Of a DNA stretch of 42,271 bases, positions 1 to 42,271 are shown piece by piece. Below the pieces are notes generated by a model that did not search any database, was not told the DNA's origin, and was given only the letters and a program-made list of their open reading frames with translations. Source of the DNA: Candidatus Saccharimonadota bacterium (GTDB lineage: Bacteria; Patescibacteriota; Saccharimonadia; Saccharimonadales; UBA4665); contig JARIHI010000007.1 in NCBI GenBank assembly GCA_029288365.1, positions 102,464-144,734 on the forward strand. Direction: 5' to 3'. Made by a program: the position numbers and the translations under genes. Numbering within the stretch: position 1 is the first letter of the stretch; every line of letters begins with the position of its first letter.

Positions 1-1
1 A

Positions 2-433
2 CTACTGTGGGGTATTGTGATTGCCGGTTTGGCTATCGGGAATTTTTTGCTGCATTTTGTTCGTCACGGCGTAGTTGCTAGCGATATACCTGTGACTGCC
101 CCTCTCTATAAGGATGCAGTTGCACTTATGTTTCTTACCGTTGTCACCTGTTTGCTCGCCCATGCGTTGCACCAAAGCTACTATTTTTCTAAAAATCTTG
201 GTCTCGCCGGTATACACCAGGCGCGCACCATAAAATCTTATATTTTAGCTTTTGCATACACCTTTGCTAGTGTGTACGTGATACTACTCGCCTTTTCACG
301 GCACACGGATGTAAGTTTTGCTCTGCTGGCAGGCGTCCTATATATCGGCTTTCGCGAATTCCAACGCTACGATCGCAAACAGCACCGTAAGTCGCTACAA
401 AAGCTTCATAAAAAAATCCACTCTACCAAGTAA
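2..433 (+). CDS. C-terminal fragment of a multi-pass membrane transporter, probably a cation P-type ATPase
   Basis: The reading frame is open at the left edge, so only the last roughly 143 residues are present. Four hydrophobic stretches are visible (about residues 5-20, 35-56, 80-97 and 105-117 of the fragment), followed by a short basic tail rich in Lys, Arg and His. Paired helices separated by short loops, including an ALMFLTVVTCLLAHAL-type helix, resemble the C-terminal membrane domain of cation-transporting P-type ATPases. The catalytic DKTGT and ATP-binding parts would lie upstream, outside the window, so the family call is inference from the membrane domain alone. Any other polytopic transporter remains possible. 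The 3' end overlaps the convergent gene on the other strand by 11 bases. Confidence 0.5.
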   Translation, partial: LLWGIVIAGLAIGNFLLHFVRHGVVASDIPVTAPLYKDAVALMFLTVVTCLLAHALHQSYYFSKNLGLAGIHQARTIKSYILAFAYTFASVYVILLAFSRHTDVSFALLAGVLYIGFREFQRYDRKQHRKSLQKLHKKIHSTK

Positions 434-1019
434 TTTTGCGAAGCTTGGCAAAGAAATTTTCAATATTCACGCTTTCCCCGTGTACAAGTTGTTTGCCAAT
501 ATCTGTCGAAAGCGGAGTAACTGCATTATTAGCATCACAGTCAGAACCAGCCAAAACTTGGCCGACATGGACTGGATTGAGTGTTAGCTCAGTAGCCCGC
601 CAGCGTAGCTTATCTCCTTCGGAAGTACTGCCAAGCTGGGCTAAGTTGGCAAGCATAAGCGTACGATTGGTAATACCAAGCGCTTTTATACGGTACTCTG
701 GATCAGTCTCGAGTGTGGCCATAATAATTGTAGCTTCGTGTTGACCACGCAAGGCTTGAGTGGTATCAATCCCCTGCTCCAGACATCGAACGTACGTATG
801 AGATAACTCGATAGCCAAGGCTGCTTTTTCAATCATTTTTAAGTCTTTACCACCACAAAGCTCATAGCCAAGAAGTACTAAACTGCCTTGCAGTCTAGTA
901 GGATTATCTCGCAGTAGCTTTAAGTAAGTGCTGTTTTGAGCAGCAGGTGTCACATTTTTACAATACTTTGCTACGCAAACCTCTACGATATGACTATATT
1001 GCTTTATAACAGTACTCAT
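423..1019 (-). CDS. Degenerate polyprenyl-synthetase-like protein
   Basis: A protein of 198 residues. Residues around 45-80 resemble the start of the isoprenoid synthase helical fold (a G-LVLLGYELCGG segment, then AIELSHTYVRC). In true prenyltransferases the His-containing helix leads into the DDxxD metal site; here the following segment has no Asp pair. A GQVLAGSDCD stretch near residue 160 recalls the GQxxD region. The protein is also much shorter than the 300-residue family norm. It may be a catalytically dead relative or an unrelated helical protein. An in-frame TTG six bases upstream is possible, but the ATG is preferred. It lies 9 bases after a kinase-like gene and probably forms an operon with it. 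Confidence 0.45.
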   Translation of the reverse strand: MSTVIKQYSHIVEVCVAKYCKNVTPAAQNSTYLKLLRDNPTRLQGSLVLLGYELCGGKDLKMIEKAALAIELSHTYVRCLEQGIDTTQALRGQHEATIIMATLETDPEYRIKALGITNRTLMLANLAQLGSTSEGDKLRWRATELTLNPVHVGQVLAGSDCDANNAVTPLSTDIGKQLVHGESVNIENFFAKLRKITW

Positions 1020-1028
1020 ACCCAAAGA

Positions 1029-1595
1029 TTATGCAAAACCTAATGCTGCTTCAGCAGCGTCTTTAAACGTCTCAATACTTTGACCGTCGTTTTCTAAAAA
1101 TATGTCAGCCATAGCTTTTACCCCACTCATGTTTAGGGTGGCTTCGTCGCCAGACTGATGCATTTCAGCTTCCTCCTCAGCAAGAAATTCTTCGTAGGTT
1201 TTATTATCTTCAGCAGTGCGTTGACGAGAAAAGATACGATCATAACGTTCATGGGGGTTGGCATCGACCCAAACTAGTTTGCCTCCTAGATCTTTTAGCC
1301 GTTTTGCTTCACCAACATTACGCATAGGTACTACTGCAAGTCCGGCATATTGTTCCTTTGAATTACTGAACGCTTCTACTGCCTTATCTACTAAGACACC
1401 CAAGCCAAAATCTCGTCGCCACTCCGCACTGATCATTCGTAAGTTTTCACGCTCAACTGGCAGCTGACGCCTCCTACACTCTTCACGCAAAAAGTCAGAT
1501 ACTGAAACAAACAGAAAACCATGCCGCTCAGCAAGCATGTGTCCAACAGTATCTTTACCGGAACCATTTGTTCCGCTAATCCCAAAAATTACCAT
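1029..1595 (-). CDS. P-loop nucleoside/dephospho-CoA kinase-like ATPase
   Basis: A 188-residue protein beginning MVIFGISG, with a Walker A loop GTNGSGKDT at residues 8-16. This pattern is typical of small-molecule kinases of the dephospho-CoA kinase, adenylate kinase and dNMP kinase superfamily. A mid-protein segment with arginines (SRQRTAED) could be the lid, and LVWVDANP resembles a core strand. The substrate cannot be assigned from sequence. The ATG at 1595 was chosen because a TACAAT box ends six bases upstream and the glycine-rich loop then falls at the usual distance from the N terminus; an earlier non-ATG start would place the promoter inside the gene. It is the first gene of a two-gene unit with the polyprenyl-synthetase-like gene. 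Confidence 0.7.
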   Translation of the reverse strand: MVIFGISGTNGSGKDTVGHMLAERHGFLFVSVSDFLREECRRRQLPVERENLRMISAEWRRDFGLGVLVDKAVEAFSNSKEQYAGLAVVPMRNVGEAKRLKDLGGKLVWVDANPHERYDRIFSRQRTAEDNKTYEEFLAEEEAEMHQSGDEATLNMSGVKAMADIFLENDGQSIETFKDAAEAALGFA

Positions 1596-1702
1596 GGCCC
1601 CATTGTAGCAAACAAAATACTCCACAAACCCCTTGTGCAAAATATTACAGCAACTTGTACGTGCCTAGTATTAAATACCTGTACTTAAGCAAGGAGAGTT
1701 TT

Positions 1703-2257
1703 ATGGCTGATATAACTGCAAAACACGTTGCACTGCTTGTTGATAATCATTTTGAGCAAGTGGAGTTCACGAAACCAAAAGAAGCGCTTGAAGAAGCTGG
1801 GGCTTTAACCACCGTTATCACCACTAGCAACTCAGATACGCTACACGGCATGGAACACGCAAAAATTAGTGGTACATTTATGCCTGATCTACACATAGAG
1901 GATGTTCATTTTGAAGATTATGACATGCTCGTTATACCTGGTGGTGTTATCAACGCCGACAAGTTACGCATGAATGAAGCTGCCCGTGATTGGGTACGCT
2001 ACTGTATAGAAAATAGAATTCCTCTGGCGGTTATTTGCCATGGTCCTTGGCTGTTAGTTTCTGCTGATGTAGTTGATGGCATGCGTCTGACAAGTTACTA
2101 CACGCTCCAAGACGATATTCGTAATGCCGGCGGCGACTGGGTCGATAAAGAGCTAGTTGTGGATGGGACTGTCATTACCAGCCGCAAACCTGATGACTTA
2201 CCGGCTTTCTGCAATGCTGCCATTGATATACTCAGCAAAGCCCCCATAGCTCGTTAA
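1703..2257 (+). CDS. DJ-1/PfpI family protein (class I glutamine amidotransferase-like)
   Basis: A 184-residue protein with the DJ-1/PfpI fold. It has an N-terminal strand HVALLVDNHFEQVE whose Glu is the conserved acid, LVIPGGV in the middle, and the nucleophile elbow ICHGPWLL carrying the reactive Cys. It ends with TSYYTLQDDIRNAGGDWVDKELVVDG and TSRKPDDLPAF, both typical of the PfpI/YhbO/YraA branch. Family members act as glyoxalase III or deglycase-type stress proteins; the exact activity is not decidable here. An AAGGAG ribosome site lies seven bases before the ATG, so this gene is translated from a leader, unlike many neighbours. It stands alone and converges on rpoD. Confidence 0.9.
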   Translation: MADITAKHVALLVDNHFEQVEFTKPKEALEEAGALTTVITTSNSDTLHGMEHAKISGTFMPDLHIEDVHFEDYDMLVIPGGVINADKLRMNEAARDWVRYCIENRIPLAVICHGPWLLVSADVVDGMRLTSYYTLQDDIRNAGGDWVDKELVVDGTVITSRKPDDLPAFCNAAIDILSKAPIAR

Positions 2258-2269
2258 ATCAATTACTCT

Positions 2270-3382
2270 CTATTTAATGTAATCAAGGAGTTTTTTAGCG
2301 TCTTTGTGGCGACGCAACTTGGCTAATGCTTTAGCTTCAATTTGACGGATACGCTCACGAGTCACAGCAAATTCCTGACCAACTTCTTCCAAAGTATGAT
2401 TACGTCCATCTTCTAGCCCAAATCGTAGGCGTAAGATTTTTTGCTCACGTTCAGTTAGTGCGCCTAGCATGTCTTTGACCTGCTCTTTTAAGAGCTGTCC
2501 CGTTGCAGATTCTTCCGGTGTGATCGTATCTTCATCTTCAATAAAATCAGCCAGTACTGATTCTTCTTCGTCATCGCGGATTGACGCGTCCAAAGAAGAA
2601 ATATCCTGCTTAATCTTCATAATATGCTCAACTTTATCGACGTCAATTTCCATGGCTTCGGCAATTTCTTCGTTAGTTGGCTCACGATTCAAATCTTGAG
2701 TTAAACGACGCTGCGTGCGAAGCAACTTGTTAATTGTTTCTACCATGTGTACCGGAATACGGATAGTCCGGGCTTGGTCAGCAATTGCACGAGTAATAGC
2801 TTGGCGGATCCACCAGGTTGCATAGGTACTAAACTTGAAACCCTTGTCTGGGTCGAATTTTTCAACAGCACGTAGTAGTCCAGTATTGCCTTCTTGAATC
2901 AAATCCAAAAGATCTAAACCACGGCCTACATATCGTTTCGCTATCGAAACAACCAGACGCATGTTGGCTTCAGCCATTTGGTCTTTAGCATCCTTGTCTC
3001 CAGCGACCACACGACGAGCTAGCTCCAGCTCTTCTTCACTGGAAAGCAGTGGCACCTTGCCGATTTCACGCAAATACAGACGCACCGAGTCATCAGCGAT
3101 GTCATCAAGATATTTTTGATCTTCGACGACGATTTCTTCATTGTCCTCGGCTACCCATTCATCTGAAAATCCGGACGCATCAGGTTCGGTAGTCAGCACT
3201 TCAATGTTTGCTTCGGCTAAATCCGTATAGAGCGCGTCTAAAACTTCAACGTTGTCAGGCGTGTCCGGAATCACTTTATTAATGTCTTTTTGGTCAATAT
3301 GACCAGTTTTTTTAGCTTGCTCGAACAAGTCTTGTTTAATTTTTTGTAAATCCACTTTTGGCTTATCTTTATCGTTCGGCAT
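2270..3382 (-). CDS. rpoD: RNA polymerase primary sigma factor
   Basis: A 370-residue sigma-70 factor. After an acidic N-terminal part (a short region 1.1-like segment, residues 1-90) come region 1.2 ([21 protein letters not shown]), region 2 ([20 protein letters not shown], then [13 protein letters not shown]), region 3 (RIPVHMVE and following) and region 4 ([18 protein letters not shown], then the [18 protein letters not shown] helix-turn-helix). It is compact compared with E. coli RpoD because it lacks the long non-conserved insert. The start codon overlaps the dnaG stop by one base (TAATG), implying translational coupling. The dnaG-rpoD order recalls the macromolecular synthesis operon. 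Promoters seen in this window (TTGACA-17-TATAAT) fit recognition by this factor. Confidence 0.97.
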
Positions 3383-5130
3383 TAATTGCCCCCCTTATAC
3401 GTATTGCGCAAGGCATTAAGTTCTTTATCTTTTTCAAGTAACGCACGCTGCTCTTCGGCAGTAGCATTTTTATAGGCTTCTTTTATATTCGCTTTTTGGG
3501 TCTTCACATATTGCTTTACCAATTCTGACTGCAGGTATTCAGCATCGTTCCGCAGTTCAAGCAATTCTACGCCCTGGTAAAGCTCTTCATATTGTAATGA
3601 TAACATTTTAACATAATCTGCCACCTCTTTCAATCCGGCTGCTTTCGATGGCGTACCGTCAAAGTCCGGTTGTTCTTTTAAGAAATTGAACACAAACTTT
3701 GCATTTTCTTCTGGAAGAAATTCAGCTCGCAGTGATACTAATAGATCGCGCAAATGCGGTTGTAGCAACAAGAGAGCAATCAGTTTATTCTGTTTTTTTA
3801 TAACTTCCAGATTTTCCTGTTCGATCTTGCTCAAGCGCACGTCCCGATGCGGCTTAAGCGGAGTTGGTTTCTCGGTATGGTCTAACTTCATCTGCAGTAG
3901 CGCTTCCCGGCTAACGTCTATGATATCTGCTACTCGCTGTACGTAATGTTCTTGTTCAACCCGATCACTTAACGTGCGAACTACTGTTAAAACAGTGTCG
4001 CTAAATACTAGTTTATTGCCCGGCTTTGTTAAATCTAGCTGTTTTTGATAATAATCAATCAGCCAATCGAGTACATACTTTGGCTCGTTCACTATACGTC
4101 CCCAGGCTGCTTGGTCTTGGCGGATAAGTTCGTCTGGATCTTTGCCGTTTGGAATCGTAATAACACTCAAACGCACACTGACTTTACTGGCGATAGGGAT
4201 AGCTCTTTCAGTAGCAGCAATGCCAGCGGCATCCGCATCAAAACTGAGACGTACATCACCAGTAAAACGCTTGAGCGTTTTGAGCTGCTGCTCGGTCAGT
4301 GCCGTGCCGGCTGTAGCGACACACTGCATAATACCAGCTTGGTGACTGGCAATTACATCGAGATTGCCTTCAGCCAACACGACAAACTTTGTTTTACGAA
4401 TAGACTCTTTGGCTAGATGCAGCCCAAAAACATGGCGACTTTTATCATACAAGGCTGTCTGTGGCGTATTGATATATTTAGGGGCCTGCGGATCGTCAAC
4501 AGCCAATAACCGAGCTGTAAATCCTACCACCCTACCCTGTTGGTCTTGCAGCGGTACCATTAATCGGCCCCGGAACATGTCGCCGCCGAACCGGTTCGTA
4601 AGGCCGGCTTGCTGGATTTCCCTTTGGTTGAAGCCTTGTTTTTTGGCAAAGTCTACTACTGCGGCTCCAGTATTTGGCGAGTAGCCAAGCCGCCATTGTA
4701 GTACCGTTTCTTTGGTAAATTGCCGCTTTTGCAACACATAGCTCAATGCGTCTTTGTTGGCTTTTAGGTTAGCCTGATAAAATTTCGCCGTTTGCTCAAG
4801 CAAGTGGTACAGACGCTCTTTTTGCTTGGTGTCATCACGACCCTTTTTATATTGTTCCAGCTCAATGCCTGCCTTGCGGGCCAGCAGTTCCAGCGCGCCG
4901 CGAAAATCCAAGCCTTCCATTGCTTCTACAAAAGTAAACATGTCGCCGCCTTTACCGCTACTGAAATCGTGCCAAATTTGTTTCTCTGGGCTTACCACAA
5001 AGCTCGGCGTACGTTCGTTTGTAAAGGGGCTAAGACCTTTGAAATTACGACCAGCACGTTTCAGTTGGACATACTCGCTAATGACATCCTCAATCGCCAA
5101 CCGCCCCTTAATTTCTTCAACCGCATCCAT
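3382..5130 (-). CDS. dnaG: DNA primase with a cysteine-less N-terminal zinc-ribbon
   Basis: A 582-residue bacterial primase. The N-terminal domain is recognisable ([20 protein letters not shown], then the [14 protein letters not shown] segment), followed by the catalytic core ([30 protein letters not shown]) and the TOPRIM domain ([16 protein letters not shown] and [16 protein letters not shown]), with a C-terminal helical region for helicase contact. In ordinary DnaG the first domain binds zinc through a Cys-Pro-Phe-His pair and a Cys-Phe-Gly-Cys pair. Here these read Ser-Pro-Phe-Thr and Asp-Phe-Ser-Ser, so all four ligands are gone while the surrounding fold motif is kept. A GATACT box ends eight bases before the ATG. 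It is coupled to rpoD downstream. Confidence 0.96.
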
Positions 5131-5239
5131 ATACGTTTAGTATCTAGTAACTGGCCTCTGGCCGCAAGCATAAGGGTCTAAAGTAAAACGCTTCACTTTA
5201 TACTTTATAACTTAACCACTTTCGACTATCATTAAACGT

Positions 5240-5854
5240 ATGCCTCCGGGGAACCAACAGCAACAATACGACTTTATAATGAGCGGCGGCCAAAAGGTCA
5301 AAAAACCTGGCTTTTCTTTGCCAACTGGCAATTCCCAGGGTCAGCGTATCGCTATATTTGCCGGAATCCTTGTGGTACTACTTTTGTTTTTCTTTTTTAT
5401 AGTTTCTATCGCAAGTGGCGGCGGTGAAAGTAAGACCAATTATATAAACCTCGTGCAGCAACAAAGCGAACTTATTCGTGTAGCCGGACTGGGTAGTGTC
5501 GACACTTCAACCAGTCAAAATGTTAAAAACGCTGCCGCCAGTACTCAGACTGCTTTATCCAGCGACAAACAAATACTAGTAGCTGCTATGCAAGAAAAGG
5601 GCATAAAACTAAAAGAACAGCAGCTAGCTGGCACTCCTAACACGACCACCGACAATCAGCTAGCAGCAGCAAAAGCGGCAGCGAACTATGACAGTACTAT
5701 TCTCAAAATACTTACGCAGCAATTAACTGCTTATCGCGCTCAATTACAAACAACCTACGATCAAACAAAATCAAAGTCATTGAAAACTTCCCTATCGCAA
5801 ATATACGAACATAGTAACCTTTTGCAAAAGCAACTGGAAACTACGAAGCCGTAA
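5240..5854 (+). CDS. Membrane-anchored protein with an extracytoplasmic helical domain, unknown function
   Basis: A 204-residue protein that I do not recognise. A Gln/Gly/Lys-rich cytoplasmic N terminus of about 35 residues precedes one strong membrane helix (residues 37-58, IAIFAGILVVLLLFFFFIVS). The remaining roughly 145 residues are Gln-, Ala-, Ser- and Thr-rich and look mostly helical (QLTAYRAQLQTTYDQTKSK), probably a coiled coil outside the membrane. A TATCAT box ends seven bases before the ATG, so the mRNA should be leaderless. It is divergent from dnaG, and its 3' end overlaps the convergent YjbR gene by 14 bases. It may be a cell-envelope scaffold; this is a guess from architecture only. 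Confidence 0.75.
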   Translation: MPPGNQQQQYDFIMSGGQKVKKPGFSLPTGNSQGQRIAIFAGILVVLLLFFFFIVSIASGGGESKTNYINLVQQQSELIRVAGLGSVDTSTSQNVKNAAASTQTALSSDKQILVAAMQEKGIKLKEQQLAGTPNTTTDNQLAAAKAAANYDSTILKILTQQLTAYRAQLQTTYDQTKSKSLKTSLSQIYEHSNLLQKQLETTKP

Positions 5855-6161
5855 CTAACTGGTACGAGTGACGGATGAGATCTTGCACTTCTTCCCAGGC
5901 CAATTGGCCGCTGAGCACAATCGTATTCCAATGTTTTTTATTTAAATGATATCCTGGCATGACTGATTCGTACTTTTCTCGCAAGACTGCACTGAGCTGG
6001 GGGTCACACTTTAAACTGACACGTACTGGGTCACTGCCCTCCTGAATAAGCGCAAACATTTTATCACCTGCCTTATACACTGCGGTTCCCTCGCCAAAAG
6101 GATACCCTAAAGTTGCGTTAGGCATGCTCAAAATATACTCTTCAACAGTCTTGTGGTCCAT
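5841..6161 (-). CDS. MmcQ/YjbR family protein
   Basis: A 106-residue single-domain protein matching the MmcQ/YjbR family in length and pattern: an N-terminal VEEYILSMPNATLGYPFGEG segment, KMFALI in the central sheet, a VSLKCDP turn, and the signature PGYHLNKKHWNTIVL. The family adopts a CyaY-like or double-wing DNA-binding-like fold and is usually annotated as DNA-binding; its biological role is not established. A TACAAT box ends eight bases before the ATG, so leaderless expression is likely. It is convergent and slightly overlapping with the coiled-coil membrane protein gene. Confidence 0.9.
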   Translation of the reverse strand: MDHKTVEEYILSMPNATLGYPFGEGTAVYKAGDKMFALIQEGSDPVRVSLKCDPQLSAVLREKYESVMPGYHLNKKHWNTIVLSGQLAWEEVQDLIRHSYQLVTAS

Positions 6162-6256
6162 GGCATAGCATTGTAGTAAAAACCGAAATCCTTTACAATC
6201 CCCTGCCCAAAAAGTTATAATTAAAGTACCGAAAGGGTGTGATCAGGGAGCTCATA

Positions 6257-6865
6257 ATGTACAGGCAAATTCAGTACATACACAGGCATACAAAGATTAC
6301 CAGCATGTCTCTTTTATTATTGTTTAGCGGTCTTTGCATAAGTATGCTCTATCCCCCCGCTCCAACTTCAGCAAGCAGCCTCACACAACTTGTACCCATA
6401 CAAGTTGTCCCTCGTGTCAAGGATTTGTTAAATTATCCCGCACCTCAATCAAGCTCTTCGAATCCGCCAGCTAACAACAGTGGTCAACAACCAGCAAGTA
6501 CGCCAGCTACACCTTCTACTGAAACTACCGCTACAAATGATGGTGCCACAACCCTGGAAAAGAAGAGCAAGGACAGCAATAATGACACAGCCTCAACAAC
6601 TCAACCAAACCCCAAGCCTACTGTGCCAGTTGGATTAGTTGTCAACCTATTTAATAGCACTACAACATCTGGAACTCTCGGCTTAATCTCGGCGTCTGCA
6701 AACCCTGATAGCCTAAACACCGATGTCGATCAAGAAAACACCACAAAGAACACCGTTACATCATTGGGTGCAAACGATTTCTCTTGGTACTGGGACTTTT
6801 TAGGCATAGCGGCTATCGTCGCAGTATATTACGGTTATCGTAATTGGCAACTTAGCAAAGAATAA
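6257..6865 (+). CDS. Secreted Ser/Thr/Pro-rich surface protein with a C-terminal membrane anchor
   Basis: A 202-residue protein. The N terminus carries basic residues and then a hydrophobic signal (about residues 18-38, SLLLLFSGLCISMLYPPAPT) ending near an ASA site. The middle 110 residues are low-complexity Ser/Thr/Pro/Asn/Gln, like a stalk that could be glycosylated. The C terminus has one helix (FLGIAAIVAVYYGY) and a short tail (RNWQLSKE), so the protein is probably anchored at both ends or at the C terminus. The ATG at 6257 was chosen over a GTG six codons upstream because an AGGGAG ribosome site lies six bases before it. Function is unknown; a cell-surface spacer or adhesin stalk fits the composition. 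Confidence 0.75.
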   Translation: MYRQIQYIHRHTKITSMSLLLLFSGLCISMLYPPAPTSASSLTQLVPIQVVPRVKDLLNYPAPQSSSSNPPANNSGQQPASTPATPSTETTATNDGATTLEKKSKDSNNDTASTTQPNPKPTVPVGLVVNLFNSTTTSGTLGLISASANPDSLNTDVDQENTTKNTVTSLGANDFSWYWDFLGIAAIVAVYYGYRNWQLSKE

Positions 6866-6972
6866 TCTCGGCTAAGGCTTCAGAACACTACACAAATAAC
6901 TCACCCTGATGTTTAATGAATGCGTGATCTTCTTGCTATTTGTCTCGTAGCCGAACGGCGTATACTAAACTT

Positions 6973-7848
6973 ATGTACAGACACCAACCAAAGCGCCGAT
7001 ATTCCCACAAGCGTTACTACTTTTTTATAGGATTGGGTCTGGTTGGTATTCTTCTGTTTGCTAGTACATTACTTTGGCCGCATACCGCAGTTACTCCCGA
7101 AACACCAAAACAAGCTAAAGCCACACACCACAAGGCTGTTTCTAAGCCAGAGTCATCTCTGCCAAAGGTTGATTTACAGCCCACGGTCGATGCCTGGCTG
7201 ACTAGCCAATCAGGTGATTACGGCATCGTGGTCTATGATGCCGCTAATAAAGCAATTATCGCTAGTCACCAGGCAGATAAACAATACTTTACTGCCAGTA
7301 TTTATAAACTTTTTGTTGCCTACCTAGCACTTATGGACGTCCAGGCAGGCACACAAAATCCTAACTCTGTCGTGCTGGCCGGTCAAAGCCTGAAAACCTG
7401 TTTGTATAAAATGATCCACTCATCTGACAGTCCATGTGGCGAAAAGGTACTCAATACTATGGGACAAGCCGCCGTTACCAAGCGACTGCAAGATACTTTT
7501 GATCTAAAAAATACTAACTTCCCTGGCTTTGTTACCAGTGCCCAAGATGCTTCCACGATCCTTGAGCGGTTGCAGGCTAAACAGGATTTAAACGCTGAAA
7601 ATACCAACTTTTTACTTGATGCTATGAAAACTCAAATATATCGTACAGGGCTACCAAGAGGCATGCCAGCGGCCACAGTAGCAGACAAGATCGGTTTTAA
7701 CAGTCCGGAAAACTGGCACGACACCGCTATCGTTACTCTGCCCAATGGTCGGGAGTACATTGTATGCATTTTAGGCGGAGGCGGCGTCAGCAGCAAAGAC
7801 ATAGCTAGCTTTGGCCAAACAATTTACGCAAAATTAATTGAAAATTAA
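6973..7848 (+). CDS. Membrane-anchored class A beta-lactamase-like serine hydrolase
   Basis: A 291-residue protein. A basic N terminus and one membrane helix (about residues 17-38) are followed by a Lys/Pro/Thr linker and a domain of about 215 residues of the penicillin-binding serine hydrolase superfamily. The nucleophile motif is SIYK (SxxK) within TASIYKLFVAY. SDSPC occupies the SDN position, and ADKIGFN replaces the third-box KTG, with Lys kept. Family members are beta-lactamases, D,D-peptidases or transpeptidases. With membrane anchoring and no KTG, a cell-wall role is more likely than drug resistance. The ATG at 6973 lies six bases after a TATACT box, so leaderless translation is expected. 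Confidence 0.85.
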   Translation: MYRHQPKRRYSHKRYYFFIGLGLVGILLFASTLLWPHTAVTPETPKQAKATHHKAVSKPESSLPKVDLQPTVDAWLTSQSGDYGIVVYDAANKAIIASHQADKQYFTASIYKLFVAYLALMDVQAGTQNPNSVVLAGQSLKTCLYKMIHSSDSPCGEKVLNTMGQAAVTKRLQDTFDLKNTNFPGFVTSAQDASTILERLQAKQDLNAENTNFLLDAMKTQIYRTGLPRGMPAATVADKIGFNSPENWHDTAIVTLPNGREYIVCILGGGGVSSKDIASFGQTIYAKLIEN

Positions 7849-7880
7849 TGTTTTTATAATCTGTTAGGTTGATACCTATA

Positions 7881-7909
7881 TTGACATAAGCATGATAACG
7901 TGATAATAT
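7881..7909 (+). promoter_or_regulatory. Sigma-70 promoter of the 87-residue unknown gene
   Basis: TTGACA at 7881-7886 and TAATAT at 7904-7909 are separated by 17 bases. The predicted leader to the ATG at 7965 is about 49 bases, A/T-rich, and has no clear Shine-Dalgarno sequence. Confidence 0.75.
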
Positions 7910-7964
7910 CATTAACGGAAAGGTTAATAAAAATTTAATCAAAAATTTATAAAAACTTAATAAT

Positions 7965-8228
7965 ATGAGCCGAACTGAAACCCAAATAGCAGTTGACGAG
8001 ATTGATGAAGGCACTACCCCCATCGCAGTAAGACGTGGTCTCGGAGCACGAGTTAAGGATTTTCTTACCGTAGACCCCGAGGCGGCAGGTGTTATCCGGA
8101 CCCATCAAGCACAACGGGCCGAAGATTTAGCACATGGCGGCGTAGACTCACTACCTGAAGGGGCTGTAGTAACAGCCGTTATGGAAGAGCGTGCGCAAGC
8201 TATCCGCGACGTACCTGAACGACATTAA
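7965..8228 (+). CDS. Small soluble protein of unknown function
   Basis: An 87-residue protein without a membrane segment or recognisable domain. It is charged and Ala/Val-rich, with TPIAVRRGLGARVKDFL and a PEGAVVTAVMEERAQAI stretch that could form two amphipathic helices. It has its own consensus promoter and a leader of about 49 bases but no obvious ribosome site, so translation may rely on the A/U-rich unstructured leader. It converges on orn with only 12 bases between them. I do not recognise the family. Confidence 0.65.
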   Translation: MSRTETQIAVDEIDEGTTPIAVRRGLGARVKDFLTVDPEAAGVIRTHQAQRAEDLAHGGVDSLPEGAVVTAVMEERAQAIRDVPERH

Positions 8229-8240
8229 GCTAGTAAACTC

Positions 8241-8789
8241 TTATCTGGACAGACGACCCAGATAATCTCGTAGTTCGGCGATTGATTCGTGAATGTCGTC
8301 GAAAGCGCGGTGGGCTTTCTTTTTTTCAAACTCCACGCCATATTTGCCCTGCATTAAGATTTTGAACGACGTCACATCAAGCATCCGATAGTGGAGTTTG
8401 GTGTCCAACGTTGGCCACCATTGTTTAATAAAATTTCTGTCATTATGGATCGAATTCCCCGCCAGAATTGCTGGCTCTCCCTGGAAATGCTCCGTTAGCA
8501 ACGTTACTAATTCTTGTTCAACCACCTCACTCGGTTTGCCATCAGCGAGTTTCTGGATAAATTCGTCGCGATTTTCCGGATAGTCATTCCACCATGGCTG
8601 CATATTCATCCGTTCAATAACGTAATCTCGATCTTGATGTACATGGGCCTCGTAGCTGGCAACTGGATTAAAGTCAAAGTCAGTAATTTCAGCGGCAACC
8701 TCTAAAATAACATCGTGTTTCGGATCTAATCCAGTCATCTCTAAGTCAACCCAAAACAGTTTGGTCGGAAACCCATTTGTATCACTCAT
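8241..8789 (-). CDS. orn: Oligoribonuclease
   Basis: A 182-residue DEDDh 3'-5' exonuclease of the Orn family, which degrades short oligoribonucleotides (including pGpG) to mononucleotides. Motifs are WVDLEMTGLDP (first DE), an EITDFDF segment, GNSIHNDRNF (middle Asp) and KKKAHRAFDDIHESIAELRDY (His and last Asp). Length and order match E. coli Orn (about 181 residues). A TATAAT box ends eight bases before the ATG, so the mRNA is probably leaderless. It follows msrB on the same strand but is separated from it by about 160 bases and has its own promoter. Confidence 0.96.
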   Translation of the reverse strand: MSDTNGFPTKLFWVDLEMTGLDPKHDVILEVAAEITDFDFNPVASYEAHVHQDRDYVIERMNMQPWWNDYPENRDEFIQKLADGKPSEVVEQELVTLLTEHFQGEPAILAGNSIHNDRNFIKQWWPTLDTKLHYRMLDVTSFKILMQGKYGVEFEKKKAHRAFDDIHESIAELRDYLGRLSR

Positions 8790-8822
8790 TGCCCTGTATT
8801 ATAGAGGAAAATATCAAAAAGA

Positions 8823-8891
8823 CTACCTCGCCCGCTCTAGATAGTTGAGCAAGTTCTGCTCCCAACCGCCGACAAAGTCGGTACCGGCGGC
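8823..8891 (-). pseudogene. Possible C-terminal remnant of an SRPBCC/AHSA1-like gene
   Basis: Between msrB and orn the minus strand has a 22-codon open stretch, bounded upstream by an in-frame stop, whose translation ends DFVGGWEQNLLNYLERAR. This resembles the C-terminal helix of SRPBCC (AHSA1-type) proteins, where a GW motif precedes a long amphipathic helix. No start codon or rest of the domain is present. The same bases also form inverted repeats (CCGCCG/CGGCGG and GAGCA/TGCTC), so a terminator or small RNA is an alternative reading. This is a weak call based on pattern memory only. Confidence 0.25.
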
Positions 8892-8952
8892 CTAATCCAA
8901 AATTTTTGTTGGTATTTACTGCTGGTATGATGAGTAGCTATGCTATCGATTA

Positions 8953-9342
8953 TCACTGTTTCTCCTTGAAATCCAGAGCTATGGAGTTTATGCAGTAGCG
9001 TTGGCCTCCCGGCTTATCATAGGCATCGTTAAATACATGCCCTAAGTGACTGCCGCAATTTGCGCAGACAGCCTCCACTCGATCCATGCCGTGCGACATA
9101 TCACGTTGCAAGGTTACGGCACCTTTATCCACCACATCATAGAAGCTCGGCCAGCCGCTGCCTGAATCGAACTTGGTATCGCTGCTAAATAGCGTTGCCC
9201 CGCACGCCGCACACACATACATACCGTCTGCTTTATTATGAAGAAACTTACCAGTAAACGGCGTCTCGGTAGCTTTTTCACGTAGCACAGCGTATTGCTC
9301 TGGAGTCAGCACCTTTTTCCACGCAGCGTCGCTTTTATCCAT
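8953..9342 (-). CDS. msrB: Peptide-methionine (R)-S-oxide reductase MsrB
   Basis: A 129-residue MsrB that reduces the R epimer of methionine sulfoxide in proteins. It has the [20 protein letters not shown] entry segment, zinc-binding CAAC ([10 protein letters not shown]) and CANC ([14 protein letters not shown]) pairs, the GSGWPSFYD substrate loop and the catalytic [11 protein letters not shown] Cys near residue 118. The DSGSGWPSF and [19 protein letters not shown] elements are complete, so it should be active. It sits three bases downstream of mscL on the same strand, and the two are probably co-transcribed, linking oxidative and osmotic stress. Confidence 0.97.
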
Positions 9343-9345
9343 AAT

Positions 9346-9759
9346 TTATTCTTTCTTTTTATCCAGCCGATCAAGCTTCAACCCCAAAACTACAAAATAA
9401 ATGACAGCTGCGATAGCGATAAATTTTATGAGTGCGTCAACTAAGTTCCCGAAAGCGAACAGCTCCGAGCGGTCGCCGATAGTAATAGTTGTGTTCAATC
9501 CATCCAATCCTTGCTTACCAACGATCAAGCCAACGCTTGGCGTAATAACCGCATTGACAATTTGGGTGACAAGCCCGGCGGCTGCAGTGCCTATAGCTAA
9601 ACCAACCGCCAATCCTACCACGCCTTTTTCGCGAATAAATACCAGAAATCCCTGAGCTTGGCTTCGTGGAACCGTAGACATTTTTTTGACTTGCTCTTTT
9701 GACTTAGTGCGTACTGCTCGGGTTTTAATTTTTGTAGTAGCCTCAGTTTGTGTGGCCAT
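9346..9759 (-). CDS. mscL: Large-conductance mechanosensitive channel MscL
   Basis: A 137-residue MscL. An unusual N-terminal extension of about 35 residues rich in Thr, Lys and Arg precedes the typical start SQAQGFLVFIREKGVVGLAVG. TM1 (VVGLAVGLAIGTAAAGLVTQ) carries the Gly/Ala-rich pore helix, then ITPSVGLIVG, a short periplasmic loop, TM2 (LVDALIKFIAIAAVIYFVVL) and a charged C-terminal helix DRLDKKKE. The family forms pentamers that open under hypo-osmotic membrane tension. A GAGGAG ribosome site lies nine bases upstream of the ATG. The basic extension is not usual for MscL, and an internal Met at residue 27 could be an alternative start. Confidence 0.95.
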   Translation of the reverse strand: MATQTEATTKIKTRAVRTKSKEQVKKMSTVPRSQAQGFLVFIREKGVVGLAVGLAIGTAAAGLVTQIVNAVITPSVGLIVGKQGLDGLNTTITIGDRSELFAFGNLVDALIKFIAIAAVIYFVVLGLKLDRLDKKKE

Positions 9760-9828
9760 AGGTAAAACTCCTCTATTTGCTTACTTTTCTATTGTAGCGT
9801 GATTTTCAGTAGTATGGAGGAGTATATT

Positions 9829-11496
9829 TTACATTTTTTCAGGTGTAGGTATGCCCAGTGTACGCAAGCCGTTTTTTAGAGTGTCAGCATATTGTTTTAC
9901 TAATGCCAGCCGCGTGCTTTGGCGGGCATCACCGATAACCCGGTTTTGCTCATAGAAGCGATTGAACTGCTGCGATAGCTCATATAAATAAGTGCAAATA
10001 TAGTGTGGCATAAGTTCGTATGTAGCTTTTTCGGCAGTTTCCGGATACTCACTGAGCTTGCGTGCCAAGCTTCGTTCAGCCGGATCAAAATCTATTATAT
10101 TTGCATCTGCTTCGCCCGCCTTTTCTAAAATACTTCGCGCCCGGGCATGGGCATACTGCACATATGGTCCGCTATTACCTTCAAGCGCGATAGACTCATC
10201 AACGTTAAATACGATATCGCCGCCAATACGCTGCCTCAAAAATGTATATTTTACTGCTGCTAAATATACTTCTTGCTGCACCTTCGAGTCAGGGTACGAA
10301 CCTTTTACTGCTTCGCGTACAGCCTGAAGTAATGTTTCCGCTTCGTGAACTTTGCCGGTTCTGCTACTCATCTTGCCTGTCGTAAGGCTTAAGAAACCGT
10401 GAGCTATGTGCTGAGTTTTTTCAGCCACTGCTGGGTCAAACTTACGGAGCGCTGCCAGCATAACCTTGAAATATTCGGTTTGTTCGTTGGCGGTAATAAT
10501 GATAGATTGCACAGCCTCAGGATAATCTTGCTGCTTTAACTCAGTGAGACCTAAATCTTTAGCTTCGTAAGTAGGTCGGCCTGCAGAATTAATAAACACG
10601 CGAGTATGTAGTCCATCCTTTTCACCGCGATACACAATAGCGCCATCACTCTGCTCAAATACCGTGCCTAAATGCTCTTTTACGTACGAAATACCAATGG
10701 GTGATGCCTGACTTTCCAGATAACGTTTTTTATAGTGCACACCAAGTTCGGCAAAAATTTCATCGAAAAACGCAAAGCTTTTGGCAACGCCCCACGTATA
10801 AATGGTGTTTACCGTCTCGTTATCTTGATCGTACACCTGACCATTGATTGTTTTGATAGCCTGCTTAGCCTCGTCTGACTCTTCGTAAGCTTGCGCGCCT
10901 TTGGCATACAGCAGTCCGATAGCCGTACCGATGTTTGGCGCAAGGTCAGCAAACGGATTTTCTTGCTGTAAGCGATCTGTTTGCCACTCAATAGTAGTAC
11001 CAATACCGTATATAGCCTTAGCTACGTGCATACCAACATCACCGTGATAACTGACACGCTCTACATGAGCACCCGCAAGTTCCAGCAACCCTGATATCGC
11101 ATCTCCGGCTATCGTGGTATACAAATGCCCTAGATGCATTGCTTTTAACGGATTTGGGTCACCAAATTCTACTATAATCGTTTCACCATCATAAGTTTTT
11201 GATGCGGGCTGGGCTAGACTATCACGCAGAGCAGAGTCTTGAAGCCTTACATTAATAAACCCCGGGCCAGCAACTGAGACATCCTGTACTTTATCTGCCA
11301 AAATTTTTTGTAATAAGGCCACTATTTCCTGGGCGATTTCACGCGGATTTTTACCAGTTTTTTGCGCTAGCTGCAGCGCTGCGTTAGTCGCATAGTCGCC
11401 AAACTGCTCATCAGGACGTGATAACTCAACGTTTACCCCAACATCAAATAACTCCTTGCAGGCTTGCGCAATTGCCGCCTCTATCTCTTGTTTCAT
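9829..11496 (-). CDS. argS: Arginyl-tRNA synthetase
   Basis: A 555-residue class Ia synthetase charging tRNA-Arg. It has the N-terminal Add-1 domain (FGDYATNAALQLAQKTGKNPREIA), the HIGH-box segment EFGDPNPLKAMHLGHL, the KMSKS-equivalent GKMSSRTGKV, and the C-terminal DALR anticodon-binding domain (GPYVQYAHARARSIL through LVKQYADTLKNGLRTLGIPTPEKM). This is the full length and order expected for bacterial ArgRS. The ATG at 11496 is preferred to the GTG one codon earlier; a TATACT box ends seven bases before it, so the mRNA is probably leaderless. The window also encodes a tRNA-Arg with an unusual GCG anticodon. Confidence 0.97.
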   Translation of the reverse strand: MKQEIEAAIAQACKELFDVGVNVELSRPDEQFGDYATNAALQLAQKTGKNPREIAQEIVALLQKILADKVQDVSVAGPGFINVRLQDSALRDSLAQPASKTYDGETIIVEFGDPNPLKAMHLGHLYTTIAGDAISGLLELAGAHVERVSYHGDVGMHVAKAIYGIGTTIEWQTDRLQQENPFADLAPNIGTAIGLLYAKGAQAYEESDEAKQAIKTINGQVYDQDNETVNTIYTWGVAKSFAFFDEIFAELGVHYKKRYLESQASPIGISYVKEHLGTVFEQSDGAIVYRGEKDGLHTRVFINSAGRPTYEAKDLGLTELKQQDYPEAVQSIIITANEQTEYFKVMLAALRKFDPAVAEKTQHIAHGFLSLTTGKMSSRTGKVHEAETLLQAVREAVKGSYPDSKVQQEVYLAAVKYTFLRQRIGGDIVFNVDESIALEGNSGPYVQYAHARARSILEKAGEADANIIDFDPAERSLARKLSEYPETAEKATYELMPHYICTYLYELSQQFNRFYEQNRVIGDARQSTRLALVKQYADTLKNGLRTLGIPTPEKM

Positions 11497-11514
11497 CACA
11501 CCTAGTATAACAGG

Positions 11515-12192
11515 TTAGCGACTAGCACGAACGAGGTTAGCAACCCGCCATAAACAATAATATCCAGCGCTTAAAAGCACAAAATACGTTGCTGCTGTTG
11601 TGAAAGTTTGCAAGTGAGCCATCGGATTAACGATACGCTCCGATATATCAAACAAGATACCAGCTGGGCTAGTAATGATATCCCAGGTATTCCAGCGTAA
11701 ATCCCGCCCCACATAAATAGCAAAACTTGTAATAAGTAAAATGAGTGTCACTACTCGCCAGGCGCCCGCATTGGTTAAACGCCTTCTTAATTCCACATGA
11801 ACCAAAGCAAGACTGGCAAAACCGATACTTACACCAGTAGTGATTAAAGCCGTAAACATTGCCACATCATAAATCGGGTCAACTCGGCTAACATCCTGTA
11901 AGTGGATATAGTCAGTCAACATATAAAACGTGTTTGGCAGAAAGCTTAGCCATACCACCGTTACTAATAAAGGGAGCCAGTTGGCCCAATGCTGGGTGCG
12001 CAGTATCGTACGTAGCCAAAGACTTAAGCCCAAAGGCACCCATGCAAGCAGCAAGTTCCACAGCAAATACCAATACTCAAAGCTGTTATTACTCCAAGCT
12101 CCTATAAAGAAAAATCCTGCCGCAACACCTGTGGCTACCACAAACAAGCCGACAACTTGATGTAATGGTGATGATGCTTGTGTTTTCATCAT
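11515..12192 (-). CDS. DUF1361 family membrane protein
   Basis: A 225-residue polytopic protein with about six membrane helices and the DUF1361 hallmark FLPNTFYMLTDYIHL around residues 85-99, followed by PIYDVAMF and GRDLRWNTWDI. Family function is unknown. A TATACT box ends six bases before the first ATG (two ATG codons are adjacent), consistent with leaderless expression. It lies 18 bases upstream of argS on the same strand, but argS has its own start-proximal promoter box in the gap. Confidence 0.9.
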   Translation of the reverse strand: MMKTQASSPLHQVVGLFVVATGVAAGFFFIGAWSNNSFEYWYLLWNLLLAWVPLGLSLWLRTILRTQHWANWLPLLVTVVWLSFLPNTFYMLTDYIHLQDVSRVDPIYDVAMFTALITTGVSIGFASLALVHVELRRRLTNAGAWRVVTLILLITSFAIYVGRDLRWNTWDIITSPAGILFDISERIVNPMAHLQTFTTAATYFVLLSAGYYCLWRVANLVRASR

Positions 12193-12271
12193 GTAGTAAG
12201 TATAGCAATTCTCTCTTGAGATATCTCTAGTGAGTTTGACTTAAAGTAAAATCAGTTTATAATTAGTTTAT

Positions 12272-13228
12272 ATGCATATGGGTTTGGAAAAGTGTGTGCA
12301 ACGTATTTCAGCTACACCACCAGAAGAAACTGGTGCATACCAAGCTACTAGCCGGCCTTTATACGAATTGGAGAATCCGACAGCCCCCGAAGATCTCCTT
12401 CAGATGCCTAATAGGTTTTATGCGCCGCTACACCCGTTTTCAAACGACCAGTCAGCGCCGTATTTTGTACAAACCTACGCTCGCCAGGCAACTCATGATT
12501 TCCAGCGATCGCCCAATCGAGTTGCCCTACTTATAGGCGAAAGTTCTCTGGCGCCTGCATTGCCGTTTATCCCTGAGGATACTATCTTACTGGTCGACTC
12601 CTGTGCAGACATAAATTTTTATATGGCAAGGTATGTAGCGGCACTGCGAACATTACCAAACGCTGCAAGTTGGCAAGAATACATGTTCCAAAACCAAGCG
12701 CCAAACTACGCTAAACTCGAGCGGCAAATAAGCCACTGGGAAGCAGCTGGTGCTACACATCCGCTTGCTAGCCAAGATACCGATGCCACTTATCAAAAAG
12801 CCCAAGCTCTTGCCCGACAAAAAGCAATTATTCCTTACAACCTAGACATTACTGACGCGCGTGAATTACAAATCCTTGGAGATATGTTGCGGGCTCATGG
12901 TGCAACCCTTACATTTATGAATCTCTCAAACGCTATCGTGTACCGCGATAATTTTTCTAAGGGAAGTCCTTATAGAGGCGTCGCTTGCGCGGAGTTACTA
13001 GCACAAACATTGCCAGTCTCACCGGAAGCTCCAATTTTGGCCACTTCTCAATTACAACTCGCAGCCGAAAGCGAAGAAGATAAAATTGGCTGGTCATTAC
13101 TTGGCGCTACCGGCCCTTTCTTTGGGCTGGCGAATCTTGCATTGAGCGGAGCAGCAATTGGCGATACCAACCGAAGCTCAGTGGAATGCCGCCAATATGT
13201 ATCTCCGGCACTCCAAGAAGCGGCGTAA
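12272..13228 (+). CDS. Unknown protein, possible SAM-methyltransferase-like Rossmann fold
   Basis: A 318-residue protein that I do not firmly recognise. Segment NRVALLIGESSLAPALPFIPEDTILLVDSCADINFYMARYV (residues 86-126) has the strand-loop-strand-Asp rhythm of a Rossmann nucleotide or SAM site. ATLTFMNLSNAIVY (residues 211-224) resembles the later catalytic-loop strand of lipid-modifying methyltransferases. No membrane helix or signal is visible. The promoter is clear: TTGACT at 12236-12241 and TATAAT at 12258-12263 with 16-base spacing, leaving only eight bases to the ATG. It is divergent from the DUF1361 gene and converges, almost abutting, on the sugar isomerase gene. Confidence 0.75.
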   Translation: MHMGLEKCVQRISATPPEETGAYQATSRPLYELENPTAPEDLLQMPNRFYAPLHPFSNDQSAPYFVQTYARQATHDFQRSPNRVALLIGESSLAPALPFIPEDTILLVDSCADINFYMARYVAALRTLPNAASWQEYMFQNQAPNYAKLERQISHWEAAGATHPLASQDTDATYQKAQALARQKAIIPYNLDITDARELQILGDMLRAHGATLTFMNLSNAIVYRDNFSKGSPYRGVACAELLAQTLPVSPEAPILATSQLQLAAESEEDKIGWSLLGATGPFFGLANLALSGAAIGDTNRSSVECRQYVSPALQEAA

Positions 13229-13230
13229 GG

Positions 13231-14268
13231 CTACGTATCAAGTTCGCGCTTAAATTTTTCAATCAAATCAACTGGTGTGGGGTTGAGGCCATTGAGTAGT
13301 GCTAGATATAATGAGACAAAATCACCAAGTATCGTTGTCCAAAGTAGTTGCTGTAATAACGTTTTCCCTTCCGGAACAATGATATGCGGCGCGGGGCGCA
13401 CACCGCTCAGTAGTCGCTCGCTTACTTCAAAACGTTTAAGTACACGCGGGTGGTCAAGATTACTTCGAATATCAATGATTGCATAGGGCTTATCCGTTGG
13501 CTGCTTGGTCCAGCCAATAAATTCATTATGATTAAATTCCGGGTATTGATTCACCCAGGCTACATGCTTAGCATTTTCATTGAAACTAATTTTCCACTTA
13601 TAAGCCGCTGGATAAAATTTTGGTCCGGCATACACCACAATTGATTTGCCGATTAGTTCCAAGGCTAACTGTTTGGCAGGATTACTTGCAGTTGGCACTG
13701 TTGCCACCCATGAAATAATATGACTTTTCAAATATTCTATATTACCTACAAGCTCATCAAGTAAAGCCTTCTCAGCTAGCCCGGCACCAACTAATACCGA
13801 CACAAACGCCTTCAACCCTACTAACATTGCGTATCGTGGCTGGCCAGTATCGGGCAGTTTCAAAAACGGATACTGTTTTTGCGTAGCTATTTCCTCTAAC
13901 TTACCGCCGTGGGCAATTACTACAATCACCGCGTTTTTTGCTTCTGCTTGCTCTAGGGCGCTCAGTGTTTCTTCGGTATTCCCTGAATAACTCGACGCAA
14001 TAAAAAGCGTTTTTTCAGAAACGTATTCCGGAATGTCGTAATCGCGCACAATCTGAAAAGGAACACTCAACCCCGGCCACGATTGCCCGACTAAGGCCGC
14101 CAAAGCCGAGCCGCCCATGCCGCCAAGTACGATATTTTCATACTTGATGTTACTCAAATTGCCGAAATCGGTTGCAAACTCATACTCTAACTGCTGCCAT
14201 TGTCGCTCGGCTACACCCAGCGCATCTTGCACATCTTTTTCATGGATATATTTCAAATCATCAAGCAT
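13231..14268 (-). CDS. SIS-domain phosphoglucose/phosphomannose isomerase-type enzyme
   Basis: A 345-residue protein with two SIS domains, matching the bifunctional glucose-6-phosphate/mannose-6-phosphate isomerase family. Visible are NIVLGGMGGSALAALVG, the phosphosugar-binding SSYSGNTEETLSALEQA, PRYAMLVGL, and late SFNENAKHVAW and PEFNHNEFIGW, where the catalytic Glu and His of this family lie. It interconverts hexose-6-phosphates with fructose-6-phosphate, feeding glycolysis and sugar-nucleotide synthesis. The C-terminal IPEGK/LYLALLNGLNPTPVDLIEKFKREL element is typical. A GGGGGCG-type ribosome site lies upstream of the ATG. The stop is only three bases from the convergent gene's stop. Confidence 0.93.
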   Translation of the reverse strand: MLDDLKYIHEKDVQDALGVAERQWQQLEYEFATDFGNLSNIKYENIVLGGMGGSALAALVGQSWPGLSVPFQIVRDYDIPEYVSEKTLFIASSYSGNTEETLSALEQAEAKNAVIVVIAHGGKLEEIATQKQYPFLKLPDTGQPRYAMLVGLKAFVSVLVGAGLAEKALLDELVGNIEYLKSHIISWVATVPTASNPAKQLALELIGKSIVVYAGPKFYPAAYKWKISFNENAKHVAWVNQYPEFNHNEFIGWTKQPTDKPYAIIDIRSNLDHPRVLKRFEVSERLLSGVRPAPHIIVPEGKTLLQQLLWTTILGDFVSLYLALLNGLNPTPVDLIEKFKRELDT

Positions 14269-14336
14269 TCAAGCGCCCCCTTGTCTTATTTCATAGGTGT
14301 GTATTATAGTATAACTTAAAGACATAAGGGGGATGA

Positions 14337-14909
14337 ATGTTCGGGCACCAAAATGATGCAATAAAAGAGGACCAAAAAGCCGACGCAGATGTACCGCTAC
14401 CAGATGCAGCTTTAAGCGCGCTTACTAACCCACCGGCTACGAATCCACCAACTGATAATCCTACGCAACCTGCCAGCCCCCCAGCTATCACTACATCTGA
14501 TGAATCTCCGGCTCCCAGTGCTGACGACCCAGACGACGGCGTTACGCTTGATGATTCCACAGCCAACTCGGAGGACAGTGAGGATGAGCTAGAGTCCTCG
14601 GTTCAAGAAGAAACAATTATCACCAAGGCAGATCCAGCACCAGTAAATATTCATGCCGATGACCTCTTAGACATTAAACATGAAGCTCTGCAAGATCTTT
14701 CTCCTCTTGTCGATAAGCTGGACTTAAGCCCCGAAGATAAATTCAAAACAATTATGATGCTTATCCAGGCTTCAGACGACCAATCGCTAATTCCTCAAGC
14801 CTACGATTTAGCAAAAAACATTGAAGACGAAAAAATAAAGGCTCAAGCATTACTTGATGTTGTCAACGAAATCAATTATTTCACTCAAAAAGATTCCTCT
14901 AAAGAATAG
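14337..14909 (+). CDS. Acidic protein with a disordered Pro/Asp/Ser-rich half, unknown function
   Basis: A 190-residue protein. Residues 15-110 are low complexity (Pro, Thr, Asp, Ser, Glu) and probably disordered. The C-terminal half (DLLDIKHEALQDLSPLVDKL, then DKFKTIMMLIQASDDQSLIPQAYDLAKNIED) is predicted to be a helical bundle, perhaps TPR-like. There is no signal or membrane helix. A TATAGT box at 14305-14310 with TTGTCT 18 bases upstream is the likely promoter, and GGGGG just before the ATG may serve as a weak ribosome site. I do not recognise the family. It is divergent from the sugar isomerase. Confidence 0.7.
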   Translation: MFGHQNDAIKEDQKADADVPLPDAALSALTNPPATNPPTDNPTQPASPPAITTSDESPAPSADDPDDGVTLDDSTANSEDSEDELESSVQEETIITKADPAPVNIHADDLLDIKHEALQDLSPLVDKLDLSPEDKFKTIMMLIQASDDQSLIPQAYDLAKNIEDEKIKAQALLDVVNEINYFTQKDSSKE

Positions 14910-14940
14910 TCTCTTTTAGAAAATAATACGAGAAGCACAT

Positions 14941-15411
14941 TTAGCCACCGGTAGAAGGCAATGTAGCTGGAGGCTGATCTGTAGGATTATCGCCGGTTGA
15001 CGGAAGATCACTCGGATCGTCACCAGTACGCGGTACCGTTGATGGATTAGAATTCGTAGCACCCCCAGCTTGGCCTTGAGGTGCGCTTTCACTACCTGCC
15101 TGATTCTGGCTGCTTGAGCCACTCTGTCCGGTAGTTTGCTTCTGTTCTTTATTCCCCTGCTTTGATTTATCAGTTTCTTTAGGCTTATTCTGAGAAGTCT
15201 TTCCAGTCTCAGTATCGCCTGTGCCGGTTACGCTACGATATACTGCTCGCGCCAGCAAAAATAGTGCAAATAATACAAAGACAACAATGATGCTAACAAC
15301 TACGTATCGTACCCATTTACGCCAACCATCGCGTTCGTAGTACGGCTCCAATTCCGCTGGCACCGGATGCTCAGCAGCTTCTTGTTTCCCTCGTCCAAAT
15401 AACCTTGCCAT
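14941..15411 (-). CDS. Bitopic surface protein with LPSTG-like C-terminal motifs
   Basis: A 156-residue protein. It begins with a cytoplasmic segment containing FGRGKQEAAEHPVPAELEPYYERDGWRKW, then one membrane helix (about residues 34-57), then a low-complexity Gln/Ser/Gly/Lys/Pro tail. The tail ends with two copies of LPSTG (LPSTGDNPTDQPPATLPSTGG at the very C terminus), preceded by TVPRTGDDP. The motif looks like a sortase signal, but no hydrophobic helix and positive tail follow, so classical sortase anchoring is not expected. An AAGGAG ribosome site lies seven bases before the ATG at 15411. Function is unknown; a surface-exposed flexible tail is the safest reading. Confidence 0.75.
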   Translation of the reverse strand: MARLFGRGKQEAAEHPVPAELEPYYERDGWRKWVRYVVVSIIVVFVLFALFLLARAVYRSVTGTGDTETGKTSQNKPKETDKSKQGNKEQKQTTGQSGSSSQNQAGSESAPQGQAGGATNSNPSTVPRTGDDPSDLPSTGDNPTDQPPATLPSTGG

Positions 15412-15488
15412 GCTAACTCCTTTTTTACAGATTATATCGCCCTTCTTCAAACTGCAAGCATGAGCAAAATAGCTTACTTGGTTACTCG

Positions 15489-16490
15489 CTATGCTGCAAC
15501 TGCTTCTTCAAGCATTTGATCAAACGTATCAAGCTCTTTTGCAAATTTATCGTGTCGAGCGATGGCTGCACCAGGCGGTAACCATAAATTCGCAGCAGCT
15601 TGTATACTTGCATCAAATGCACTGGGACCTTCGGTAATAGCTCGAAAGTCATTACGATAGATAATGATTGGTTTGCCAAAGCCGGCAGCCGCACCAAGCT
15701 CTACAAGAGTACCCACATCACTTGGCTCACCGTCCAAACAGGCGATGAGCATCCTGGCAGTACGTATTCGCTCGAGATGACCAATACCTAACACCGTCCA
15801 GGCAGCAGCCTGTTTTTCCGGGCTGGCTGTCAGGGCCGCAGTTATCCCGTCACTTATAAGCGCTTTATCCCACGGATCAATAAAATCTATGTGGTTTTGT
15901 ACTATAGGCAATAACTCTTTATAGTAAAAACCTTTCGTTGAGCTGGCAAATCCGTACGGATTTGCCACATAGGCTTTTGTCCCCCGTTCGGCTTTGGGCA
16001 AAGGACGCCGCGGAGCGCCTGCGCTTAAGAAGCTGCTTATGTCTAATCTTAGCTCTCGCAAGTTTGCAGCAATGGCTATTTCACTGTCGTGCCCAAATGA
16101 CTCGTTCCTACTGTAGGCAGTAGCCGCATTAAGCATCAAGTTAAACGGTATACCATTTTCGCCCGTTGAGGCCTGCGACTCTGTGCGCAAGCCAAAAATC
16201 GGGATACCACGGGCCGCTGCGAACCCAGCTGCTACTGCTAGCCGACTTCTGGGAGGCTGACCATGCAACCACAATGCCATCATACCGGCACTTTCGGCAA
16301 TTGTATGTAGTCGTTTTCGCTCTTCTTCCGCTTCGACTGTCGGATATTCAGGCGATGGCATAAGCGAACGATCACCGATAACTTCTACGCCAGCATCTCG
16401 CAACACATCAGTAAACAATCTATGCATCACGATCAGTTCAGCATCATGTTCAAAGGCTGTATCTACGACACACCCAACTCGTTCTGTCAT
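15489..16490 (-). CDS. Nucleoside 2-deoxyribosyltransferase-like protein, tandem domain
   Basis: A 333-residue protein. The C-terminal half (residues 165-330) fits the nucleoside 2-deoxyribosyltransferase/MTH-type fold: KAYVANPYGFASSTKGFYYKEL, then ARMLIACLDGEPSDVGTLVELGAAAGFGKPIIIYRND, where D-G-x-x-x-D-x-G-T-x-x-E-x-G is the active-site signature with the nucleophile Glu. The N-terminal half contains a similar but weaker pattern (MMALWLHGQPPRSRLAVAAGFAAARGIPIFGLR), suggesting an internal duplication with a degenerate first copy. The enzymes exchange or hydrolyse N-glycosidic bonds of (deoxy)nucleosides, fitting nucleotide salvage. An inverted repeat GTTCTG/CAGAAC (16481-16499) straddles the start codon and may be an operator. 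Confidence 0.8.
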   Translation of the reverse strand: MTERVGCVVDTAFEHDAELIVMHRLFTDVLRDAGVEVIGDRSLMPSPEYPTVEAEEERKRLHTIAESAGMMALWLHGQPPRSRLAVAAGFAAARGIPIFGLRTESQASTGENGIPFNLMLNAATAYSRNESFGHDSEIAIAANLRELRLDISSFLSAGAPRRPLPKAERGTKAYVANPYGFASSTKGFYYKELLPIVQNHIDFIDPWDKALISDGITAALTASPEKQAAAWTVLGIGHLERIRTARMLIACLDGEPSDVGTLVELGAAAGFGKPIIIYRNDFRAITEGPSAFDASIQAAANLWLPPGAAIARHDKFAKELDTFDQMLEEAVAA

Positions 16491-16527
16491 ATTCAGAACA
16501 TATCATAACTACACAAAGTAACAAAGA

Positions 16528-17304
16528 TTACGACGTTGGTGCTTTATTTCCAAGCAATTGTTTGGCGCCAATCTTTGCCATATTAAACAAGTCTCTCAGA
16601 GCATGAGCAATTTGCGGACTTTCCAAAATAGTACCCACTGCTTCGTCTCCAAAAGAAATAATAGACACCTTATCGCCATACACAGCAATTTCCACTGGCG
16701 CCGTATAAGCCTCGTGCGGGTACCAGCTGATTTCGCGCTTCAAACGCTTGTCATGCTTCTTTGCCCAGGCAAACGATCCTGGATCAAGCGGTAACAAGCC
16801 GTGAGTAGTAATATCTCGCCTGGCTCGATCTTCCATATAGTCATATAGCTCTTTGCCAAAATACCCTTCGTCGGCTTGGGTACGCACCAAATAGACATCT
16901 TTGCCGGTTTGTAGGTGGTCTTTGTATATTTCCTGCAACCCTGCTTTGCCCTGGAAATACTTAAGTCCTGGCTGGCGCTGCTGAGCGTAGTAATACGCCA
17001 ACATATCTGAAAGTCCGGCCCTGTATTCTTCTTCTACTTCTGTTAATTCGCGTTTCTTTTGTTCGAGATACTTGTTGAGTTGCGACGGGCTGGTTGGCGC
17101 GAAGGTTTGTTTCTTTTTGGTTTCTACTTTTTTAGCTAGACCAATTTCTTCTAACTTTGCCAGAGCCATATATGCCGCTGTGCGGCTTTCGTTGATTGCT
17201 TTGGCCAACTGCGGTGGCGTAAGCTCGCCCTTTTTCACCAGCTCAAGATATGACCGCGCCTGTGACTCTGTTAAACCAATCTTTTTTAGAAGTTCTACAT
17301 TCAT
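16528..17304 (-). CDS. TrmB-family transcriptional regulator (paralogue 1)
   Basis: A 258-residue protein. The N-terminal 78 residues are a winged helix of the TrmB type (LTESQARSYLELVKKGELTPPQLAKAINESRTAAYMALAKLEEIGLAKKVE). A helical linker (QLNKYLEQKKRELTEVEEEYRAGL) follows, then a C-terminal sensor domain of about 140 residues (QPGLKYFQGKAGLQEIYKDHLQTGKDVYLVRTQADEGYFG) like the PLD-like domain of this family. It is clearly paralogous to the gene at 41210-41968 along its whole length. A promoter TTTACA-17-TATACT precedes the ATG by 12 bases. The ligand is unknown; TrmB proteins elsewhere often sense sugars. Confidence 0.9.
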   Translation of the reverse strand: MNVELLKKIGLTESQARSYLELVKKGELTPPQLAKAINESRTAAYMALAKLEEIGLAKKVETKKKQTFAPTSPSQLNKYLEQKKRELTEVEEEYRAGLSDMLAYYYAQQRQPGLKYFQGKAGLQEIYKDHLQTGKDVYLVRTQADEGYFGKELYDYMEDRARRDITTHGLLPLDPGSFAWAKKHDKRLKREISWYPHEAYTAPVEIAVYGDKVSIISFGDEAVGTILESPQIAHALRDLFNMAKIGAKQLLGNKAPTS

Positions 17305-17397
17305 AGTTACAGATACAGTATAGCGGAAAGTTATTATTTTGTAAAGTTCTATTTTGACATTTTAATAGATAAATTAATTAAATCAACCATAAGAATA

Positions 17398-17426
17398 TTG
17401 ACAATATATAAATATTATGCAATAAT
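17398..17426 (+). promoter_or_regulatory. Promoter of the 17462 gene
   Basis: TTGACA at 17398-17403 and AATAAT at 17421-17426 are spaced by 17 bases in a very A/T-rich intergenic region. A second TTGACATTTT lies at about 17354. The leader to the ATG at 17462 is about 30 bases and carries AAGGA. Confidence 0.6.
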
Positions 17427-17461
17427 GTATACAAGTCAGCAATGGCTTGAAAGGAACTATT

Positions 17462-18178
17462 ATGCCAGAACAATTCAAAGAAGATTTCTCTATTAGAATC
17501 GATGCCAACGAGCCAGAAACTCGTATTGCCGATGAATCAAAAGCACGTTACTTAGCAGACGAAATGAGCTGGCCAATGGAGACGGCTTTAAGGGCAGTGC
17601 ATGTCGGAGCAACGGCATCTCATAAAGAGGCTGTGATCGGAATGTTAAGTGCGATAGATGAGGTAGAAAAAGGACTACAGTATGCTGAAGAAACAGCAGA
17701 ACGTTACAGCAATACGTACGACAAAGAACAAGAAGTCCAAGCAATGCGATTTGACTTGCCTCTCGACCAAATAGTTGAAACCACTTCCACAGGAGCAGAC
17801 TTTACGCCAAAAGGTCAACAACTGCTTTTCCAAGCGTTTGAACCAAAAATTGGCTGGTGTTGGCACCGACTACTTATAGCACGCGATGAAGCTGGAAAAA
17901 TGGTAGATTACACCATTGTAGTAGGCAACAACGGTTCCGTTAGCCGGCTAGTGCGACCTGACCCAGAAACCGGAAAATTAGCACTTGGTGATGAACACCA
18001 TAATTTTACCTATGACCTCAAAAAAGGTATCTTTATTGGTAGACTTGGCGGTGGTTCACACGATCTTGACAGCTTAGGCCGTAATATAAACAACGACGGA
18101 TACTACCTTAGTGAGGAAGAGCGCGAAGCAAGAAGTATAGTTTCACTTGATATGGTTGGGCACCCTGTTTGGCGCTAA
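17462..18178 (+). CDS. Unknown soluble protein
   Basis: A 238-residue protein without a membrane helix. The N-terminal half is charged and helical (residues 40-100, including VEKGLQYAEETAERYSNTYDKEQEV). The C-terminal half looks like a beta-rich domain (GWCWHRLLIARDEAGKMVDYTIVVGNNGSVSRLVRPD), ending RLGGGSHDLDSLGRNINNDGYYLSEEERE. The ATG at 17462 was chosen over an upstream GTG/ATG-like start because AAGGA lies eight bases before it. It is unrelated by eye to the FHA-transglutaminase protein at 32993, though both are soluble and lineage-restricted in appearance. It ends one base before the groEL stop codon on the opposite strand. Confidence 0.75.
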   Translation: MPEQFKEDFSIRIDANEPETRIADESKARYLADEMSWPMETALRAVHVGATASHKEAVIGMLSAIDEVEKGLQYAEETAERYSNTYDKEQEVQAMRFDLPLDQIVETTSTGADFTPKGQQLLFQAFEPKIGWCWHRLLIARDEAGKMVDYTIVVGNNGSVSRLVRPDPETGKLALGDEHHNFTYDLKKGIFIGRLGGGSHDLDSLGRNINNDGYYLSEEEREARSIVSLDMVGHPVWR

Positions 18179-18179
18179 G

Positions 18180-19829
18180 CTACATCATGCCCATGCCGCC
18201 GGGCATACCGCCTGCGGCTGGAGCAGCTTCTTTTTCGGGTACTTCTACTACAAGCGCGCCCATGGTCATGGATGTTCCGGCTATCGAAACAGCATTTTGG
18301 ATAGCCTCTTTGGTTACGCGGGATGGGTCTACTACGCCGGCGGCTTTGAGGTCTACCAGCTTGCTTGGGTCGTTGACGTTTACGCCCTGCCCTGCTTTGG
18401 CACTCTTCACTTGTGGCAACCACTCGTCAGCATTGAGACCAGCGTTTGACAGCAAAATACGGAATGGCTGTTCAAGCGCTTTTTTGAGCAGTTGCTTACC
18501 AGCAGTAATGGCATCATCGTCGGTGGCTGAGGTTTTGATAGTAGTCGTTAGGTTAACTAACGTTACACCACCACCTGGCACAATACCTTCGTCCAGAGCA
18601 GCTTTTACAGCCGCTACAGCGTCATCAACGCGGAATTTCTTTTCTTCGATTTCGGTTTCGGTAGCACCACCCACCTTGATAACCGCTACTTTACCACTGA
18701 GTGCAGCACGGCGCTTTTCGAGGTTTTCTTTATCATACTCACTGGTTGCAGCAGCTACCTGAGCATTGATTTGATTGATACGGGCTTGAATTTCCGCAGC
18801 TGCGCCAGCGCCCTCTACAATGGTAGTTTCGTCTTTAGTAACCAACACTTTACGAGCACTACCAACTACATCGATATCAACGTTTTCAAACGTCATGCCG
18901 CGGTCTTCGGTGATTACTTCACCGCCAGTTAGTACGGCGATATCATTCAGCACATCTTTACGACGATCACCAAAGGCTGGCGCCTTAATAGCTACGGTGT
19001 TAAATACACCTTTCAAGCGGTTCAAGATCAGCGTGCCAAGCGCTTCGCCTTCTACGTCTTCAGCAATTAGTACGAGGTCTTTCTTGCCAGCCTGGGCTAG
19101 TTTTTCAAGCAGCGGCAAAAACTCTTGGATAGAGCTGATTTTCTTATCGGTAATTACGATAGCTGGCTTGTCATAGACTGCTTCCATGCGGGCAGTATCC
19201 GTCACCATGTACGGGCTGACAAAACCGCGGTCAAAGGTAAAGCCTTCGACTACTTCGCTCTCGAGTTCAAGGCCCTGACCTTCTTCAACGGTTACCACGC
19301 CGTCTTTGCCAACCTTATCGATTACATCAGCAATGAGCTCGCCGATTTCAGCATCGCCAGCTGAAATAGTGGCCACTTCGGCCACGCGGGATTTTTTGCC
19401 CTGAATATCTTCGCTCAAGGTATTAAGCTTAGCGATTACGTCATGCGCCGCAGCTTCGAGACCTTTGCGAAGCAGCATGGGGTTATGGCCAGCTGCGATC
19501 AGCTTATTAGCTTCGTTCAAAATATTGTAAGTAAGCACAGTTACAGTTGTAGTGCCATCACCAGCGACATCGTTCATTTTAGAAGCAGCTTGCTTGATAA
19601 GCTCAGCGCCAACTTTGTAGCCAAGTGTCTCATCGTCTTCATCAGCAATTTCTACGCCTTTAGCCACGGTTACACCGTCGTGAGTCACCGTAGGTGCGCC
19701 ATAAGACTTGCTGATGACCACGTTGCGGCCCTTTGGCCCCATAGTCGTTTTTACTGCGTCATATAAAATTTGAGCACCAGCCAACACTCGGCGGCGCGCA
19801 TCATCGTCATAAAAAACCTTTTTTGCCAT
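18180..19829 (-). CDS. groEL: Chaperonin GroEL (60 kDa)
   Basis: A 549-residue GroEL of full length. It has the N-terminal TMGPKGRNVVI ATP loop, DDETLGYKVGAELIKQAASKMNDVAGDGTTTVTVL with the catalytic Asp, the apical domain YDKPAIVITDKKISSIQEFLP, the AVLTGGEVITEDRG segment, DEGIVPGGGVTLVN and the Gly/Met-rich tail ending GGMPGGMGMM. With GroES it folds cytosolic proteins in an ATP-dependent cage. It is 11 bases downstream of groES in one operon that has two CIRCE operators at its head. Its codon use is more GC-biased than the neighbours, as expected of a highly expressed gene. Confidence 0.99.
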   Translation of the reverse strand: MAKKVFYDDDARRRVLAGAQILYDAVKTTMGPKGRNVVISKSYGAPTVTHDGVTVAKGVEIADEDDETLGYKVGAELIKQAASKMNDVAGDGTTTVTVLTYNILNEANKLIAAGHNPMLLRKGLEAAAHDVIAKLNTLSEDIQGKKSRVAEVATISAGDAEIGELIADVIDKVGKDGVVTVEEGQGLELESEVVEGFTFDRGFVSPYMVTDTARMEAVYDKPAIVITDKKISSIQEFLPLLEKLAQAGKKDLVLIAEDVEGEALGTLILNRLKGVFNTVAIKAPAFGDRRKDVLNDIAVLTGGEVITEDRGMTFENVDIDVVGSARKVLVTKDETTIVEGAGAAAEIQARINQINAQVAAATSEYDKENLEKRRAALSGKVAVIKVGGATETEIEEKKFRVDDAVAAVKAALDEGIVPGGGVTLVNLTTTIKTSATDDDAITAGKQLLKKALEQPFRILLSNAGLNADEWLPQVKSAKAGQGVNVNDPSKLVDLKAAGVVDPSRVTKEAIQNAVSIAGTSMTMGALVVEVPEKEAAPAAGGMPGGMGMM

Positions 19830-19840
19830 CAGTATTCCTC

Positions 19841-20107
19841 CTATTTAACCGTCGCGAGGACGTCTTCTTCTTTCACTAAAATATACTCTTCGCCATCTAC
19901 CTTAACGTCGGTCGTACTGTAACTTTTGTAAATAATACGGTCACCGACTTTTACCTGGCTAGCCTGCTTACCAACAGCTACAACTTTAGCGGTCTTCGGT
20001 TTTTCTTTAGCGTTATCAGGCAAATAAAGCCCGCTGGCGGTCTTAGTTTGAGCTTCTTCAGCCTGGGCGACCACATAGTCAGCTAATGGTTGTACGGGTA
20101 CACTCAT
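19841..20107 (-). CDS. groES: Co-chaperonin GroES (10 kDa)
   Basis: An 88-residue GroES, slightly shorter than the usual 95-97. It has the N-terminal PVQPLADYVVAQ strand, a mobile-loop region (EEAQTKTASGLYLPDNAKEKP) carrying the GLYLP contact motif for GroEL, then TAKVVAVGKQASQVKVGDRIIYKSYSTTDVKVDGEEYILVKEEDVLATV. The heptameric lid caps GroEL. An AGGAG site lies upstream of the ATG. The 5' region contains a sigma-70 promoter overlapped by two inverted repeats of the CIRCE type, so HrcA-type heat-shock repression is expected. It is the first gene of the groES-groEL operon. Confidence 0.97.
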   Translation of the reverse strand: MSVPVQPLADYVVAQAEEAQTKTASGLYLPDNAKEKPKTAKVVAVGKQASQVKVGDRIIYKSYSTTDVKVDGEEYILVKEEDVLATVK

Positions 20108-20138
20108 ATGTCTTACTCCTCTTTAGTTTAATCCACCG

Positions 20139-20165
20139 TTAGCACTTTCGTAGTTAGAGTGCCAA
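20139..20165 (-). promoter_or_regulatory. CIRCE operator 1 (HrcA site)
   Basis: On the plus strand TTAGCACTT, nine bases, GAGTGCCAA. The consensus is TTAGCACTC-N9-GAGTGCTAA, so 16 of 18 arm positions match. It lies in the predicted 5' leader of groES, downstream of the -10 box. Confidence 0.9.
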
Positions 20166-20168
20166 CCT

Positions 20169-20195
20169 TCAGCACTCATAATACCCAAGTGCTAA
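20169..20195 (-). promoter_or_regulatory. CIRCE operator 2 (HrcA site)
   Basis: On the plus strand TCAGCACTC, nine bases, AAGTGCTAA, again 16 of 18 matches to the consensus. It overlaps the groES -10 box, and only three bases separate it from operator 1. Confidence 0.9.
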
Positions 20196-20207
20196 TTTCC
20201 CTGTCAA
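20178..20207 (-). promoter_or_regulatory. groES-groEL sigma-70 promoter
   Basis: Read on the minus strand: TTGACA (20207-20202), 18 bases, TATTAT (20183-20178). CIRCE operator 2 covers the spacer edge and the -10, so a bound repressor would block polymerase. Confidence 0.85.
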
Positions 20208-20270
20208 CCCCATGCTTGCATACTTTAAGAAAAGTTTAAGTATCACTCTGATATGTTCAGAGCTTAACCG

Positions 20271-20299
20271 TTGCTTAATTGTGCTAAAAATGGTACTAT
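20271..20299 (+). promoter_or_regulatory. Promoter of GC-rich orphan gene A
   Basis: TTGCTT (20271-20276), 17 bases, TACTAT (20294-20299). The segment CTTAAC-N2-TTGCTTAATT and a TGGTA-TA just at the -10 recur in the promoter of orphan gene B 680 bases downstream. An inverted repeat CTCTGA/TCAGAG (20246-20262) sits directly upstream. Confidence 0.75.
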
Positions 20300-20334
20300 A
20301 AAGACTTCCTGGCTATCCAACCTGGAGGGTGCGC

Positions 20335-20751
20335 ATGCGCATCGTTGATGTAAAGTCGGACAGAGTGGTGGAAGAGCTCCCAGGCACGCCATGGGAGGAG
20401 CAGACCACCAGAAGTACCAAGACGGAGTACCGCTACCTGAGACTCACCGGTCCCAGAAAGGCAATCCTCTTCCTGACGACGGGGCTCAACCCTCGAGTCG
20501 CCAAGAAGATCAGAACCGTACTCGGCAAGTCCCACCAAGTCCGCACGGTGCAAGAGGTCCGAATCAAGTACGGCGAGGGCAAGGAGAGCGAGCTCGCTCT
20601 CTTGGCGGAGATCCGGCCCAACGGCTGGGAACGCCACATGAGAGATGTCCTCAACCGCATCGACAGAGGCGTGGACAGAAGCATGAGAGCGGCAGCGCGA
20701 GACGCCGCCAAGGCCGGAGATCGGCAACCGGCCTCTGCAGCCACCGCCTAG
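20335..20751 (+). CDS. GC-rich orphan gene A, unknown basic protein
   Basis: A 138-residue protein with no membrane helix and no recognised domain. A beta-looking N-terminal half (RIVDVKSDRVVEELPG, YRYLRLTGPRKAILFLTTGL) is followed by a very basic helical part (NPRVAKKIRTVLGKSH; ERHMRDVLNRIDRGVDRSM) and an Ala-rich tail. Third codon positions are predominantly G or C, unlike the flanking chromosomal genes. The ATG lies five bases after a strong GGAGGG ribosome site and inside the palindrome GCGCATGCGC. The promoter gives a leader of about 30 bases. Directly downstream is a folded RNA element repeated after orphan gene B. Longer frames in other phases are GC-rich shadows; this frame alone combines promoter, ribosome site and 3' element. 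Confidence 0.7.
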   Translation: MRIVDVKSDRVVEELPGTPWEEQTTRSTKTEYRYLRLTGPRKAILFLTTGLNPRVAKKIRTVLGKSHQVRTVQEVRIKYGEGKESELALLAEIRPNGWERHMRDVLNRIDRGVDRSMRAAARDAAKAGDRQPASAATA

Positions 20752-20769
20752 CCCAGCAGTCAGGAACAC

Positions 20770-20906
20770 GAACGAGCGCGTTGACAAACGCCCAAGAAGT
20801 TGAATCGCGTCGTCCGCGAGTCGTTCAATAGCCGGGTTTAGTGAGAAGAGACTAGCGCGAGACTTTACCGTCTCTTATACATAACCATCTTTTACACTAA
20901 CCCGGC
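20770..20906 (+). ncRNA. Folded 3' RNA element, copy 1
   Basis: Part one is a three-way junction: closing stem GAACGA (20770-20775)/TCGTTC (20821-20826), hairpin GCGTT-gaca-AACGC (20778-20791) and hairpin CGCG/CGCG (20806-20818). Part two is a long stem GCCGGGTTTAGTG (20831-20843)/CACTAACCCGGC (20895-20906) enclosing a GAGAC/GTCTC hairpin. The same two-part plan, including ATAG before the CCGGGTTTAGTG strand and ACCAT before the closing strand, follows orphan gene B. No T-run follows, so it is not a simple intrinsic terminator. Confidence 0.65.
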
Positions 20907-20947
20907 AGTTCCTATGAAGTATTATCAATTTTCTTAAATCTTAACTC

Positions 20948-20976
20948 TTGCTTAATTATTATATAAGTGGTATTAA
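20948..20976 (+). promoter_or_regulatory. Promoter of GC-rich orphan gene B
   Basis: TTGCTT (20948-20953), 17 bases, TATTAA (20971-20976). The upstream CTTAAC, the TTGCTTAATT block and the TGGTA at the -10 match the promoter of orphan gene A. Confidence 0.7.
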
Positions 20977-21021
20977 TAAAAATGTCCTAGTCAACTACTA
21001 TCTACTGGGGGCGGTCGCACA

Positions 21022-21411
21022 TTGTCTCGCAAAAGGGCTCGCGAGTTCCAAGAACTCCGCAAACGGTTTGGCGCAAGCTTTGACCGTGAGACCTATAAGG
21101 TCACGTTGCAGTGGCCTTGCACCGATGAATTTCGGCGCGAGGCCTGTAGGAAGCTGAGAGCACGCTGTTCGCGCGTGGTCGACGCCTATTACACCAGTGG
21201 CTGCATCATCCTCAAGCTTTCCGAGTCGCATGCGCGTTCGGACGAGGCTCTGATGAAGCCGATCCTGTACGAGCTTCAGCGAATCGTCAAGGATCAGAAG
21301 TCAGCAAGAATGGAGCGGCGCGCTACCAAGCGGCGGCGGCGCAGCAGATACAAGAACAAGCAGCGCGCGAAGGGACGCTACTTGCCGAGACCGGCGTTCC
21401 ACGAGATGTAG
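21022..21411 (+). CDS. GC-rich orphan gene B, unknown highly basic protein
   Basis: A 129-residue protein, probably starting at TTG because no in-frame ATG lies between the promoter and the conserved-looking start SRKRAREFQELRKRFG. The centre looks like a small alpha/beta domain (YKVTLQWPCTDEFRREACRKLRARCSRVV, CIILKLSESHA). The C terminus is extremely basic (ERRATKRRRRSRYKNKQRAKGR), suggesting nucleic-acid binding. G/C dominates third codon positions. Promoter and 3' RNA closely resemble those of orphan gene A, but the proteins show no obvious similarity by eye. The ribosome site is unclear (GGGGGCGG seven bases upstream). Confidence 0.65.
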   Translation: MSRKRAREFQELRKRFGASFDRETYKVTLQWPCTDEFRREACRKLRARCSRVVDAYYTSGCIILKLSESHARSDEALMKPILYELQRIVKDQKSARMERRATKRRRRSRYKNKQRAKGRYLPRPAFHEM

Positions 21412-21424
21412 ATCGGCTTTGGAC

Positions 21425-21570
21425 ATCGAACAGCGTGCGTACGCACGAACCAACCTATTTTAAGCGGTGCAGAAATGCACGTTGTTCGATAGTCCGGGTT
21501 TAGTGGGTGAAAGCTCGTAGCTTGAGACATCGTCTCTCTCGCTTATCACCATATCTTACACTAAACCCGG
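21425..21570 (+). ncRNA. Folded 3' RNA element, copy 2
   Basis: Part one: closing stem ATCGAACA (21425-21432)/TGTTCGAT (21483-21490) around a GTGCGTACGCAC palindrome (21435-21446) and hairpin GTGCA-gaaa-TGCAC (21467-21480). Part two: 12-bp stem CCGGGTTTAGTG (21494-21505)/CACTAAACCCGG (21559-21570), then inner stem GGTGA (21506-21510)/TCACC (21546-21550) enclosing hairpins AAGCT-cgt-AGCTT (21511-21523) and GAGAC-atc-GTCTC (21524-21536). The hairpin sequences differ from copy 1 while pairing is kept, which is what selection on structure produces. Confidence 0.7.
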
Positions 21571-21636
21571 CAACTCTCTACTGCTGTATAATATTTCACC
21601 TTTACACCCTGATCTCGGTGCTACAATAACCGGATA

Positions 21637-22569
21637 ATGAGCATACCCGCCACACTACTCGGCATACCACTTGACCTCGGTGCCAAAAACTTAGGGGTAG
21701 ACATTGGCCCCGATGCCTTTCGATATGCAGAAATTGTGGATAAACTCACGCAAGCCGGTTTTGCTATAACAGATATCGGTAATACAAAAACCGAACATCG
21801 CGAAAACCTTGAACCTGGCAATCCAAAGTTACGGTATTTAACAGAGATTATCAGAGTATCAGAAGAGGTTGCAGCCTGCACCGAACAAGCAATCAGAGAT
21901 AAGCAAAAAGTTATCGCACTCGGTGGTGACCATGCAATATGTCTCGGCGCAGTCGCTGGCGCCTCAACTGCGCTGGATCACAATATCGGACTAATTTACT
22001 TCGACGCCCATGGTGACATGAACACCGATAAAACTACGCTAACCGGCAATATCCACGGCATGCACTTGGCATCCCTGCTTGGTTTTGGCGCCTCAGAGTT
22101 AGCCCACGTTCACAACAAAAACATAAAAGTACCAAAAGAAAATCTACTGCATATTGGTGGTAGCGACATTGATCAGGCAGAGCTTGATCTCATCGCCCGC
22201 GAAGGGCTTAATACCTTTACATTATTTGACTTGCTAACCCAAAGTCTTGGTCCTTTACTTCAAAAAATTGATACGCTTGCAGCGCGCATACCTAATATAT
22301 GGGTCAGTCTTGATCTTGATGCCATTGACCGCATCTACGCACCTGGCGCCGGTATGCCTAATGCTAAGGGGCTAACCTATCGAGAAATCGCCACTATTGC
22401 CGAGTATATTGGCCAAAACTGTAACGTTGTCGGTATAGACGTCGTTGAATATAACCCTCTGCATGACGAAGACCTAAAAACTGCCGAATTAGGCATTGAA
22501 CTTATTGCAAAGTTTTTTGGGAAGCGATACAGCTGGTACGAAGACTACCTAAAACGTAACGAACTATAA
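21637..22569 (+). CDS. Arginase/agmatinase family ureohydrolase
   Basis: A 310-residue ureohydrolase hydrolysing arginine (or a related guanidino compound) to urea plus ornithine. All binuclear manganese motifs are present: ALGGDHAICLGAV, YFDAHGDMNTD, GNIHGMHLASL and VSLDLDAIDRIYAPG, with VVGIDVVEYNPLHD near the end. The N-terminal IPATLLGIPLDLGAKNLGVDIGP and overall length fit arginase of the RocF type rather than agmatinase. A TACAAT box ends nine bases before the ATG, so expression is probably leaderless. In a reduced genome it could supply ornithine or degrade host-derived arginine; substrate choice is inference. It directly follows orphan gene B and its 3' RNA. Confidence 0.92.
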   Translation: MSIPATLLGIPLDLGAKNLGVDIGPDAFRYAEIVDKLTQAGFAITDIGNTKTEHRENLEPGNPKLRYLTEIIRVSEEVAACTEQAIRDKQKVIALGGDHAICLGAVAGASTALDHNIGLIYFDAHGDMNTDKTTLTGNIHGMHLASLLGFGASELAHVHNKNIKVPKENLLHIGGSDIDQAELDLIAREGLNTFTLFDLLTQSLGPLLQKIDTLAARIPNIWVSLDLDAIDRIYAPGAGMPNAKGLTYREIATIAEYIGQNCNVVGIDVVEYNPLHDEDLKTAELGIELIAKFFGKRYSWYEDYLKRNEL

Positions 22570-22570
22570 A

Positions 22571-23926
22571 TCACTTAAGCTGCTTCAATACTTTGCGAGC
22601 CACAGCAATTTCATCCCAAGCGCATTCAATAACTCGCTCAGGATTGGTATCATCTTGGGGTAAATGACGTAATTCCGCCGCTCTTGGCCCATTGCGCAAA
22701 ATGTTTTTTTCATGCCCTTTTCCAAGTAACAGTACCGTGTCGTCTTTCTTCGCTTTTTTTAGAGTAAACGCTACAGCCTTGTCGCGTTCATGCACTAAAA
22801 ACAAATCTTTCTCGCGAGTTTTCCCAGCCTTTTCTGCAGCTTCCGCAATTTCGTTCATAATTTCTATACCGTCTATATCACGATCATCTTCTTCGGTAAC
22901 TACCACTATATCAGCGTATTTACCGGCCAAATGCCCCTGCACAGCTCGCTTTTCCGAATCTCGTCGTCCAGGTGAGCCGAACATAACAATCAGCTTGCCC
23001 TTCACCACCGGCTTTATGTCTTTAAATAACTTTTCGAAACTATCTGGCGTATGCGCAAAGTCCACAATCACACTAAAATCTTGGCCTTCGTCAACTCGTG
23101 TCATACGCCCCTCGACACCATCCAGAGCTGCAATCCCCTGCTCTATTTGTTTTCCCGTCAGACCAAGTGCTTGCCCAACACCTACCGCTGCCAAAGAATT
23201 ATAGACATTAAAGCTACCTGGCAACTTACATGTTATATGCAACTTTTCATTAGCTACCGTTACATCGTATGCCACACCACTAGGACTGAGTTGAACATTT
23301 TCAGCCCTTAAATCAGTACCCGCCACGCCATAGGTAATTGGGTAAGCAATATCATTCGCAAACAATTCTGCGCTTGGATCTTCAGCATTGATAACCCCCG
23401 CACGAAGACCTTTTTTGTTTTTGTTAGCCATCTTAAACAACATACGCTTAGCATCACGATATTTTTCAAACGTACCGTGGTAATCTAAGTGTTCGTGCGT
23501 AACATTTGTCATCACCGCCACCGAATACGGCACACCCCAAACCCTGTGCTGGGCCAAAGCATGGCTAGTAGTTTCTAGCACCAGCCAATCGACTTTTTGT
23601 TGCTTCATAGCCTTAAGTCGTCTCATAAGTACCGGCACTGTCACACTGGTCATATGTTCGGTCTGCGGCTTAATGTCTCTGCCCACTCCGTAAGCTACAG
23701 TGCTCATCAGTCCGGCGTTATAGCCTGCCTCTACGAGCATCCTATGGATGATGAAACTTGTACTGGTCTTGCCATTCGTACCAGTCACCCCAATTACTTG
23801 CATCCCTTTCCCCGGAAAACCATATATCACATTAAAAACTACCGCTTCGGCCAGATGTCCAAGCGGTTCGATAGATTTAAACAAATTTTTAGGTATTGCC
23901 TTTTTTACAATTGTTCGAATATTCAT
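22571..23926 (-). CDS. MurE-like UDP-MurNAc-tripeptide ligase lacking the N-terminal domain
   Basis: A 451-residue Mur ligase. The ATP loop VIGVTGTNGKTSTSFIIHRML is at about residue 43, much earlier than in full MurE, so the roughly 90-residue UDP-binding domain 1 is reduced to a short helix. It keeps ETTSHALAQHRVWG (MurE-specific), the carbamylated Lys region YRDAKRMLF, the FNVYNSLAAVGV domain boundary, VDFAHTPDSFEKL and MFGSPGRRDSEKR. The amino-acid-selecting DNPR motif of DAP-adding enzymes is replaced by EEDDRDIDG, so the third residue is uncertain (Lys or another diamine). It acts in peptidoglycan precursor synthesis. A TATACT box ends seven bases before the ATG. Confidence 0.88.
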   Translation of the reverse strand: MNIRTIVKKAIPKNLFKSIEPLGHLAEAVVFNVIYGFPGKGMQVIGVTGTNGKTSTSFIIHRMLVEAGYNAGLMSTVAYGVGRDIKPQTEHMTSVTVPVLMRRLKAMKQQKVDWLVLETTSHALAQHRVWGVPYSVAVMTNVTHEHLDYHGTFEKYRDAKRMLFKMANKNKKGLRAGVINAEDPSAELFANDIAYPITYGVAGTDLRAENVQLSPSGVAYDVTVANEKLHITCKLPGSFNVYNSLAAVGVGQALGLTGKQIEQGIAALDGVEGRMTRVDEGQDFSVIVDFAHTPDSFEKLFKDIKPVVKGKLIVMFGSPGRRDSEKRAVQGHLAGKYADIVVVTEEDDRDIDGIEIMNEIAEAAEKAGKTREKDLFLVHERDKAVAFTLKKAKKDDTVLLLGKGHEKNILRNGPRAAELRHLPQDDTNPERVIECAWDEIAVARKVLKQLK

Positions 23927-23967
23927 GCGTTCAAGTATAGCGAGTACGAAAGTAGCTTACAAAAAGA

Positions 23968-23995
23968 AACCGGTTGTCATACTGGACAACCGGTT
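23968..23995 (-). terminator. Intrinsic terminator after the 24016-25458 gene
   Basis: An 11-bp perfect stem AACCGGTTGTC/GACAACCGGTT with a six-base loop; reading on the minus strand it is followed by a T-rich tract (TTTCTTTTTG). It separates the large charged protein gene from the MurE-like gene. Confidence 0.9.
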
Positions 23996-24015
23996 CAGGC
24001 TAGCTATTTAGTATA

Positions 24016-25458
24016 CTAGGCTGCTTCTGCCTCTTCTCTTTGTTCTGGGCGAAGTGTCAAGTCTGGAGGTAGTATGGCCGAACCAACTGCCTGCGCTCCA
24101 ACTACGGGTGCAGCAGCTCTTTGTCTGGTCTTATTATCCTTTTTTTCACCTCTGGATAGTACTCTTTGTAGCCGAGCGCCTGCTGCATACCAAGCGTCTT
24201 TCATACGATCACGTACATCTTGACTATTTTGAGGGTCAACTGGCTTGTCACCATTACCATTAGTAGGAGCACTTTCTCTAGTAGCCGTAATAGCCCCCAT
24301 AATAACTCTTTCGTTGCGAGTAAAGGGATCTTCTTCATCTCGAAGTTCGTGAGCGTTAGTTTCTATATTGGTAGAGCCTTCAGCAATTTCCACAGCCTCT
24401 ACCTCACCAAGCTCGGTGTCGCCTATTTTTAGGTTTTCGCCTACAACAATCTTGATGCCATCAAGTTGCTCTTGGCTCATTTCAGCAATGTTTTCTAAGG
24501 TAGTCAATCTTTTATCATCTACCGTGCGGTTTGAGTCAACCATTTGCCCACGATAACCCTCTGGCAAATAGTACTCACCGCCGTCTTTTGTCAGCACTAT
24601 CATAGGTTTCTCAACCTTGGCGAGTGGGATAATCGTACCTTCTTGAGTGAATTCGCTCGCAAGTCGTATATTACCAGTTGCTGTATCTCGTTGATATCTT
24701 ACTGCTTTGTAGCCTTGAAACTCTTTTTTTCTTTCTTCAGTTCTTTGTTGGCGCTCAGCAAAAGATTCACCTTCATCTTGAGGTTTTGTAGCTTCAGGGG
24801 TAGTAGCGCTTGCACCTCTATCACGGCGAGCTCGTACTCGGCTTACTAGCCCACGAATTCTTCCCTGACTAGCAGCAGAACCATCGGTATTAACGGCGTC
24901 TAATTTTTGAGTATCTGCATCGGCGGTATCATCAACGTCCTGATCTGGCTGTCCCCCCTCGGCATTCCTTAATCGCTTGAGTTGTTTATCTTTTAAGCTC
25001 ATCAGGCTGGCCATACGGGCTGCTCGTCGATCTTCATCCGAGCCTTCATCAAAATGCTCAAGATTTATATTGTGTTCTTTACTAAGGTCATCTGCGTGTT
25101 GTTTTTCTCGCTCTACAATTCCGTACACTTTCCCTGCCAGAACAGCCTTCAAATGGCTTTGTAGCATTGGGTCAGTGCCTTCAAATTCTGCTTGTGCCAA
25201 CTCTTTTGCCACTTCTGCCGGAGTTAAGTTCTCATAACTGGCCTCTGCTTCTGCTTCAAGTTGGGTATCCATAGCCAATGCAGCCTCTTGTGCAAACCAC
25301 TGATCAGCGTTTATTGGTTCTCCATCTGGGGAAAAATGTCCAGCTTCAGTCTCATAAGGTCGAGCCTGTGCATATAGGGCAGCTTCCTGCTCCATGCGTT
25401 GCTGCGCGTGACGTTTTTCATAGTCGAAGCCTAGTTCGAAATCAATTTTTTCTGGCAT
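24016..25458 (-). CDS. Large charged, mostly disordered protein of unknown function
   Basis: A 480-residue protein that I do not recognise. Residues 1-220 are Glu/Ala/Gln-rich and helical with little hydrophobic core (EAALAMDTQLEAEAEASYEN; EVAKELAQAEFEG). A basic stretch GLVSRVRARRDRG precedes an acidic linker. A compact domain follows (residues 250-350, VRYQRDTATGNIRLASEFTQ and PMIVLTKDGGEYYLPEGYRG). The tail is again Arg/Ala-rich. There is no signal or membrane helix, so it is cytoplasmic, perhaps a scaffold. An AAGGAA ribosome site lies about seven bases before the ATG. It has its own promoter and terminator, so it is a monocistronic unit. Confidence 0.8.
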   Translation of the reverse strand: MPEKIDFELGFDYEKRHAQQRMEQEAALYAQARPYETEAGHFSPDGEPINADQWFAQEAALAMDTQLEAEAEASYENLTPAEVAKELAQAEFEGTDPMLQSHLKAVLAGKVYGIVEREKQHADDLSKEHNINLEHFDEGSDEDRRAARMASLMSLKDKQLKRLRNAEGGQPDQDVDDTADADTQKLDAVNTDGSAASQGRIRGLVSRVRARRDRGASATTPEATKPQDEGESFAERQQRTEERKKEFQGYKAVRYQRDTATGNIRLASEFTQEGTIIPLAKVEKPMIVLTKDGGEYYLPEGYRGQMVDSNRTVDDKRLTTLENIAEMSQEQLDGIKIVVGENLKIGDTELGEVEAVEIAEGSTNIETNAHELRDEEDPFTRNERVIMGAITATRESAPTNGNGDKPVDPQNSQDVRDRMKDAWYAAGARLQRVLSRGEKKDNKTRQRAAAPVVGAQAVGSAILPPDLTLRPEQREEAEAA

Positions 25459-25514
25459 GTAATTATTCCTTTTTTAATTAATCTAATTTTTTTGTTTTTG
25501 TTTGAACTGTCGTT

Positions 25515-25543
25515 ATATTAGCAAATTATTGACATTTTGTCAA
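25515..25543 (-). promoter_or_regulatory. Promoter of the large charged protein gene, with TTGACA palindrome
   Basis: Minus strand: TTGACA (25543-25538), 17 bases, TAATAT (25520-25515). The -35 is half of the palindrome TTGACA-TTT-TGTCAA (25529-25543), which also presents a TTGACA towards tsaD. Confidence 0.75.
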
Positions 25544-25610
25544 GCATTAGCATAGCTTGTTGTTAATTTGTCAAATATATAATATCTCCGATTTGCTACA
25601 CTATGTACAG

Positions 25611-26672
25611 ATGAAAATTTTGGGTATTGAAAGCAGTTGTGACGAAACAGCTGCCGGTATTGTAGAAGATGGACGCATACTGCTAGCCAATGTAGTGGCA
25701 AGCAGTATGGAATTGCACGCACAATACGGTGGAGTGGTGCCGGAAATTGCCGCCCGTAGCCATATTGAAGCAATTATTCCTACGATTCAAGCTGCCCTTA
25801 CTCAAGCTAACTGCACCTGGGGTGACATAGATGGTATAGCGGTAACGTACGGTGCCGGACTTGGCGGCTCGCTACTTATCGGCACCATGACAGCTCGTAC
25901 TTTGGCTATCACTAAGAATAAGCCGCTTTATGCTGTCAATCACGTTGAAGGACATGTGTATGCTAATTTCTTGACTGAGACTTCCCTGCCCGGATATACA
26001 TTACCTCAAAAGCAACCCGGATTCCCCTTGCTCGCACTCATTGTCAGCGGCGGACATAGCCAACTAGTGCTTTTTCGCGATCACTTTGACTATACCTTAC
26101 TCGGACAAACCCGCGATGATGCCATCGGTGAAGCGTTTGATAAGGTAGCGAAAATCATCGGTCTTCCCTACCCTGGTGGTCCAAGCGTGAGCAAAAAGGC
26201 GCTCGAAGGTAGCCCTTATGCGTTTACATTGCCTAAAGCGAAGCTTGACGATACATATGCATTTTCATTTTCTGGGCTTAAGACAGCCGTATTGCGGCTT
26301 GCACAAGCCCAGATCGGCCAGGACTTCACCTTCCCGTCTACAAAACTGCCAGAGCGGCTCTCAGAGGCTCAAAAAGCCGATATTGCTGCTGTGTTCCAAC
26401 GCGTAGCCGTGGAAACTGTCGTAGATAAGACTATTCTGGCATACGAGGAGTTTCGCCCGAAAAGTGTCGTGATTGCCGGTGGTGTGGCCGCAAATGAAGA
26501 CTTACGCCGCCAGCTAGCTGAACGACTGCCCATTTCGATAGCATATACCGATATAAAACTTTGCACCGATAATGGGGCTATGATGGCCACTTTAGGCTGT
26601 TTCAAAGCCCTCCATAATCAGCCAATCGCTGATCCCTACTCTCTTGGTATCTCTCCAAATTTATCAATGTAG
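25611..26672 (+). CDS. tsaD: tRNA N6-threonylcarbamoyladenosine transferase subunit TsaD
   Basis: A 353-residue TsaD of the Kae1/Qri7 family, which transfers the threonylcarbamoyl group to A37 of ANN-decoding tRNAs. Motifs are MKILGIESSCDETAAGIVEDG, VVPEIAARSHIEAIIPTI with the metal-binding His, AVNHVEGHVYANFL (second and third His), LLALIVSGGHSQLVLF, LGQTRDDAIGEAFDKVAKIIG, YPGGPSVS, FSFSGLKTAV, VIAGGVAANEDLRRQL and LCTDNGAMMATLG. All catalytic and ATP-binding residues are present. The ATG at 25611 fits the family start; a TACACT box ends eight bases before it, so the transcript is probably leaderless. Confidence 0.98.
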   Translation: MKILGIESSCDETAAGIVEDGRILLANVVASSMELHAQYGGVVPEIAARSHIEAIIPTIQAALTQANCTWGDIDGIAVTYGAGLGGSLLIGTMTARTLAITKNKPLYAVNHVEGHVYANFLTETSLPGYTLPQKQPGFPLLALIVSGGHSQLVLFRDHFDYTLLGQTRDDAIGEAFDKVAKIIGLPYPGGPSVSKKALEGSPYAFTLPKAKLDDTYAFSFSGLKTAVLRLAQAQIGQDFTFPSTKLPERLSEAQKADIAAVFQRVAVETVVDKTILAYEEFRPKSVVIAGGVAANEDLRRQLAERLPISIAYTDIKLCTDNGAMMATLGCFKALHNQPIADPYSLGISPNLSM

Positions 26673-26902
26673 TTAATTGTAATTTAAGATTAAAATTGTT
26701 ACGCTTAGAAGGTAAAAACAAAAAGTGTGATGGGACTTTCGCTAGCCCAAAAAGCGAATGTACTTTCCGGAGACAAATCTAAAAATTGTGAAAATTTAGG
26801 ATTGTTTTGTGGTGGGCTTTAGTTTGAAAAGCCTAGTATTAAGTTATCTTGATTCACGTGAAAATTTTTTAAGAAATAGTTAAAACTTTATTAAGATGTG
26901 CT
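26673..26902. other. A/T-rich gene-free stretch between tsaD and the hammerhead
   Basis: There is no supported ORF. It is A/T-rich with one clear inverted repeat TTCGCT/AGCGAA around 26742-26759. It lies downstream of both the tsaD stop and the minus-strand hammerhead, so it is where transcripts from both directions would end. I see no standard terminator with a T-run after a strong stem. Confidence 0.5.
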
Positions 26903-26955
26903 TGCAGTTTCGACTTGAACCTCCCAAGTCTCATCAGTAGCTAAGCTAAACTGCA
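26903..26955 (-). ncRNA. Type III hammerhead ribozyme downstream of GC-rich orphan gene C
   Basis: Reading the minus strand 5' to 3': stem III strand TGCAG (26955-26951), then T and T (U16.1 and H17, a GUU cleavage triplet), stem I TAGC-tta-GCTA (26948-26938), the core CTGATGA (26937-26931), stem II GACTTG/CAAGTC (26930-26925 and 26917-26912) with a seven-base loop, GAAA (26911-26908) and stem III return CTGCA (26907-26903). All invariant hammerhead core bases are present. Stems I and II are looped and stem III is open, which defines type III. Predicted self-cleavage is between 26949 and 26948, about 63 bases after the orphan gene stop. Confidence 0.88.
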
Positions 26956-27011
26956 CTCCTAACTACTTGACCTCTACCCTATGGGGGAAATCTGTAGCAC
27001 AGACCACAAAA

Positions 27012-27452
27012 CTATTCGTAATGTGAGGAGCGTGTCTGTGTGTGCGGTCCTGCTCGTTGACGAGAGGGTGAAGGTGAAAAGGGTTTGGGACCCGATCCGT
27101 CATCCCCTTCATCATCATCGCCCAGGATGTCGCCATGACCGTAAAATACCGACAAGACGACCAGAGCACCTGAGAGCAAGAACGCTATGACGCACAGTAC
27201 CACCATTGCACTGTACACACCCCAGTAGGGCGAACCGGCTCTCTCGATGAGTTTACTGGCGGATCCCAGAGCGAGCTGGAAGACCAGATACAGCGGTCCT
27301 GCGAGTGCGACAAGGTGAGCCAAACTCACACGGAGAACTCTCCTGCGAGTGTTGAGTCTCATTGACGGCGCCCAAAACGCTGTCACAATATTCACCAACG
27401 AAGGCACTACAAGAATCCCCAGCGCCACAAGGAACGGCGGATTCTGAAACAT
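27012..27452 (-). CDS. GC-rich orphan gene C, small membrane protein with acidic tail
   Basis: A 146-residue protein with three membrane helices (about residues 7-27, 44-63 and 78-105) and a hydrophilic tail containing an acidic run GDDDEGDDGSG and then a Pro/Ser/Arg end. There is no recognisable family. Codons favour G or C at the third position much more than valS or tsaD next to it. The ATG follows AAGGG by eight bases, and the promoter gives a leader of about 38 bases. The 3' region carries hairpins TCTGT/ACAGA and CCC/GGG and then a complete hammerhead ribozyme. It is divergent from valS, sharing the -35 region. Confidence 0.75.
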   Translation of the reverse strand: MFQNPPFLVALGILVVPSLVNIVTAFWAPSMRLNTRRRVLRVSLAHLVALAGPLYLVFQLALGSASKLIERAGSPYWGVYSAMVVLCVIAFLLSGALVVLSVFYGHGDILGDDDEGDDGSGPKPFSPSPSRQRAGPHTQTRSSHYE

Positions 27453-27496
27453 AACACCGTCCCTTTCCTAGAAGATGAATGTGCGAACCACAATCT

Positions 27497-27525
27497 ACTA
27501 TGCGTAGTTTGGTGCAGTTTGTCAA
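27497..27525 (-). promoter_or_regulatory. Promoter of GC-rich orphan gene C, back-to-back with the valS promoter
   Basis: Minus strand: TTGACA (27525-27520), 17 bases, CATAGT (27502-27497). On the plus strand TTGTCA (27519-27524), 18 bases, TATACT (27543-27548) drives valS. The two -35 boxes occupy the same bases, so only one polymerase can bind at a time. Confidence 0.75.
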
Positions 27526-27556
27526 TAACATAACAGGGGTGATATACTTACATCTG

Positions 27557-30109
27557 ATGAAACTACCAAAAATCTATGACCCAAAAGAGTACGAAGCGGA
27601 TATTTACGCTTTGTGGGAAAAATCTAAGGCGTTTGCACCAAGCGGAAAAGGGAAGCCGTACAGTATTGCCGTACCGCCACCCAATGCCAATGGTGACTTG
27701 CATCTGGGCCATGCCCTCACGCTAGCACTAGAAGATATTGCTATCCGTTTTCATCGATTGCGAGGTAACCGAACCTTATTGATACCGGGTGCCGACCATG
27801 CCGGCTTCGAAACGCAAGTAGTTTATGAGCGGCGACTCGCCCAGGAAGGAAAAAGCCGTTTTGATCTTACGCGTGAGGAACTCTATAAAAATATTTGGGA
27901 CTTTGTAGCTGAAAATCGAGATAATTTCGAAAACCAATATCGCCGACTGGGCGCTAGCGTCGATTGGGAGCATTACACCTTTACTTTAGACAGCAAGGTC
28001 ATTAAGCGAGCTTACAAAACTTTTAAGAAAATGTGGGACGAAGGACTTATTTACAGAGGCGAACGCCTAGTTAACTTCTGTACACATCACGGTACAGCTT
28101 TCGCTGATATTGAAGTTGAGTATAAAGAAGAGCAGGGGCACTTGTGGTATATCCGCTATCCGTTGGCTGATGGCAGTGGAGAAGTAGTGGTGGCAACTAC
28201 TCGACCAGAAACCATGCTTGGCGACGTAGCGGTAGCAGTACATCCAGAAGATACACGTTACAAAGGTTTTATCGGTAAAACTGCCAAATTACCTCTTACA
28301 GAGCGGGAAATCCCAATTATCGCCGATGATTTTGTCGACAAAGACTTCGGTACCGGCGCCGTGAAAATCACGCCCGCGCATGATCAAAATGACTTCGAAG
28401 CAGGCGAACGCCACGACTTGCCGAAGTTAACAGTTATTAGCCATGAAGGCAAAATCACCCACGATGCACCAGAGCCATATCCTGGTCTCACCGTACAAGA
28501 AGCTCGAAAGAAAGTAGTGGCAGATCTGGAAGAGCAGGGAGCTTTGGTAAAAACTGAAAACCATACGCACAGCGTCGGCCACTGCTATAAATGCGACACT
28601 ATTATTCAGCCGCTCATACGCGAACAATGGTTTATTGATATGGAGCCACTCGCCAAACGGGCAATTGACTCGCTCGAAGCAGGGGAGATCATCTTTTACC
28701 CGGAGGCCAAGAAAAAGCAGCTTATAACGTACCTGAAACAGCTAAGAGACTGGAATATCAGCCGCCAAATTGCTTGGGGTATTCCGATTCCGGCCTTCCA
28801 AAATGTTGACGACCCTGAAGACTGGATCTATGACGAGCGTGTGACAGAGGAAATCATCACCAGAGATGATAAAACCTACCACCGCGATCCCGATGTGTTC
28901 GATACGTGGTTTAGTAGCGGTCAGTGGCCGTTTGCTACGCTAGAGTATCCGGATGACGAGACAAACGCTGAATTTTACCCCTTGAGTCTTATGGAAACCG
29001 GTTTTGACATCCTTATGCCGTGGGTGTCGCGTATGATTATGCTGGGGCTCTACGTCACCGACCAAGTGCCATTTAAAGCTGTCTACCTGCATGGCCTTAT
29101 CTTGGACGAACATGGCCAGAAGATGAGCAAAAGTAAAGGCAATGTTACAAACCCGCTTGAAGTAGTAGACAAATATGGCTCTGACGCACTGCGTATGGGT
29201 ATCATTAGCGGCCAATCCGCCGGTAATAATCAGCCGTTTGTGCTTGGAAAAGTTGTTGGCGCTCGTAATTTTGCTAATAAGTTATGGAATGTTTCACGGT
29301 TTGTAGAGGGAATAGTTGGCGAAAACTATAGTCCTGGTGACCCAAAACCCGAAACAGCAGCCGATCATTGGATATTGACAAAATTACAACATACAACAAA
29401 TGCGTTAGCAAAGGAATTGGAACAATATCGCTTCAGTGAAGCGTACGAACGTATCTATCACTTTATATGGGACGACTTGGCCGACTGGTATATTGAAGCC
29501 TCTAAAGCTACGCCAAACACTGATTTGCTGGCTTATGCACTGGAAAGCGTTCTCACATTGGCCCATCCGTTTGCGCCATTTGTAACCGAGACTATTTGGC
29601 AAGCACTTGGCTGGCGAGAAGAGTTGCTTATAACATACCATTGGCCCTCATCGATTTCGGCTGACAAAAAAGCCGCTCAAGATTTTGAAGATATCAAAAT
29701 TATCGTGACTGAGGTCCGCTATATCACGAATGTCCTCAAAGAGCAGGGCAGAACGTTATACTTTACCGATGCGCCGCTGCTGGCCGAAAACGCACAGTTA
29801 ATCACCCGTTTAGGTCGCTTACGTGCTGTACAGCAAATAGAAAGCGGTAAGGGGCTACACCTTACACAGACCCACCATAACGCATGGCTTGATATAGACC
29901 AAGCAACCGCCCGCAATTATCTGGAAGAGCTGGAAGTTAAGAAAGCAAGTCAGACAGAGGTTATTGATCGTTTAAAAAGCCGCTTGGGCAACAAATCCTA
30001 TATTGATAACGCGCCAAAAGAGATTGTCAAACAAACGCGGAGCCAACTCAAAGAAGCTGAAGCTGTTTTGGAAGGTATAAATCGCGAATATAATCGTTTT
30101 AGTAACTAG
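27557..30109 (+). CDS. valS: Valyl-tRNA synthetase
   Basis: An 850-residue class Ia synthetase that charges and edits tRNA-Val. It has the HIGH box PNANGDLHLGHALTLALEDI (about residues 41-60), the CP1 editing domain with TTRPETMLGDVAVAVHP and FGTGAVKITPAHDQNDF, the catalytic DVFDTWFSSGQWPF, the KMSKS box GQKMSKSKGN, the anticodon-binding domain, and a C-terminal coiled coil (SQTEVIDRLKSRL, REYNRF) that contacts the tRNA elbow. The ATG at 27557 fits the family N terminus (MKLPKIYDPKEYEADIY), and a TATACT box ends eight bases upstream, so it is leaderless. It is flanked on both sides by ribozyme-tailed orphan genes. Confidence 0.98.
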   Translation: MKLPKIYDPKEYEADIYALWEKSKAFAPSGKGKPYSIAVPPPNANGDLHLGHALTLALEDIAIRFHRLRGNRTLLIPGADHAGFETQVVYERRLAQEGKSRFDLTREELYKNIWDFVAENRDNFENQYRRLGASVDWEHYTFTLDSKVIKRAYKTFKKMWDEGLIYRGERLVNFCTHHGTAFADIEVEYKEEQGHLWYIRYPLADGSGEVVVATTRPETMLGDVAVAVHPEDTRYKGFIGKTAKLPLTEREIPIIADDFVDKDFGTGAVKITPAHDQNDFEAGERHDLPKLTVISHEGKITHDAPEPYPGLTVQEARKKVVADLEEQGALVKTENHTHSVGHCYKCDTIIQPLIREQWFIDMEPLAKRAIDSLEAGEIIFYPEAKKKQLITYLKQLRDWNISRQIAWGIPIPAFQNVDDPEDWIYDERVTEEIITRDDKTYHRDPDVFDTWFSSGQWPFATLEYPDDETNAEFYPLSLMETGFDILMPWVSRMIMLGLYVTDQVPFKAVYLHGLILDEHGQKMSKSKGNVTNPLEVVDKYGSDALRMGIISGQSAGNNQPFVLGKVVGARNFANKLWNVSRFVEGIVGENYSPGDPKPETAADHWILTKLQHTTNALAKELEQYRFSEAYERIYHFIWDDLADWYIEASKATPNTDLLAYALESVLTLAHPFAPFVTETIWQALGWREELLITYHWPSSISADKKAAQDFEDIKIIVTEVRYITNVLKEQGRTLYFTDAPLLAENAQLITRLGRLRAVQQIESGKGLHLTQTHHNAWLDIDQATARNYLEELEVKKASQTEVIDRLKSRLGNKSYIDNAPKEIVKQTRSQLKEAEAVLEGINREYNRFSN

Positions 30110-30110
30110 A

Positions 30111-30139
30111 TTGACTTTTTATTAATTTTATGCTATAGT
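30111..30139 (+). promoter_or_regulatory. Promoter of GC-rich orphan gene D
   Basis: TTGACT (30111-30116), 17 bases, TATAGT (30134-30139), beginning two bases after the valS stop codon. The predicted leader is about 250 bases, far longer than usual in this window. Confidence 0.8.
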
Positions 30140-30145
30140 GTATTA

Positions 30146-30395
30146 ACTGTTCTTTCGTATGTTAACTTCTTGATAAGGAGTTCACAAACGAGAGAGTTCA
30201 ACTAAATTCTCCCGCGGCGAGCTCTGTGCTCAATAGGACTGCTGCCGACATAGCTCGTCCCGGCTATACGACTGTTTCGTACATCGAACCTTCACGAGGA
30301 ATACTTGTAAAACACGGCTGGAACCCGTAAGAGCATGTTGGTCATGCACTTATTGGGAGTTAGGTACTGCCCATTTCGATTTGAGGAGCCGCTTT
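30146..30395 (+). promoter_or_regulatory. Long structured 5' leader of GC-rich orphan gene D
   Basis: About 250 bases with a series of perfect short stems: CGAGCT (30218-30223)/AGCTCG (30252-30257), TACGA (30267-30271)/TCGTA (30277-30281), ACGG (30314-30317)/CCGT (30325-30328) and GCATG (30333-30337)/CATGC (30343-30347). A GAGGAG ribosome site (30383-30388) follows. It is not a riboswitch class I recognise; it may regulate translation or form one folded RNA with the 3' region. Confidence 0.55.
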
Positions 30396-31037
30396 ATGCG
30401 TCGTCTCGCTTTGGCAGCTTTCGCTGCTTTCATGCTGACCTGCGTGCCTGCAATCGCCACGGCGGCCAGATGGCACGCACCTTCGCACCACAAGTCCGTG
30501 AGCTGTCGCTACGGCGCCACGATCAGCACCTGTTCCCTCTACTCCCAGAGAGGCAGTCTGGTCGCCAGACTCACGCGCAAGAAGGAGACCTCGCCGAATG
30601 CGTGCTTCACCTCCACCTACACGGACGTGAAGATCATCACCTGCGACGAGACGATCACCTTGCGGTCCTACCGCAGAGGGCGTGTCACGGACATCGTGTA
30701 CTGGGGAGGAATCTCTCAGACGGTCAAGCCAGTGACGCTTCCCGGCCCAGAGCCGCGCGTCGACTACAGCGGCATGTTCTGCAAGGGAAGTGCCTGCCAG
30801 GTGTTCGACACCGACGGCCAGCTGGTCGCCGAGTGGCAGTACGGTCTGCTGTTCGAAACCTGTCGAGAGCTCGTCGACGGCTTCACGCACTTCGAGATGT
30901 GCACGCAGCGCACCGAGACCAAGGTCTACGGCAAGGACGGCCACCTGCTGGTATCGGACGTCAGGCTCACACCTGTCCTGAACACCGGCAAGCCGCCCCT
31001 CGTCGAGAACCCACCCGTGCTTCAGAGCACGAACTGA
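30396..31037 (+). CDS. GC-rich orphan gene D, secreted cysteine-rich protein
   Basis: A 213-residue protein with a clear Sec signal peptide (MRRLALAAFAAFMLTCVPAI, then ATA-A cleavage near residue 24). The mature part has eight cysteines in a regular pattern (SCRYG, STCSLY, NACFT, ITCDE, FCKGSACQV, ETCREL, EMCTQ), consistent with four disulfides and repeated beta-hairpins. No known domain is recognised. Third codon positions are strongly G/C, unlike valS just upstream. The ATG lies seven bases after GAGGAG; an in-frame TTG five codons earlier is less likely. It has its own promoter, a long folded leader, a chain of hairpins after the stop, and a type III hammerhead. A long antisense frame is a GC-content shadow. 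Confidence 0.82.
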   Translation: MRRLALAAFAAFMLTCVPAIATAARWHAPSHHKSVSCRYGATISTCSLYSQRGSLVARLTRKKETSPNACFTSTYTDVKIITCDETITLRSYRRGRVTDIVYWGGISQTVKPVTLPGPEPRVDYSGMFCKGSACQVFDTDGQLVAEWQYGLLFETCRELVDGFTHFEMCTQRTETKVYGKDGHLLVSDVRLTPVLNTGKPPLVENPPVLQSTN

Positions 31038-31082
31038 TACATCGACGCGCCACCACTTGAGCAACAAGTAAACCTCAAATGA

Positions 31083-31219
31083 ATCACCAAGGAGGTGATA
31101 CCTAAACTGAGATAGCTCAGATGAAATCCCCGACCCGGGGTGGGCAGGAGGTGCCAAGACGAGCTCTTGCGCATTTCCGCCCTCAGAGGGGTATACAACG
31201 TTGCGAGTCTTTACTCCAC
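31083..31219 (+). repeat. Chain of consecutive short hairpins in the 3' region of orphan gene D
   Basis: Perfect hairpins follow one another with little linker: ATCACC/GGTGAT (31083-31099), CTGAG/CTCAG (31107-31120), CCCCG/CGGGG (31128-31140), GGCA/TGCC (31143-31155), CAAGA/TCTTG (31155-31169), CCCT/AGGG and GAGT/ACTC near 31180-31216. The hammerhead starts at 31232. The first hairpin contains AAGGAGGTGAT, the full complement of the usual 16S rRNA 3' end. Confidence 0.7.
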
Positions 31220-31231
31220 GTGCCCCCTCTT

Positions 31232-31290
31232 TCTTTCACTCTACGAATGTGTATTCGTACTGACGAGTCCAAAAGGACGAAAGTGAAAGA
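31232..31290 (+). ncRNA. Type III hammerhead ribozyme downstream of GC-rich orphan gene D
   Basis: In order: stem III strand TCTTTCAC (31232-31239), T then C (U16.1 and H17, a CUC triplet; cleavage after 31241), stem I TACGAAT-gtgt-ATTCGTA (31242-31259, 7 bp), core CTGACGA (31260-31266), stem II GTCC-aaaa-GGAC (31267-31278), GAAA (31279-31282) and stem III return GTGAAAGA (31283-31290, 8 bp). Every invariant core position is satisfied. Stem III is open and stems I and II are closed by loops, so this is type III. It ends 13 bases before the stop codon of the convergent XRE-HAD gene. Confidence 0.93.
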
Positions 31291-31303
31291 TAAGTCCTGG
31301 CAG

Positions 31304-32230
31304 TTATTCAGTGAACTCAAGCGCTTGGCGTACAGTGGCAATTGATTCTTCGGGGCGATATGAGTCAAACCAAATGGTATGCCATTCAAATTTTTTGGCA
31401 GCTACCAAATTAGTGCGGGTATCGTCTACAAACAGTATCTCCGAGCCTGCTACACCAGCCTCCCTTTGAGCAATCTCGTAAATAGTGCTCTCGGGTTTCA
31501 TGGCCCGTACAACAGACGAGTCAATAATGTGGTCAAATTCTATAGGAGGGATCTTCCCGCGAGCCTGGAGAGCTTCTACGAAGCCTGGCATGATGTTTGT
31601 AAGCAGCCCGACATAGTAATGTTGCTTAACCCACTCAAGCAGACCCAACATACCGGGAATCGGCTGTACAGTATCCAAGTAGTACTCCATCCAATCAAAA
31701 TCGACGTTAAATTTCGCGCTAAAGAGCGCGTTTAACTCGTCGATTGGTTTCTCGCCACGGTTAATTTCGTCGTTATTATCCCAAAACAGTTCCTCAACTA
31801 TATCTACAGGCAAGTTATGCTCATGGGCAAGCTTGCTAAAGATTTCACGGGTAAACTGCACGAGGCAACCATTTATATCAAAGTACACAAAGCGTACACC
31901 ACGACTAGAGACTTGCTTGGTGCGGCTTGGTGCGGGAGTGATTTCGCGTCCTATGAGCGCGTCAAGGCTCGTATGTATGGCTTCGGCAATACTTTGGATT
32001 GTAAAAATAGAAGGAGCTTTTATGGCGCCGCGTTCGATTTTGGCAAGCGTAGAGTAACTTAGCCCAGCCTTTTGGCATAGTTCTTGTTGTGTCAGCCCAG
32101 CCGCTCGGCGTGCCTCTTGTAGACGCTTTCCTAAAGCTTGTTCCGGTTCTTGCTTACCAGGTTTTCCTGCAAGCAAGCTATTATTTTCACTATCTATAGT
32201 AGAGTTCTCTGTTGCTTCCATTACCACCAT
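31304..32230 (-). CDS. XRE-type DNA-binding domain fused to a HAD-family hydrolase
   Basis: About 308 residues. The N-terminal helix-turn-helix (KRLQEARRAAGLTQQELCQKAGLSYSTLAKIERG) is a canonical XRE/Cro domain. From about residue 115 follows a HAD-IA-like domain: motif I VYFDINGCL (nucleophile Asp; the usual second Asp is Asn), motif II GLLTNI, motif III Lys in AMKPE, motif IV FVDDTRTN. The fold suggests a regulator that senses or dephosphorylates a metabolite; the Asn may reduce phosphatase activity. The start is uncertain (ATG at 32230 or 32221). A promoter TTGGTA-17-TATTAT lies upstream, and a dyad CCAGTA/TACTGG sits just after it, suggesting autoregulation. It converges on the hammerhead of orphan gene D. 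Confidence 0.88.
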   Translation of the reverse strand: MVVMEATENSTIDSENNSLLAGKPGKQEPEQALGKRLQEARRAAGLTQQELCQKAGLSYSTLAKIERGAIKAPSIFTIQSIAEAIHTSLDALIGREITPAPSRTKQVSSRGVRFVYFDINGCLVQFTREIFSKLAHEHNLPVDIVEELFWDNNDEINRGEKPIDELNALFSAKFNVDFDWMEYYLDTVQPIPGMLGLLEWVKQHYYVGLLTNIMPGFVEALQARGKIPPIEFDHIIDSSVVRAMKPESTIYEIAQREAGVAGSEILFVDDTRTNLVAAKKFEWHTIWFDSYRPEESIATVRQALEFTE

Positions 32231-32234
32231 TACC

Positions 32235-32253
32235 CCAGTACTTACATTACTGG
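32235..32253 (-). promoter_or_regulatory. Inverted repeat, candidate operator of the XRE-HAD gene
   Basis: CCAGTA (32235-32240), seven-base spacer, TACTGG (32248-32253). It lies between the -10 box and the chosen start codon, where an XRE dimer would block transcription. Confidence 0.55.
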
Positions 32254-32313
32254 ATCCATAGCCATATAATATCAATAAATATACAAAATACCAACAAAAC
32301 TAGTACCAAATGG

Positions 32314-32487
32314 CTAGTCTACAAAGCTATTGAGTAGAGTCCAGGTCACAAAAAAGACAATCAACCCCACCACTGCGACAACGGTGATATCGCTCCCTGT
32401 ATTGCCTCCTGTGCGACGAGTAATTTTACTATACACCCAGCCTGATGCTCCAATAGCTAGAAAAAGCGCAACAACTATACTTGACAT
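32314..32487 (-). CDS. 57-residue single-pass or hairpin membrane protein
   Basis: A small ORF beginning MSSIVVALFLAIGASGWVYSK and ending LNSFVD. It has two hydrophobic helices (residues 3-19 and about 34-53) separated by a short basic/Gly/Thr loop (KITRRTGGNTGSDI), so it is a helical hairpin in the membrane. A TATACT box ends six bases before the ATG, the same leaderless layout as neighbours, which supports a real gene. Function is unknown. It lies between the XRE-HAD and HIT genes on the same strand, each with its own start-proximal promoter box. Confidence 0.75.
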   Translation of the reverse strand: MSSIVVALFLAIGASGWVYSKITRRTGGNTGSDITVVAVVGLIVFFVTWTLLNSFVD

Positions 32488-32510
32488 GCTTTTAGTATAC
32501 CTCGACAGGG

Positions 32511-32903
32511 TTAAAATACTAATTTTTGAGCAAGTTTGGCTAATGCTTCGTGGTCAGGTTCGGCATGTAGATCTTGGGCAGCTTTGTATTCCTCCGAGGT
32601 ATTGAACGGTATCAGCTGAACGTGGGCGTGAGGTACATCTATGCCAATAACTTTTACGCCCACATAGCTTACTGGAAGAACTTCTCGCATACGTAAAGCC
32701 ACTTTTTTGGCAGTAGCCATCACGGCTTGGTATGTCTCGTCGTCTAAATCCCATACAAACTCCACCTGTTTTTTAGGAATTACCAATGTGTGCCCTGGCT
32801 GTACTGGGTGGATATCCAAAAAAGCAAAAGTCTGATCGTCTTCGTATACTTTATGACAAGGTACCTCGCCTTTAATGATTTTCGTAAAAATACTATCGCT
32901 CAT
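32511..32903 (-). CDS. HIT-family nucleotide hydrolase/transferase
   Basis: A 130-residue protein of the histidine triad superfamily (Hint/HinT-like). The N terminus FTKIIKGEVPCHKVYEDDQTFAFLDIHPVQPGHTLVIPKK is classic. The catalytic triad is PHAHVQLIPF (H-x-H-x-Q), a variant of HxHxHxx in which the third His is Gln; this is seen in some HIT branches and may change specificity. Typical substrates are AMP-lysine, AMP-NH2 or ApnA. A TACACT box ends six bases before the ATG. Confidence 0.92.
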   Translation of the reverse strand: MSDSIFTKIIKGEVPCHKVYEDDQTFAFLDIHPVQPGHTLVIPKKQVEFVWDLDDETYQAVMATAKKVALRMREVLPVSYVGVKVIGIDVPHAHVQLIPFNTSEEYKAAQDLHAEPDHEALAKLAQKLVF

Positions 32904-32992
32904 ATAGCTAGTGTAGCAAGCTAGGAGCTAAAAAGGTTATAAGCGGGGCAAGAAATTGAATTATAATTACTAATATTGTATAATAGTGAAAG

Positions 32993-34225
32993 ATGAGTGA
33001 GCGAGTAATCACTAGCGGTGATCAAACAAGTAGTCCTTTTGGGGCTAATCATGAAACTGAGCTGTACGAAGGTCAAGAGGCGTGGGTACACCCCAGCTCG
33101 CGGGTCCTTGAAAGAGGAGAAGTTGCTGAGAGATTCGACTTAGTCGGCATCGGTGTTTGCAGCCTTAATCTTGGAGGCAAGGACTTCTTTATTATAGATA
33201 CTCGCGCAGAGGACAGAGCAGATTACGATTTCCTGATAGTTGATGAAGATTGTGGCAAAAAGGATGGGCCACCAGGTTATAAAGCGGTTCAGCTCAATGA
33301 AACTGTCGTGCTTGGACGCCGCCATCACAAAGATCGGTTTGCATATCCTCCCACTGCATCACGCCGCCACGTTGCGGTTGCCTACACAAGTCAAGGATTG
33401 TCTATCAAAAATCTAGCTCATACTAACAGGCCGGTTGTACATGGTCTTTTGGTCAGTGGCCCACTCGGAAGTGCTGGCGAAGGTAATGATGTTCGTACTA
33501 TGCGAGTGGTATCCAGAATGGTTGAGAAATCTGAATTTGATGAAGCGGATGCTACCGCACCATATGGACACTATAGGGGATACCCTATTTTAGGGCGAGA
33601 ATCTCCCCGAATTGATGGTGGTATCTCTTTGGGAGCTAGCCCACGTGAAGCAATTATTGCAGACGGTTCATCCGAAATTATCCAAGCTGCCTACGAAGAT
33701 TTTTTGCGAAAAGTAGGCTTAGTGGCAAAAGGCAAAGAAGGCGCTACCTTTACAGAAAAGGGCATCGTGACAGCTGTTAAAGATTACGTTCGGACAGCAA
33801 TGGAGGCAGACGAAGCAGCAGTGGACGATTTGAGCTGGGCATATGAAGGAGATCAGCCCGTAACGCTCAGCACTTACCTGATCGCTGGCGTAGGAGTTTG
33901 TCGCCATCATTCTCTATTGGCTGGACTATTTATTGAAAACTTGATCAAGGACGGGTTTTTGCGAGGCAGTGTACGACTGGAACGCAACGAGATTCCCGAG
34001 CTAGGCGGAGCGCACGCCTGGCCACTGTTTGTGGGTGGCGGTGAACCGCTCGTAGTAGATGCAACGCTAAATTACGTGGGCACCAAGACAGATGCACACC
34101 GAAAAGGCCGGTGGCATTATGAGTTATCTTCTGAAGAGCCTCGTATATCCGTATATCGTTCTAGGGGGTCGGCTGGTCTTAATGGTTTACGGAAGTATCT
34201 GGTTAGCCTGAGACAAGGTCGATAA
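32993..34225 (+). CDS. FHA-like domain fused to a transglutaminase-like domain
   Basis: A 410-residue protein. Residues 70-170 look like a forkhead-associated domain: a strand with VLGRRHH, then ASRRHVAVAYTSQGLSIKNL (GR..SRRH..N order), which binds phospho-Thr peptides. Residues 290-390 match the transglutaminase/cysteine-protease fold with catalytic Cys in VGVCRHHSLLAGLF, His in GGAHAWPLF and Asp in VVDATLNY. There is no signal peptide, so it is cytoplasmic. The promoter TTGAAT-17-TATAAT ends eight bases before the ATG. It may be a phospho-dependent protein-crosslinking or peptidase enzyme; no partner is evident. The combination is not one I know as standard. Confidence 0.8.
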   Translation: MSERVITSGDQTSSPFGANHETELYEGQEAWVHPSSRVLERGEVAERFDLVGIGVCSLNLGGKDFFIIDTRAEDRADYDFLIVDEDCGKKDGPPGYKAVQLNETVVLGRRHHKDRFAYPPTASRRHVAVAYTSQGLSIKNLAHTNRPVVHGLLVSGPLGSAGEGNDVRTMRVVSRMVEKSEFDEADATAPYGHYRGYPILGRESPRIDGGISLGASPREAIIADGSSEIIQAAYEDFLRKVGLVAKGKEGATFTEKGIVTAVKDYVRTAMEADEAAVDDLSWAYEGDQPVTLSTYLIAGVGVCRHHSLLAGLFIENLIKDGFLRGSVRLERNEIPELGGAHAWPLFVGGGEPLVVDATLNYVGTKTDAHRKGRWHYELSSEEPRISVYRSRGSAGLNGLRKYLVSLRQGR

Positions 34226-34234
34226 AATACTTCT

Positions 34235-34324
34235 TGGCGGAGGAGGCGAGATTCGAACTCGCGATAGGGTTACCCCTATACTGCTTTTCGAGAGCAGCGC
34301 CTTCAGCCACTCGGCCACTCCTCC
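34235..34324 (-). tRNA. tRNA-Ser(CGA)
   Basis: Acceptor GGAGGAG pairs with CTCCTCC, the anticodon stem CTGCT/AGCAG encloses the loop CTCGAAA (anticodon CGA, codon UCG), the class II long variable arm GTATAGGGGTAACCCTAT is present, the T arm is CGAGTTCGAATCTCG, the discriminator is G, and CCA is encoded. Confidence 0.95.
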
Positions 34325-34377
34325 AGCAAAAAAATTATAACAGGTTGTTTTTAGCGAATATCTGCTACTATAGGGTG

Positions 34378-34980
34378 ATGAATTTGCCATATCCCGTGAA
34401 CATTAACTTCAAAATTATTGCTTTAGCCGAGCAGATGAGCGTTACAGACGCTGCCGGGAAAGAGTTGTTTTATATCAAACAAAAAATGTTCAAACTAAAA
34501 GAAAAGATTGAAGTCTTCACAGATAGGAGCAAAACTGAGCTTTTATATACCGTCCAAGCTGATCGAGTATTGGACTTTTCGCCAGAATACACCCTGCGCG
34601 ATGCAGCAGGCATCCCAGTAGGCACTATTAAGCGTCACGGCAAGCGTTCTTTATGGAGAGCAAGTTATGATATTACTTTAGGCGGGCAACACATAGCTCA
34701 TATAGGTGAATTAAATCCTTGGGCGAAAGTAATGGATAATATGTTTGGAGAAATTCCGATCCTGGGCTTACTCACAGGATTTCTGTTTCATCCAATGTAC
34801 AGCATACGAGCGGCAGATGATTCAGGTAGGGAATTGGGGCGCATCCATAAACAACGTGCCTTTTTTGAAGGAAGGTTCGCTATCTACGATGGTGGCTTAA
34901 GTCAATTTGATGTATCTACCCAACGACATATTATAGCCCTGATCATGGTGGCTGTGCTCATGGAACGTAATAGCGGCTAA
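34378..34980 (+). CDS. LURP-one-related (tubby-like) family protein
   Basis: A 201-residue protein of the LURP-one/scramblase beta-barrel superfamily. It shows repeating beta-strand pairs (SVTDAAGKELFYIKQKMFKLKEKIEVF, RVLDFSPEYTLRDAAGIPVGTIKRHG, LWRASYDITLGGQHIAHIGE), a FGEIPILGLLTGFLFHPMYSI segment and GRIHKQRAFFEGRFAIYDGG, ending in a buried C-terminal helix (RHIIALIMVAVLMER), as in tubby-like folds. Function in bacteria is unknown; lipid or membrane association is possible. A TACTAT box ends six bases before the ATG. Confidence 0.85.
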   Translation: MNLPYPVNINFKIIALAEQMSVTDAAGKELFYIKQKMFKLKEKIEVFTDRSKTELLYTVQADRVLDFSPEYTLRDAAGIPVGTIKRHGKRSLWRASYDITLGGQHIAHIGELNPWAKVMDNMFGEIPILGLLTGFLFHPMYSIRAADDSGRELGRIHKQRAFFEGRFAIYDGGLSQFDVSTQRHIIALIMVAVLMERNSG

Positions 34981-35064
34981 ACCCCTAGCTTTTTATCCAT
35001 ACACATGCTAGAATTACCCCTGTTGCTTTCATTTTACTTTTGCAATGCGGAAGGAAAAAGAACA

Positions 35065-35139
35065 GGCCAGTTTGGTCGTTTTAACGACTCGGCTTTGCCG
35101 ACTGGCCGATGAGAAAAAACCATCAGGGTTTTGTCTCAT
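35065..35139 (+). ncRNA. Folded leader or small RNA directly upstream of tRNA-Arg
   Basis: A three-way junction: GGCCAGT (35065-35071)/ACTGGCC (35101-35107) encloses GTCG-ttttaa-CGAC (35075-35088) and CGGC-ttt-GCCG (35090-35100). A second hairpin follows, ATGAGA/TCTCAT (35109-35114/35134-35139) with inner AAAACC/GGTTTT. A TAGAAT box at 35009-35014 would start the transcript about 45 bases earlier. tRNA-Arg starts seven bases after the last stem. It could be a processed small RNA or an extended tRNA 5' leader. I do not recognise an RNA family. Confidence 0.6.
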
Positions 35140-35145
35140 TACTGT

Positions 35146-35222
35146 GCACCCGTAGCTCAGCTGGATAGAGCGTTGGCTTGCGGAGCCAAAGGTCGTAGGT
35201 TCGAATCCTGCCGGGTGTACCA
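35146..35222 (+). tRNA. tRNA-Arg(GCG)
   Basis: Acceptor GCACCCG/CGGGTGT, D arm GCTCAGCTGGATAGAGC, anticodon stem TTGGC/GCCAA around loop TTGCGGA (anticodon GCG, codons CGC/CGU), T arm GTAGGTTCGAATCCTGC, discriminator A, encoded CCA. A at position 20 of the D loop fits arginine identity. Most bacteria use an A34 (inosine-modified ACG) tRNA for this box. Confidence 0.93.
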
Positions 35223-35239
35223 CAGATAAGACCAATGGG

Positions 35240-35262
35240 GACGTCAGGACTGGCGTCTTTTT
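35240..35262 (+). terminator. Intrinsic terminator after tRNA-Arg
   Basis: GACGTC-AGGACT-GGCGTC (one G-T pair) followed by TTTTT. Confidence 0.85.
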
Positions 35263-35276
35263 GTTAAAGTAAAATA

Positions 35277-35699
35277 ATGGACACTACACAAAAGATCTTG
35301 AACCTAATGGTATCAGAAAAATTTACAACCATTTCTACTGTAGGTCGAAATTCAAAACCGGAATCAGCTCTTATTGCCTTTGTAGAAGATGAATCTCTTA
35401 GGATTTATTTTCAAACCGGAACTGGTACTCGAAAATTTACAAATCTCAAAACTAACGGTAACGTCGCATTTGTAATCGGATTTGGAAAAACCACAGTGCA
35501 ATATGAAGGGATAGCTAAGAGAGTAGAAGATACGAAGATAATTGAGCAGATTAAAAAGAAGTTCGTAAATAAGAATAGCCCAACTACAAAGGAGTTTTTA
35601 AACAGACCTATAGTCTCGTTTTTTGAAGTCATGCCGACATGGATTGGTTATTCAGACTATTCAACGGACACGCCCATTGTTTCAGAATTAAAGTTCTAA
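35277..35699 (+). CDS. Pyridoxamine 5'-phosphate oxidase-like (PPOX) flavin-binding protein
   Basis: A 140-residue split-barrel protein. KFTTISTVGRNSKPESALIAFVEDESLRIYFQTGTGTRKFTNLKTNGNVAFVIG is the FMN-binding pattern of the PPOX family; KTTVQYEGIAKRVED and SFFEVMPTWIGYSDYS complete the barrel. Substrates in this family range from flavin or F420-linked reductions to heme-related roles; none is decidable. Codon use appears more A/T-rich than the surrounding housekeeping genes, which may indicate separate ancestry. Nothing resembling a ribosome site is visible, and the start follows closely after the tRNA-Arg terminator. Confidence 0.9.
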   Translation: MDTTQKILNLMVSEKFTTISTVGRNSKPESALIAFVEDESLRIYFQTGTGTRKFTNLKTNGNVAFVIGFGKTTVQYEGIAKRVEDTKIIEQIKKKFVNKNSPTTKEFLNRPIVSFFEVMPTWIGYSDYSTDTPIVSELKF

Positions 35700-35723
35700 C
35701 TTCAACAACTGCGCTGTACCACA

Positions 35724-35752
35724 AAATGCCTCAACACAAGGCTGAGGCATTT
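35724..35752. terminator. Bidirectional intrinsic terminator
   Basis: AAATGCCTCA (35724-35733)/TGAGGCATTT (35743-35752), a 10-bp stem flanked by A- and T-runs, placed between the convergent PPOX and glycosidase genes. Confidence 0.88.
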
Positions 35753-35799
35753 TCCGTCATTGTCACTTTTCGAAGTTTTACTTGGTATAAGGCAAAGCC

Positions 35800-37923
35800 T
35801 TACCACCACCAAAACAATGGCTTATCAACAGTAATTTTTTTGCTACCTTCAAGAACTTTATTGTCTTTCATGGTCACTATAGCTTTTATCGTATATTGCT
35901 TGTTGTCTTTTAGTTTTCTAGTGTTGGTATCAATCTCGTAAGTAGAGCTCGGTGAAAGAGCCTTAGATTCAATATCGACGTAGTCTATTTTGTATTTAAC
36001 ACTTTTAATATTTATTTGGTCAGCTTTTGGTATAGATAGTTTTATTTTGCCGCTGACGGTGTCACCGTCGTTGACAACAACAACTTTAGTACGCCTACCG
36101 TCTTTGATTGTCCTTGTTATATCAAATCGAGCTTCTGGACTCGGATCTGAAGGAGGTACCGGGGGTCTACTGACTACAACTTTAGCAGTTTGCTCGCCAG
36201 TTTTATTATTATTGGCGTTTGTACAAACCATTTTGTAGAGATTTTCTCCAATAGAAGTAGGTGCAACCGTAGCCTTACCACTGGTAGCTGTTGAACCTCC
36301 GTTCCAATTAAGAGGGCTGGTGGCACTACAAGAGGAAGCATTCGTAGAACTCCAACTAATTTCACTGCTTCCTTTATTTTGCTCAAACGATGCAGGTTTA
36401 GGAACTAGATTTACTACAGGTGTTGTTGGATCGCTAACCTGAATGTCTACCTTATCGCTTACCCCATTACAAGTCAACGTATAGGTGTGCTTACCGACTG
36501 TGTTTGGAGTGACAGGGACACCAGTAGTATTTTGAATAGCTTGAGATCCGCTCCAGTTACTACCGCTAGGCCCTGCGGCACTACAAGAAGTGGTATTTGT
36601 AGAGCTCCAAGTAAGTTTAGCGCCGGTGCCCAGATTTAGGTTTAGGGAATCCGCGTTATTTGCCTTTAAGTCCACCGTTGGTGTCGGAGCTGGATTAGGA
36701 TTAGTGCCAGGGTCGGGGTTAGATGGTGTACCACCGCCTGAATCTATATTAGGACAAATAGTTGATGCTTTGCGATTTTTGAAGAAATCTATAAATGCCT
36801 GTTTTGCTTTGGGGTTGGAACCAAAATCTGAAGTATAATCCGGCGCCGGATAATCCCAGTAAATATTGTAGGCGATGTTACCAGCATTGGACATCATCGT
36901 GCAATACATTGCTTCTATGAAATACGGATCATCACCACCACCATGATCAGGGCTAATAAGTTTACCGTTTTGGTCATATTCTGCATCATTACGTAAACCA
37001 GTTCCCCATTCCGGAAAACTTATTTTCTTGCCACCACCTCTTTGCGGATCTTTAGCGAAATCTATCCAAAAATTTACGCCATGATTATTGACTCCGGAAA
37101 TCTCTTTCCAAAGATTTGCTCCTGAAGGCTTCGGGCTTGACCAGCTTTGGTTATAAGTATCAAGGCCAATAATATCCACGTAGTCTTTGCCGGGCCAAGC
37201 AGCTTCGGCTTTGAAATTATTACTACCATTACCATTGGTAGGATTCCAGTCAAATTGGAAGTTACTATTAGGGACTGCACGCATAGTAGCTACTACATTC
37301 TTCCAGTAATTTATAAACTTTTGTGGTGCCTGAGAGTCGTTCCCATTTTGAGCACTAGGTACAGCGGTCCACCTATACCAGTCGCCGTTAAATTCCCAAC
37401 CTAGGCGTATGACAGCGTCACTCATCCCATTTTTGACTAAATTCTCACCTAATTTTTGAAAGTGGTGGTTAAATTTACCTTCTGCGCCACTACCCATTGT
37501 TAGAGGGGCTTCACCGTTAATCCCTTTTATGGGCAGCATAGGCACAGCGATAACCATTTTGTTTGCGTAATTCGGCTTCCAGATACCAAGTACGCCAGGA
37601 TCCTCAATCAGGGGCCAGGTAGATTTTTCCTTAGATTCCTCAAAAATCATAGCTTTACCAGCTCCCGTATCTGATCCTAGATAAGTTTTAGCCCATTGAG
37701 TGGCTTTACCTGGAGAACCTGCATCGGAGTCCACATATACCCCTGTTGGTGGAATACCTGGGATCGCCGCAAAGCTTCTAATGAGCAGTAAGGCGCCAAC
37801 CACCCCTATAACAAGAACTGTAAGCCAAATTGTTTTACGCGTAAAACGAATCGGCTGAACTAAGGAGTTTGATGAGCTTGATTTTTTTGTAGTTTTTTTA
37901 TTTTGCTTCTTTGCGCTGGCCAT
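35800..37923 (-). CDS. Secreted or membrane-anchored GH26-like beta-mannanase with Ig-like repeats
   Basis: 707 residues. A Lys/Ser-rich N terminus and a membrane helix (about residues 30-52) act as an uncleaved anchor or signal. Residues 60-385 resemble glycoside hydrolase family 26: acid/base Glu in IRLGWEFNGDWYRW and nucleophile Glu in ISFPEWGTG, with NFQFDWNPTNG and DYVDIIGLDTYN between. A Pro/Asn/Gly linker follows, then two Ig-like repeats of about 85 residues with SWSSTNASSCSA-type Cys motifs and a last beta domain ending PLFWWW. It probably cleaves mannan-type polysaccharides of the host or environment. The promoter TTGACT-17-TTATAT contains a 16-base palindrome. Confidence 0.83.
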   Translation of the reverse strand: MASAKKQNKKTTKKSSSSNSLVQPIRFTRKTIWLTVLVIGVVGALLLIRSFAAIPGIPPTGVYVDSDAGSPGKATQWAKTYLGSDTGAGKAMIFEESKEKSTWPLIEDPGVLGIWKPNYANKMVIAVPMLPIKGINGEAPLTMGSGAEGKFNHHFQKLGENLVKNGMSDAVIRLGWEFNGDWYRWTAVPSAQNGNDSQAPQKFINYWKNVVATMRAVPNSNFQFDWNPTNGNGSNNFKAEAAWPGKDYVDIIGLDTYNQSWSSPKPSGANLWKEISGVNNHGVNFWIDFAKDPQRGGGKKISFPEWGTGLRNDAEYDQNGKLISPDHGGGDDPYFIEAMYCTMMSNAGNIAYNIYWDYPAPDYTSDFGSNPKAKQAFIDFFKNRKASTICPNIDSGGGTPSNPDPGTNPNPAPTPTVDLKANNADSLNLNLGTGAKLTWSSTNTTSCSAAGPSGSNWSGSQAIQNTTGVPVTPNTVGKHTYTLTCNGVSDKVDIQVSDPTTPVVNLVPKPASFEQNKGSSEISWSSTNASSCSATSPLNWNGGSTATSGKATVAPTSIGENLYKMVCTNANNNKTGEQTAKVVVSRPPVPPSDPSPEARFDITRTIKDGRRTKVVVVNDGDTVSGKIKLSIPKADQINIKSVKYKIDYVDIESKALSPSSTYEIDTNTRKLKDNKQYTIKAIVTMKDNKVLEGSKKITVDKPLFWWW

Positions 37924-37954
37924 ATTAGTAGTCTCTCTTTTTAATTATCTCAAT

Positions 37955-37970
37955 ATAAGCATATGCTTAT
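37955..37970 (-). promoter_or_regulatory. Perfect 16-base palindrome inside the glycosidase promoter
   Basis: ATAAGCATATGCTTAT lies within the 17-base spacer and overlaps the -10 (TTGACT at 37981-37976, TTATAT at 37958-37953, minus strand). This is a classic repressor-operator position; the regulator is unknown. Confidence 0.7.
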
Positions 37971-38063
37971 TGAGGAGTCAAATTTCCTTTATTACATATC
38001 TGGGAACGCTTATAGTAATAAACCTTTAGCCGTAAAGAGAAGCTTTTGTTATAGTCTAGGGTA

Positions 38064-38546
38064 ATGGGCCGTGCGTTATTGACTATTTTATTCATTGTAG
38101 CGCTACTTTGGTGGCTACAATGGGAATTTAAAAGGCAAGTAGACCTCAGAAAATACTGGAGGTGGATTGTCGCAGCGCTTTTGGTGCAAGCTTTATCCGG
38201 GATTGCTTTTGCGGTAATCGGTGGGGTCGTCGGTAACTTTATTTATCATGCGGTAGGCGGCGGCATAATGACTACTTTGTTCTTCATATACCTCTTAAAA
38301 ACCTATGCTATACAGATGAGTTGGCGTGTAGAGCTAGTAGTTTTGTACGCTTTTGTCTCTGCACTGGGAGTAATAAACGAACTGGCTGAGTACGCAGCTG
38401 AATTCTTTATCGGCGTTGGTACGTTAAGCTGGGATAGTCATGATACTTGGAGGGACTTGGTAGCCAATACCTCTGGGGCTCTTTTGGCCTGGGGGTTGTA
38501 TAAGTTAAGTTTATTGTGGACTCAAAAGCCAAAAACTGAAAAATGA
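38064..38546 (+). CDS. Four-to-five-helix membrane protein (VanZ/DUF2238-like)
   Basis: A 160-residue polytopic protein: helices at about residues 4-20, 35-58, 62-80, 90-108 and 133-150. The stretch NELAEYAAEFF-SWDSHDTWRDLVANTSGALLAW recalls the acidic loop and D-x-x-x-D motif of VanZ-like and DUF2238/YjdF-like membrane proteins. Function is unknown. A TATAGT box ends eight bases before the ATG. It is divergent from the glycosidase and converges on the YdjM-like gene. Confidence 0.78.
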   Translation: MGRALLTILFIVALLWWLQWEFKRQVDLRKYWRWIVAALLVQALSGIAFAVIGGVVGNFIYHAVGGGIMTTLFFIYLLKTYAIQMSWRVELVVLYAFVSALGVINELAEYAAEFFIGVGTLSWDSHDTWRDLVANTSGALLAWGLYKLSLLWTQKPKTEK

Positions 38547-38563
38547 GCATTTCTACAGCTTGG

Positions 38564-39007
38564 TTATTTGAGGAGTTGGTCTATAAAGAACGGCAGCATA
38601 ATTGCAGCGGCTAAGAGATCAAACCAAATACCCCAAGGCCGTTCGTATCGCTGAATTTTTAAGTGAAAACTCATGAAACGGTTTTTGGGAGTTATATGTA
38701 AATTCCTGCCATGAGTAAAATAGTATAAAACCCATAAGCCATCCGGTGACCAAGCCCACCACCCCATAGCCTCCATCCTCCATTTATGAAGCAATGCTGC
38801 TATCAGGGCTATCGATAAAGCAATAAATGTATCACTAAAAACTATCCAGCGATACATTGAAGAATGATTGCGTTTTTTGTGCGGAATACCATAATGGGGT
38901 AGCGCATCTAATACAAAATGTGAGGCGAATGCAACGGGTATGGCAATAGGCAAGGGTAGCAGCGCGCCAATGAGGCCGCCTGAAAGTGCGTGATTAGTTG
39001 CAAGCAT
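38564..39007 (-). CDS. Membrane metal-dependent hydrolase-like protein (YdjM/DUF457-like)
   Basis: A 147-residue protein. The start NHALSGGLIGALLPLPIAIPVAFASHFVLDALPHYGIP contains the His/Asp pattern (HALSG, SHFVLDALPH) typical of small YdjM-type inner-membrane hydrolase-like proteins. Later KIQRYERPWGIWFDLLAAAIMLPFF closes the membrane part. The residues thought to bind metal are present, but no activity has been established for this group. The ATG follows a TACAAC box by six bases. Confidence 0.75.
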   Translation of the reverse strand: MLATNHALSGGLIGALLPLPIAIPVAFASHFVLDALPHYGIPHKKRNHSSMYRWIVFSDTFIALSIALIAALLHKWRMEAMGWWAWSPDGLWVLYYFTHGRNLHITPKNRFMSFHLKIQRYERPWGIWFDLLAAAIMLPFFIDQLLK

Positions 39008-39121
39008 TGTTTAGTTGTAGCCTTGTATTTGTTCGTGACTTATCAAAAGTTTAGCATAAGCGTATTGATACTACTGAGTAAAGGTCCTATAGTTTATGCT
39101 ATGCACAATTAGGAGAATATC

Positions 39122-39757
39122 ATGCGCAAAAATTATCAAGGCTTTACGCTAGTCGAAGTATTACTCATTATTATTGTTTTAACACTCATTAGCTTTGCGG
39201 GATGGTATGTGTGGCATACCAACAAAAACGACAACAAAACAACGATAAACCACTCAACAGCAAAAGATACTAAGCAGTCATCTGAATCAGACCCTACAGC
39301 CGACTGGAAGTCGTACACAAGCACCGCGGGGAAGTACAGCTTAAAATATCCGGCTTCATGGGTAACTGCATCGAATCCGGAATCATGTGACAATAAAACA
39401 CTATTGCTTGGCCCAACAGCAGAAACAGCAGGTAGTTGTGGCAGTGAAGGCGGTAATGTAGCTGTAATATTTAACTCGTTTTCTGTAGAAAGTGGTCCAT
39501 TGGGGCTAACAGAAGATGCTTATAATGATATAACGACCAAGAGCGTGACTGTCGATAAGGTTGCCGGGCAAAGACAAAGTGGCACTTACGCTGACGAAAG
39601 TGCGTTTGTAGGACCTGCCGTAGGTACCAAGACAGTAGTATACATATTTAAAACCAACGGTCTAATATATAAAGCTACGTATTCGCACACGCCAGATGCC
39701 CCAGACGTAGAAAAAGATTTTGATCTGATGGTCACCAAGACACTTCGATTCGAGTAA
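39122..39757 (+). CDS. Type IV pilin-like (prepilin) protein
   Basis: 211 residues beginning MRKNYQGFTLVEVLLIIIVL: a short basic leader, Gly-Phe prepilin peptidase site, Glu at +5 of the mature protein and a 20-residue hydrophobic helix, the class III signal of type IV pilins and pseudopilins. The remaining extracytoplasmic domain (residues 60-211) starts with W-K-S-Y-T-S-TAGKYSLKYPASW, as in PsbP-like/DUF4367-type lipoprotein domains, and holds two Cys pairs (ESCDN, GSCGSEG). An AGGAG ribosome site lies seven bases before the ATG. It may be a minor pilin; no other pilus gene is in this window. Confidence 0.88.
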   Translation: MRKNYQGFTLVEVLLIIIVLTLISFAGWYVWHTNKNDNKTTINHSTAKDTKQSSESDPTADWKSYTSTAGKYSLKYPASWVTASNPESCDNKTLLLGPTAETAGSCGSEGGNVAVIFNSFSVESGPLGLTEDAYNDITTKSVTVDKVAGQRQSGTYADESAFVGPAVGTKTVVYIFKTNGLIYKATYSHTPDAPDVEKDFDLMVTKTLRFE

Positions 39758-39780
39758 CCCTGTCCCTTGCTCTGTATAAT

Positions 39781-39882
39781 CTGTACATTGTTTATTCAGG
39801 CACGGGGCGCCCGAGCAGATATTGTGGGTTTTTTCACTGCCGAGAGACTTTATGACCGTTATGGTTATTTTGGAGGTGAAGT
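39781..39882 (+). promoter_or_regulatory. Leader of the yggT-like gene
   Basis: A TATAAT at 39775-39780 would start a leader of about 95 bases. It contains CGGG-gcg-CCCG and a T-run, perhaps an attenuator-like arrangement, and ends with a strong GGAGGTGA ribosome site. Most genes in this window lack such leaders. Confidence 0.4.
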
Positions 39883-40167
39883 ATGAACATTATTGGTAGA
39901 ATTATCTGGCTTATCGGGGCTATTATCGTCGGGTTGTTGCTATTTCGCTTCTTTTTTATTTTATTTGGCGCAAATCCTTTTAATGACTTTGTGCAGTTTA
40001 TTTACGATACTACTAGGCCGCTGGTGTCACCATTTTTTGGTATTTTTAACTATCACTACATACCAGACAGGTCTGCAGTTGAATTCGCTACGTTGATGGC
40101 GATTGTAGTGTATACACTCATCGCCGCAGTGCTCGTGCAGCTACTGAGCCCAAGGAGAGTTCGCTAG
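39883..40167 (+). CDS. YggT family membrane protein
   Basis: A 94-residue protein with two membrane helices (residues 5-30 and 68-88) flanking a conserved loop: NPFNDFVQFIYDTTRPLVSPFFGIF is the YggT signature (NP..D..Y..T.P...P). Family members are linked to division-site membrane proteins and osmotic stress in other bacteria, but the biochemical function is unknown. GGAGGTGA lies four bases before the ATG, giving strong initiation. Confidence 0.93.
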   Translation: MNIIGRIIWLIGAIIVGLLLFRFFFILFGANPFNDFVQFIYDTTRPLVSPFFGIFNYHYIPDRSAVEFATLMAIVVYTLIAAVLVQLLSPRRVR

Positions 40168-40182
40168 ATATTAATAAAGAAT

Positions 40183-41001
40183 CTAGAAACGGATTTTACG
40201 CATAAGACTTTCTACAGCGTCACGTTTTTCGGTGTCTAGGGGCAAGTATAAGCTAAGGGTATTTACAATTCTCTCTTCGTCCTGCGGATCATAATAAATA
40301 GAAAGTGTGGGCATAAAGCGCTTCATAGGCCAGAAAGTAATACTAGAAAATGCTCCGTCATCGGTGATGGAAAATGTTTTCAACTGGCTAAACTCATATA
40401 TCTTTGGTCCGATAGCAATACCCTCAGGGCTTATAGCGTATTGCTGCTCTTTTGGCTTTTTGCCAGCATAGATACCAAACACAATTGCCGCAAAAAATAT
40501 TACGACAACCGATATTACATCGCCGCTTGTCAAGAAATACACCAAAACCGAGAACAAAATGGTGCACCCAGCAAGCGCTCCATACCATCCACCAGACTTT
40601 TGATGAGCTATATATTCTGATGCCGTCCACGAGATTACTTCTTCTGCCTCCAGCTGATTTGATGTTTGATCTTCGGCGGGCAAGGTTGTAACTTGAAACT
40701 GCGGAGCTAAGCCGCCGGCATCAGGTGATGGTGGGGCTGCAGCCGATGGGGGCTGGAGTGGAGCTACAGGCGGTTGTGGAGAAGGGACAACTTCTTGTGG
40801 TGGTGACACCGGGGGAGTGGGAGCGGATTGAGGTGGGAGCGATGGTGGAGTAGGAGCAGGTGGCGGAGTCTGATCGTTTGGTAGTATTTGCGGACGCGAC
40901 AGATCAACCGATACTTCTTGTTGTGAAGCGTCAGGTGCTTTTGGTGGCTCTTCCGGAGCACCACCCGGTGGTATAACCTGGCCAGGAGTTGGTTCTGCCA
41001 T
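40183..41001 (-). CDS. Membrane protein with Pro-rich cytoplasmic arm and PH-like domain
   Basis: 272 residues. The first 115 are extremely Pro-rich with Gln, Ser, Ala and Pro runs (TPPPAPTPPSLPPQSAPTPP) and an EVISWTASEYIAH bridge. Two membrane helices follow (about residues 140-160 and 164-184), then a C-terminal beta domain (QQYAISPEGIAIGPKIYEFSQLKTFSI; ITFWPMKRFMPTLSIYYD) like the bacterial PH/DUF5673 type, ending ESLMRKIRF. A TATAAT box ends seven bases before the ATG. The protein is probably cytoplasmic-faced at both ends; function is unknown. Confidence 0.78.
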   Translation of the reverse strand: MAEPTPGQVIPPGGAPEEPPKAPDASQQEVSVDLSRPQILPNDQTPPPAPTPPSLPPQSAPTPPVSPPQEVVPSPQPPVAPLQPPSAAAPPSPDAGGLAPQFQVTTLPAEDQTSNQLEAEEVISWTASEYIAHQKSGGWYGALAGCTILFSVLVYFLTSGDVISVVVIFFAAIVFGIYAGKKPKEQQYAISPEGIAIGPKIYEFSQLKTFSITDDGAFSSITFWPMKRFMPTLSIYYDPQDEERIVNTLSLYLPLDTEKRDAVESLMRKIRF

Positions 41002-41030
41002 AAGCGTAATTATACCAGTGGAGCTTAAGC

Positions 41031-41066
41031 AAACAAAAACACCTAATTGTATAGGTGTTTTTGTTT
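41031..41066. terminator. Strong bidirectional intrinsic terminator
   Basis: AAACAAAAACACCT (41031-41044)/AGGTGTTTTTGTTT (41053-41066) form a 14-bp perfect stem with an eight-base loop, T-rich on the minus strand. It ends the tRNA-Ser(GCT) transcript. Confidence 0.93.
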
Positions 41067-41158
41067 GGCGGAGAGAGAGGGATTCGAACCCTCGCGGGAG
41101 CTTGCGCCCCCCTACCGGTTTAGCAAACCAGCCCCTTCAGCCACTTGGGTACCTCTCC
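41066..41158 (-). tRNA. tRNA-Ser(GCT)
   Basis: Acceptor GGAGAGG pairs with TCTCTCC, the anticodon stem CTGGT/ACCGG encloses TTGCTAA (anticodon GCT, codons AGC/AGU), the long variable arm GGGGGGCGCAAGCTCCC is class II, the T arm is GAGGGTTCGAATCCCTC, the discriminator is G, and CCA is encoded. Confidence 0.95.
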
Positions 41159-41209
41159 GTGCAGGCTGAACTGCTGAATTATAGCTCAACGGGAGCATTA
41201 TTTAAAGCC

Positions 41210-41968
41210 TTAGCGTCGAGCGGGCTGAGCCACCTGGCCCACCAACGCCAATATCTGCCTCATAGCAGCTGCGATCTGCGAACTTTCAATGATAGTGCCG
41301 ATCAGTTCTTCGCCGTAAGAAATCAGGGCAGTCTTATCTCCGTAGGTGTATATATTAACCGGCGAAGAATATGTACCAGTAGGCAGAAACTTCATGGTGC
41401 GCTTCAGCTCACGGTCATGATCAACAGAGTATTTGAGGTTATCTGGCTCATCGGGCTCAATGCCGTGAGTCTTAATTCCTAGCTGGGCGCGACGCTTCAA
41501 ATGATCATACAGGCCCTCACCCAGAGCATTAAAGTCAGCATCCGAACGGAGGAAGTAAATGTCTGCGCCGGTGCGACGCTGATCTTCATACATCCTCAGC
41601 AATCCATCTTTGCCGGTAAAGAACCTGATGCCCGGCTGCTGTTGGTAGGTGTAGAAGTAATTGAGCAGCTGCGGCATGCTATCGCGTACCTGTTTTTCTA
41701 GCGTCAACGCATCGCGTCGCCGGTTCTCCACCAGTCTCTCAAGCGCCGTGGGGTTGGTTGGCCGGTAGGTAGCTTTCTTCGAGTCGATCTGCTTTTCAGC
41801 TAACCCCAACTCAACCAGTTTATCCAGCACCATATAGGCGTTGGTTCTTCCCTCGCCCAACTTCTGGGCCAACTGTGGGGGAGTCAGCTTACCAAACTGC
41901 ACCAGCGTGAGATAGGCCTTGGCCTGAGAGGGGGAGAGACCAACTTGCTGCAAAATATCGCTGTTCAT
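41210..41968 (-). CDS. TrmB-family transcriptional regulator (paralogue 2)
   Basis: 252 residues, the same plan as the 16528-17304 gene: a winged helix LSPSQAKAYLTLVQFGKLTPPQLAQKLGEGRTNAYMVLDKLVELGLAEKQ, a helical linker, and a PLD-like sensor (QPGIRFFTGKDGLLRMYEDQRRTGADIYFLRSDADFNALGEGLYD). The two share many blocks throughout (TPPQLA, R-T-N/A-A-Y-M, KATYRPTNP versus KKQTFAPTSP), so they are paralogues. The promoter is TTGACA-16-TATGAT, ending six bases before the ATG. Its target could include the divergent GC-rich gene at 42148; this is only a positional guess. Confidence 0.9.
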   Translation of the reverse strand: MNSDILQQVGLSPSQAKAYLTLVQFGKLTPPQLAQKLGEGRTNAYMVLDKLVELGLAEKQIDSKKATYRPTNPTALERLVENRRRDALTLEKQVRDSMPQLLNYFYTYQQQPGIRFFTGKDGLLRMYEDQRRTGADIYFLRSDADFNALGEGLYDHLKRRAQLGIKTHGIEPDEPDNLKYSVDHDRELKRTMKFLPTGTYSSPVNIYTYGDKTALISYGEELIGTIIESSQIAAAMRQILALVGQVAQPARR

Positions 41969-42066
41969 GGCTAAATCATAGCTTGAGTGCTGTGATTGTC
42001 AATCGTATTTTGACATACTGTATTACTTACTTAACCTGTTGGCACATAATTATGCACATATACTAA

Positions 42067-42095
42067 TTGACATTTTATCAATTCTACCCTATAAT
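42067..42095 (+). promoter_or_regulatory. Perfect-consensus promoter of GC-rich orphan gene E
   Basis: TTGACA (42067-42072), 17 bases, TATAAT (42090-42095). The predicted 5' end of the RNA is followed at once by hairpin CTCGG-agagg-CCGAG (42108-42122). Confidence 0.9.
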
Positions 42096-42147
42096 GATCG
42101 CCGCTGACTCGGAGAGGCCGAGCCAGAGCACACTGAAAGAGAGCACC

Positions 42148-42240
42148 ATGACCATCGAGCTAGACCTGGACTACTGGGAAGAAGACGAACTCAGCGGGTT
42201 CGACCTCCACCTCGCAGAGCTCATCAACCAACACCCCAAC
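42148..42240 (+). CDS. GC-rich orphan gene E, 5' fragment
   Basis: 31 codons from ATG before adapter sequence begins: an acidic start MTIELDLDYWEEDELSGFD. Codons are almost all G/C-ending, unlike the neighbouring regulator gene. A leader of about 45 bases contains GAAAGAGAG in the ribosome-site region, and the promoter matches consensus exactly. The rest of the gene and any 3' RNA are lost beyond the contig end. In-frame reading into the adapter gives the familiar artefact LSLIHISEPT, which must not be taken as protein. Confidence 0.7.
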
Positions 42241-42271
42241 CTGTCTCTTATACACATCTCCGAGCCCACGA
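42241..42271. other. Nextera (Tn5) library adapter, not genomic
   Basis: CTGTCTCTTATACACATCT is the 19-base Tn5 mosaic end, and the following CCGAGCCCACGA is the Read 2 side of the Nextera adapter. The true genomic sequence ends at 42240. Confidence 0.98.

Follow-up and report, generated by a model that had tools for sequence, protein, structure and literature searches.

We found that the sequence at positions 31232-31290 (forward strand) of the window is, by its anatomy, a complete type III hammerhead ribozyme; the window is the whole stretch of DNA analyzed here, 42,271 nucleotides from a Candidatus Saccharimonadota bacterium. We think it likely, although far from settled, that the ribozyme belongs to a single-gene expression cassette that was gained as a unit. 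In such a cassette the ribozyme would make a defined, protected mRNA 3' end, which in many sister cassettes would be part of a panhandle. As read from sequence, the support consists of the anatomy and covariation of the ribozyme, its placement at gene ends, the insertion junction, the structure of the 3' UTR, and, in relatives, a helix between the two message ends that has undergone compensatory changes.

The hammerhead at 31232-31290

The putative ribozyme has the following parts, all on the forward strand.

31232-31290 (+): type III hammerhead ribozyme with full core; stem III of 8 bp, stem I of 7 bp, stem II of 4 bp
31232-31239 and 31283-31290 (+): stem III, TCTTTCAC with GTGAAAGA, 8 bp, open stem
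31239-31241 (+): cleavage triplet C-U-C, read from the sequence
31242-31248 and 31253-31259 (+): stem I, TACGAAT with ATTCGTA, 7 bp, loop GTGT
31260-31266 (+): core CTGACGA, read from the sequence
31267-31270 and 31275-31278 (+): stem II, GTCC with GGAC, 4 bp, loop AAAA
31279-31282 (+): core GAAA, read from the sequence
31241..31242 (+): site of self-cleavage, predicted to follow C17 of the C-U-C triplet and inferred from its position in the core

Direct reading confirmed the initial annotation, which had described a complete type III hammerhead with all core bases and stems of 7, 4 and 8 bp. The core bases (CUGANGA ... GAAA) and the NUH triplet are all found. The helices follow the type III order, with stem III open and stems I and II closed by loops.

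A covariance-model check with the type III hammerhead, which the initial annotation had proposed, gave a match just under the cut-off. RF00008 (Hammerhead_3) aligned over its full length with 44.5 bits (E = 4.1e-8 in a 1.4-kb search). A default RF00008 scan is silent at this site because the score is under the gathering score of 48.5, which is a curated threshold and not an anatomical criterion. The likeness to the RF00008 type (clan CL00010) includes the core, the three stems, the open stem III, the NUH triplet, and the loops on stems I and II. The window ribozyme differs in its short AAAA loop II, its GTGT loop I and its score just below the cut-off, and in that ribozymes of this kind here form the 3' ends of chromosomal, protein-coding cassettes in Patescibacteria.

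The minimum free-energy fold of 31232-31290 is the hammerhead (z = -3.0). The R2 covariance model gave 79.6 bits, which is by construction, as the sequence is a member of the R2 seed. All three stems are kept across 25 homologous hammerheads from the source genome and its relatives, with strong covariation: paired cells made up 92.8%, compared to 71% in shuffled controls and 24-44% with slid partners, and two-sided changes were found in 14 of 16 modeled pairs. Loop lengths are nearly constant among the homologues, which is compatible with a tertiary contact between loops I and II and says no more than that.

It is scarcely credible that the motif is a chance or inactive look-alike. Its RF00008 score is under the cut-off, but the E value (4e-8 in 1.4 kb), the presence of 11 copies in the genome and the covariation all speak against this.

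The window cassette and its junction

The ribozyme is the last element but for a few nucleotides of a predicted transcription unit that we call cassette L005.

30110..31303 (+): whole cassette L005, 1,194 bp, between valS and a convergent HTH-HAD gene, delimited by comparing the junction with relatives
30111..30139 (+): promoter TTGACT-17-TATAGT, starting 2 nt after the valS stop
30150..30196 (+): hairpin (z -4.3) where the transcript is predicted to begin
30383-30388 (+): Shine-Dalgarno site GAGGAG, upstream of the orphan ORF
30396..31037 (+): orphan ORF, 213 aa, 62% GC, GC3 0.83
31038..31231 (+): structured 3' UTR (z -5.1 together with the ribozyme)
31185-31191 and 31224-31230 (+): last hairpin of the 3' UTR, AGAGGGG with CCCCTCT, ending 11 nt before the cleavage site

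The distance of 195 nt from gene to ribozyme that was given initially is correct, as the stop codon of the ORF ends at 31037. The claim that the ribozyme lies in the 3' region of the transcription unit of an orphan secreted-protein gene is well supported, and this placement recurs in 158 cassettes. The 213-aa product is cysteine-rich and has a likely signal peptide. We found no homologues of it in phages, plasmids, IMG/VR or 59 relatives, and no PHROG match. A single-sequence structure model (pLDDT 44.6) was too poor for use.

The position of the cassette indicates how it was gained. In most relatives showing both genes, valS converges with the HTH-HAD gene, and their stops overlap or are within about 20 nt of each other. 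The same junction in the source genome holds the 1,194-bp insert, which spans from the -35 box, 2 nt past the valS stop, to 13 nt beyond the ribozyme. Similarly, cassette L014 fills the junction between yraN and an 862-aa gene, a pair that is close together in many relatives. Because the cassettes fill junctions that are tight in relatives, the unit of gain appears to be the whole transcription unit, including the ribozyme. The window cassette does not have a prophage context, its flanking valS and HTH-HAD genes being adjacent in relatives.

In a few relatives the valS/HAD junction holds other sequence, which consisted of ordinary genes in the case inspected. Inserts in the same junctions of relatives (L310, L332, L333, L338, L340, L346) were considered as ribozyme cassettes and rejected; they are genes of ordinary GC content. 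Across the valS/HAD and yraN/862-aa junctions (L292, L298, L310, L331-L333, L338, L340, L346) the genes differ and are mostly of ordinary GC content. Both junctions are recurrent sites of gene gain, since different genes occupy them across genomes.

The convergent arrangement raises the possibility that the ribozyme is chiefly an insulator, or a substitute for a terminator. It would block read-through antisense to the convergent neighbor by cutting, after which the downstream piece would decay from its 5'-OH end, and mRNA stability would be secondary. In three cassettes (window, L013 and L014) only 4-14 nt separate the end of the ribozyme from the stop of the convergent gene, and reading of the sequence after the window ribozyme revealed no U-tract terminator, both as expected of an insulator. 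However, co-directional genes follow other cassettes (L007, L008), a plain terminator would suffice, and neither the structured 3' UTR nor the pairing of the ends, both upstream of the cut, would be explained. We regard an insulator as the chief function as quite improbable.

Sister cassettes and pairing of their ends

The source genome (0.91 Mb, 97% complete) contains 11 hammerheads in the RF00008 and R2 searches combined, 8 of one type and 3 of a variant type whose stem I differs and whose stem II is longer. The window holds two of the 11, at 31232 (+) and 26900 (-). The second belongs to a cassette with these parts.

26900..26958 (-): hammerhead of the variant type, TTTAGCTTAGCTACTGATGAGACTTGGGAGGTTCAAGTCGAAA, found with covariance models
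27012..27452 (-): orphan ORF of the second cassette, 146 aa, upstream of the ribozyme

An ORF on the same strand precedes 10/11 of the hammerheads, in stand-alone cassettes, each with a promoter of its own and an orphan ORF rich in GC. One hammerhead (L012; G000:C4:32615-32673, minus strand) ends a GC-rich stretch of ~600 bp in which no ORF is evident; the stretch may specify a noncoding RNA or be what is left of a decayed gene.

We found that the cassettes share an order: promoter, leader, Shine-Dalgarno site, GC-rich ORF, usually a structured 3' UTR, and ribozyme. The promoters are sigma-70-like, with a spacing of 16-18 nt. The distance from stop codon to cut has a median of 103 nt (interquartile range 75-140; n = 158 cassettes, ORF on the same strand). 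From stop to cut the 3' UTR is strongly structured, with a mean z of -5.1 and 87% below -2 (54 cassettes), compared to a mean z of -1.4 for ordinary 3' flanks (n = 56). The last 14 nt of the cassette 3' UTRs are paired at 0.58 (0.42 expected; P 7e-5). Hairpins at the 5' end are significant in some cassettes only (z -4.3 in L005, 0 to -1.7 in others).

What the cassettes encode is not shared. A common protein family behind them was ruled out: 85 cassette ORF proteins have almost no mutual similarity, and few have Pfam, PHROG or defense matches. The ORFs are GC-rich, with GC3 of 0.55-0.97 compared to 0.41 +/- 0.07 in 152 ordinary ORFs of the source genome. In many genomes the GC content of the ORF is over the local background (138/147 cassettes; mean +9 points), and in one genome with about 30% GC, the cassette ORFs reach only 33-34%. 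Because the excess follows genome GC, it does not point to one foreign source. The high GC3 had also suggested an mRNA exported to, and translated by, a high-GC host; this is unsupported, as AGA makes up 31% of Arg codons. Such a share of AGA is unlike Actinobacteria.

Two neighboring GC-rich orphan ORFs in the window, 20391-20831 (+) and 21022-21411 (+), have no hammerhead. After each comes a long hairpin, similar in the two: CCGGGTTTAGTG...CACTAA(A)CCCGG. They are probably of the same cassette class with a hairpin end only. L286:315-845 (-) and L281:9709-10251 (+) resemble them.

In about a third of the cassettes, the leader can pair with the 3' end. Complementarity of the leader to the 3' UTR just upstream of the ribozyme was first suspected from L280, L008 and L013. 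In a first set, 24/83 cassettes were over the 95th percentile of mismatched leader/3'-end pairs (4 expected), and 10/83 were over the 99th percentile. In an independent set of 50 cassettes, none of them in the first, 17 were above the 95th percentile (2.5 expected) and 6 above the 99th (0.5 expected). Pooling all 158 cassettes, 35% have a helix whose end lies 7-11 nt upstream of the cut (most often 9 nt), compared to 5% of mismatched pairs. About two thirds of the cassettes have no clear end-to-end helix.

The 3' segment of the helix is 10-15 nt long and ends about 9 nt upstream of the cut. The leader strand often lies 3' of a conserved hairpin near the predicted start, with the consensus CTTTGTTGAG...CTCCGAAG-N5-TGACAAGCAGACA. 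Across 40 distinct helices, several types of base pair were found at nearly every position. These helices were chosen for complementarity, and we therefore place the weight on the mismatched-pair controls. The tandem cassettes L036 and L041 have near-identical leaders, and differences in the helix strand are matched in the 3' end of each. The 3' strand of the helix is also able to pair locally inside the 3' UTR. Local pairing and the leader duplex are alternatives because the same 3' strand serves both; opening the local pairing would require ~10 kcal/mol, compared to about -18 for the leader duplex (loop cost ignored). A pattern search for panhandles with one fixed spacing gave no match, but this carries no weight for or against the helix, since the strands had to be 200-230 nt apart and most ORFs are longer than that. 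In many leaders (e.g., L021, L041, L356, L367) there is a second conserved stretch, CACRAGGTGRG, a few nucleotides past the panhandle strand.

The window cassette has a hairpin near each end, 5' and 3', but no end-to-end helix was detected in it. Its helix score of 16 is below the control mean of 20.4, and it does not meet the panhandle criterion. On balance we favor, with reservations, the notion that hammerhead and end-to-end helix together are an RNA-only closure of both mRNA ends in accessory cassettes of Saccharibacteria and, in a less strict form, perhaps also of other Patescibacteria. Start hairpin, leader strand, and a cut ~9 nt past the helix would give a panhandle mRNA, and L005 would be a divergent member without the helix.

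Pairing of message ends is known from icaR of Staphylococcus aureus, in which 5'-3' UTR pairing is reported to control translation of one gene (PMC3868564). The likeness is in long-range pairing of mRNA ends; the cassette helix differs in that many genes without relation to each other have it, always at a set distance from a ribozyme cut. RAGATH-10 (RF03147) gave weak matches in the leaders of two sister cassettes, at 28.8 and 33.5 bits (cut-off 41.2), and its covariance model had no match anywhere in the source genome. The two weak matches, L107:6126-6204 (-) and L356:992-1074 (+), have an SD-like AGGAGA at their 3' end. They suggest that hammerhead cassettes carry RAGATH-10 as an element of their 5' UTR. 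The RAGATH-10 motif has no end-to-end helix, unlike the panhandle cassettes.

The paired ends might also indicate a mobile element similar to retrozymes, in which the ribozyme would serve the excision and circularization of an RNA that is copied back to DNA. Type III hammerheads produce the circles of retrozymes and satellites (PMC7761336), end pairing would bring the ends together, and tandem copies exist (L011/L009, L036/L041). Retrozymes and viroid-like circular RNAs resemble the cassettes in ribozyme type and in ends that could meet. Nevertheless, the cassettes are protein-coding, with unrelated ORFs as inserts even in one genome, and each has a single ribozyme, so that the criterion of two bounding ribozymes is not met. 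RtcB (PF01139) is absent from 12 ribozyme-rich genomes and present in 9/14 controls, which makes circularization by RtcB unlikely. We consider a retrozyme-like element very doubtful.

Our results are most consistent with a self-contained cassette with a ribozyme-made 3' end. A cassette would enter a tight junction between convergent genes as a whole unit, and its ribozyme would cut the transcript co-transcriptionally. The cut would leave a uniform mRNA 3' end with a 2',3'-cyclic phosphate right after strong secondary structure, and this end would dispense with a terminator inside the neighboring convergent gene. For about one in three sister cassettes, the leader segment beside the start hairpin may pair with the segment before the cut to form a panhandle. 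The likely outcome would be an exonuclease-resistant, long-lived mRNA without antisense run-on into the neighbor. Trimming of the transcript 3' end by the ribozyme, already inferred in the initial annotation, remains an inference, as do cleavage in vivo, the 2',3'-cyclic phosphate and mRNA stabilization; there are no cleavage, transcript-end or half-life data.

Relatives, phages and earlier reports

Hammerheads of this kind are widespread in relatives. Named loci that carry them, with proteins identical to those at loci of the relatives, are from Candidatus Saccharibacteria. With the R2 model they were found in 91/393 sampled genomes of the order (23%; up to 14 per genome) and in 43/380 sampled genomes of the phylum (11%). 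The order carries at least a hundred beyond the 11 of the source genome. A pattern scan of GTDB species gave at least 118 stretches, and most of those named among the matches listed are from Patescibacteria of many classes.

The function of bacterial hammerheads is an open question (PMC6155905), and it is not known why they show the gene associations they do (PMC10085705). They have been reported to flank small non-conserved ORFs and to be linked to phages, with their role left open (PMC6155905, PMC10085705). The initial annotation knew of no hammerheads described as 3' tails of lone secreted-protein genes in this group. That needs qualification, given the numbers in the genome and order and the earlier reports of hammerheads beside such ORFs. 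What stands is that the chromosomal cassette family in Patescibacteria, together with the pairing of its 5' and 3' ends, seems to be undescribed in the searchable literature, which did not cover the original work on gene associations. We found no papers in the open literature on hammerheads with Saccharibacteria, Patescibacteria or the candidate phyla radiation (subscription papers were excluded).

The phage link bears on the origin of the window cassette. It could be a leftover, a moron-like gene from a phage with hammerheads after its stop codons, the ribozyme now being without a role in the bacterium. On IMG/VR phage contigs, consecutive genes are indeed each followed by the same hammerhead, mostly with 13-60 nt from stop to cut, and the reviews link bacterial hammerheads to phages (PMC6155905, PMC10085705). 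The likeness lies in a ribozyme beside orphan genes, with phage copies after stops. However, cores are intact and stems covary in many diverged copies, and compensatory change keeps the end-to-end helices. The cassettes are single, among housekeeping genes, and PHROG matches are few among the 85 proteins and absent for the window protein. IMG/VR gave no match to the leader motif. Unlike the bacterial and phage hammerheads described, the cassettes are dispersed and stand alone on chromosomes, with a promoter and a structured 3' UTR; many have a covarying leader/3'-end helix, and there is no tie to Mu-like genes. We judge a phage leftover unlikely, though it should be kept in view.

If the cassettes are as we propose, hammerheads in these small-genome, host-dependent bacteria mark the 3' ends of a recognizable class of accessory genes, and a large share of them is coupled to a covarying helix joining both message ends. 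The role of bacterial hammerheads would thereby become a concrete, testable question, and naturally evolved ribozyme-ended mRNAs are a potential tool.

Other arrangements of the ribozyme were also observed. On IMG/VR contigs L216, L230, L193, L177 and L218 a hammerhead follows several consecutive genes, mostly 21-54 nt past their stops; some of the proteins on these contigs resemble an amidoligase/glutamylcyclotransferase set, as judged by eye. Contig L064 (JANLIU010000041.1, Parcubacteria) has at least 10 type III hammerheads in 4 kb (2472-6531), 134-310 bp apart. They alternate with a second conserved motif of three hairpins (e.g., 3063-3140) that has no Rfam match, and the array lies to either side of a DinG-like helicase gene.
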